Positions 1 to 36,868 of a DNA stretch of 36,868 nt are shown here, in pieces (position 1 is the first letter of the stretch; each line of letters opens with the position of its first letter). The position numbers and the translations under genes are program-made. The notes beneath the pieces were generated by a model. It had not been told where the DNA came from. It made no database searches and saw only the letters and a program-made list of their open reading frames with translations. Origin of the DNA: Candidatus Omnitrophota bacterium (GTDB taxonomy: Bacteria; Omnitrophota; Gorgyraeia; Aquiviventales; Aquiviventaceae); the NCBI GenBank assembly GCA_016198905.1, contig JACQHR010000034.1:1-36868 (forward strand), in the 5' to 3' direction.

Positions 1-50
1 AACCACATCAGCCGCGCCTGAATGGGCGCGTAACTGCGAATCCTCGGCAT
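1..50 (-). CDS. Partial gene, possible REP-associated (Y1-type) transposase N-terminus
   Basis: Only the first 16 codons lie inside the window; the gene runs off the left edge. They read MPRIRSYAPIQARLMW. The ATG at 50 is preceded on the minus strand by a strong Shine-Dalgarno, GGAGGTG, about 5 bases upstream, so this is a credible translation start. The basic MPR start with a leading tryptophan resembles the N-termini of RAYT/Y1 transposases, which usually continue into a HxVxxRG-type motif, but that part is not visible. A REP-like sequence lies just upstream (100-110) and a related tandem palindrome occurs at 4769-4816, which fits a REP/RAYT setting. The gene call is fairly safe; the family assignment is tentative. 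Confidence 0.4.
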   Translation of the reverse strand, partial: MPRIRSYAPIQARLMW

Positions 51-370
51 CGTGACACCTCCGGCTCCCATGCTCAACCCACCGTACAACTCTAGAGCCA
101 AAAGTGTCACCTATGTCTGTAAACATTCTACATAATTCTCGCGGTTTCCTTGCCTCGTTTCTGATAGGTCAGGTAAGCTTTCTTCAGTAGGATTCACGAA
201 ACATTACATCAGTGCACGAACGGACAAACCCTGCGGAATGGGGGGCGCCCTGCACTGCGTAGGGTGCAGGGCCATGAACCCGTCGTGGTTCATAGCAAAG
301 CCGCGGGCCCTTGTCCTCGAAAAGAATCGCCTGGCTGCCGAACGCATGCGACTGCAAAGGAAGGATTGAG
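51..370. other. Intergenic region between divergent genes: promoter-like boxes, REP-like motif, structured leader
   Basis: This 320-base region separates the left-edge minus-strand gene from the subtilase. Three things are visible. AAAAGTGTCAC at 100-110 is a shorter relative of the palindrome at 4798-4816. TTGCCT at 150-155 and TAAGCT at 174-179, 18 bases apart, are a weak sigma-70-like pair for the plus strand. From 222 to 342 lies a structured segment, described separately. No open reading frame here looks real. Confidence 0.5.
247..342 (+). promoter_or_regulatory. Divergent c-di-GMP-I (GEMM)-like riboswitch candidate
   Basis: Two blocks match the clear GEMM element at 18813-18881. GCAAAGCCGCGG at 295-306 is identical to 18838-18849, and GCCTGGCTGCCGAA at 329-342 differs at two positions from GCCGGGTTGCCGAA at 18868-18881. 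The distance between blocks is 22 bases here and 18 there. Upstream are a 7-bp hairpin ATGAACC/GGTTCAT (274-293), where the first GEMM helix should be, and a 9-bp hairpin GCCCTGCAC/GTGCAGGGC (247-272). The first hairpin has a CGTCGT loop, not a GNRA tetraloop. An alternative 5' half, ACAAACCC followed by a G-run at 223-245, would imply an insertion in the junction. No terminator follows, so control would probably be translational: the Shine-Dalgarno lies about 20 bases downstream. Confidence 0.5.
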
Positions 371-3300
371 ATGGGACAGCGTGATCCTGCACGGATGCGG
401 CTGGGGCGGCTCTGGCGCGTCATCAGGTTGATGAGCCTCCTCGTCATTGGGCTGTTCGTACCACGGGTGGCGGAGGCGGTCATCGATCCGGATCAACGAC
501 GCCAAGAGCCGCCCAGCGCACAAACGCTCGGAAATCCTCAGCGGCGGCCGGACGATCCTCTGCAGGTTCAGCATAATGGGACAGTCTCCAAGCCCCGCTT
601 CGTTCCCGGCCAGCTCATCGTCAAGTACAAGAGCGACAGCGAGTATGCGGTGACCGAGTGCGTTCACTGTCTGCTGAAGAACCGTGCGGAGCTAAAGAAC
701 CGTACGACCGATGTGTTCCGAGCCACCACGACCGATGCGAGCGACTCCTTGGATCGGCTCCATGCGAAGTACGAGGTCAAGGCCGCGCGGCCGGTGTTCC
801 GCACCGGAGATGAGGAAACAGAGATTCTCGGACCCAAGACACTCACCGCGCTCCGACAGCATCAAGCCGACACCGCCAAGCGCCTCAAGGCCCGGTTTCC
901 TCAGCGCAGCGCGCGCGCGCCGAAGGATGCCGTTCTGCCGGATCTCACCCAGGTCTACGTCCTGGAGGTCCCTCAGGAGACGGATATCCAGGCGGCGGTT
1001 GCGGACTTCGCGCAGGACCCCCACGTCGTCTACGCCCAGCCCAACTACCTCGTGGAGGTGCAGTGGACCCCCAACGATCCGTACTACAACTCCTCCGGGT
1101 CCTGGGGGCAGCCCTACGAGGACCTCTGGGGCCTGAAGAAGATCCAGGCCGCGCAGGCGTGGGAAGTGACGCAAGGACAAGGCATTCTCGTTGCTGTCAT
1201 CGACACCGGTGTGGACTACACCCATCCAGATCTGGCCAGCAATCTGTGGGTCAACCCTCTGGAAATTGCCGGTAACGGTTTGGATGATGATGACAACGGG
1301 TATGTCGACGATACGCGCGGGTGGGATTTTTCCACAAGCCGGCCCGATCCCATGGACCGTTACGGTCACGGCACGCATGTCGCCGGGACGATTGCCGCGG
1401 TGGGGGATAACGGGATCGGCATCGTCGGGGTTGCTCCACACTCGACCGTGTTGCCGGTGAAGGGGCTCAACGACGACGGCAATGGGTACGAGACGAATCT
1501 AGCGGAAGCGATCATCTACGCGGCAGAGCAAGGGGCCGATGTCATCAATAATAGCTGGGGTGGTTTCGGTGAGATGCAAGCCATCCGTGATGCCATCCGC
1601 TATGCCCATGCATCGGGGGTCGTCGTGCTCGCGGCTGCGGGTAACGACAGCAGTCGCGTGGAGGACGGATTTTTTCCAGCCAATCAACAGGAGGTTATCG
1701 CCGTCGCTGCCAGTACTCAGGATGACGAGCGCGCCGTGTTCTCCAATTGGGGAGAGAAGCTTGATGTGAGCGCGCCGGGAGGAGGACGTGGGGATGATCG
1801 GTCAGACGGTTCTCCGTTGTGGAACATCCTCTCGTTGTCAGTTCCTGGATCCAACCTAGAGCGGCAACTGCCGTCGAATGTCGTCAGCCCAGGCTATCTC
1901 CGCTTGGCGGGCACTTCGATGGCCTGTCCGCATGCAGCTGGTGTCGCGGCTTTGGTCATCGCAGCACATTCCGACTATTCCAATGAAGCAGTCCGCGCCG
2001 CGCTGCGGTTTGGTGCAGATGACGTTGGGGCTCCCGGCAAAGATAGGGACAGTGGTTTTGGTCGAGTCAACGCATGGGGGGCCGTGACCGCCGAACCACG
2101 CATCGCAATGATGCCGGCCCTGAAGACGTCGAAGCTCGTTGCCGGTACGACACAACACGTCACCGTCGTTCTTAAAAACGCCTGGCTTCCAATCGCTGGG
2201 GTTTCCGCAACCCTCACAACCTCCGATCCACAGATTATGATTGTCACACCGGTCCAATCGTACGGAGATTTCTCGACGCCCGGCGAAGAGAGAGAAGCGA
2301 ATTTTACCCTGGTACTCGATGACGCGATACATGCCGGAGCCACGATTGCCTTCGAACTCTTGGTATCGAGCGGAGATGGAACTTTCCAACTGCGGTATCC
2401 GTTCACACTGCCGATTAGCGACCTCTCGATTGTAGAAGGCTGGCCGATTCAGTTGCCGCTTGGCTCGGAAGCCTCATCGCCCGCTCTCGCCGATCTGGAT
2501 CGCAACGGAACGCTCGAAGTCATTGTGGCGACCATCGAGGGCCATGTGTATGTGTTTGACCACGCGGGGACATTAGTGCCGGGGTGGCCTGCTGAAATCG
2601 AGGCGAATGGGGATTCGTCACCCGTCGTCGCAGATCTGGATGGTGATGAGTTGCCAGAGATTATCGTTGGTGCGCCAGGGGGAAATGTCTACGCCTGGCA
2701 TGGAGATGGGAGGCCAATGGCTGGGTGGCCGCAGAAGACGATTGGGGACGTTCTGTCTTCTCCGGCGGTCGCGGATCTCGACGGCGATAGTCGTCCTGAG
2801 GTGGTGGTGGGCACGGGTGGATTCTACTCCTTCGCCCCCGGCCAAGTGTATGCCTGGCACCACGATGGATCACTGGTGGCGGGATGGCCAGTGCAGTTCG
2901 ACAACATCACCTGGGCACTCTCCTCTCCAGCGATCGGAGATCTCGACGCAGACGGGCGACCGGATATTGTGCTGGGAGAGATGACGGGAAAAATTTATGT
3001 GTGGCATGGGGACGGTACACGCCTGGCGGGATGGCCAGTTCAAACAGCAGGGAGGATTGGCCTTAACTCTCCTGCCCTGGGCGATCTTGATCGCGACGGT
3101 CGGTTGGACGTGGTCATTACGGCAGGGGGTCAAAGAGGAGGTGCCGTGCACGCGGCCATATTCGCCTTCAACAGTGATGGCATTCCGCTCGTCGGTTGGC
3201 CACAGAGCGTTGAGCCAGATACCGTGACGCACAGCTCTACACCGCTCGTTGACGTGGATGGAGATGGTACACCGGAGGTCATTGTGGGTACCACGGCCGT

Positions 3301-4762
3301 CTATATGTGGCATGGGAATGGCGCAGTGGTTGAGGGATGGCCCGTGTCCACCACAGGGGGATTCAATCAGAGCTCACCAGTGGCGGGTGACCTCGATGGA
3401 GATGGGAAGTTGGAGGTAGTGATCCCCACAACCGACGGAAAGGTCTACGCCTGGCACGGAGACGGGCGTGGCGTCTCAGGGTGGCCCATCACGACCGCGG
3501 AACAGTTCTACGCGCCCGTTGCCTTGGGCGACCTAGACCGCAATGGCAAGGTCGATGTCGTGGCCGTCTCCATTCAGGGTAAATTATTTCGGTGGGAAAT
3601 TAACCCCTCTACTCCCGATCGCTATGAAGTCACCCCAGGTGTTATCTACTGGCCCACGTATTGTTACAATCAGCGTCATACAAGCCGATATGATGACGAA
3701 CCGCCCTTTGTACAGGTCGTGAAAGGTCAGCAAGAGGTCCGTCAACTAACCAGTGCCGAAGGGGATGTGTTGATGCTCTCGATCATTGGCAACGATTCGG
3801 ATCGGCGCGTGCTCTCGGTGTCCATTGACAATGCACCACCTGGAAGCACGACGGTGGTTCTTGGTGATCTGGATCAGGATGGCACGCCCGGTCCGCCAGA
3901 TTACGCTCTGCTGCATAACTATCGCATCGGGAGAGCGGATCTCAACCAAGCGCAGCGGTCCTTGGCAGATATGGATTCAGATGGTCTCTTGACGGACAAC
4001 GATGAGCTCTATCTCATCCTTGCCGTCCAGGGATTTTCGCGCATCCGCCGATTGACGTGGACGCCAACCCGCGAGGCCATTGGCAATCATACCGTGACAG
4101 CTGTGGCGACGGACGGCGCTCATCGTGCTTCTCAGACGATCAGCGTTACGATCATCCCGGTGAACCATCCGCCGGTACTGGACCCGATTGGTCATCGGGT
4201 CGTCAACGAAAACCAGCTGTTGACCGTCACGGTCTCGGCGACGGACCCAGATGGGGATGCGCTGGTGTTTGAAGCCAGCGGATTGCCCGTCGGGGCGAGC
4301 TTTGATCGCGGCATATTTACCTGGACGCCCACGTCTACTCAGGCGGGTCGCTACCCCCTAACGTTGACGGTCACGGATGCCAGCGGCCTCAGCGATACAG
4401 AGACAGTGACCGTGACTGTTCGCGAGACGACGCTCGCGATTAGCGGGCAAATCGTCCATAACGCCGGCCAGCCGATCAGTGGGTTGCTGATCCAACTCAC
4501 CCCCAGCTTGCAGTATCCGGATGGCCGCAAGGCCGAGGCGACGACCGGATCCGACGGCAGCTTTCTCCTTTCCGACTTGCAGTCGACCACCAAACTCCAG
4601 CAGGCCGTGAGCCGCTGCCAGCGCACCGGCGTCTGCCGGCCGGTGACGGTGAAGGTGCGTCCCCAGAAGCGCGGCGTCCGCTTTACTCCAGCTTACCGGA
4701 CCATCACCTTCGATTCGGCCAATCTCAAGGATGCGACGAGCATCGACTTCACCGCTCCCTAG
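371..4762 (+). CDS. Secreted S8 subtilisin-like protease with FG-GAP, dockerin-like and cadherin-like domains
   Basis: A 1463-residue exported serine protease. The start at 371 is preferred because AAGGAAGG lies just upstream and the next 36 residues form a signal peptide ending VAEA. A fervidolysin-like propeptide follows (FVPGQLIVKY). The S8 triad is intact: Asp278 in VIDTGVDY, His333 in GHGTHVAGT, Ser516 in GTSMACPHAAG, with the oxyanion Asn425 in AAAGND. Residues about 685-1080 hold repeated FG-GAP/VCBS units (LADLDRNGTLEVIV, WHGDG, GWP), which probably form a propeller. Residues about 1160-1217 contain two calcium-loop segments (GDLDQDG, ADMDSDGLLTDNDE) resembling a dockerin. Residues about 1265-1352 are a cadherin/He_PIG-like domain (PPVLDPIG, TDPDGD). 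The C-terminus resembles a carboxypeptidase-regulatory fold. No sorting signal or C-terminal anchor is obvious. The gene lies downstream of the GEMM-like RNA. Substrate unknown. Confidence 0.9.
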   Translation: MGQRDPARMRLGRLWRVIRLMSLLVIGLFVPRVAEAVIDPDQRRQEPPSAQTLGNPQRRPDDPLQVQHNGTVSKPRFVPGQLIVKYKSDSEYAVTECVHCLLKNRAELKNRTTDVFRATTTDASDSLDRLHAKYEVKAARPVFRTGDEETEILGPKTLTALRQHQADTAKRLKARFPQRSARAPKDAVLPDLTQVYVLEVPQETDIQAAVADFAQDPHVVYAQPNYLVEVQWTPNDPYYNSSGSWGQPYEDLWGLKKIQAAQAWEVTQGQGILVAVIDTGVDYTHPDLASNLWVNPLEIAGNGLDDDDNGYVDDTRGWDFSTSRPDPMDRYGHGTHVAGTIAAVGDNGIGIVGVAPHSTVLPVKGLNDDGNGYETNLAEAIIYAAEQGADVINNSWGGFGEMQAIRDAIRYAHASGVVVLAAAGNDSSRVEDGFFPANQQEVIAVAASTQDDERAVFSNWGEKLDVSAPGGGRGDDRSDGSPLWNILSLSVPGSNLERQLPSNVVSPGYLRLAGTSMACPHAAGVAALVIAAHSDYSNEAVRAALRFGADDVGAPGKDRDSGFGRVNAWGAVTAEPRIAMMPALKTSKLVAGTTQHVTVVLKNAWLPIAGVSATLTTSDPQIMIVTPVQSYGDFSTPGEEREANFTLVLDDAIHAGATIAFELLVSSGDGTFQLRYPFTLPISDLSIVEGWPIQLPLGSEASSPALADLDRNGTLEVIVATIEGHVYVFDHAGTLVPGWPAEIEANGDSSPVVADLDGDELPEIIVGAPGGNVYAWHGDGRPMAGWPQKTIGDVLSSPAVADLDGDSRPEVVVGTGGFYSFAPGQVYAWHHDGSLVAGWPVQFDNITWALSSPAIGDLDADGRPDIVLGEMTGKIYVWHGDGTRLAGWPVQTAGRIGLNSPALGDLDRDGRLDVVITAGGQRGGAVHAAIFAFNSDGIPLVGWPQSVEPDTVTHSSTPLVDVDGDGTPEVIVGTTAVYMWHGNGAVVEGWPVSTTGGFNQSSPVAGDLDGDGKLEVVIPTTDGKVYAWHGDGRGVSGWPITTAEQFYAPVALGDLDRNGKVDVVAVSIQGKLFRWEINPSTPDRYEVTPGVIYWPTYCYNQRHTSRYDDEPPFVQVVKGQQEVRQLTSAEGDVLMLSIIGNDSDRRVLSVSIDNAPPGSTTVVLGDLDQDGTPGPPDYALLHNYRIGRADLNQAQRSLADMDSDGLLTDNDELYLILAVQGFSRIRRLTWTPTREAIGNHTVTAVATDGAHRASQTISVTIIPVNHPPVLDPIGHRVVNENQLLTVTVSATDPDGDALVFEASGLPVGASFDRGIFTWTPTSTQAGRYPLTLTVTDASGLSDTETVTVTVRETTLAISGQIVHNAGQPISGLLIQLTPSLQYPDGRKAEATTGSDGSFLLSDLQSTTKLQQAVSRCQRTGVCRPVTVKVRPQKRGVRFTPAYRTITFDSANLKDATSIDFTAP

Positions 4763-4768
4763 CGGACA

Positions 4769-4816
4769 GAAGTGGCAGTCACTTCCCAAAGCGGAAAAAA
4801 AGTGACTGTCACTTTT
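4769..4816. repeat. Tandem REP-like palindromes (GTGAC-T-GTCAC type)
   Basis: Two adjacent palindromes share the core AGTGRCWGTCACTT. The first, GAAGTGGC-A-GTCACTTC (4769-4785), has one G-T pair. The second, AAAAGTGAC-T-GTCACTTTT (4798-4816), is perfect with nine bases per arm. They begin seven bases after the subtilase stop. The second could act as a bidirectional terminator, since it has A and T runs on its arms, but the tandem arrangement is more typical of REP/BIME sequences mobilised by RAYT transposases. A related half occurs at 100-110, beside the candidate RAYT gene. Confidence 0.6.
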
Positions 4817-4890
4817 CCTTTCCCAAGACCTCCCTAGTTCCTCTATTGCCACAACGGTCATCGATCCGTACAATCAGAGCAACTCCGATC

Positions 4891-6783
4891 ATGACACATT
4901 CCGGCAAGGTCTCTACTGTTGTAGTGTTTGGGATTCCCGCGATGGTGGTGTGCGGGGGGATGCTGTACGTGCGGCAGTATCCGGAAACGCCGGTGGCCAT
5001 CAAGCTCGTCGAGCTGAAGGATCGCGGCGTCGAACTCCTCGACATGGCCAAGCAACACCTGCCGGGGTATCACGCGCAGAAGCCCGCAGCGAAACACGCA
5101 CGCTCCTCAACGCATCCGGCGAATGGCCCCGTGACGTTCGAGTCAGTCTCCAAGACGCCTGCGACCTCCACACCGGCGAAACCTGCAACGCCCATGCCGC
5201 GCGCGACGACGCTCTACCTCAAAAACGGCGGCGCGGTCACTGGTGAATTGGTGAGCGAGACCTCGCAGGAAGTGACGCTCCATTTTGAGTACGGGGATGT
5301 CGGCTTTCAGCGTGCGGAAATTGCACGCATCGTCAAAGGCCAACAGGGAACCGGCGAAGACGGCATGGTCATGCCGTGGGAAGGCGCGCACAAGAAGCTC
5401 GACTGGCCCTACCAACATGACGTGGTGGTGCGATTGCTGAAAGGGACCGTGGTGGACGGCGACATTCGATCCGTCACGCCGAAGGACGTCGTCGTGACAC
5501 AAGCGGTTCCCGGCGGCGGAGAGATCGAGCATACGATCCATCGCGCCGACATCGATCAGCTGATGTTCAAGCCCGTCAAGACGAAGGACACAGAGGCGAT
5601 CGAGGAAAAGCTGCGCACGTTGTTTCCGAAGATGAGTTGGAATGAAGAGGGCCTGTTCACGATCGTCTCCGATTCGATTCCACCGACCATCAAAGAGTAC
5701 CGCAAAACCATCCGCGAGTTGGCGACCGATTGGTATCTCACGTTTCTGCCGCTGGTGAAGCATCGCAAGCCTATCGGCCAGCGCTACATCGTGGTCTTCG
5801 ATGATTGGCAAGCCTACATCGACTATGCGGCCACCGATGGAGTTCCGGGGTGGATGGCGGTGGGTTACTACGATCCGGAACAAGATGTGCTGTACTGCTT
5901 CAATATGCTCGGCGATCGATTCTCCCAACTTCTCTACGACGCGTATCTTGGACAGTTCAACAAGGCGCGCAAGGACGTCTCGCAAGAAGTGCAGGGCTCG
6001 CGGTACGAGGTCTTCGTCGAAGGGGCGATCTCGGAGTTTTACCAGAAGCTGGAGCAGGCGCACTCCTCGGTGCGACAAATCTTCGCTCAATTCAGCACCG
6101 ACGTGCTGCGCCACGAACTTACACACTCGATGTTCGCGAACTGGAAGCTGCAGGGCGTGATCCTTTCCAAGCTGCCCAGCGCCGACAAGGACAAGGACGT
6201 GGTGGAGAAAAAGCAGCGATACCTGCAAGCCACGAACGCGACTACGAAACGTCAGATGCTAGACGATCTCTTAAGTTCACAGAAACAGCATCCGTTGCCC
6301 GAGATGCAGGCGTCCAACTCTTGGTTCGTGGAGGGGCTGGCCGGCTACATGGAGCCTTCGCCGGTGGGCGGCATCAATTCGGAGCGGCTGGCCGAAGTGC
6401 AAGAAGCCAAGCGGACCACGCAGCTGTTGCCGTTTGCGTATCTGAACACGTTTCGCGTGGGCAGCTTCCCGGGGCTGTCCTCCAAGAGCATGCTCTACGC
6501 GTATGCCCAGAGCTGGGCCTTCTGCCATTTTCTGATGGCGAAGTATCCCGAGGGCTTCATGACATTTCAGGATCGGATGATTCGGGAGACCCCTGGCGAT
6601 CAAGGCATCGAGCTGACCTGGTTTACCGAGGCGATTGGTAAGGATCAGCACACCCTTGATGAGGAATTCGCGGCCTATCTCGAGCAGTTTCCGCCTGAGG
6701 ACTCGCTGCCGGTCAAGCAGATGAAGGCCTTCCTCGATCTGCGCGACGAATTGACTACGCTCGCTCGCCGCTACGGCGGCTAG
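4891..6783 (+). CDS. Membrane-anchored HELTH zinc metalloprotease, DUF1570-like (peptidase MA-like)
   Basis: A 630-residue protein. An upstream TTG at 4846 is possible, but the ATG at 4891 places the hydrophobic segment (VVVFGIPAMVVCGGMLYV) at the N-terminus as an uncleaved anchor or signal; neither start has a strong Shine-Dalgarno. A low-complexity Ala/Pro/Thr stretch follows, then two small beta-rich repeats with the pattern LYLKNGGAVTGEL and VVRLLKGTVVDGDI. The catalytic region has HELTH at residues 408-412 and, further on, WFVEGLAGYMEP, whose glutamate is the likely third zinc ligand of a gluzincin. A C-terminal segment with YAQSWAFCHFLMAKYP is typical of DUF1570. It probably acts in the periplasm or at the cell surface. 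It may share a transcription unit with the subtilase, although tandem palindromes separate them. Substrate unknown. Confidence 0.75.
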   Translation: MTHSGKVSTVVVFGIPAMVVCGGMLYVRQYPETPVAIKLVELKDRGVELLDMAKQHLPGYHAQKPAAKHARSSTHPANGPVTFESVSKTPATSTPAKPATPMPRATTLYLKNGGAVTGELVSETSQEVTLHFEYGDVGFQRAEIARIVKGQQGTGEDGMVMPWEGAHKKLDWPYQHDVVVRLLKGTVVDGDIRSVTPKDVVVTQAVPGGGEIEHTIHRADIDQLMFKPVKTKDTEAIEEKLRTLFPKMSWNEEGLFTIVSDSIPPTIKEYRKTIRELATDWYLTFLPLVKHRKPIGQRYIVVFDDWQAYIDYAATDGVPGWMAVGYYDPEQDVLYCFNMLGDRFSQLLYDAYLGQFNKARKDVSQEVQGSRYEVFVEGAISEFYQKLEQAHSSVRQIFAQFSTDVLRHELTHSMFANWKLQGVILSKLPSADKDKDVVEKKQRYLQATNATTKRQMLDDLLSSQKQHPLPEMQASNSWFVEGLAGYMEPSPVGGINSERLAEVQEAKRTTQLLPFAYLNTFRVGSFPGLSSKSMLYAYAQSWAFCHFLMAKYPEGFMTFQDRMIRETPGDQGIELTWFTEAIGKDQHTLDEEFAAYLEQFPPEDSLPVKQMKAFLDLRDELTTLARRYGG

Positions 6784-6804
6784 CCCATCGTCATTTGATC
6801 GTCT

Positions 6805-6879
6805 CAGACATCAGACCACAGACACCAGACATCAGGAAACTCTTGGATTGCCAACCTGTTGTCTGAGGTCTGATGTCTG
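6805..6879. repeat. Long imperfect inverted repeat built of CAGACA units
   Basis: The left arm (6805-6828) and right arm (6856-6879) are 24 bases each and complementary except at a few positions. The left arm is itself built from repeated CAGACA(T/C)CAG words. The structure would form a long hairpin or cruciform. It lies in the gap after the metalloprotease gene and lacks a trailing T-run, so it is not a standard terminator. A second inverted repeat of different sequence but similar style is at 34456-34523. Confidence 0.6.
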
Positions 6880-6922
6880 TTGTCTGCCTCTTCGATTGTC
6901 CTCAACCCCACGTGTTACGCCG

Positions 6923-6967
6923 ATTTAATCTCGCCGTGACATATCTGTAACGTCCCCGCGCTATCCT
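6923..6967 (+). promoter_or_regulatory. PHO-box-like promoter: three heptamers at 11-bp spacing plus -10 box
   Basis: Heptamers ATTTAAT (6923-6929), CCGTGAC (6934-6940) and CTGTAAC (6945-6951) are each separated by four bases. Ten bases after the last is TATCCT (6962-6967), a -10-like box. This matches the geometry of promoters activated by PhoB/OmpR-type proteins, where 11-bp direct repeats replace the -35 box. The same layout occurs at 7325-7369 before the porin. The downstream gene encodes a PhoB-type winged helix, so autoregulation is plausible. Confidence 0.55.
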
Positions 6968-6992
6968 CCACTCCACCATGACGGTGGATCGC

Positions 6993-7319
6993 ATGACACG
7001 GCAACCACTCCTGTTGCGCTTCGGGGATCTCGTGATTGACCTCGAGCACTATCGCGTGCTGCTCGGCGGCCACCCGCTCATCTTGTCGTATCGCGAGTAC
7101 GCCCTCTTAGGATATCTCGCAGGCCGCGCCGGGCAGGTGGTGCACAAGCGCCAACTACTTGAAGAGGGCTTGGGTCGGCATGATCCAGGCGGGTTACGCA
7201 TGGTTGAGGAGCACATCCGGCACCTCAAAGGCATCCTTGAGCGGGAGGGCCGTTCGTTCATTGAAGAGGTAGGCGGCACCGGCTACCGGTTCGAACCGCA
7301 AGGGCCCTCTGGAATGTAA
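6993..7319 (+). CDS. Stand-alone PhoB/OmpR-type winged-helix DNA-binding protein
   Basis: A 108-residue protein made only of an OmpR-family C-terminal effector domain (Trans_reg_C). FGDLVIDLEHYRVLLGG, LSYREYALLGYLAGRAGQVVHKRQLL, then the recognition helix region VEEHIRHLKGILE and the C-terminal hairpin GTGYRFEP follow the PhoB fold order. The phospho-receiver domain is absent, as is any membrane segment, so control by a histidine kinase is not visible. ATG 6993 is preferred because GGTGG lies six bases upstream; ATG 6978 would add five residues but would sit only a few bases after the predicted transcription start. It lies directly upstream of the porin, and both promoters carry the same heptamer array, so it is the natural candidate regulator of both. 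Confidence 0.75.
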   Translation: MTRQPLLLRFGDLVIDLEHYRVLLGGHPLILSYREYALLGYLAGRAGQVVHKRQLLEEGLGRHDPGGLRMVEEHIRHLKGILEREGRSFIEEVGGTGYRFEPQGPSGM

Positions 7320-7324
7320 CACGG

Positions 7325-7369
7325 AATTAACATGGCTGTGACGCTTGCGTAATGTGCGGCCGATACAGT
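7325..7369 (+). promoter_or_regulatory. PHO-box-like promoter of the porin gene
   Basis: Heptamers AATTAAC (7325-7331), CTGTGAC (7336-7342) and GCGTAAT (7347-7353) are separated by four bases each, and TACAGT (7364-7369) follows ten bases later. Spacing is identical to the array at 6923-6967. The transcript would start near 7376, giving a leader of about 40 bases that carries the porin Shine-Dalgarno. Confidence 0.55.
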
Positions 7370-7415
7370 ATGCGCAAGTGGAGTGGGGGACTCCGACGAG
7401 AACAAGGAGGAAGAC

Positions 7416-8726
7416 ATGATGAAGCGGTGGGTCAGTGGTGTGTGGGTGATGAGTTGGGCGCTCTGTGTCACGAGCATCGCCGGCGCCGATGAGACATCAA
7501 TAGCGTCTGACAAGGCCGAGCTGCAAGTCCTGAAGGCTCGGTTGGAGAAGCTCGAACAGAAAGTGGCTGATCAGGAAGCGACGTCCAGCGGGGCCACGCC
7601 AGGCAACGCGGTGCTCCAGATGCCCGGCGGATTACATGGCGTCCAGATGAGCGGATTCGTCGACGTCTCCGGGCACTATAACTTCAATGCGCCGCAATCA
7701 TCGAGCACGACCCGCCTGAACACCCTGCGCGTCTTTGATACGCAAGCCAACAGCGTCATGGTCAACAACGCCGAGCTTGTGCTCGAGAAACCCGTGTCAA
7801 GCGACTCCCCGCTTGGATTCAAGACGGCGCTCATGTTTGGCACGGATGCCGAAGTGGTGGGTGCCGTGACGACCGGGTTGGGTCTTGGAACCGATGAGCT
7901 GGACGTGAAAGACGCCTACGTGGACTACCTCGTGCCCCTCGGCGAAGGGCTGGACGTCAAGCTCGGGAAGTTTGCGACGATGCACGGCGCGGAAGTGATC
8001 GAGTCGAAGGACAACTGGAACGTGACGCGCTCCTTCCTCTTCGGGTTCGCCATTCCCTTTACGCACACCGGCGTGCGGATGACGTATCCGCTGGCGAGCT
8101 GGTTGAGCGCGACGCTCGGCGTGGACAATGGCTGGGATGTGGTGGATGACAATAACCAAGGCAAGACCATCGAGACATCCGTCACCATCACGCCGGTGTC
8201 GAACGGGTCGCTGACGGTGAACTATATGGGAGGCCCGGAGCAGACGAATAGCAACAGCAACCAGCGCAACCTAATCGATATCGTCGCCAGCTATCAGCCG
8301 ATCGATCCGTTGCAACTCAAATTGAACTTTGATTATGGAACGGAACAAAAAGGCGTCCTCCTTAGTCGTGACAACGCGAGCTGGGTCGGCCTGGCCGGCT
8401 ACGCGCGGTACGCGATCAACGATTGGTGGGCGCTCGCGTCGCGGCTTGAATGGTTCCATGATGCGGATGGGGTGCGCACGGCGTTTAACCCCGCTGCCGT
8501 AGGCACCAACGCCCTCAATGGGGTCACCGGCACCGATCTGAACCTGTGGGAGATCACGCTCACCAACGAGTTCAAATTGAACAAGCACTTGATTGGCCGG
8601 CTGGAGTACCGCCATGACCAGGCCAGCGAGTGGGTCTTCGCCCGGGGCGATATTGGGCAAGACGCGTTGGTGGGTCGACGACCGTATCAGGACACGGTTT
8701 CCGTAGAGTTCATCGCGCCGTTCTGA
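7416..8726 (+). CDS. Outer-membrane beta-barrel porin
   Basis: A 436-residue exported protein. ATG 7416 follows AAGGAGG at a six-base distance; an in-frame GTG at 7383 has no such site. The signal peptide is MMKRWVSGVWVMSWALCVTSIAGA. Next comes a short coiled coil (LKARLEKLEQKVADQE), as in trimeric porins that attach to peptidoglycan. The remainder alternates polar and hydrophobic residues with many aromatic and glycine positions (GFKTALMFGTD, LKLNFDYGTEQ) and ends EFIAPF with a terminal Phe, as expected for BAM recognition. It resembles the OmpL-like beta-barrel porin-2 group. The gene directly precedes amt, so it may pass ammonium or small nitrogen compounds. The PHO-box-like promoter would also suit an anion or phosphate channel; the sequence does not decide. 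Confidence 0.75.
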   Translation: MMKRWVSGVWVMSWALCVTSIAGADETSIASDKAELQVLKARLEKLEQKVADQEATSSGATPGNAVLQMPGGLHGVQMSGFVDVSGHYNFNAPQSSSTTRLNTLRVFDTQANSVMVNNAELVLEKPVSSDSPLGFKTALMFGTDAEVVGAVTTGLGLGTDELDVKDAYVDYLVPLGEGLDVKLGKFATMHGAEVIESKDNWNVTRSFLFGFAIPFTHTGVRMTYPLASWLSATLGVDNGWDVVDDNNQGKTIETSVTITPVSNGSLTVNYMGGPEQTNSNSNQRNLIDIVASYQPIDPLQLKLNFDYGTEQKGVLLSRDNASWVGLAGYARYAINDWWALASRLEWFHDADGVRTAFNPAAVGTNALNGVTGTDLNLWEITLTNEFKLNKHLIGRLEYRHDQASEWVFARGDIGQDALVGRRPYQDTVSVEFIAPF

Positions 8727-8744
8727 TTGAGATGGAGATCACTT

Positions 8745-8858
8745 GCGGCCGCGCTCCAACCCCGCTCCCGAGTCGGCCCCCGACCTGTCCTCAGCAGGTC
8801 GCACGTGGAGCGCGGTCCGCAAGCTCGTCGCAACGGTTGTGTACGAAACACCGTACAC
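8745..8858. repeat. Nested inverted repeats between porin and amt
   Basis: The outer arms GCGGCCGCGCTCCA (8745-8758) and TGGAGCGCGGTCCGC (8806-8820) pair almost perfectly. Inside them CGACCTG/CAGGTCG (8781-8787, 8795-8801) forms a perfect hairpin. A third hairpin, GTGTACG-AAACAC-CGTACAC, lies at 8839-8858. No T-run follows, so this is more likely a leader structure or processing site separating porin and amt expression than a standard terminator. No strong promoter is visible here. Confidence 0.5.
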
Positions 8859-8887
8859 GCATGACAAGGACAAGGAGGACCATCACA

Positions 8888-8917
8888 ATGAAACGAAGGA
8901 GGGGCAATGGATCCTAA
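8888..8917 (+). CDS. Possible nine-residue leader peptide overlapping the amt start
   Basis: ATG at 8888 follows AAGGAGG at a plausible distance and encodes MKRRRGNGS, ending at TAA 8915-8917. It overlaps the amt start (8907) in another frame, and its own codons contain the amt Shine-Dalgarno GGAGG. Translation of the leader would pass over the amt ribosome site, so it could couple or modulate amt translation. The call rests only on a good ribosome site and the overlap. Confidence 0.3.
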   Translation: MKRRRGNGS

Positions 8918-10238
8918 AGTAGTCGCCGACACGCTGTGGGTGCTGATTACAGCGATGCTCGTCTTTTTTATGAACTTGGGGTTTGCGTGCGTCGAAACCG
9001 GATTTTGTCGGGTGAAGAACTCGACGAATATCCTGTCGAAGAACTTCATCGTGTTTGCCTGTTCGACGATCGCGTTCTGGGTGCTCGGCTGGGGGTTGAT
9101 GTTCGGCAACGGCAACGGGTTCATGGGATTGGAGGGGCTGCTGCTGTTGGGCGGCGCCGACAACAGCCCGGCGATGGGTGAAGCCTACAAAGGGGCTTAC
9201 GCCGCGCTCAACTGGACCGGCGTGCCGATGCTGGCCAAGTTCTTCTTCCAGCTGGTCTTCGCAGGCACGGCCGCGACGATCGTCTCAGGCGCGGTGGCGG
9301 AGCGCATCAAGTACTTCTCCTTCATCGTGTTCAGCTTCATCATCGTCGGGATCATCTACCCCATCGTGGGCCACTGGATATGGGGTGGCGGATGGCTGGC
9401 CTTGAAAGGCTTCCTGGATTTTGCCGGTTCGACGCAGGTGCACTCGATCGGCGGGTGGGCAGCACTCGCCGGCGTGATTGCGTTAGGGCCGCGCTATGGG
9501 AAGTACAACAAAGACGGCTCGGTCAACCCGATTCCAGGGCACAATCTTGCATTGGGGCTCATCGGGTGTTTTATTCTCTGGCTCGGATGGTTCGGGTTTA
9601 ACCCAGGCTCGACCATGGCGGCCGATCCTGAGGCCATCTCCCGCATCTGCATTACCACCAATACCGCAGCCGCGGCAGCGATGCTCTCCGCGACCATCAT
9701 CTCCACCATGCTCTTGGGCAAGCCGGACTTAGGGATGACGATCAACGGGTGTCTGGCCGGGTTGGTCGCCATCACCGCGCCCTGTGCGTTTGTCAGCGTC
9801 ACGAGTTCGTTCATCATCGGTCTGATCGCCGGCGCGCTGGTGGTGCTGGCGGTGATCGGGTTCGACAAAGTTCACATCGATGATCCGGTCGGCGCGCTGG
9901 CGGTGCATCTGTGCAACGGCGTGTTTGGCACGATCTGCGTGGGCCTCTTTGCCGAATCGCAGTGGACACCGGGCCAAGCCTCCGGCCTGCTCTTCGGGGG
10001 CGGGTTGAAGCTGCTGAGCATTCAGCTCACAGGGGTCGTGACCGTCGGGCTGTTCGTGTTCATCGCCTCCTTCATTGTCTGGCAGTTGCTCAAGGTCACC
10101 ATGGGAATTCGTGTGAGCGTCCAAGAGGAGATCGAAGGGTTGGATATCGGAGAACACGGGCAGACGACGTATCCGGAGTTTGTAACGCGCAAGCCTGCGT
10201 ACTCCTACGTGAGTATCGCTGAGCGGATTGCAGAGTGA
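8907..10238 (+). CDS. amt: Ammonium transporter Amt
   Basis: A 443-residue polytopic membrane protein of the Amt/MEP/Rh family that conducts ammonium across the inner membrane. The N-terminus LVFFMNLGFACVETGFCRVKN is characteristic. The twin pore histidines are His179 in VHSIGGWAAL and His334 in VHLCNGVFGTICVG, and the DFAG segment preceding the first is conserved. Eleven or so hydrophobic helices are evident. GGAGG lies five bases before ATG 8907. The PII gene begins eight bases after its stop, the classic amtB-glnK pairing, in which PII blocks the transporter when nitrogen is plentiful. The cytoplasmic C-terminus (VSVQEEIEGLDIGEHGQTTYPEF) is intact. Confidence 0.95.
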   Translation: MDPKVVADTLWVLITAMLVFFMNLGFACVETGFCRVKNSTNILSKNFIVFACSTIAFWVLGWGLMFGNGNGFMGLEGLLLLGGADNSPAMGEAYKGAYAALNWTGVPMLAKFFFQLVFAGTAATIVSGAVAERIKYFSFIVFSFIIVGIIYPIVGHWIWGGGWLALKGFLDFAGSTQVHSIGGWAALAGVIALGPRYGKYNKDGSVNPIPGHNLALGLIGCFILWLGWFGFNPGSTMAADPEAISRICITTNTAAAAAMLSATIISTMLLGKPDLGMTINGCLAGLVAITAPCAFVSVTSSFIIGLIAGALVVLAVIGFDKVHIDDPVGALAVHLCNGVFGTICVGLFAESQWTPGQASGLLFGGGLKLLSIQLTGVVTVGLFVFIASFIVWQLLKVTMGIRVSVQEEIEGLDIGEHGQTTYPEFVTRKPAYSYVSIAERIAE

Positions 10239-10245
10239 GGATCCC

Positions 10246-10584
10246 ATGAAAAAAATCGAAGCGATCGTGCGGCCAGAGAAAGTTGACGACGTCCGCAAAG
10301 CCATGGATAAAGCCGGCTACCCGGGCGTGACGATCACCGAGGTCGAGGGGCATGGCAAGCAAAAGGGCGTGACGCGGCAATGGCGCGGAGAGTCCTACAA
10401 GGTGGACCTGCTGCCCAAAGTGAAACTCGAGATCGTCGTTGGGGATAAAGATGCGGATCGGATTGTGAGTGCGATCTCCGCTGCGGCGAAAACCGGTGCG
10501 GTGGGAGACGGCAAGATCTTCCTCTCCGAGATCAAAGACGTGGTGCGTATTCGGACCAGTGAGCGGGGCGAAGACGCCCTCTAG
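10246..10584 (+). CDS. glnK: Nitrogen regulatory PII protein (GlnB/GlnK type)
   Basis: A 112-residue cytoplasmic trimeric signal protein that senses ATP/ADP and 2-oxoglutarate. It begins MKKIEAIVRPEKVDDVR; the T-loop region RGESYKVDLLPKVKLEI keeps the modifiable tyrosine, and the C-terminal signature TGAVGDGKIFLSEI binds nucleotide. Length is standard for the family. It starts eight bases after amt, with GAGTGAGG upstream, so it is co-transcribed and most likely regulates Amt. That linkage favours the name glnK over glnB, but sequence alone does not separate the two. The neighbouring glnA and its adenylylation-type tyrosine are further likely targets of PII control. Confidence 0.93.
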   Translation: MKKIEAIVRPEKVDDVRKAMDKAGYPGVTITEVEGHGKQKGVTRQWRGESYKVDLLPKVKLEIVVGDKDADRIVSAISAAAKTGAVGDGKIFLSEIKDVVRIRTSERGEDAL

Positions 10585-10606
10585 TGTGAACCATTGAAAT
10601 TACAAA

Positions 10607-10634
10607 TTGACCCACTGAGCGCGGGTGATATACT
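10607..10634 (+). promoter_or_regulatory. Sigma-70-type promoter for glnA
   Basis: TTGACC (10607-10612) and TATACT (10629-10634) are separated by 16 bases. The predicted leader runs about 100 bases to the glnA ATG and contains a perfect 6-bp hairpin, GTTGAG/CTCAAC, before the Shine-Dalgarno AAGGAGG. This gives glnA its own promoter separate from amt-PII. I see no sigma-54 box here. Confidence 0.6.
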
Positions 10635-10741
10635 GGGACCTTCGTCCTTCCCGGGGACGAGTTGCCTATCCCGGCAGCGTTGAGCCGGTAAGGCCCTCAA
10701 CCCAGTACCCTGGACACACCAACCACAAGGAGGTTGTCTCT

Positions 10742-12262
10742 ATGGCACGAGCTGGAGTCACACAGACGCGGCGAGCGTCTACGCGAACGGCAAGTCCGCA
10801 GGGTAGTTCCAATAATTCCAAGTTGACTGCGCCCATCACGCAGGACGCCGTCGACAAGGTGTGGCAGCTCATCAAGAAAAACAACATTACGGTTGTGGAC
10901 ATCAAGTTCAACGATTTGCCAGGGCTGTGGCAGCACTTCTCCATCCCGGTTGAAGAGCTAGGATCGAATGCCAAGGAAGGCGTGTGGATCGACGGGATCG
11001 GCTTCGACGGCTCCTCGATCCGCGGGTTCCAGAAGATCCAAGAATCCGACATGAACCTCTTCCCGGATCCGGCGACGGCCGTCCTCGATCCGGTCTGCGC
11101 CACGCCGACCCTGAGCCTGGTCTGTGACATCTACGATCCGCTCACCGGCCACCCGTACAGCCGCGACCCTCGGTTCATCGCAAAAAAAGCTGAAAACTAC
11201 CTCAAGAAAACCGGCATCGGAGATGTGAGTTATTGGGGCCCTGAACCGGAGTTCTTCATCTTCGATGATATCCGCTTCGACTCGACCGAGAACTCCAGCT
11301 ACTACTACGTGGACTCCGTCGAGGGGGAGTGGAACTCTGGGAAAGATGAGAAGCCGAACCTCGGCTACAAGCCCCGCTTCAAGGAAGGCTACTTTCCGGT
11401 GCCGCCGCACGATGCGCTGCAGGACATCCGCAGCGAGATCATGAACAGGGCCCGCGCGGCCGGCGTGCCGGTCGAGAAGCACCATCACGAGGTCGCCACG
11501 GCCGGGCAGTGCGAAATCGACATGCGCTACGCCCCCCTGACCAAGATGGCGGACCACCTCATGATGCTCAAGTACGTCATCAAGAATGTCGCCAAGCAGC
11601 ACAACAAAGTCGCGACGTACATGCCCAAACCGCTCTTCGGCGACAACGGTTCGGGGATGCACACGCATCAGAGCATCGCGAAGCAAGGCGCCAATCTCTT
11701 CTACGACAAGAACGGCTACGCGCTCATTAGCCAGATGTGCAAGTGGTACATCGGCGGGCTGATCAAGCACGCGCCGTCGATCCTCGCCTTCGCGGCTCCG
11801 ACGACCAACTCGTACAAGCGGTTGGTCCCAGGCTACGAAGCGCCCGTGAACCTGGCCTACTCCGCGCGCAACCGCTCGGCAATCTGCCGCATTCCGGTGT
11901 ACGTCTCGTACCCGAAGAGCAAGCGGGTGGAGTTCCGCGCACCGGATCCTACCTGCAACCCGTACATCACGTTTGCCGCGATGCTCATGGCGGGCTTGGA
12001 TGGGATTCAGAACCGGATCGACCCAGGCAATCCGGTGGATGAGAACATCTACGAGATGGAAGCGCACAAGGCGCCCAAGCAAGTGCCCGGCTCCTTGAGC
12101 GAATCGCTCGATGCGCTCGAAAAGGACCACGCGTATCTGCTGAAGGGCGACGTCTTCACGAAGGACGTCATCGACGTGTGGCTCGAGTACAAGCGGCAGG
12201 AGATCGACAAGGTCCGCCTGCGCCCGCATCCGTACGAGTTCTACCTGTATTTTGACGCATAG
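10742..12262 (+). CDS. glnA: Glutamine synthetase type I (GSI-beta-like)
   Basis: Makes glutamine from glutamate, ammonium and ATP. The protein has 506 residues, about 35 longer than usual because of a Ser/Thr/Arg-rich N-terminal tail. ATG 10742 is chosen over an earlier GTG because AAGGAGG precedes it. Family signatures are present: FDGSSIRGF, the metal site [36 protein letters not shown], and the substrate region [15 protein letters not shown]. The 25-residue insertion typical of GSI-beta is visible, and Tyr437 in ENIYEM sits where the adenylylated tyrosine normally lies, so covalent control is possible. The gene follows amt-PII and is preceded by its own promoter and followed by a terminator. 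Confidence 0.95.
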
Positions 12263-12281
12263 ATTCTCGTGCGCCCTTAAC

Positions 12282-12350
12282 GGGGTCTGACTCCTGAGTT
12301 GAGGATACGGGGCGGCAACGCCCCGTCTTCCTTTGGAGGGGTCTGACCCC
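12282..12350. repeat. Paired GGGGTCTGACYCC palindromes flanking a terminator
   Basis: GGGGTCTGACTCC (12282-12294) and GGGGTCTGACCCC (12338-12350) are direct copies of one palindromic word with one difference. They bracket the glnA terminator. Such short palindromes are commonly dispersed in genomes with RAYT-like transposases, so they are read as REP-like elements, not glnA regulatory sites. Confidence 0.45.
12307..12334 (+). terminator. Intrinsic terminator after glnA
   Basis: A perfect 8-bp stem, ACGGGGCG/CGCCCCGT, with a GCAA tetraloop is followed by CTTCCTTT. It starts 44 bases after the glnA stop and precedes the amidotransferase gene, so glnA probably ends its transcript here. Confidence 0.75.
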
Positions 12351-12357
12351 GACAGGA

Positions 12358-13149
12358 ATGAAGACCTTATTGGTTATCCAACATGTGCCGCATGAAGGGC
12401 TCGGCACGTTTGAGCCGGCGTTGACGCGCGCCGGCTGCTCACTCGTCACACTTCACAGCGACGATCCCAAGGCTCATTGGCCGAAGATCACCGATCTTGA
12501 TGGGCTCATCGTTATGGGCGGGCCGCAAGGGGTCAACGAGCAGGCGAAGTATCCCTATGTGAAGAAGGAAATCGCGCTCCTGCAGGACGCCCTCAAGGCG
12601 CAGCGTCCAATTCTCGGCGTATGTCTTGGCGCACAGCTGCTGGCAGCGGCCCTTGGGGCGAAAGTTACCAAGAACCCCCAGAAAGAAATCGGCTGGTATT
12701 CCCTCATGCGCGAACCCGGGGCCGAGGGCGACGCACTGTGGGAACCCTTCGGCCAGACCGAGACGGTGTTCCAATGGCATGGCGATGCGTTTGCATTACC
12801 AAAGGGAGCGGTGCGGTTGGCCAGCTCGCCGCTCTGCGCCCAGCAAGCGTTCCGCTATGGCACGAACGCCTACGGATTGCAGTTTCACGTCGAGGTAACT
12901 GACGCGATGATCCGCACGTGGATGCGAGCCAACAAGCAGGAGCTCGATGGACTCAAAGGCGTCATCGATCCTACGACGATTCGGCAGCAGACGCCGCAGC
13001 ACATCGATCGTCTGCGCGAGCTTTCCGCACACATCGCCGAGACATTCGCCCGGCTCGTCGTGAACGCGAGACCCGCTCCTCAACCGAACGCCGAACGCCG
13101 AACGCCGAACATCTCGTCGGAGGCCATCGCCCATGCCCGTCGCCGCTAA
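12358..13149 (+). CDS. Class I glutamine amidotransferase (GMP synthase-like domain protein)
   Basis: A 263-residue stand-alone GATase that would hydrolyse a glutamine or gamma-glutamyl amide bond. The nucleophile Cys89 lies in LGVCLGAQLLA, and the His-Glu pair is in YGLQFHVEV. WHGD and IVMGGPQGV match GMP synthase-like amidotransferases of the cytoplasm. The C-terminal tail contains the repeat-derived stretch PNAERRTPN, encoded by tandem CGAACGC words at about 13083-13110, and overlaps the next gene by 17 bases. There is only a weak ribosome site. It sits between two glutamine synthetase genes. A role in recycling glutamine or in splitting gamma-glutamyl compounds is possible; the acceptor partner is not evident. 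Confidence 0.8.
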   Translation: MKTLLVIQHVPHEGLGTFEPALTRAGCSLVTLHSDDPKAHWPKITDLDGLIVMGGPQGVNEQAKYPYVKKEIALLQDALKAQRPILGVCLGAQLLAAALGAKVTKNPQKEIGWYSLMREPGAEGDALWEPFGQTETVFQWHGDAFALPKGAVRLASSPLCAQQAFRYGTNAYGLQFHVEVTDAMIRTWMRANKQELDGLKGVIDPTTIRQQTPQHIDRLRELSAHIAETFARLVVNARPAPQPNAERRTPNISSEAIAHARRR

Positions 13150-14482
13150 ACGCGCGTTACGAAAAGACAAAGCCTACGTGCTCCGGTTGGCGAAAGAGCA
13201 CGACGTCCGATTCATCCGCCTCTGGTTTACCGACATCCTCGGGTTCTTGAAGAGCTTCGCCATCACGATCGACGAGCTCGAGAAAGCGCTCGAAGAAGGG
13301 ATGGGCTTCGACGGCTCCGCGATCGAAGGCTTTGCCCGCATCGATGAGTCGGACATGCTGGCGATCCCTGATCCGAACACCTTCTGCCTGCTGCCATGGC
13401 GCCCGAAGGAAAACGCCGTCGCGCGGATGTTCTGCGATGTGACCTATCCGGGGGGAAAACTCTTCGACGGTGATCCGCGGCAGGTGCTCAAGCGCAACCT
13501 CGCCCACGCCAGCAAGCTGGGCTTTACCTTCTATGTCGGGCCGGAGCTGGAGTTCTTCGTCTTCAAGAGCGCCGACGCTCCGGTGCCGATCGACGTGGGC
13601 GGCTATTTTGATCTGACCCCGCTCGATGCCGCCTCGGACTTGCGCCGCGACATCATCCTCGCGATGGAAGAGATGGGCATCGGGGTCGAATACTCTCATC
13701 ACGAAGCGGCTCCGTCGCAGCACGAAATCGATTTTCGCTACACCGATGCGCTCAGCATGGCCGACAACGTCATGACCTATCGGCTCGTCGTGAAGGAAAT
13801 CGCCTTGAAGCACGGGTACTATGCCAGCTTCATGCCCAAGCCGCTCGCCGATAAGAACGGCTCCGGGATGCACGTCAACATGTCGCTCTTTCGCGGGGAG
13901 CGCAACGCGTTCTTCGACGACAAAGACCGGCTGCACTTGTCGAAGACGGCGAAGCACTTCATGGCCGGGCTGCTCAAGCGCGCGCCGGAGATGACGTTGG
14001 TGCTGAACCAGTGGGTCAACTCCTACAAGCGGCTCGTGCCGGGCTTCGAAGCGCCTGTCTACGTGACGTGGGCGAAGCAGAATCGCTCGGACATGATCCG
14101 CATTCCGATGTACAAGCCGGGTAAGGAAGCCTCGACGCGTGTCGAGCTGCGTTCCCCGGATCCGGCGTGTAACCCGTACCTTGTCTTCAGTGTCATTCTT
14201 GCGGCTGGCCTTGAAGGCGTCGAGAAACAATTTCCGCTCCAACCGGCGACGGAAGAAAACGTCTATACGATCAGCGAGACCGAACGACTGCGCCGTGGCA
14301 TCGTGCATGTGCCGAGCAACCTCGGCAAGGCCATTGAGCTCGCTGAAGGCAGCCAGCTCCTCCGGCGGGCGCTGGGGGAGCACGTCTACGCGTCCTTCCT
14401 GAAAAACAAGAAGATCGAGTACGACCGGTTCTGCCGGATTCTGACCGACTACGAATTGAAAACCTACCTCCCGTTACTGTAG
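13133..14482 (+). CDS. Second glutamine synthetase family protein (GSI-alpha-like)
   Basis: A 449-residue glutamine synthetase homologue, shorter than the first and of a different class. It starts with RFIRLWFTDILGFLKSFAI and GMGFDGSAIEGFARIDESDM, close to the Bacillus/archaeal GSI-alpha pattern, and lacks the beta-type insertion. Metal and ATP motifs are kept: [55 protein letters not shown]. No obvious adenylylation loop is seen (ENVYTISETERLRRGIVHVP). GGAGG lies nine bases before ATG 13133, inside the amidotransferase gene. It could be a true glutamine synthetase or a gamma-glutamyl ligase for another amine; the adjacent amidotransferase and APC permease keep the second option open. Confidence 0.88.
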   Translation: MPVAAKRALRKDKAYVLRLAKEHDVRFIRLWFTDILGFLKSFAITIDELEKALEEGMGFDGSAIEGFARIDESDMLAIPDPNTFCLLPWRPKENAVARMFCDVTYPGGKLFDGDPRQVLKRNLAHASKLGFTFYVGPELEFFVFKSADAPVPIDVGGYFDLTPLDAASDLRRDIILAMEEMGIGVEYSHHEAAPSQHEIDFRYTDALSMADNVMTYRLVVKEIALKHGYYASFMPKPLADKNGSGMHVNMSLFRGERNAFFDDKDRLHLSKTAKHFMAGLLKRAPEMTLVLNQWVNSYKRLVPGFEAPVYVTWAKQNRSDMIRIPMYKPGKEASTRVELRSPDPACNPYLVFSVILAAGLEGVEKQFPLQPATEENVYTISETERLRRGIVHVPSNLGKAIELAEGSQLLRRALGEHVYASFLKNKKIEYDRFCRILTDYELKTYLPLL

Positions 14483-14523
14483 AATCCTCACAGCCTCGTA
14501 CGGATCCCTGAACGGGGCGACGC

Positions 14524-16491
14524 ATGGCCAACACACCGACCTTTGATTTTTCCGAACCGCCGTCCGCGCGCGTCACGGTCGTCGATCGCGGCAATCTCCA
14601 CCGCGTGCTCAACGCGCCGCAGCTCTACGCCATCGGCTACGGAGACGTCGGCTCCTCCATTTACTACGCGCTCGGCGTCACGACCCTCTATGCGATGGGG
14701 GCCGTGCCGCTCGCCCTGGCCCTCGCTGGGATTGTCTTCATCTGCACCGTGTTAACCTACACGGAGCTCTCCGCGGCGATGCCGGAGTCCGGGGGCTCAT
14801 GCAGCTTTGCGCGGCACGCCTTCAATGACCTCGTGTCCTTCATCGCGGGCTGGGCGCTGTTGCTCGACTACATCGTCACTATCGCGATTTCCGCGTATTC
14901 CATCGGCCCGTACTTAGGCCACTTCATCCCTGCGCTGAAAGCGGGCATCGGCAACGTGCCCTTTACGCTGATCATCCTGGCGGTGCTGCTTGGGGTCAAC
15001 GTCCTCGGGGTGAAAGAATCGACCAGAATTTCGCTGCTGTTGTGCGTTTTTGATATCGCCACCCAGCTGACCATCATCGTCCTCGGTCTTATCTTCGTGA
15101 TGGAGATCCTGCACCCGGCGCAGTTTGTGCACCACCTGCAGATGCTCTGGGTGGGGATGGAGATTGGTGCGAAGGACGTCACCTGGTCGCCGACGTGGCC
15201 CCAATTCATGAAGGGGGTCGGGATGGCGATGGTGGCCTACATCGGCATCGAGTCCATCTCGCAGCTGGCAGGCGAGGCGCGGCATCCTAACCGCACCATC
15301 CCGCGGGCCATGATAACTACGATGGTCACTCTGATCGTGCTCTATTTCGGCATCTCCTGCATCGCGCTCTCCGCGCTGAGCCCTGTAGAATTAACCACTG
15401 CCTACCTGGAAGACCCCATCGCCGGCATCGCGGCCTCGATGCCGTTTGGCCCCAAGTACCTGGCTCCTTGGGTCGGGATTCTCGGAGCCACCATCCTGTT
15501 TGTGGCCGCCAATGCAGGCCTCATCGGCGCTTCGCGCCTGACGTTTGCGATGAGCGAGCACTTCACCCTCCCGCGGATTTTCTATACGCTCCATCCGAAG
15601 TTCAAGACACCCTACATTTCGTTGATCGTCTTTACCGTGATTGCCGGCGGCATTGTCACCATCGCCCGGCGTCTCACCCACATCGCGGATCTCTACAACT
15701 TTGGCGCGATGCTCTCCTTCGCACTGGCACACCTCTCGCTGATTGGGTTGCGCGTACGCCAATCGCAGATGGCGCGTCCCTTCAAGATTGGGTGGAACCT
15801 CGACTTTGGGCACTACCAAATTCCGATCACGGCCCTTCTTGGATTGGTGGGAACGGTGGCGGTGTGGATCGACGTGATCCTCACCAAGCCGTCTGGCCGC
15901 AACCTCGGATTTCTGTGGATGGGAGTGGGACTCGTCTCCTATTTCTGGTATCGGCATGCGCAAAAACTGCCGGCGGCTGCCCGCGTCGAGATCGAACGGC
16001 TCAAGATGCCGGAATACCAGCAGGTGCGCGTGAAGAAGATTCTCGTGCCGACGACCGGGGCGCATGCGAACGACATGATCCAATTTGCCGCCCGGCTGGC
16101 GAAGGCGCACGGCGCGGATGTCACCGCCCTGCACGTGATTGAAATTCCTCCCTCGCTGCCGCTCGATACGTTCTTTCCGGAGAAACTCGCCCTGGCCGAT
16201 TCCATCATGGAGCAATCGCAGGCCATCGGCCGTGAATACGAAGTCCCGATTTCAGCCGAGGTCAAGCAGGCGCGGTTTGCCGGCGAGACGATCGTGGAGA
16301 TGGCCCAGGAAGGGCATTACGATCTCATCATTGTCGGAGTCAAGCCCCGCGCGCCTGCCCCGGGTCGCTCCATCTTCGGCACGACCGTGGAATACGTCGT
16401 CCGCAATGCTCCAGGGCGCGTCTGGATCATGACAGGCAAGGATACCCCGACGGCATTCCCAGCCGTCCCACAGACTCCTCCGACCCCGTAG
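14524..16491 (+). CDS. APC-family permease fused to a C-terminal universal stress (UspA) domain
   Basis: A 655-residue inner-membrane protein. Residues about 30-490 hold roughly 12 hydrophobic helices with APC hallmarks: YGDVGSSIYYALGV at the unwound first helix, ESGGSCSFARHAF, and a GIESISQLAGEARHPNRTIPRA loop. Residues about 505-640 are a UspA-like cytosolic domain: VKKILVPTTGAHANDMIQFAARLAKAHGADVTALHVIE, then HYDLIIVGVKPR and GTTVEYVVRNAPGRVWIM, the nucleotide-binding end of the fold. The fusion suggests transport gated by ATP, AMP or a cyclic nucleotide. It begins 41 bases after the second glutamine synthetase and may share its transcript, so an amino acid, amine or cation substrate is possible. 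Confidence 0.85.
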   Translation: MANTPTFDFSEPPSARVTVVDRGNLHRVLNAPQLYAIGYGDVGSSIYYALGVTTLYAMGAVPLALALAGIVFICTVLTYTELSAAMPESGGSCSFARHAFNDLVSFIAGWALLLDYIVTIAISAYSIGPYLGHFIPALKAGIGNVPFTLIILAVLLGVNVLGVKESTRISLLLCVFDIATQLTIIVLGLIFVMEILHPAQFVHHLQMLWVGMEIGAKDVTWSPTWPQFMKGVGMAMVAYIGIESISQLAGEARHPNRTIPRAMITTMVTLIVLYFGISCIALSALSPVELTTAYLEDPIAGIAASMPFGPKYLAPWVGILGATILFVAANAGLIGASRLTFAMSEHFTLPRIFYTLHPKFKTPYISLIVFTVIAGGIVTIARRLTHIADLYNFGAMLSFALAHLSLIGLRVRQSQMARPFKIGWNLDFGHYQIPITALLGLVGTVAVWIDVILTKPSGRNLGFLWMGVGLVSYFWYRHAQKLPAAARVEIERLKMPEYQQVRVKKILVPTTGAHANDMIQFAARLAKAHGADVTALHVIEIPPSLPLDTFFPEKLALADSIMEQSQAIGREYEVPISAEVKQARFAGETIVEMAQEGHYDLIIVGVKPRAPAPGRSIFGTTVEYVVRNAPGRVWIMTGKDTPTAFPAVPQTPPTP

Positions 16492-16522
16492 CACTGACGG
16501 TGAGCCTCGGCGCAGGGGGGGC

Positions 16523-16551
16523 TTGACAAGCTGGCTGTCGGCCGCTAAGAT
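16523..16551 (+). promoter_or_regulatory. Strong sigma-70 promoter for the KimA-like gene
   Basis: TTGACA (16523-16528) and TAAGAT (16546-16551) are separated by exactly 17 bases, close to consensus. The transcript would start near 16558 and carry a leader of about 155 bases before ATG 16715. Confidence 0.75.
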
Positions 16552-16562
16552 GCACCCTCAGT

Positions 16563-16630
16563 GAGCAGGGTTCGCTGCTCGGACAACGAACAATCCCCAC
16601 GACAAATCGCCTGACTACGGCGGTTTTTTT
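16563..16630 (+). terminator. Leader attenuator: hairpin plus terminator-like stem with T-run
   Basis: The leader contains a perfect hairpin, GAGCAG-GGTTCG-CTGCTC (16563-16580), then a short stem CGCC/GGCG (16608-16622) followed by seven Ts (16624-16630). Both lie downstream of the promoter and about 85 bases upstream of the coding start, so the second can act as a leader terminator. I do not recognise a known riboswitch. KimA genes in Bacillus are controlled by a c-di-AMP riboswitch, but that consensus is not seen here. Confidence 0.5.
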
Positions 16631-16714
16631 CTTACCCGCATTTCCCGCTGCCATCATCGAGCTGCGTCGTCTCTTACGGAGCCACAGCAGGAAGCGATTG
16701 GGGAGAAAGGCAGC

Positions 16715-18691
16715 ATGATCAAGCGATTGAAGCGGTGGCTCCTCGGAGCCCCGCGCAACATTCTCGACCCAACGATCTACCACAAGATTTCGTTGGTCGC
16801 CCTCCTGGCTTGGGTCGGGCTTGGGGCGGATGGACTCTCCTCTTCCGCCTACGGTCCTGAGGAAGCCTTCCGCGCCCTTGGACACCATACCTATCTCGCG
16901 GTGGCCCTGACCCTTGCCACGGCATTCACCGTCTTCATCATCTCCTACGCCTACAGTCGTATCATCGAACATTTTCCCTACGGCGGTGGCGGATACGTCG
17001 TCGCCAGCCGATTGCTGGGGCCACGATTTGGCGTCGTCTCAGGCTCGGCCCTGTTGATCGACTACGTCCTGACGATTTCCGTCTCCATCGCCAGCGGGGC
17101 GGATCAGGTCTTCAGCGTGCTGCCACCGGAGGCCGCACGATTCAAGCTGATGGCTGAAGCCGTGGTCATTGGCCTGCTCGTCCTGCTGAATTTACGAGGC
17201 GTGAAAGAGTCGGTGGCCATCCTGACCCCGATCTTTGGGCTCTTCCTCGTGACTCACGCGATCCTCATCTTCGGAGGGATCGGCTCCCACCTCTTCGTCG
17301 TCCCGCAAGTCGCCAGTGACATTCGCGATGGGTTTCAATCCGGCTGGCATCTGCTCGGTCTCTTTGGGATGTTCAACTTGTTCATGCGCGCCTACGCGAT
17401 GGGCGGCGGGACCTACACCGGGATCGAGGCGGTGTCGAATGGGCTGCAGATCATGCGCGAGCCCAAGATTCACACCGGACGTAAGACGATGTTGTACATG
17501 GCGGTGTCACTTGCGATCACGGCCGGCGGCATCTTGCTGTGCTACCTATTGTTTCACGTGATGCCGGAGCCTGGCAAGACGATGAACGCCGTGCTCTTAG
17601 AGCGGTTCGCCGGCGCCTGGAAACCGCTCGGGCTTCCCCTGGGACGCGCATTCGTCATTCTGGCCTTAGCCGCAGAGGCTGGGCTCCTCTTCGTGGCGGC
17701 GCAAGCAGGCTTCATTGATGGACCACGCGTCATGTCCAACATGGCCTTGGATTCGTGGTTGCCGCACAGATTCGCGCAACTCTCCGACCGTCTCACCATG
17801 AAGAATGGCGTGTTCCTGATCGGTGCTGCGTCGCTGGGCACCCTGTTCTATACGCGAGGTAACATCACGATGCTCGTGACCATGTACTCCATCAACGTCT
17901 TCCTCACGTTCTCGCTGACGGAACTGGGGATGTCCCGCTTCTGGATTCGCAAGCGCAAGAAGTTCCCGGAGTGGAAACAGTCCCTGCCCATTCATCTCAT
18001 CGGCTTATGTCTGTGTTCGTCCATTCTGACGGTGGTCATCATTGAGAAGTTCAGACAAGGGGCGTGGATGACGCTCGTGATCACCTCGCTGCTCATCGGC
18101 CTCTGCTTTTGGATCAAACGGCACTACGAGGCGGTCAAAGGTAGTCTCATACAACTCGAAGAGACCATCGAAGCAGCTCCCACTTCAGAGGCGGCACCGG
18201 TACCGCTGCGTCGTCATCTTCCAACCGCTGTCATGTTGGTGGGCCGCTATGGTGGTCTGGGCATCCACGGATTGTTGTCCATTGAGCAGCTTTTCCCCAA
18301 GCACTACAAGAATTTTATTTTCATCTCCATCGGGGTCATTGATGCGGCGGGCATGAAAGGGGTCGAGGAGGTCGAGCGCATCCAAGAGCGCACGAAAGAG
18401 GGACTGGAGCGCTATGTACGGTTAGCGAGAGGGTTGGGGCTGGCGGCCGACTATCGGATGAGCGTCGGCGTCGAAGTGCTCACGGAAGCCGAGAAGCTCT
18501 GCGCTGAGATTGCGAAGGAATTTCCGAAAGCGATGTTCTTTACGAATAAGTTGATCTTCGAAGATGAACGCTGGTTCCAGCGCCTGCTCCATAATGAAAC
18601 CGCCTACCAACTTCAGCGTCGGCTACAGTTCGCCGGCCTGCACAGCATGGTCCTGCCCGTCCGTATCTTCATTCAGCCCCAAGCCGCGTAA
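16715..18691 (+). CDS. KimA-like APC-superfamily potassium importer
   Basis: A 658-residue inner-membrane transporter. The N-terminal helix region ALLAWVGLGADGLSSSAYGPEEAF and YPYGGGGYVVASRLLG-like stretch (PYGGGGYVVASRLLG), followed by SGSALLIDYVLTISVSIASGADQVFS, match the layout of Bacillus KimA, a proton-coupled high-affinity K+ importer. About 12 helices end near residue 475. The remaining 180 residues are cytosolic and KimA-like (MLVGRYGGLGIHGLLSIEQLFPKHYKNFIFISIGVID). A weak purine-rich site precedes ATG 16715. It has its own promoter and an attenuator-like leader. General APC amino-acid transport is the alternative; the potassium assignment rests on family resemblance. Confidence 0.8.
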   Translation: MIKRLKRWLLGAPRNILDPTIYHKISLVALLAWVGLGADGLSSSAYGPEEAFRALGHHTYLAVALTLATAFTVFIISYAYSRIIEHFPYGGGGYVVASRLLGPRFGVVSGSALLIDYVLTISVSIASGADQVFSVLPPEAARFKLMAEAVVIGLLVLLNLRGVKESVAILTPIFGLFLVTHAILIFGGIGSHLFVVPQVASDIRDGFQSGWHLLGLFGMFNLFMRAYAMGGGTYTGIEAVSNGLQIMREPKIHTGRKTMLYMAVSLAITAGGILLCYLLFHVMPEPGKTMNAVLLERFAGAWKPLGLPLGRAFVILALAAEAGLLFVAAQAGFIDGPRVMSNMALDSWLPHRFAQLSDRLTMKNGVFLIGAASLGTLFYTRGNITMLVTMYSINVFLTFSLTELGMSRFWIRKRKKFPEWKQSLPIHLIGLCLCSSILTVVIIEKFRQGAWMTLVITSLLIGLCFWIKRHYEAVKGSLIQLEETIEAAPTSEAAPVPLRRHLPTAVMLVGRYGGLGIHGLLSIEQLFPKHYKNFIFISIGVIDAAGMKGVEEVERIQERTKEGLERYVRLARGLGLAADYRMSVGVEVLTEAEKLCAEIAKEFPKAMFFTNKLIFEDERWFQRLLHNETAYQLQRRLQFAGLHSMVLPVRIFIQPQAA

Positions 18692-18764
18692 CTCACAGAC
18701 ACCCGTCCAACAACGCGCAGTGTCGCTGCATAAGATGTAATATTGCGTAATTTCCTACCTCTTG

Positions 18765-18792
18765 TTGAATTGCGCCTTTCCTCAGGCATACT
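18765..18792 (+). promoter_or_regulatory. Sigma-70-like promoter for the GEMM-controlled gene
   Basis: TTGAAT (18765-18770) and CATACT (18787-18792) are 16 bases apart. Transcription would begin near 18800, just before the riboswitch aptamer at 18813. Confidence 0.5.
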
Positions 18793-18807
18793 CACCCTAG
18801 AGTCTCG

Positions 18808-18906
18808 AGAAAGGCAAACCCACGGTGACGTGGGGGCGCAAAGCCGCGGATCCTTTTCTTCAGGACAGCCGGGTTGCCGAAGACATGGCAACCCGGTTCT
18901 TTTTTA
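18808..18906 (+). promoter_or_regulatory. c-di-GMP-I (GEMM) riboswitch with overlapping intrinsic terminator
   Basis: All hallmarks of the class I c-di-GMP aptamer are present. GGCAAACC starts at 18813. The first hairpin is CCCACG-GTGA-CGTGGG (18819-18834) with a GNRA tetraloop. GCAAAGCCGCGG (18838-18849) and the second hairpin with ATCCT/AGGA arms follow, closed by GCCGGGTTGCCGAA (18868-18881). The 3' aptamer strand CCGGGTTGCC (18869-18878) is also the 5' arm of a perfect 10-bp terminator with GGCAACCCGG (18887-18896) and TTCTTTTTT. Aptamer folding and terminator are therefore mutually exclusive, so ligand binding should permit read-through (an ON switch). The only gene downstream is the secreted protein at 19030. 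Confidence 0.93.
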
Positions 18907-19029
18907 TGTCAGACGAACCAACAGGCGCTACACAGGGAAAGGGGGTGAGACGTGCGCGTCTTGGAGTGACAGGGGTGTGGGGTTCATCTTCCGGGAATCG
19001 GTCTAACCACGAACGCGAGGAGTTCTCCC

Positions 19030-19731
19030 ATGCGCATGAGTCTTCGTCATCTCATGATGATCGTCAGTCTCGGAGTGAGTGTGGTCCCGGCGTCGGTGTG
19101 GGCCGCATGTAACGAAACGCCGCTCTTCTCCAGCGCAAGCACGCAAGATGTTATGAATGAGCCAAAGGTTTTTGTGGTCAGCGCTCGAAAGCCTATTCTT
19201 CCTGGTTGTACGCCGAAGCCGCTGTGGCTAACCGTCGCAGGCCTTGAGGGAGCCGCTGCTAAAGTGATCGTCCCTGACTACAACCCCCCAGGCCAGGTCT
19301 CCGCAACGATCGTGCTCGAACCTGACCGTCCACAGGTGCACTCTGTAGTCTACACGGTGACCGAGGCGGGAAGCCCCGGCAATACCGTCACACTGCCGGT
19401 TCGATACGGGAAGGAGAATGCAACGCCGGTTCTGGGTCCTATCGGTGACTTGACTGTACATCCAGGGCGCATCTTCTCTTTTGCGGTGAGCGTGATGGAC
19501 ACCGATGGCGGTCTTCTGCCGAAAGAAGACGGATTGAGCATCGACGGGTTGCCAGACAGCGCGCGCGTCACGTATAAGCGGTCTACCCCGAACGAGATCG
19601 TTGCTCACGTCGAGATCGTTGCATCAAATTACGACAAGGGCATCCGCCGCGTGGTGATCCGTGGCAAGGATAAAGACGGCGGAATAGTCCTCGGAGAAAT
19701 GCGGCTTAAGATCGCAGCGAAGGGAGAATAA
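19030..19731 (+). CDS. Secreted protein with cadherin/Ig-like domain, c-di-GMP controlled
   Basis: A 233-residue protein of unknown function. GAGGAG precedes ATG 19030 by about seven bases. The signal peptide MRMSLRHLMMIVSLGVSVVPASVWA ends at an AxA-type site. The mature part is beta-rich. The C-terminal half begins TPVLGPIGDLTVHPGRIFSFAVSVMDTDGG, a cadherin/He_PIG-like start that parallels PPVLDPIG and TDPDGD in the subtilase. Two cysteines flank the N-terminal region (AACNETP, PGCTPK) and could form a disulfide. The gene is single, in a leader-controlled transcript, and converges on lpxB. The riboswitch suggests a role in attachment or matrix formation, but this is inferred from context only. 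Confidence 0.75.
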   Translation: MRMSLRHLMMIVSLGVSVVPASVWAACNETPLFSSASTQDVMNEPKVFVVSARKPILPGCTPKPLWLTVAGLEGAAAKVIVPDYNPPGQVSATIVLEPDRPQVHSVVYTVTEAGSPGNTVTLPVRYGKENATPVLGPIGDLTVHPGRIFSFAVSVMDTDGGLLPKEDGLSIDGLPDSARVTYKRSTPNEIVAHVEIVASNYDKGIRRVVIRGKDKDGGIVLGEMRLKIAAKGE

Positions 19732-19765
19732 GAACAGCTTGCTCCGTCGAAACACTCACTCGTGG

Positions 19766-19787
19766 GCCACGGGGCAGGCCCCGTGGC
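19766..19787. terminator. Bidirectional hairpin between convergent genes
   Basis: The 9-bp perfect stem GCCACGGGG/CCCCGTGGC with a CAGG loop lies between the stops of the secreted-protein gene (19731) and lpxB (19789). The position suits a shared terminator, although T-runs are weak on both sides. Confidence 0.6.
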
Positions 19788-19788
19788 G

Positions 19789-20952
19789 TCAGCGGCGATC
19801 ACAAGGGGTGTTTGACGGAGCAATGAGAAGTTCTAGGACGGTGGAAGCGGCGCGGGCGACGGCGCCGGGAGGCCCTAGCGTCTCACGAAGACGCTCGAAC
19901 GCCCGGCGCATCGCAGCACGGCGCTCCTCGTTTCGTAGCAGCGCGACCAGCTCCTGTGCCAGACGCTTCGGCGTCGCGTGATGCTGCACGAACTCAGGCA
20001 CGATGCGTGTGCCGGCGACGACGTTAACCAGCGCGATGTTGGGAATCCGAATGACGGCGCGCGCCGCTAGATACGTCGGCCACGAGGCGCGGTAGACGAC
20101 GACCATCGGCACGCCGCCCAGCGCGGTTTCCAGCGTCGCCGTGCCTGAGGCGACGACCGCCGCATCCATGCACGAGAGCGCCTCGTCGATCGAGCCGTCC
20201 GCAACGTGGACGTCGACCGCGGCATGGGCCAGTGCCGCGTCAAAGATCTCGCGAGGCAATGAGGCGGCTCGGGGCAGGAGAAATTGGACGCCGGGCATGC
20301 GCCGTGCGATACGGCGAGCCGTGGCCAGCATGAGCGGCAGATGTCGATGCACTTCATGCGCGCGCGACCCCGGCAACAATCCCACCGTCCGGCGCCATGG
20401 ATTGAGTCCCGCGCGCCGCAACGCTTCCTCCTTGCTCATCGTTGACGTTGCGCGCTCCACGAGCGGATGGCCCACCCACGTCACCGGAATCCCCTCGCGT
20501 TGGTAGAAGGCTTCCTCGAACTTGAAGAAGACGATCATGCGCTCGACATAGCGGCGCACGAAGCGTAGGCGAAACCGTCCCCACGCCCACAGTTGCGGGC
20601 TGATGTAGTACGCGATCGGAATGCCATAACGCTTCACCAATGGAGCAATGACGGGCAAGTTGAAGTCGCCGAAATCGACGAGGATGGCAAGGGTCGGGCG
20701 CGCGGATTGCAGATGCGCTTCAAGCCGTTGCGCTGCGCGGCGGAAGCGGGCGAGATGCTTCGCGGCGTCGAAGGGTCCGATCGTCGCGGTCGTGGTGAGG
20801 TCATCGAGGAGTGTTACGCCGGCCCGCTGCAGCGCCGGCCCGCCCAGCGCGGTGAACGTCAGGGACGCATCGCGCGCTTTGAGCGCGGTGACAAGGTGCG
20901 CGGCGTGCGCATCGCCTGACGGATCGCCGGCGACGAGAACGATCGACGCCAT
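19789..20952 (-). CDS. lpxB: Lipid-A-disaccharide synthase LpxB
   Basis: A 387-residue GT19 glycosyltransferase that joins UDP-2,3-diacylglucosamine and lipid X into the lipid A disaccharide at the inner membrane. VLVAGDPSGDAHAAHLV matches the N-terminal LpxB signature (usually GExSGD). LVDFGDFNLPV, AYYISPQLWAWGRFR and GHPLVE are diagnostic, as is LLPGSRAHEVHRHLP, and the C-terminal GTATLETALGGVPMVVVYRAS donor-binding segment is intact. Length is normal. It starts two bases after the stop of the 173-residue gene, with which it forms an operon also containing the Gfo/Idh gene. It establishes the Gram-negative envelope. Confidence 0.95.
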   Translation of the reverse strand: MASIVLVAGDPSGDAHAAHLVTALKARDASLTFTALGGPALQRAGVTLLDDLTTTATIGPFDAAKHLARFRRAAQRLEAHLQSARPTLAILVDFGDFNLPVIAPLVKRYGIPIAYYISPQLWAWGRFRLRFVRRYVERMIVFFKFEEAFYQREGIPVTWVGHPLVERATSTMSKEEALRRAGLNPWRRTVGLLPGSRAHEVHRHLPLMLATARRIARRMPGVQFLLPRAASLPREIFDAALAHAAVDVHVADGSIDEALSCMDAAVVASGTATLETALGGVPMVVVYRASWPTYLAARAVIRIPNIALVNVVAGTRIVPEFVQHHATPKRLAQELVALLRNEERRAAMRRAFERLRETLGPPGAVARAASTVLELLIAPSNTPCDRR

Positions 20953-20953
20953 A

Positions 20954-21475
20954 CTAGCGAGGTTTCTTTTTCGACTTCCGATCGGCTGGCGGTTGGATGG
21001 TAGGAGCCGGAGACGGCGGAAGCGCGGATTGCGCTTGGAGGGTGGTCAGGTCCTGCACCGTGATGCGGCTGCCTTCGATGAGCAACGGCTCCCCGAGATT
21101 TGAGAACGAGATTGTCGGATGATCCAGCCCGGCGACGAGCACATGACCCAGCGTCGCCACTTGCACGGCGCGATCGACCGTCTCCTGAAACGTGGCCGGG
21201 TGTGGTAAGCGATTCGGATCAGGTGTCACAGTCCACTGCGCGACGCGCACCGGCAATTGGCGGACGATCACGCGCAGCGTGCGCCACTCGCGCGCCGGAT
21301 CATCCTCCGGCGCCGTCGGGATGTCAAACGAGAGCGCTCCGGTCAACAGCAGCGAGAGCGTATCTTCTTTGACCTCCACATCGGTGACTGTCCCCTCGAG
21401 TTGCAGCCCACCTTTCGCCAACGCGGCAGTCGCGAAGACCAAGCAGAAGAGACCCACGAGCGAGGCGCGTTTCAT
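20954..21475 (-). CDS. Small secreted protein of unknown function in the lpxB operon
   Basis: A 173-residue protein with signal peptide MKRASLVGLFCLVFATAALA. The mature part begins KGGLQLEGTVTDVEVKEDTLSLLLTG, a beta-rich pattern, and has a middle region with RTLRVIVRQLPVRVAQWTVTPDP. It ends in a proline-rich, strongly basic tail (PPADRKSKKKPR). I do not recognise a family. Its start overlaps the stop of the Gfo/Idh gene by four bases (ATGA) and lpxB starts immediately after it, so it is translationally coupled to both. Operon context suggests the envelope; the basic tail could bind anionic surfaces. Confidence 0.7.
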   Translation of the reverse strand: MKRASLVGLFCLVFATAALAKGGLQLEGTVTDVEVKEDTLSLLLTGALSFDIPTAPEDDPAREWRTLRVIVRQLPVRVAQWTVTPDPNRLPHPATFQETVDRAVQVATLGHVLVAGLDHPTISFSNLGEPLLIEGSRITVQDLTTLQAQSALPPSPAPTIQPPADRKSKKKPR

Positions 21476-22437
21476 GAGGCGCGTCCCGATGTTGCGAGCG
21501 TCCGGCGGGTCGTGCGGGCTCTGCGCATCCGCCGCTCGATGCGCAAGGCTAACGCGAGCGCGGCTGTGCCGTCAGCGCCGGAGACGGCAGGCGCACGATG
21601 CGCGGTAATGGCGTGCACGAACGCCGCTAACTCTTCTTGCAGCGGCGGGCGCCGGTTCACCGGCAAGTTGACGCGTTGGATGGTGCTGCCGTCTTTGTGC
21701 GCCAGCTCGACGGTCTGCGCTTTGTAGTCGATCGACAGGTAACTCTCCTCCTGAAAGACGCGAATGCGGCGTATGGACTCATCACTGATGCGGCTGGCGG
21801 TCAGGTTCGCGATGCAGCCGGAGCGAAACGTCACGCGCGCATTGGCGATGTCTTCATTCTTCGACAGCACCGGCACGCCGACCGCGTCAATCCGGCGCAC
21901 CGCCGAGCGCACGAGCAGCAGAATCAGGTCCAGATCGTGAATCATGACGTCCAGCACGACGCTGACATCCGTGCCGCGAAACGGATAGGGTGAAAGTCGG
22001 TGCACTTCGATGAAGCGCGGATGCGTGAGGTACTTCATCGCGGCGTGGATGGCGGCGTTGAAGCGCTCGACGTGTCCGACCTGGAGGACGCAGCGCTTCC
22101 GGGCGGCAGCACGAATGAGGGCATTGGCGTCCGGCAGGGTGGTGGCAATAGGCTTTTCAATCAAGACATGGATGCCATGTGTGAGCAACTCCAACCCGAT
22201 GGCGGCATGCAAGCTGGTTGGCACCGCAAGACTGACGGCATCCACCGATCCAAGCAGCGCGTGATAGTCCTGGTGTTCGGCACAGCCAAGCTCATGGGCC
22301 ACGGTGGCAGCTCGGCGAGCATCCGTGTCGCACACACCCACCAATCGGACACCGGACATCGCGGCATACAGCTGTGCGTGCCGAGCGCCAAGATGGCCGA
22401 CTCCAATAACGCCTACTTGCAGTGGTGGTTGTGGCAT
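21472..22437 (-). CDS. Gfo/Idh/MocA-family oxidoreductase
   Basis: A 321-residue NAD(P)-dependent sugar oxidoreductase. The Rossmann motif VGVIGVGHLGARHAQLY is at the N-terminus, GVCDTDARRAATVAHELG follows, and HVLIEKPIATTLPDA holds the family EKP motif. The C-terminal half has the usual substrate-binding beta-sheet, with DVMIHDLDLILLLV holding the conserved His-Asp. ATG at 22437 starts at this motif; an upstream extension would add 35 residues of no homology. It is first in an operon with the 173-residue protein and lpxB. Gfo/Idh genes often sit next to lpx genes in diverse Gram-negatives, so a nucleotide-sugar step in lipid A or surface glycan synthesis is likely. Confidence 0.88.
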   Translation of the reverse strand: MPQPPLQVGVIGVGHLGARHAQLYAAMSGVRLVGVCDTDARRAATVAHELGCAEHQDYHALLGSVDAVSLAVPTSLHAAIGLELLTHGIHVLIEKPIATTLPDANALIRAAARKRCVLQVGHVERFNAAIHAAMKYLTHPRFIEVHRLSPYPFRGTDVSVVLDVMIHDLDLILLLVRSAVRRIDAVGVPVLSKNEDIANARVTFRSGCIANLTASRISDESIRRIRVFQEESYLSIDYKAQTVELAHKDGSTIQRVNLPVNRRPPLQEELAAFVHAITAHRAPAVSGADGTAALALALRIERRMRRARTTRRTLATSGRAS

Positions 22438-22509
22438 CTCTCGTGTGATCAGGCGTTGCGCAGAGGGGTTGCTCGACGGTAAACGACTCCCTGAGTCTAG
22501 CAGAAGGGC

Positions 22510-22538
22510 TTGTCTGAAGTCAACTCGTGTGGTACCAT
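22510..22538 (+). promoter_or_regulatory. Promoter of msbA, giving a near-leaderless transcript
   Basis: TTGTCT (22510-22515) and TACCAT (22533-22538) are 17 bases apart. The predicted transcription start near 22545 is only about three bases before ATG 22548, and no Shine-Dalgarno is visible upstream of that ATG. Confidence 0.5.
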
Positions 22539-22547
22539 ACACCGTTC

Positions 22548-24347
22548 ATGTCCACCTATTTTCGACTCTTGCGGTACCTCAAGCCTCACCTCGGGGTGTT
22601 AGGGATCGCCATCGGCTGTATGGCGCTCTCCACGCTCCTTGGCGGGGTCCAGATGGGTGCCATCTTTCCGCTGGCAGACCGCATTGTGACCGACAAGACC
22701 ATCCCCGTCCCCCATTGGCTGCCTGCCTGGGCGGTAGGGTTCGTCAGCCAGCTCAACACCATCTCCCCGCGAACGATGCTGACCGCTTTTGCCATCGCTA
22801 TTCCGATCCTCTTCTTTCTCAAGGGGTTGTTTGAATTCTGGCAGACCTTCTACATGAACGATGCGGCCCAGCGCGTCATCCGCGATCTGCGCCAGGCGCT
22901 GTTTGACCGCTACATGGGCCTCTCCCTCGACTACCACCAGAAGGCGACGACCGGCACGACGATGTCGCGCATCCTCTACGACACCGGCATCATTCAGAAC
23001 TCCATTACGGAAGGGCTCACCGACCTCGTGTTCCAGGGCTTCCAGGTCCTGATGTTCCTGGCGATTGCGCTGGCGATCAATTGGAAGCTCTCGCTAATCA
23101 TCGGCATCCTCGTGCCGCTCATCGCGTGGCCGATCCGGCACATCGGCAAGCTGCTCAAGAAGCTCTCCGAGCAGAGCCAGACGGTGATGGGGCAGCTGAA
23201 CTCCACGATCCTCGAGTCGATTTCCGGCATTCAAGTGGTCCAAGCGTTCTTGATCGAGCAGACGGCGAAGGCGAAGTTTGCCAACGCCAACGAGCGTTCC
23301 TACCGCCTGACACGGAAGGTCCAGAAGCGCATGAACTACCTCTCGCCGCTGACCGAGCTGACCGGCGCCTTGGGGGGTGCGGTCGTGTTCTGGTACGGCG
23401 GGCGGGCGGTGATGAACAATGAGGCGACGCTCGGCACGTTCATGACGTTCCTCTTTTCGATTCTCTCGCTCATGCGTCCGTTTAAGCGGCTGGCACGGCT
23501 CCATGCGGTGAACCAGCAAGCCCTCGCCGCCGCCGATCGCATCTTCGAGGTGCTGGATGCGCCCTCCAGCGTGGTGGAACATCCCAAGGCGCGCGTGCTG
23601 CCGCTGTTTCATCGCGAGATCGCCTACGAGCACGTCTCGTTTCACTATGACGTGCATCCAGCACTTCGCGATGTCTCGCTGACGATTCACGCCGGCGAGA
23701 CGATTGCGCTGGTCGGGCCTAGCGGCGGGGGCAAGACCACGCTGGTCAACCTACTGCCGCGCTTCTATGACCCGCGGGCGGGACGCATTCGCATTGACGG
23801 CATCGACGTGAAGCACGTGACGTTGTCGTCGCTGCGAGGACAGATCAGCCTCGTGACGCAAGAGACGTTCTTGTTCAACGATACGGTGCGCGCCAACATC
23901 GCCCTCGGCCATCCCGAGGCCGATTTTGTCAAGGTGGTCGAAGCCGCGAAGCTGGCCAACGCGCACACGTTTATCACGAGACTCCCGAAGGGCTACGACA
24001 CGATGATCGGCGAGCGCGGCGACACGCTCTCAGGCGGCGAGCGCCAACGCCTCTCGATCGCGCGAGCCCTCTTTAAGAATCCAGCGATTTTGATTTTCGA
24101 TGAAGCAACGAGCCAGCTCGACGCCGAGTCCGAGCATCTCGTAACCGAAGCCATTGAGCGGCTGACCAGGGGTCGCACCGTCATCTTTATCGCGCATCGG
24201 TTGTCCACGGTCCGGCTCGCCCACCGGATTGTGTTGCTTCAGGAAGGGCGCATTGTGGAACACGGCAGTCACGACGAGCTCCTGCAAAAGAGCCTCCTCT
24301 ACCGGAGGTTCTGTGAGCTGCAATTGATTCACACAGGCAAGTCCTGA
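22548..24347 (+). CDS. msbA: MsbA-type ABC transporter, lipid A flippase
   Basis: A 599-residue half-transporter: a six-helix type IV exporter domain (about residues 1-310) followed by an ATPase domain. ATPase motifs are all present: Walker A VGPSGGGKTTLVNLL, Q-loop SLVTQETFLF, signature LSGGERQRLSIARAL, Walker B AILIFDEATSQLD and the switch His in IFIAHRLSTV. YHQKATTGTTMSRILYD matches the coupling-helix region of MsbA and related exporters. Location beside lpxB supports the lipid A-core flippase role, although a general lipid or peptide exporter cannot be excluded. The gene is divergent from the lpxB operon. Its last codons overlap a palindromic repeat at 24341-24384. Confidence 0.9.
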   Translation: MSTYFRLLRYLKPHLGVLGIAIGCMALSTLLGGVQMGAIFPLADRIVTDKTIPVPHWLPAWAVGFVSQLNTISPRTMLTAFAIAIPILFFLKGLFEFWQTFYMNDAAQRVIRDLRQALFDRYMGLSLDYHQKATTGTTMSRILYDTGIIQNSITEGLTDLVFQGFQVLMFLAIALAINWKLSLIIGILVPLIAWPIRHIGKLLKKLSEQSQTVMGQLNSTILESISGIQVVQAFLIEQTAKAKFANANERSYRLTRKVQKRMNYLSPLTELTGALGGAVVFWYGGRAVMNNEATLGTFMTFLFSILSLMRPFKRLARLHAVNQQALAAADRIFEVLDAPSSVVEHPKARVLPLFHREIAYEHVSFHYDVHPALRDVSLTIHAGETIALVGPSGGGKTTLVNLLPRFYDPRAGRIRIDGIDVKHVTLSSLRGQISLVTQETFLFNDTVRANIALGHPEADFVKVVEAAKLANAHTFITRLPKGYDTMIGERGDTLSGGERQRLSIARALFKNPAILIFDEATSQLDAESEHLVTEAIERLTRGRTVIFIAHRLSTVRLAHRIVLLQEGRIVEHGSHDELLQKSLLYRRFCELQLIHTGKS

Positions 24348-24384
24348 GCGAGGCCCGCCTGCGCGGCGGGACGAGTCGAAGGAC
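24341..24384. repeat. Composite palindromic element overlapping the msbA stop
   Basis: GTCCTGAGCGA (24341-24351) and CGAGTCGAAGGAC (24372-24384) are the two parts of a common intergenic word, GTCCTGAGCGAGTCGAAGGAC, split by a 20-base insert carrying the hairpin CCCGCC-TGCGC-GGCGGG (24354-24370). The last msbA codon and stop lie in the left part. The arrangement looks like one palindromic element nested in another. Confidence 0.5.
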
Positions 24385-24410
24385 TGCAGCGCATTCACGC
24401 AGAGCCCAAG

Positions 24411-24430
24411 CCCGCCCATTGACGGGTGGG
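24411..24430 (+). promoter_or_regulatory. Hairpin in the rpsB leader
   Basis: CCCGCCC-ATTGAC-GGGTGGG forms a 7-bp stem with one G-U pair, 37 bases before the rpsB start. Bacterial rpsB leaders are often structured for feedback by S2, but no consensus was verified here. Confidence 0.3.
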
Positions 24431-24467
24431 TGCGTCGGTACAGTCGCAAGCAGAGGAGTAGGGACGG

Positions 24468-25244
24468 ATGACGACCTCACTGGTCAGGCAGTTGCTCGAC
24501 GCGGGGGTGCACTTCGGCCACCAGACGAAGCGGTGGAATCCGAAGATGAAGCGGTTCATTTTCGGCAGCCGCTCCGGAATTTACATCATCGACCTGGAGA
24601 AGACCGAACAGTGCCTGAAGGCGGCGTGCGATTTCGTCGAGGAGCTCACGGCGAAAGGTCAGCACGTCCTCATCGTTGGCACGAAGAAGCAGGCCAAGCC
24701 CATTCTCGAAGCGGAAGCCAAACGCGCCGGCATGCCGTATGTCGTGAACCGTTGGCTCGGCGGGACGCTGACGAATTTCCAAACGATCAAAGCCAACATC
24801 GATCGCCTGCTGGAGCTGCGCAAGCAGAAGGCCGACGGGTTCTTCGAGCGGATTTCCAAGAAAGACGCCAAGCGCTTTGGCAAGCAGCTCGAGCGCCTCG
24901 AGGAGGGCTTCTGCGGGCTGGCGGAGATGACAAAGCTGCCCGGGTGTCTGTTCATCGTGGACACGAAGCGGGAGGGCATCGCCGTGCACGAGGCCAATCG
25001 GCTCAACATCCCGATCGTGGCGATCAGCGATACGAATACGGACCCGGACACCATCACGTATCCCATTCCGGGCAATGACGACGCCATTCGTTCGATCAAG
25101 CTGCTGGTCTCCGCGATCGTGGACAGCGTGATCGCCGGGAAGCAGAAGTTTGAGCTCGCATCGCAACCCACACCGATCGCGCCCGAAGGCGGCGCGGATA
25201 CCGATACCACGCACGTCGCTCAGGAGCCCCAGCAGGTTCCCTGA
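24468..25244 (+). CDS. rpsB: 30S ribosomal protein S2
   Basis: A 258-residue ribosomal protein. The N-terminus LVRQLLDAGVHFGHQTKRWNPKMKRFIFGSRSGIYIIDLEKT and the core VNRWLGGTLTNFQTIKANIDRLLEL are unmistakable. The C-terminus is extended by a Pro/Thr-rich tail. A purine-rich GGAGTAGGGACGG precedes ATG 24468. It leads the conserved rpsB-tsf-pyrH-frr translation cluster. Confidence 0.97.
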   Translation: MTTSLVRQLLDAGVHFGHQTKRWNPKMKRFIFGSRSGIYIIDLEKTEQCLKAACDFVEELTAKGQHVLIVGTKKQAKPILEAEAKRAGMPYVVNRWLGGTLTNFQTIKANIDRLLELRKQKADGFFERISKKDAKRFGKQLERLEEGFCGLAEMTKLPGCLFIVDTKREGIAVHEANRLNIPIVAISDTNTDPDTITYPIPGNDDAIRSIKLLVSAIVDSVIAGKQKFELASQPTPIAPEGGADTDTTHVAQEPQQVP

Positions 25245-25353
25245 CGGATCTGGCATGGCGGGGCCACGTCGGCAGCGGCGCACGAAACCGGGTACGCGAT
25301 CGCGCGCGGCGCGGCCAACCGCACAACAACAGCGACATCCACGGAGTCCATCC

Positions 25354-25884
25354 ATGAGCAAACCCGCATCGGCAACACCAAAGGTTCCCGTTGAAGCGAT
25401 TAAGGCGCTGCGCGACAAAACCAGCGCATCACTGAACGACGTCCGACACGCCCTGGAAGCCTCAGGCGGCAACGAGGCCAAAGCCCTCGAGTGGTTACGC
25501 CAGCGCGGCGCGCAAATCGCCGAGAAGCGGCAGGGACGCGCGACCGGCCAGGGGCGGGTCGAATGCTACATTCACCACGATGGGCGGCTCGGGGCGCTCG
25601 TGGAAGTCAACTGCGAGACCGACTTCGTGGCGCGCACGCCGGAGTTCATGCAGTTCTGCCGCGACGTGGCGATGCACGTGGCGGCCATGAGCCCGCGCTT
25701 CATCAAGCCGGAGGAGGCACCCGCCGGCACGTCGGCGGAGGACGCGAAGGCGGCCGCTTTGCTCGAGCAACTGTTCGTGAAGGATCCCAAGACGACCGTG
25801 GGTGAGCTGCTGAAAGGGCTCATTGCCAAGACCGGGGAAAACGTCGTCATCCGACGGATCACGCAGTTTACCGTCGGCGGGTAA
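25354..25884 (+). CDS. tsf: Elongation factor Ts, short form
   Basis: A 176-residue guanine nucleotide exchange factor for EF-Tu. The UBA-like N-terminus VEAIKALRDKTSASLNDVRHALEASGGNEAKALEWLRQRG and core EVNCETDFVARTPEFMQF identify it. It is much shorter than the E. coli protein (283 residues) and resembles the single-core forms of Thermus and mitochondria-like types. The usually strict TGAGMMDCK motif reads TSASLNDVR, an unusual variant in the part that meets EF-Tu. ATG 25354 is preceded by GGAG. The position between rpsB and pyrH is standard. Confidence 0.93.
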   Translation: MSKPASATPKVPVEAIKALRDKTSASLNDVRHALEASGGNEAKALEWLRQRGAQIAEKRQGRATGQGRVECYIHHDGRLGALVEVNCETDFVARTPEFMQFCRDVAMHVAAMSPRFIKPEEAPAGTSAEDAKAAALLEQLFVKDPKTTVGELLKGLIAKTGENVVIRRITQFTVGG

Positions 25885-25932
25885 GCCAGGACATCCGTCT
25901 ACACGCCGCACGCATGCGGCAACGAGGAGGAC

Positions 25933-26721
25933 ATGGTCCTCATGGCGTCAGGAACAAAGCGTACGACTCGCGTCGCAGCTTCCGTGAGCGCTTCAAGGAC
26001 GTCGAAGTACAAGCGGATCGTGCTGAAGCTCAGCGGCGAAGCGCTGCAGGGCAAGTTGGGATTCGGCATCGATCCGGATGTCCTCAATGATTTGGCGCGG
26101 CAAATCAAAGAGCTGCGCGACCTCGGCGTGCAAGTCACCGTGGTCGTCGGGGGCGGCAACATCTTCCGCGGGTTGAAGACATCCTCCGCGACGGGCATGG
26201 AGCGCGCCACCGCCGATTACATGGGGATGCTCGCCACGGCCATCAATGGGCTCGCCCTGCAGGATGCGCTGGAGCGCAGCGGGGTGGCCACGCGCGTGCA
26301 GAGCGCCATCGAGATTGCCAAAGTCGCCGAGCCGTATATCCGGCGGCGCGCAATACGGCATCTGGAGAAAGGCCGTGTGGTCATCTTCGTCGGCGGCATC
26401 GGCAACCCCTTCTTCACGACGGATACGACGGCCGCCCTGCGCGCGATGGAAATCGGCGCGGATGTCGTGCTGAAGGCCACCCAGGTGGACGGTATCTACA
26501 CGGACGATCCGATGACGAACCGGCAAGCCAAGAAATTCACGACGCTCAGCTTCTCGGATGTCCTGAAGAAAGGGCTCAAAGTGATGGACGCCACGGCGGT
26601 CAGCCTGTGCATGAGCGGCAACATCCCCATCATCGTGTTTGATCTGCATCGGCCGGGCAACATTAAACGGGCGGTTTGTGGTGAGCCGGTCGGCACGCAG
26701 GTGGTGCCGAGCAAGCCTTGA
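25933..26721 (+). CDS. pyrH: Uridylate kinase (UMP kinase)
   Basis: A 262-residue amino acid kinase-fold enzyme that phosphorylates UMP to [28 protein letters not shown], the [20 protein letters not shown] helix, and [16 protein letters not shown] are diagnostic. The 20-residue basic N-terminal extension is unusual. Two ATGs compete: 25933 is only two bases after AGGAGG and 25942 is 11 bases after it, so the true start may be the second. It lies in the rpsB-tsf-pyrH-frr cluster, and frr follows 10 bases later. Confidence 0.96.
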
Positions 26722-26731
26722 GGAGGATACG

Positions 26732-27298
26732 ATGGTCATGACCGTCCAGACTGTCTCCAAGGATGTGGAAGAGAAGATGAAGAAGGCTGTGGCCACCGTG
26801 ACGCGCGAGTTCACGGAAATCCGCGGCGGGCGCGCCACGCCGTCGCTGGTCGAACACGTGACGGTGGATTACTACGGAGCCGCGACACCGTTGAAGCAGT
26901 TGGCGGCGATTACCGCGCCCGAATCGAACATGCTCGTGATCCAGCCGTGGGATGCGAAGGTGGCACCCGAAATTGAGAAAGCGATCCTCAAGGCGTCGAT
27001 TGGGGTGACCCCAATTATGGATGGCAAGGTCGTCCGGCTGCCAATCCCGCCGCTGACCGGCGATCGACGGGAAGAGCTCATCAAAGTCATCCATAAAATG
27101 GCGGAGGAAGGCCGGGTCAACGTCCGCACCGTCCGCCGCGACGCCAACGAGGCGATCAAGAAGCTGAAGGCCGACAAGCAGGTCAGCGAGGACGACGCCT
27201 TCAAAGCGCAGGATCTCACGCAGAAGCTGACCGATAAATACGTCGAGCAAATTAACGCGCTGGTCAAATCTAAAGAACACGAACTCCACAGCGTCTAA
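26732..27298 (+). CDS. frr: Ribosome recycling factor
   Basis: A 188-residue factor that, with EF-G, splits post-termination ribosomes. EKMKKAVATVTREFTEIRGGRATPSLVEHVTVDYYGAATPLKQLAAI and RREELIKVIHKMAEEGRVNVRTVRRDANE are standard RRF sequence, with a normal length. AGGAGG lies six bases before ATG 26732. It is the last gene of the translation cluster; the usual uppS-cdsA genes do not follow here. Confidence 0.97.
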   Translation: MVMTVQTVSKDVEEKMKKAVATVTREFTEIRGGRATPSLVEHVTVDYYGAATPLKQLAAITAPESNMLVIQPWDAKVAPEIEKAILKASIGVTPIMDGKVVRLPIPPLTGDRREELIKVIHKMAEEGRVNVRTVRRDANEAIKKLKADKQVSEDDAFKAQDLTQKLTDKYVEQINALVKSKEHELHSV

Positions 27299-27329
27299 CG
27301 CGCCTTCCCCAGTGATCGCCGACCATCCG

Positions 27330-27358
27330 TTGATAATATCATTGTATCATGATATAGT
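27330..27358 (+). promoter_or_regulatory. Promoter and palindromic operator of the toxin-antitoxin pair
   Basis: TTGATA (27330-27335) and TATAGT (27353-27358) are 17 bases apart. Between and over the -10 lie the palindrome TATCATGATA (27345-27354) and a second TATCAT at 27337-27342. Such direct and inverted half-sites over a promoter are typical of antitoxin autoregulation. Confidence 0.6.
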
Positions 27359-27378
27359 TTTCAGCGGAGGTGAAGCCC

Positions 27379-27639
27379 ATGCAATTCGTCACGACCAACA
27401 TCCGGTTAGGCGCCGAGATCTATCAGCGCCTGCGGCTGAAAGCCGCCTATGAGCGCAAAAGCCTTGCGCAACTGATCCGCGACGCCGTGGAGCAAGTCTA
27501 TGGCAGGCCGCAGCGGACGTCGCGACTGCGTAAAGGCCGGCAGGCCGATCCGTTTTTCAACGTGATCGGCATTTGCCGCAGTCGCGTGAAGGACGGCGCG
27601 GTGCATCACGATCGTGACATCTATGGAGTGAACTCCTGA
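27379..27639 (+). CDS. Antitoxin, ribbon-helix-helix VapB-like
   Basis: An 86-residue small DNA-binding antitoxin. MQFVTTNIRLGAEIYQRLRLKAAYERKSLAQLIRDAVEQVY is a ribbon-helix-helix pattern: a short beta strand, then two helices with a basic surface. The C-terminal half (about residues 50-86) is less ordered, as expected for the toxin-neutralising tail. GGAGG lies about eight bases before ATG 27379. Its stop overlaps the first codon of the toxin gene, and its promoter carries a palindrome, both typical of vapBC operons. Confidence 0.75.
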   Translation: MQFVTTNIRLGAEIYQRLRLKAAYERKSLAQLIRDAVEQVYGRPQRTSRLRKGRQADPFFNVIGICRSRVKDGAVHHDRDIYGVNS

Positions 27640-28049
27640 AGCTCTTCGTGGACACCAGTGCCTTGGTTGCCTTAGCCGATCGCGCTGACGGGTGTCACGC
27701 TATGGCGAAGGCGTTTCTCCATTCGATCCCATCCGGCGTACGCTTCCACACCTCGAACTATATCCTGGATGAGACGATCACGCGGCTTCGGCTCACCGTT
27801 GGAGTGGATGTGGCTATCCGAGCCGCCGAAGCGCTGTGGGCCAGCGAGCTCTATCAGATTCACATGGTGGACCACGCGCTCGAGCGCGAGGCGCTGCGGC
27901 TAATGCGCAAGTACGCTGATCAGCGGCTCAGTTTTACTGATTGCACAACCATCGCCTTGCTGAAACAATTAGAAATGGACCAGGTTTTTGCTTTTGACGA
28001 GGACTTCAGCAAAGTCGGCTACCGCGTGTTGCCAGAAACCTTACGGTAA
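27636..28049 (+). CDS. PIN-domain toxin VapC-like, probable CTG start
   Basis: A 137-residue RNase toxin. The PIN acidic residues are visible: Asp in LFVDTSALVALAD, Glu in YILDETITRLR, Asp in FTDCTTIALL and Asp in FAFDEDFSKVGY. The family starts MKLFVDTSALV, and the only in-frame codon before KLF is CTG at 27636, seven bases after GGAG. The first canonical start, GTG 27648, would remove the first beta strand and sits about 20 bases from that site. CTG overlaps the antitoxin TGA as CTGA, giving coupling that keeps toxin output low. Confidence 0.75.
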   Translation: MKLFVDTSALVALADRADGCHAMAKAFLHSIPSGVRFHTSNYILDETITRLRLTVGVDVAIRAAEALWASELYQIHMVDHALEREALRLMRKYADQRLSFTDCTTIALLKQLEMDQVFAFDEDFSKVGYRVLPETLR

Positions 28050-28050
28050 C

Positions 28051-28061
28051 ATCGGGGACGT
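28051..28061 (+). repeat. Short dispersed motif CGGGGACGTTT, first copy
   Basis: The motif near 28051-28064 recurs at about 28947-28960, once after the toxin gene and once after the truncated archease. Related GGGGACRTT words are commonly associated with RAYT-like elements. The coordinates mark the first copy to within a few bases. Confidence 0.35.
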
Positions 28062-28089
28062 TTTTCACTTGCTCGCTCTTTCACAATTT

Positions 28090-28162
28090 GGGGCGCTAGC
28101 TCACCAGGTAGAGCAACAGCCTTTTAAGCTGTGGGTACTGGGTTCGAGTCCCAGGCGCCCCA
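28090..28162 (+). tRNA. tRNA-Lys (UUU)
   Basis: A 73-base cloverleaf. Acceptor strands GGGGCGC and GCGCCCC pair perfectly with discriminator A. The anticodon stem ACAGC/GCTGT encloses CTTTTAA with anticodon TTT, and the T arm contains GGTTCGAGTCC. CCA is not encoded. A 9-bp hairpin follows immediately. Confidence 0.95.
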
Positions 28163-28191
28163 TTTCGCATGCGCGCTGGCGAATGCGAAAT
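28162..28191 (+). terminator. Hairpin directly after tRNA-Lys
   Basis: ATTTCGCAT (28162-28170) and ATGCGAAAT (28183-28191) form a perfect 9-bp stem that begins at the tRNA discriminator base. It may serve as a processing or termination signal; no long T-run follows. A second 7-bp stem, CCCCGCC/GGCGGGG, lies at 28201-28225. Confidence 0.5.
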
Positions 28192-28250
28192 GATCCCGAA
28201 CCCCGCCGAAATCAGTGAGGCGGGGTGAGGGACCACGCACATACACACCA

Positions 28251-28505
28251 ATGACTTGGTACCTCTACATTCTTCAATGCGAAGACGCATCGCTTTACAC
28301 GGGCATTGCCCTCAATGTCCAACAGCGTCTTGCGCGGCATCAGGCTGGTAAGGGATCGAAGTATGTAAGGAGCAAAGGCCAGGTCACGCTTGTCCACATG
28401 GAGCCTCACAAGACGAAATCGGCCGCGCTGCGTCGAGAGCGTGAAATTAAATCCTGGTCCCGTCGGAAGAAAATGGCCCTGATCTATGGCCCCGAGCGGC
28501 CATGA
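28251..28505 (+). CDS. GIY-YIG nuclease-superfamily protein (UPF0213-like)
   Basis: An 84-residue single-domain protein. WYLYILQCEDASLYTGIALNVQQRLARHQAGKGSKYVRSKG carries the GIY and YIG equivalents (LYI, YTG) and the conserved arginine (RLARH); AALRREREIKSWSRRKK follows with the usual glutamate-bearing helix. It resembles the YhbQ/UPF0213 proteins, small nucleases of unclear cellular role. A GTG at 28215 would add 12 residues from a hairpin region and is less likely. The next gene overlaps its stop by four bases, so the two are coupled. Confidence 0.85.
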   Translation: MTWYLYILQCEDASLYTGIALNVQQRLARHQAGKGSKYVRSKGQVTLVHMEPHKTKSAALRREREIKSWSRRKKMALIYGPERP

Positions 28506-28822
28506 CTTCATCTCCCCCATCGCTGACGATTGCACAAGAACAATCAGTATTGCGCCGAATACGAAAGAGACGACGCTATTTCTGGTTCTTCTTCTTCAGT
28601 GTTGGTCCAGCGTTCGTGCTCTGCGAATTGCTTACTCATTCTGATACTGTATCTCTCTGGTGTGCGGTAATCCCTGGAGCAGGGTTTGCTATTTATGGGC
28701 TGTTGGTATCTTTAAGTCACTGTCCGCGGTGTCATCATCTTTTCCACACCAGTAAGTGGGGTGTTAGCAACCCATGGACAAAACGGTGCTTGAACTGTGG
28801 CCTGCGTCTTTGTGAGCCATGA
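28502..28822 (+). CDS. Small membrane protein with C-terminal zinc ribbon
   Basis: A 106-residue hypothetical protein. A basic N-terminus (RRIRKRRRYFW) is followed by two hydrophobic helices (FFFFSVGPAFVLCELL and LWCAVIPGAGFAIYGLLVSL). The C-terminus has CPRCHHLF and, 18 residues later, CLNCGL, a four-cysteine zinc-ribbon arrangement likely facing the cytoplasm. I do not recognise a named family. It overlaps the GIY-YIG gene (ATGA at 28502) and the archease fragment (ATGA at 28819). Confidence 0.65.
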   Translation: MTSSPPSLTIAQEQSVLRRIRKRRRYFWFFFFSVGPAFVLCELLTHSDTVSLWCAVIPGAGFAIYGLLVSLSHCPRCHHLFHTSKWGVSNPWTKRCLNCGLRLCEP

Positions 28823-28944
28823 CAATGTCGGTAGCCAAGGAAGGCTACGAATTCTTCGACCACACAGCCGACATTGGGATACGGGCAGAGGCTACGACGC
28901 TGCAGGCATTGTTCGTGTCGATGGCGCGCGGCCTGACTGAGTAA
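28819..28944 (+). pseudogene. Truncated archease duplicate
   Basis: A 41-residue reading frame encodes the archease N-terminus: GYEFFDHTADIGIRAEATTL, then QALFVSMARGLTE and a stop. It matches the intact archease 28 bases downstream (GYAFFNHTADIGIRAEASTL, EELFIRMAQGLTE) and stops exactly where the intact protein continues LLVEDSPL. The catalytic C-terminus is missing. A CGGGGACGTTT motif abuts the stop, so insertion or recombination at that motif probably produced the truncation. Its start overlaps the preceding gene by four bases, so it could still be translated. Confidence 0.85.
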
Positions 28945-28971
28945 AAACGGGGACGTTTCTATTTTCCGACC

Positions 28972-29394
28972 ATGCAGGATCGGGGGTACGCGTTTTTCAA
29001 CCACACCGCCGATATCGGCATCCGAGCCGAAGCCTCAACGCTGGAGGAGCTCTTCATCCGTATGGCGCAGGGACTGACCGAGCTGTTGGTTGAGGACAGC
29101 CCCTTGCAGCCCCGCGAGGCGCGGTCGATTGAGTTGACAGCGGACGATGCTGCCTCGCTGCTGCTGAAGTGGTTGCAGGAACTGCTGTTTTGGTTTGCCA
29201 CCGAGCGTTTTGCGCCGATCCGGTACGTGCTCACAGAGGTCACGCCGACGTCGCTGCGGGGCACAGTGCGTGGCGAGCGCTTCGATCCGGCGCGCCACCA
29301 GCAGGGCCGGGAAGTGAAGGCCATTACTCGACATTTGCTGCGTGCTGAGCCGTGCGAGGACGGCTGGGTAGGCGAGGTGATCGTGGACATCTGA
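28972..29394 (+). CDS. Archease, RtcB-activating protein
   Basis: A 140-residue cytoplasmic chaperone-like cofactor that speeds guanylylation and turnover of the RNA ligase RtcB. RGYAFFNHTADIGIRAEASTLEELF is the family start, with the metal-binding aspartate in HTADIG. LLKWLQELLFWFATERFAP and the C-terminal pattern REVKAITRH, GWVGEVIVDI complete the fold. No Shine-Dalgarno is evident before ATG 28972. It is 98 bases upstream of rtcB, a common pairing across bacteria and archaea. Confidence 0.92.
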   Translation: MQDRGYAFFNHTADIGIRAEASTLEELFIRMAQGLTELLVEDSPLQPREARSIELTADDAASLLLKWLQELLFWFATERFAPIRYVLTEVTPTSLRGTVRGERFDPARHQQGREVKAITRHLLRAEPCEDGWVGEVIVDI

Positions 29395-29400
29395 TCGCGA

Positions 29401-29463
29401 GCAATCAGCAGTCCCCGCCACACGACGCGGCGGGTCCGCCTCTGGCGGAAGCGATCAGCAATC
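29401..29463. repeat. Palindromic element of the GGCGG-R-TCCGCC class, copy 1
   Basis: The core GGCGGGTCCGCC-TCT-GGCGGA (29429-29449) lies between two AT/CAGCA-rich flanks, GCAATCAGCA (29401-29410) and GATCAGCAATC (29453-29463). The same core with one change recurs at 30994-31014, also between flanks that repeat each other. It fills the archease-rtcB gap. Confidence 0.6.
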
Positions 29464-29492
29464 GGCAGGAGCAAGGAACATCCGGGGTCGCC

Positions 29493-30950
29493 ATGGAGCG
29501 GGGTTGGACGGGGACACTCGAAAAGATTGACGACTACCGGTGGCGGATTCCCACCTCGTATGCCCGGGGAATGCGCGTCCCAGGTCTCATCTTCACCGAC
29601 GAGAAACTGCTGGCCGACATCACCACCGACCAGGCGCTGCAGCAGGTCGCCAACGTGGCGCACCTGCCCGGCATCGTGAAGGCCTCGCTGGCGATGCCGG
29701 ACATCCACTGGGGTTATGGATTTCCCATCGGCGGTGTCGCGGCTGTCGATGCGACGGACGGCGTGGTCTCACCGGGCGGTGTAGGTTATGACATTAATTG
29801 TGGGGTGCGGCTCGTCAGGACGGAGCTGACCGTCGAAGAGGTGCAGCCGAAACTGCGCACGCTCATCGCCGCACTCTTCAATGACATTCCCTGCGGCGTG
29901 GGGATGAGCGGCGAAATCCGCGTCAGCAAGCAGGACGCGGATCGCATCATGACGCAGGGCGCTCGGTGGGTCGTCAAGGAAGGGTATGGCATTGCCGAGG
30001 ATATCGAGCATACCGAGTCGCGCGGCTGTCTCGATGAGGCCGACCCCTCGAAGGTGTCGAGTCGCGCGTTCCAGCGCGGACATGACCAACTCGGGACGCT
30101 GGGCTCCGGCAACCATTTTCTTGAAGTCCAGGCCGTCGAAACGATCTACGATGAGGCAACGGCGACTCAGCTGGGGCTCGTTCAGGACCACGTGGCCGTG
30201 ATGATCCACTCCGGGTCGCGCGGTTTTGGGTATCAAATCTGCGATGATTACCTTGACGTCACTGAGCGTGCGATGGCCAAGTATGGCATCCACGTGCCGG
30301 ATCGGCAGTTGGCCTGCGCGCCGCTACGCTCGGAAGAGGGTCAAGCCTACTTGGGTGCGATGCGCTGCGCGGCGAATTACGCATGGGCGAATCGCCAGTG
30401 TTTGATGCAGCTGATGCGGCTGACCTTCGAGCGCGTCTTCGGCAAGCCCTGGCACGCCATAGGGCTGCAGCTCGTCTACGATGTCGCGCATAACATCGCC
30501 AAGTTTGAGCGGCACACGGTCGATGGTCGCGAGCGCACCGTGTGCGTGCATCGCAAGGGGGCGACCCGGTCGTTTCCTGCCGGGCATCCCGAAGTGCCCG
30601 AGGCGTATCGCAGCGTCGGGCAGCCGGTGATTATTCCCGGAGACATGGGGCGACACTCCTACGTGCTCGTGGGAACGCCCACCGCGATGGAGGAGACGTT
30701 TGGCAGCTGCTGTCACGGCGCCGGGCGCGTCATGTCGCGCGCCGAGGCGGTGCGCACGGCCTCAGGCCGTTCGATTGAACGGGAACTTGAGCAGCAAGGC
30801 ATCATCGTCATGGGGCGGGGACGCAAAGGGGTTGCAGAGGAGCAGCCGAGTGCGTATAAAGATGTCAACGACGTGGTCCGGGTAGTCCACAACGCGGGGC
30901 TGGCGAAACGCGTCGCGCGTCTGCGACCGCTGGGCGTGATCAAAGGCTAA
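29493..30950 (+). CDS. rtcB: RNA-splicing ligase RtcB
   Basis: A 485-residue GTP-dependent ligase that seals 2',3'-cyclic phosphate and 5'-OH RNA ends. The manganese site includes Cys103 in YDINCGVRL, the His in LGSGNHFLEVQ and the His in VMIHSGSRGFG. The guanylylated histidine is His408 in CCHGAGRVMSRAEA. DIHWGYGFPIGGVAA and HRKGATRSFPAGHPEVP are further signatures. The first 47 residues of the longest frame come from a repeat element, so ATG 29493 (MERGWTGTLEKIDDYRW) is chosen. Length and motifs are normal. Archease lies just upstream. Confidence 0.96.
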   Translation: MERGWTGTLEKIDDYRWRIPTSYARGMRVPGLIFTDEKLLADITTDQALQQVANVAHLPGIVKASLAMPDIHWGYGFPIGGVAAVDATDGVVSPGGVGYDINCGVRLVRTELTVEEVQPKLRTLIAALFNDIPCGVGMSGEIRVSKQDADRIMTQGARWVVKEGYGIAEDIEHTESRGCLDEADPSKVSSRAFQRGHDQLGTLGSGNHFLEVQAVETIYDEATATQLGLVQDHVAVMIHSGSRGFGYQICDDYLDVTERAMAKYGIHVPDRQLACAPLRSEEGQAYLGAMRCAANYAWANRQCLMQLMRLTFERVFGKPWHAIGLQLVYDVAHNIAKFERHTVDGRERTVCVHRKGATRSFPAGHPEVPEAYRSVGQPVIIPGDMGRHSYVLVGTPTAMEETFGSCCHGAGRVMSRAEAVRTASGRSIERELEQQGIIVMGRGRKGVAEEQPSAYKDVNDVVRVVHNAGLAKRVARLRPLGVIKG

Positions 30951-30953
30951 TAT

Positions 30954-31034
30954 GCAGCACACAGCAGACTCCGCCACATTGATCGATCTGCGGGGCGGAT
31001 CCGCCTCTGGCGGAAGCACACAGCACACAGCGAG
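30954..31034. repeat. Palindromic element of the GGCGG-R-TCCGCC class, copy 2
   Basis: The core GGCGGATCCGCC-TCT-GGCGGA (30994-31014) sits between GCAGCACACAGCAGACT (30954-30970) and GCACACAGCACACAGCGAG (31016-31034). It fills the gap between rtcB and serS, and the weak serS ribosome site GAGAG lies at its right end. It differs from copy 1 at one core base. Confidence 0.6.
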
Positions 31035-31040
31035 AGCGTC

Positions 31041-32297
31041 ATGTTAGATCTGAAATTATTGCGAGAACATCCGGAAGCGATTCGGGACGCCCTGACGCGG
31101 CGCGGCGGCGCCTATCCGTTGGACGCCCTCCTGGTGAAGGAGAAGCAGCGACGAGCGTTGCTGACGGCGCTCGAACAGCGGCGCTATGAACACAAACGGG
31201 AATCCGAGACCTTTGGCCGGCAGGGGGCGAAGGGGCCCGCGGTGTTAGTGCGCTTGCGTGAATTGTCCGAGGCCATTAAGCAGCAGGAGCAGAAATTAAA
31301 ACAGCTCGAAGAGCAGATCCAACAAGAACTCGCACTCATTCCGAACATCCCACACCAGTCCATTCCGGTCGGGGATGCCAAAGCCAATCAAGTGGTGCGC
31401 ACCATCGGACAGAAGCCCTCGCACGCGTTTGCGCCGAAGACGCACATGGAGCTGGCCCAGCAGCGCGGGCTGTTGGATCTGGAGCGCGCCGGCAAGATCA
31501 CCGGCTCGCACTTTCCGCTCTACACGGGCAAAGGTGCCCGCCTTGAGCGCGCCCTGATCAACTGGATGCTGGACGTGCAGACGAAGGAGCACGGCTACAC
31601 GGAAATCTCCCCGCCGTTTCTCGTGAATCGCACTTCCATGTTTGGGACGGGGCAACTCCCGAAGTTTGAAGAAGACATGTATCGATTGAAGGATGACGAC
31701 CTGTTTCTCGTGCCGACGGCCGAAGTGCCGCTGACGAATCTCCATCGCGACGAGATCCTCGATGAATCGCAGCTGCCCGTGACGTACACGGGCTACACCG
31801 CGTGTTTCCGTCGGGAGGCGGGCTCCTACGGCAAAGACACGCGCGGCCTCGTGCGCGTGCATCAATTCGATAAGGTCGAGCTCGTGAAGTTCGTGCGGCC
31901 CGAGACCTCCTATGATGAGTTGGAGGCACTCGTGAAAAATGCGGAAACGATTCTCCAACGACTTGGACTCCATTACCGCGTAGTGTGTCTCGCGACGGGA
32001 GATTTGAGTTTCGCGGCTGCGAAATGCTACGATCTCGAAGCATGGGCGCCCGGGCTGAATCAGTTCCTTGAAGTCTCCAGCTGCAGCAACTTTGAAGACT
32101 TTCAGGCGCGGCGGGCGAATATCCGGTACCGCCAAACCGCGACGAAGAAAGTCACGTACGTCCATACCTTGAATGGATCCGGAGTGGCGCTTGCACGAAC
32201 CTTCATCTGTCTGCTGGAGACGCATCAGCAAGCCGATGGGCGCATCCTGATTCCGGAGCCGTTGCGACCGTATCTCGATGGCGAAAACCTCCTCTAA
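31041..32297 (+). CDS. serS: Seryl-tRNA synthetase
   Basis: A 418-residue class II synthetase that charges tRNA-Ser. The N-terminal coiled-coil arm (residues about 30-100, EQRRYEHKRESETFGRQG to KQLEEQIQQELALIPNIPH) grips the long variable arm of tRNA-Ser. Motif 2 is YTACFRREAGSYGKDTRGLVRVHQFDKVE, and motif 3 is TLNGSGVALARTFICLLE. PTAEVPLTNLHRDEIL binds the amino acid and ATP. Length is typical. The gene lies about 0.7 kb upstream of the first of three tRNA-Ser genes. Confidence 0.97.
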   Translation: MLDLKLLREHPEAIRDALTRRGGAYPLDALLVKEKQRRALLTALEQRRYEHKRESETFGRQGAKGPAVLVRLRELSEAIKQQEQKLKQLEEQIQQELALIPNIPHQSIPVGDAKANQVVRTIGQKPSHAFAPKTHMELAQQRGLLDLERAGKITGSHFPLYTGKGARLERALINWMLDVQTKEHGYTEISPPFLVNRTSMFGTGQLPKFEEDMYRLKDDDLFLVPTAEVPLTNLHRDEILDESQLPVTYTGYTACFRREAGSYGKDTRGLVRVHQFDKVELVKFVRPETSYDELEALVKNAETILQRLGLHYRVVCLATGDLSFAAAKCYDLEAWAPGLNQFLEVSSCSNFEDFQARRANIRYRQTATKKVTYVHTLNGSGVALARTFICLLETHQQADGRILIPEPLRPYLDGENLL

Positions 32298-33003
32298 AAT
32301 CCTTGCCATTCTCTCGCGCCTCATCAAAGGCGTGATGGTGGCCGTGGTCCTCCCTCTCGCGGTGGGGTTATACCGTGGCGTGGTCGAGCAGTTGGATGTC
32401 CCGGCGCTGTCAGGGTCAACCTTTGGCGATTGGATCGGGACAGGGTTTGTCGTCTACGTGGGCTCGCACATCTTGCTCTACCGGCCCGTGATCCTGTTTC
32501 GCGTCAGCCATCGGTTGTTTTCGCAATTGGCGACGTGGCTCTTTGGAGGCCAAGTGGCCAGCGTCGAGGCATCAGGTGGCGGCAAGGGATCAGGGAAGGG
32601 TGCCAAATCCGGGAAAGCGGATGCGGCCTCCCAAGGATCGACGCTGGTGGCGTTCAGTCCGTACGTGGTGCCGCTGTATACGATTTTGGTGTGCGCCCTC
32701 GGCTGGGTGGCGGGGCAATGGATCGATCGCACGTACGTAGACGGGCCCGTCGCCTTCTTGATCGGGGTGACGATCGCCTTTCATTGGCTGATGACGGCCG
32801 ATGATTTGCAGCAGCAGCGCGAACAGTGGCACGTTGAGACATATCTGCTGGCAATCGGGCTGGTCTTTGTGCTCACGCTTATCATCGGCGGGCTGTGTGT
32901 GCCCTGGGCGGTGCCGGAGTTTTCCTTCGTCCGCGCGCTCGCCGCTGGGTGGGCCAACACGCACACGATCTATACCACGGCGATCCAGCAACTCTTCTTT
33001 TGA
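32278..33003 (+). CDS. Hypothetical polytopic membrane protein
   Basis: A 241-residue protein that overlaps the end of serS by 20 bases. Hydrophobic helices appear at about residues 15-30, 48-70, 125-145, 155-170 and 185-210. A Gly/Ser/Lys-rich linker (EASGGGKGSGKGAKSGKADAAS) separates the first two helices from the rest. The segment FHWLMTADDLQQQREQWHVETYLLA is notable and may help find relatives. I do not recognise a family. Translation coupling to serS is likely because the ATG lies inside the serS frame. Confidence 0.7.
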   Translation: MAKTSSKILAILSRLIKGVMVAVVLPLAVGLYRGVVEQLDVPALSGSTFGDWIGTGFVVYVGSHILLYRPVILFRVSHRLFSQLATWLFGGQVASVEASGGGKGSGKGAKSGKADAASQGSTLVAFSPYVVPLYTILVCALGWVAGQWIDRTYVDGPVAFLIGVTIAFHWLMTADDLQQQREQWHVETYLLAIGLVFVLTLIIGGLCVPWAVPEFSFVRALAAGWANTHTIYTTAIQQLFF

Positions 33004-33008
33004 CGAGT

Positions 33009-33098
33009 GGAGAGGTACCCAAGTGGTTGACGGGAATCGCCTTGAAAGCGATCAGGCCCTGATGAGGGGCCTCGTGGGTTCGAATCCCACCCTCTCCG
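33009..33098 (+). tRNA. tRNA-Ser (UGA)
   Basis: A 90-base class II tRNA. Acceptor strands GGAGAGG and CCTCTCC pair, with discriminator G. The anticodon stem ATCGC/GCGAT encloses CTTGAAA with anticodon TGA. A long variable arm and the T arm GGTTCGAATCC follow. CCA is not encoded. It shares its 3' 30 bases with the tRNA-Ser at 34133. Confidence 0.95.
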
Positions 33099-33117
33099 TT
33101 TTGTCTGAGGATGCCGC

Positions 33118-34179
33118 ATGGCGCGTGTGGCACTAACTGCAGACGAGCAGGTAGCCTTCCTACAGCGTGTGCGGCAGAAGGTTGCTGCAACCCAAGGCCA
33201 TTTGGCTCAGCTGTGTCAGGTGCACCCGCGCACGTTCTCCGATTGGGTGCGGGGGAAGTCCCGGATGAAATACGAACCCTTGCAACGGCTCATCGCGCAT
33301 GCCCAACTGGCACTCGATCGGGAGATTGGGCAAGTGCCAGAGTTCAGCCACGTGCGTGAAGCGGCCCGGTTGGGCGGCCTGCGCAGAGGCCGCTTGTACG
33401 GTAATCCCGGTACACCGGAAGGGCGTCGGAGGGGAGGTCTCGCTTCCATCGCGAAGAGGCGCATGCTTGGGCTGGCCAACGGAGTACCGGATGGATTCAT
33501 GGTTGCCAAAGTCATCAAACAACCGAAGCCTTCTACGGCCCTGGCGGAATTCATGGGCATCATGCTCGGTGACGGCTGTCTGAATAGCACGTTTCAGGCC
33601 GCGCTGTATTTCAACCGGGAAACGGACGAACCGCACGCAACATTTATGGTCAATCTGGCCAACGAACTCTTTGGGATTCGCCCTCACCGATGCGATGATG
33701 CGGATTCCAAGGGCAGCGCCTTGCTCTTCTCCAGCGTCCATCTTGTCCGATATCTGATACACCTTGGATTTGGTCGTGGCGATAAGGTGAAGCAGCAAGC
33801 TGGCGTGCCGTTATGGGTTCTTGAAAACCCAGCATATCGGCGGGCGTGTCTGCGCGGACTCATGGACACCGATGGCTCGATTTACCGTTATGAACATATC
33901 GTCTACGGGAATCGTTACGTCCACCAAGCACTTTGCTTTACGAATCGGTCATATCCGCTCTTGGCGTTTGTTGAAGAGACCTTGAGTGCGAATCGCTACC
34001 ATCCCAGGCGGACGGGTTTTCGCGTGTATTTATACAGGAAGGTTGAAATCGCGCGATACTTTTCGGATATCGGGACGCACAATGCCAAACACGAAACACG
34101 GTATCTGCTGTATGCTCAACGACGAGAATCGAGGAGAGGTACCCAAGTGGTTGACGGGGCCGCTCTCGAAAAGCGGTAG
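33118..34179 (+). CDS. LAGLIDADG homing endonuclease-like protein
   Basis: A 353-residue protein with two LAGLIDADG helices: LAEFMGIMLGDG at residues 142-153 and RACLRGLMDTDG at 242-253, each ending in the acidic residue expected at the active site. The N-terminal 60 residues look like a helix-turn-helix (LAQLCQVHPRTFSDWVRG), and VREAARLGGLRRGRLYGNPGTPEGRRRGGL is a recognisable linker of free-standing LAGLIDADG proteins. GAGG precedes ATG 33118 by eight bases. The last residues (RRGTQVVDGAALEKR) and the stop are encoded by the first half of the tRNA-Ser(CGA) gene, so the two genes overlap by 47 bases. It could cut a tRNA-like site or act as a DNA-binding regulator. Confidence 0.85.
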   Translation: MARVALTADEQVAFLQRVRQKVAATQGHLAQLCQVHPRTFSDWVRGKSRMKYEPLQRLIAHAQLALDREIGQVPEFSHVREAARLGGLRRGRLYGNPGTPEGRRRGGLASIAKRRMLGLANGVPDGFMVAKVIKQPKPSTALAEFMGIMLGDGCLNSTFQAALYFNRETDEPHATFMVNLANELFGIRPHRCDDADSKGSALLFSSVHLVRYLIHLGFGRGDKVKQQAGVPLWVLENPAYRRACLRGLMDTDGSIYRYEHIVYGNRYVHQALCFTNRSYPLLAFVEETLSANRYHPRRTGFRVYLYRKVEIARYFSDIGTHNAKHETRYLLYAQRRESRRGTQVVDGAALEKR

Positions 34180-34219
34180 GGCCGCAAGGCCCTCGTGGGT
34201 TCGAATCCCACCCTCTCCG
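34133..34219 (+). tRNA. tRNA-Ser (CGA)
   Basis: An 87-base class II tRNA. Acceptor GGAGAGG/CCTCTCC with discriminator G. The anticodon stem CCGCT/AGCGG encloses CTCGAAA with anticodon CGA. The 3' end CCTCGTGGGTTCGAATCCCA is shared with tRNA-Ser(UGA), and its last 18 bases are repeated at 34401-34418. The endonuclease gene reads into its 5' half. Confidence 0.94.
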
Positions 34220-34418
34220 TTTCGATTCAAGATCTGCGAGCAAGTGATAGAGTGTCGGTTGGATTTGCACGTGTGGGTGGGATTCGAAGAGAGCCGCGAC
34301 TGTTTTGATAGACGTCGGTGCGACGAGCAGGAGCACCGACTTTCCTTGGGAGCGGCGAGTGGCCGACCCGGAATGAGGCCGAAGGCCGAATGGAGGGCGC
34401 CGAATCCCACCCTCTCCG
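34220..34418 (+). repeat. tRNA-tail repeat unit after tRNA-Ser(CGA)
   Basis: The segment ends with CGAATCCCACCCTCTCCG (34401-34418), an exact copy of the last 18 bases of the tRNA (34202-34219), an offset of 199 bases. It contains a block at 34321-34352 (starting CGACGAGCAGGAGC, ending TTTCCTTGGGAG) that is closely matched after the next tRNA-Ser. The copied tail is followed by the small hairpin CCGC-TTC-GCGG. The region has no convincing gene. Organisation is reminiscent of the tyrT-distal repeats of E. coli. Confidence 0.65.
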
Positions 34419-34455
34419 CCGCTTCGCGGAGTTGCGGGTTCCATGTTCCATGTTC

Positions 34456-34523
34456 CAAGTTCAAGGTTCAATGTTTCGATGACGGCTAGAACATGCAACA
34501 TTGAACTTTGAACGTTGAACTTG
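34456..34523. repeat. Inverted repeat of TTGAAC-type words
   Basis: CAAGTTCAAGGTTCAATGTT (34456-34475) is the near-complement of 34497-34523, which has one extra GTTGAA-like word. Direct copies of GTTCCAT lie just to the left. It could form a long hairpin. A TATAAT at 34526-34531 touches the next tRNA but is too close to be its promoter. Confidence 0.55.
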
Positions 34524-34531
34524 TTTATAAT

Positions 34532-34621
34532 GGAGAGGTGTCTGAGCGGTTGAAAGAGCACGCTTGGAAAGCGTGTAGCTACCCTAAAGGTGGCTCCCGG
34601 GTTCGAATCCCGGCCTCTCCG
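34532..34621 (+). tRNA. tRNA-Ser (GGA)
   Basis: A 90-base class II tRNA. Acceptor GGAGAGG/CCTCTCC with discriminator G. The anticodon stem CACGC/GCGTG encloses TTGGAAA with anticodon GGA. A long variable arm (TAGCTACCCTAAAGGTGGCT) and T arm GGTTCGAATCC follow. Its last 17 bases are repeated at 34752-34768. Confidence 0.95.
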
Positions 34622-34768
34622 GTTTTTCTCTGGTTCCGCCGGGATGCGAAGGGAGGCCCGACGCAAGTGAACGAGCCGCGACGAATAGGAGCGGCGACTT
34701 CCTTGGGAGGGCCGGGCGGCGACCGGAGCGAACGCAGTGAGCGGAGGCGCAGAATCCCGGCCTCTCCG
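34622..34768 (+). repeat. tRNA-tail repeat unit after tRNA-Ser(GGA)
   Basis: The 147-base segment ends with GAATCCCGGCCTCTCCG (34752-34768), an exact copy of the last 17 bases of the preceding tRNA (34605-34621). The block at 34679-34709 (starting CGACGAATAGGAGC, ending CTTCCTTGGGAG) matches 34321-34352 after the other tRNA-Ser at most positions. An inverted CGGAGCGAACGCAGTGAGCGG-like hairpin precedes the tail. The spacing is exactly 49 codons, so the two tails are in one reading frame, but the frame is not a convincing gene. Confidence 0.65.
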
Positions 34769-34877
34769 CCATATTTTGGGTGAATCCTTCCGACGAGAGT
34801 CAGTGGAGTTTTAGGCTTGAGTAGGCGGGGATCCGAACTTTGCATTGATTTGAAATTAAAATGCTGAAAGGAACCCT
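34769..34877. other. Transition from GC-rich to AT-rich DNA
   Basis: Between the second tail copy and the DUF2157 gene the sequence turns visibly A+T-rich (GATTTGAAATTAAAATGC before the gene). No gene or clear promoter is seen. AAAGGA precedes the next ATG. Confidence 0.4.
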
Positions 34878-36188
34878 ATGAATAAGAAAGCTGTGCAGTG
34901 GCTTTATCAAGAATTGCCAGATTTAGTAAACAAAGGTGTTCTCCAGCAAACAGCCGCAGATAAACTTCGTGAGCATTATGGGGAATTAAGAAGCGCCGAC
35001 AAAAAATGGTTTATCATTATTCTATGCAGTGTATTGGGAGCATCATTGATAGGATTAGGTATCATTTTATTATTCGCCCACAACTGGGAACAATTATCTC
35101 GGCCTGTACGGGCATTTCTTTCCTTGCTACCCTTAGTGGTAGGGCAAGCTTTGGCTTTTTGGGTTTTATTGCGGCGTCCGACATCCCACGCCCTTAAGGA
35201 AAGTACAGCAACTTTTTTAAGTCTTATGGTCGGAGCGTCCGTTGCTTTGATCAGCCAAACTTATAATATTCCGGGAGACACAGCTGATTTTATTTTATCG
35301 TGGATGTTGCTTATCGTGCCTTTGGTATATCTTATGGAAGCAACCATCCCAGCGGCGATTTATGTGACAGGAATTTCAGCATGGGCAGGTCATTTTTGGG
35401 ACAGCCCATTGCAGGCAGTTCTTTTCTGGCCGTTCTTGGCTGTCATTGTCCCGCATTTTATCTGGTCATTGCGTCAAGATAAATACACTCTCCGGGCAGC
35501 GATTCTTGCTTTTGTTATGGCCGTAGGAACTTGTTTTGGAGCAGGGTTTAGTTTAGGCAGAACATGGTTTGGGTCTTGGATTGTTATTTATTCGAGCATT
35601 ATTACGCTGTTTTATCTTTTAGGAGTAGGGGAATTCAAGAACATATCAACAAATTGGCAGCGGCCATTTCGCATCTTGGGAGGGATAGGTGTTTTTGTCA
35701 TGATGTTTTTGTTAACCTTTCGCTTTCCTTGGGAGTCAGCTACGGGAAGACATCATTATACTCAAAATGAGACTTCATCCTGGAGCTCATTTCCGGATTA
35801 TTTCTTGACTTTATTGCTGGTAGGAACGGCAATTTTAATGTTTCTACAATGCGTGAAGCGCAAAGATGTAATGGGATCTCTATTCGGCGCATTACCTCTG
35901 CTGGCGCTTATGGGGTATGCTTTTGGTGGAACGTCGGCCGCTTTTTCCATGTTATTGTTTAATGTGTTCTTGCTTATTGTTAGCGCAACGCGGATTACGA
36001 TTGGCATACGAACCAATAATTTAGGCGTTATTAATACAGGTATGTTTATGCTGGCGGCGCTTATTTTAGCCAGGTTTTTTGATAGCGAGATAAATTTTGT
36101 CATTAAAGGGTTGGTTTTTATATCCATCGGCATGGGATTCTTAATGACTAATGTCGTGATCCTTCGCCGAAGAGGAGGGGCATCATGA
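34878..36188 (+). CDS. DUF2157-family membrane protein
   Basis: A 436-residue polytopic inner-membrane protein. The cytosolic N-terminal helix pair (VQWLYQELPDLVNKGVLQQTAADKLREHYGEL) followed by a string of about 11 hydrophobic helices is the DUF2157 arrangement, with WFIIILCSVLGASLIGLGIILLFAHNWEQLSRPVRAFLSLLPLVVGQ as its core. GAAAGGA precedes ATG 34878. Codon use is A+T-rich and unlike the rest of the window, which suggests recent acquisition. It overlaps the GDYXXLXY gene by four bases, a common pairing for which no function is established. Confidence 0.85.
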   Translation: MNKKAVQWLYQELPDLVNKGVLQQTAADKLREHYGELRSADKKWFIIILCSVLGASLIGLGIILLFAHNWEQLSRPVRAFLSLLPLVVGQALAFWVLLRRPTSHALKESTATFLSLMVGASVALISQTYNIPGDTADFILSWMLLIVPLVYLMEATIPAAIYVTGISAWAGHFWDSPLQAVLFWPFLAVIVPHFIWSLRQDKYTLRAAILAFVMAVGTCFGAGFSLGRTWFGSWIVIYSSIITLFYLLGVGEFKNISTNWQRPFRILGGIGVFVMMFLLTFRFPWESATGRHHYTQNETSSWSSFPDYFLTLLLVGTAILMFLQCVKRKDVMGSLFGALPLLALMGYAFGGTSAAFSMLLFNVFLLIVSATRITIGIRTNNLGVINTGMFMLAALILARFFDSEINFVIKGLVFISIGMGFLMTNVVILRRRGGAS

Positions 36189-36739
36189 GAAAAGAATTAA
36201 TCATTGGATTGTTTTCCGGTTTGATTTTGGTGCAGATAGCAGCGCCTTTATCTATGATCGTTAAACGGGAATCGGTTTTAAAAAACGGGGTATCGTTTCG
36301 TTTTAAAACCGCCCCGGTTGATCCTTATGATGCCTTTCGGGGCAGATATGTAGCTTTAGGGGTTGAGGCCAATAAAGCAGTTAAGCCTCAAGGGATTGAT
36401 TTAAGGAGCGGGCAAAAAGTTTATGTGCAAATTATTGTTGATGAAAATGGGTATGCGAAAATGTCTCAAGTGACTACGCAAAAACCCAAAGATCCAGCTT
36501 TCTTGACCGCAAAGGTTTCTTATCTTTCTGGGAATAACGTCTTTCTCAATTTGCCGATTGACCGATACTATATGGAAGAAAAAGCTGCCCCACAGGCAGA
36601 GCAAATTTATAGAAAACATAGCAGGCGTGATAAACAGGACGCTTATGTAGTAGTTAAAATTAAAGACGGTTTTGCGGTGATTGAAGGGTTATATGTTGGC
36701 GGTCAGAGAATCGAAGAAGTGTTAAAGCAGGAGATTTGA
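36185..36739 (+). CDS. GDYXXLXY-domain protein
   Basis: A 184-residue protein with an N-terminal hydrophobic anchor (IIGLFSGLILVQIAAPLSMIV) and an extracytoplasmic beta-rich domain. VDPYDAFRGRYVALGVEA contains the family signature (GDYxxLxY type, here GRYVALGV) and YVVVKIKDGFAVIEGLYVGGQRI closes the domain. The start overlaps the DUF2157 stop as ATGA, so the pair is coupled and probably forms one complex. Role unknown. A+T-rich like its partner. Confidence 0.85.
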   Translation: MRKELIIGLFSGLILVQIAAPLSMIVKRESVLKNGVSFRFKTAPVDPYDAFRGRYVALGVEANKAVKPQGIDLRSGQKVYVQIIVDENGYAKMSQVTTQKPKDPAFLTAKVSYLSGNNVFLNLPIDRYYMEEKAAPQAEQIYRKHSRRDKQDAYVVVKIKDGFAVIEGLYVGGQRIEEVLKQEI

Positions 36740-36768
36740 TAAGACACGTTTATTCGCGCCTTAGAAAA

Positions 36769-36788
36769 CCCCACACTTTAGTGTGGGG
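36769..36788. mobile_element. Subterminal hairpin of an IS200/IS605-type element
   Basis: CCCCACAC-TTTA-GTGTGGGG forms a perfect 8-bp stem about 30 bases before a transposase-like start codon. IS200/IS605 elements carry such hairpins near their left ends, bound by the Y1 transposase. No T-run follows, which argues against a terminator. Confidence 0.7.
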
Positions 36789-36817
36789 ATGAAGCGTAGT
36801 CGTGGCATACTGTCCGC

Positions 36818-36868
36818 ATGGCCCTGCGCTACTGGACCGGCGGACAGACCAAGCACCGGTTGCTGTAC
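36818..36868 (+). CDS. tnpA: Partial IS200/IS605 transposase TnpA (N-terminus)
   Basis: Seventeen codons are visible before the right edge: MALRYWTGGQTKHRLLY. TKHRLLY matches the start of Y1 TnpA proteins, which continue HLVWxPKYRR. The catalytic HUH and tyrosine residues lie outside the window. Together with the hairpin upstream this supports an IS200/IS605 insertion. DNA here is GC-rich again, so the element differs in composition from the DUF2157 pair. Confidence 0.65.
   Translation, partial: MALRYWTGGQTKHRLLY

Follow-up and report, generated by a model that had tools for sequence, protein, structure and literature searches.

Two of the tRNA-Ser genes in the 36,868-nucleotide contig of a Candidatus Omnitrophota bacterium analysed here (JACQHR010000034.1, assembly GCA_016198905.1; hereafter the window) are each followed by a short unit that ends in a copy of the 3' end of its own tRNA, and these units probably belong to a family of RtT-like tRNA-trailer RNA elements that extends across the phylum. 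The tyrT/rtT repeats have so far been an isolated curiosity associated with a small RNA of uncertain role. In another phylum, RtT-like anatomy is now found behind tRNAs for almost every amino acid, in a copy number that suffices to separate the fixed part of the element, its core structure, from the borrowed part, its two ends. A single locus could not demonstrate that the host tRNA sets both ends, and extending the observation from two loci to a phylum-wide family describes a general, testable kind of tRNA-linked element.

Both units in the window follow the order tRNA, spacer, inverted arm (10–14 nt), structured core (100–115 nt) and direct copy (17–18 nt), and in tRNA numbering the distal copy begins at C56, in the T loop. 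The features are as follows:

34133–34219, + strand: tRNA-Ser(CGA), host of unit 1, with its tail (positions 56–73) at 34202–34219 (ARAGORN, Rfam RF00005).
34220–34276, + strand: spacer of unit 1, 57 nt (from the sequence and the measured distance).
34277–34286, + strand: left (inverted) arm of unit 1, GTGGGATTCG, which can pair with both the tRNA tail and the distal copy (from the sequence).
34287–34400, + strand: core of unit 1, comprising hairpins P2 and P3 with tandem G.A motifs and a variable hairpin.
34401–34418, + strand: distal copy of the tRNA-Ser(CGA) 3' end, 18/18 identical, followed by CC.
34531–34622, + strand: tRNA-Ser(GGA), host of unit 2, with its tail (positions 56–73) at 34604–34621 (ARAGORN, Rfam RF00005).
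34623–34638, + strand: spacer of unit 2, 16 nt (from the sequence).
34639–34648, + strand: left (inverted) arm of unit 2, CCGGGATGCG, a GCG variant that gives a G.A pair at position 58.
34649–34750, + strand: core of unit 2.
34751–34768, + strand: distal copy of the tRNA-Ser(GGA) 3' end, 17/18 identical (C56 is A), followed by CCA.

The first-pass annotation had reported exact repeats of the two tRNA ends at distances of 199 and 147 bases, each fitting its own tRNA, and these are real: the 18-nt CGAATCCCACCCTCTCCG of tRNA-Ser(CGA) at 34202–34219 recurs exactly at 34401–34418, an offset of 199 bases, and the 17-nt GAATCCCGGCCTCTCCG of tRNA-Ser(GGA) recurs at 34752–34768, an offset of 147 bases. 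The block that it described as common to both units is equally genuine, with relatives 73–88% identical elsewhere in the same genome. Beyond what had been noted, each copy starts at C56, an inverted tail copy opens each unit (in unit 1 the exact inverted match to the tRNA tail covers 34275–34288, GGGTGGGATTCGAA), and there is no unit behind tRNA-Ser(TGA) at 33008–33099. The copy in unit 2 is followed by CCA, yet the tRNA-Ser(GGA) gene itself has none. Tandem repetition of the unit does not occur in the window.

BLAST with unit 2 and its tRNA recovered relatives from the window's own genome and from many others of the family, standing behind Arg, Gln, Ala, Leu, Met, Gly, Pro, Glu, Val, Thr and Ser tRNAs and each ending in a 16–25-nt copy of the 3' end of its own tRNA. 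From 27 units aligned from arm to copy we built a covariance model, R1, whose scan is itself blind to tRNA genes and whose ends carry a T-loop consensus because the training units were picked near tRNAs. R1 matched unit 1 at 34277–34410 (115.9 bits) and unit 2 at 34639–34760 (112.7 bits), and gave 9 strong matches in the window's own genome and about 82 in 17 of the 27 genomes of the family. Matches were present in 75 of 293 genomes of the class and in 83 of 384 sampled Omnitrophota genomes, some of these outside the class. None of 194 Verrucomicrobiota genomes had a match, one misbinned contig aside. This 3.1-kb contig (L146, JAHFTH010000273.1), filed as Lacunisphaera, bears two units and four tRNAs; it is probably a misbinned Omnitrophota contig, as it alone matches and no other Verrucomicrobiota genome does.

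The link to tRNA genes held throughout. All of the first 82 R1 matches have an upstream tRNA on the same strand, mostly at 9–60 nt, and most of those at a greater distance are second units in tandem arrays; 50 of 50 distant matches likewise stand behind a tRNA; nearly all matches in these two sets carry their own tail copies. Exceptions in a third set were contig edges or tRNA tails missed by ARAGORN. In total, 170 distinct copies, preceded by a same-strand tRNA but for a few such cases, stand behind 41 anticodon types. The arrangement that would have severed the link to tRNAs, a block standing away from tRNA genes without tail copies, was looked for and not encountered: plain DNA searches of the window's own genome found no core away from a tRNA, and neither these searches nor the R1 sets gave a confirmed match elsewhere or any intergenic scatter. 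A chance repeat is ruled out by 170 distinct units of the same pattern across many genomes, with the distal copy identical over all 18 nt in 125 of 163 units. A Dyadobacter pattern match was discarded, having neither a tRNA nor a model match. Carriage of the core by phages or plasmids was also rejected, since the unit pattern was not found in viral contigs, BLAST of phages with the core was empty, and the plasmid matches listed were confined to tRNA bodies.

The two ends of a unit follow the host tRNA. Each unit starts with an inverted copy of the 3' side of the tRNA T arm, at about positions 56–65, and ends with a direct copy of positions 56–73, usually continuing through CCA where the gene encodes CCA. 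The arm is complementary to its own tail at positions 56–65, and the variable position 59 is paired in 100% of units, as against only 40% when the tail is taken from another tRNA. Among 115 unoccupied tRNAs few are followed by such an inverted arm, so the arm arrives with the unit, and the idea that all tRNAs of these genomes carry one was rejected. Some arms complement nearly the whole tail, over 17–19 nt (L143, L129, L202).

The cores, by contrast with the ends, follow the genome. Of 72 cores, 28 had their nearest neighbour within their own genome (7.8 expected) and only 2 within the same isoacceptor (2.1 expected). The clearest example is a genome with about 22 units (G020), in which the units of tRNA-Trp and tRNA-Thr(GGU) have cores that are 98% identical while the arm and copy of each are those of the tRNA in front of it. 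Likeness of cores within a genome, together with ends that fit the local tRNA, suggests that cores spread or are converted inside one genome and that their ends are rewritten to fit. A CCA stands behind the copy of a CCA-less tRNA gene in 9 of 98 cases; this could reflect copying from mature tRNA, and a displaced genomic CCA explains it equally well.

Two further cores were observed. G020 contains a second, unrelated core (GAACCCTGAAGGGGTGCGGGG...) behind tRNA-Ser and tRNA-Arg (L051, 3037–3300, 4729–4990 and 5668–5930), with the same architecture except that the copy begins at T54 or earlier. A third core type (GATTCGAAGCGAGYGARCGCCG..., L038 and L043) lies behind tRNA-Ser in other families of the class and has a tail copy and an inverted arm.

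Arm and copy together form P1, the closing helix of a conserved, covarying structure. Across 124 units, 95% of pair cells are standard compared with 30–48% when the partners are slid, in a covariance-model alignment that is biased towards the structure used to make it, and two-sided changes occur in 28 of 31 pairs. Among pair cells, G.T outnumbers A.C (66 versus 27), and the antisense strand folds worse than the sense strand. The innermost triplet of the arm is TCG or TTG and, one misaligned row aside, is replaced only by GAG or GCG, both of which give sheared G.A pairs. The covariation and the bias of G.U over A.C indicate that selection acts on an RNA of the tRNA-sense strand. Many units are situated within tRNA clusters, where a further tRNA follows after a short distance, which makes co-transcription very probable.

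Folding of the tRNA together with its unit complicates this picture, in that the thermodynamic fold does not favour the arm:copy helix but places the arm on the tRNA's own tail (0.70) and the acceptor strand on the copy (0.95), and in-silico removal of the copy does not restore the T stem. Wherever the proximal and distal tails disagree, it is always the proximal one that pairs with the tRNA body (957/959 as against 947/959). Because it is the proximal tail that the tRNA uses, either co-transcriptional folding wins or the competition is itself the point. The latter would suit a host-made, cis-acting pre-tRNA switch, in which the arm rests either on its own tail, blocking the tRNA, or on the copy, freeing it, while the core senses a signal that decides between the two. 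The complementarity of the arm to both tail and copy, the joint change of all three in several orthologous pairs (see below), the competition seen in full-length folding and a copy kept by purifying maintenance would all agree with such a device. We nevertheless regard it as unlikely: one core behind 41 anticodon types, with patchy occurrence, tandem and decayed copies and genome-wise homogeneity, resembles a repeat more than a regulator, and in-silico removal of the copy did not lower tRNA folding further. The same deletion gave no support to the copy as an antidote that restores tRNA folding.

The known system that the units resemble most closely is RtT RNA (RF00391), and the suggestion of the first-pass annotation that they are tRNA-distal repeats like those of tyrT has proved the best fit, as the rtT units of Enterobacterales share the anatomy. 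Both kinds of unit lie directly behind a tRNA (on the same strand in Omnitrophota), end in an 18–19-nt copy of the host tRNA's 3' end, have an inverted arm complementary to that copy and occur in tandem arrays, the latter in several relatives within Omnitrophota. In E. coli, the RtT of tyrT/tyrV has a 19-nt tail copy and an inverted arm, GGGGAAGGAT, that is followed by GAGAAG, the GAG being a variant also found in Omnitrophota arms, and the 3' end of the annotated 171-nt RttR coincides with the CCA of the copy. RtT units behind tRNA-Pro (Salmonella, Klebsiella, E. coli) and tRNA-Lys (Providencia) carry the copy and arm of their own tRNA. In the RtT units tested here, too, the host tRNA sets the ends. 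In the literature covered, which did not extend to the 1991 description of rtT RNA, we saw no mention of RtT arms matching the host tRNA. Expression of RtT RNAs close to tRNA-Asn and tRNA-Lys has been reported in Pasteurellaceae from Northern blots (PMC4986893), and in RtT a tandem G.A is reported to be framed by a helix that covaries (PMC8250186).

The two differ in where the copy starts, at A58 in RtT and at C56 in Omnitrophota, in core sequence and hairpin layout, and in range, the Omnitrophota units standing behind 41 anticodon types whereas RtT was measured behind tRNA-Tyr, -Pro and -Lys. The Omnitrophota unit matched no family in Rfam, and the Rfam RtT model gave no match to these units at E up to 10, while RtT loci score 95–138 bits. 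R1 ranks RtT copies first in their own loci, weakly, at 6–22 bits (best 21.7), part of which comes from complementary arms alone. RtT and the Omnitrophota units have the same architecture and probably the same way of working; as one sequence family they are a candidate only, the architecture being what they share.

We propose that the unit would be transcribed as a 3' trailer of the pre-tRNA and that tRNA 3'-end processing may cut at the end of the tRNA and at the end of the copy, releasing the unit as a small stable RNA comparable to E. coli RttR. Cutting at both ends would be possible because tRNA and copy terminate in an identical acceptor sequence, and release of a trailer RNA by 3' processing is favoured by this mimicry and by the fact that RttR ends there. 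A new unit would arise when a core is copied behind another tRNA gene and both arms are rewritten from the local tRNA, which would thereby remain intact; alternatively, the ends may later be homogenised to the tRNA by gene conversion and inverted-repeat correction. Tandem duplication would then give arrays whose distal units decay. On this basis we tentatively put forward a phylum-spanning class of mobile RNA elements, comprising the Omnitrophota family, the Enterobacterales RtT and the further cores, that may move between tRNA genes and have their closing helix and 3' end rebuilt each time from the host tRNA. Direct tests of how the ends are written, of RNA release and of the effect on the tRNA are possible in E. 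coli K-12.

Orthologous units, traced by their spacers among the 12 genomes of genus g42, show how the ends behave through time. Spacers had diverged by 17%, compared with 1.3% between the copy and its own tRNA. Where the T arm had changed in tRNA-Lys, -Leu and -Gly, the tRNA, arm and copy had mostly changed together, in several pairs, with a few G.U intermediates. Empty loci in relatives, for which the first-pass annotation had advised looking, are present and show that units are lost or gained: G225 has no unit at the Tyr site where G134, G044 and G119 have one, and at Leu(UAG) a unit is present in G006 but not in G018 or G014. Apparent empty-site pairs at Gly(CCC) and Gly(GCC) were left uncounted, as the flank is itself a repeat. 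The patchy distribution, the tandem arrays, the empty sites and the likeness of cores within genomes together suggest that the units are mobile, although ancient presence followed by gene conversion and loss would give the same picture. In the same genus (L232, L236, L240, L255), the CCA of a tRNA or tail copy can be followed by a different repeat (TGAACCACTCGCTAAG...TTCGCTCGGGTTCATGG).

Occupied and empty sites, a direct repeat of about 18–21 bp from C56 to the tRNA end that would be a target-site duplication, tandem arrays and the many copies in some genomes (G020 above) are also what a MITE-like non-autonomous DNA element would leave, its arms being terminal inverted repeats and the RNA structure a palindrome by-product. 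We consider this quite improbable, as a transposon's terminal inverted repeats are fixed by its transposase and common to its copies, whereas the arms of the units differ from tRNA to tRNA and match the local one; the bias of G.T over A.C and the sheared G.A replacements point to RNA, and viral contigs and phages gave no matches. The first-pass annotation had likewise entertained a small non-autonomous element at tRNA-Ser ends, a proposal of which the specificity for tRNA-Ser fell away with the 41 anticodon types, and for which integration is at most a candidate mechanism. Integrative elements at tRNA 3' ends do share with the units an insert flanked by a direct repeat of the tRNA 3' end that leaves the tRNA whole. 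Unlike them, however, the Omnitrophota units (100–200 nt) hold no integrase or any other gene, and one core with conserved RNA structure stands behind dissimilar tRNAs with its ends refitted. The units are short, repeated, GC-rich hairpins like REP/BIME, and some RtT-similar elements of Enterobacteria sit in BIMEs (PMC2965389), but they are not scattered through intergenic regions.

Rewriting of both ends could in principle be achieved by a bacterial SINE, whose core RNA would enter by target-primed reverse transcription at C56 followed by snap-back second-strand synthesis that yields the inverted arm. A single step would then account for both arms coming from the target and for the right junction at C56, and the arms that complement nearly the whole tail would fit. 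Reverse transcriptase PF00078 is nearly absent from the family, however, being present in 1 of its 27 genomes (incomplete MAGs), G012, which has no detected unit, and in none of the unit-rich ones, G020 included; retroposition was rejected on this ground and such a route is very unlikely. Least credible is an intron-like T-loop insert between positions 55 and 56, with the distal copy as the true 3' exon and the proximal tail as part of the insert, for despite the exact 55/56 boundary and minimum-energy folds in which the distal copy pairs with the 5' acceptor strand of the tRNA, the better pairing of the proximal tail at the discordant sites rules out the copy as a real exon, tRNAs with a distal match only were not found as a class, and Rfam found no group I/II intron catalytic core or other known ribozyme core in the units.

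Several other features of the window were recorded. Between tRNA-Ser(TGA) and tRNA-Ser(CGA) lies a LAGLIDADG-like gene of 353 aa with an XRE-type helix-turn-helix (33118–34179), the 3' end of which overlaps the tRNA-Ser(CGA) gene by 47 nt. The two tRNA genes that flank it are identical over their first 26 nt (33009–33034 and 34133–34158) and have the same tail. Homologues of the gene occur in 20 of 147 genomes of the class, with a tRNA-Ser close by in 11 of 12 loci checked, mostly directly behind the gene, and it is perhaps a tRNA-Ser-linked homing endonuclease. As a mobiliser of the units it was rejected, since its homologues lie mostly beside tRNA-Ser and several genomes in the same family carry units yet have no homologue. 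Between unit 1 and tRNA-Ser(GGA), GTTCAA-type repeats form an imperfect palindrome with 27-nt arms (34449–34523), and similar GTTCAA-like stretches also follow units in L046, L140 and L142. Finally, a c-di-GMP-I-GGC riboswitch aptamer is found at 18804–18882 (69.4 bits).
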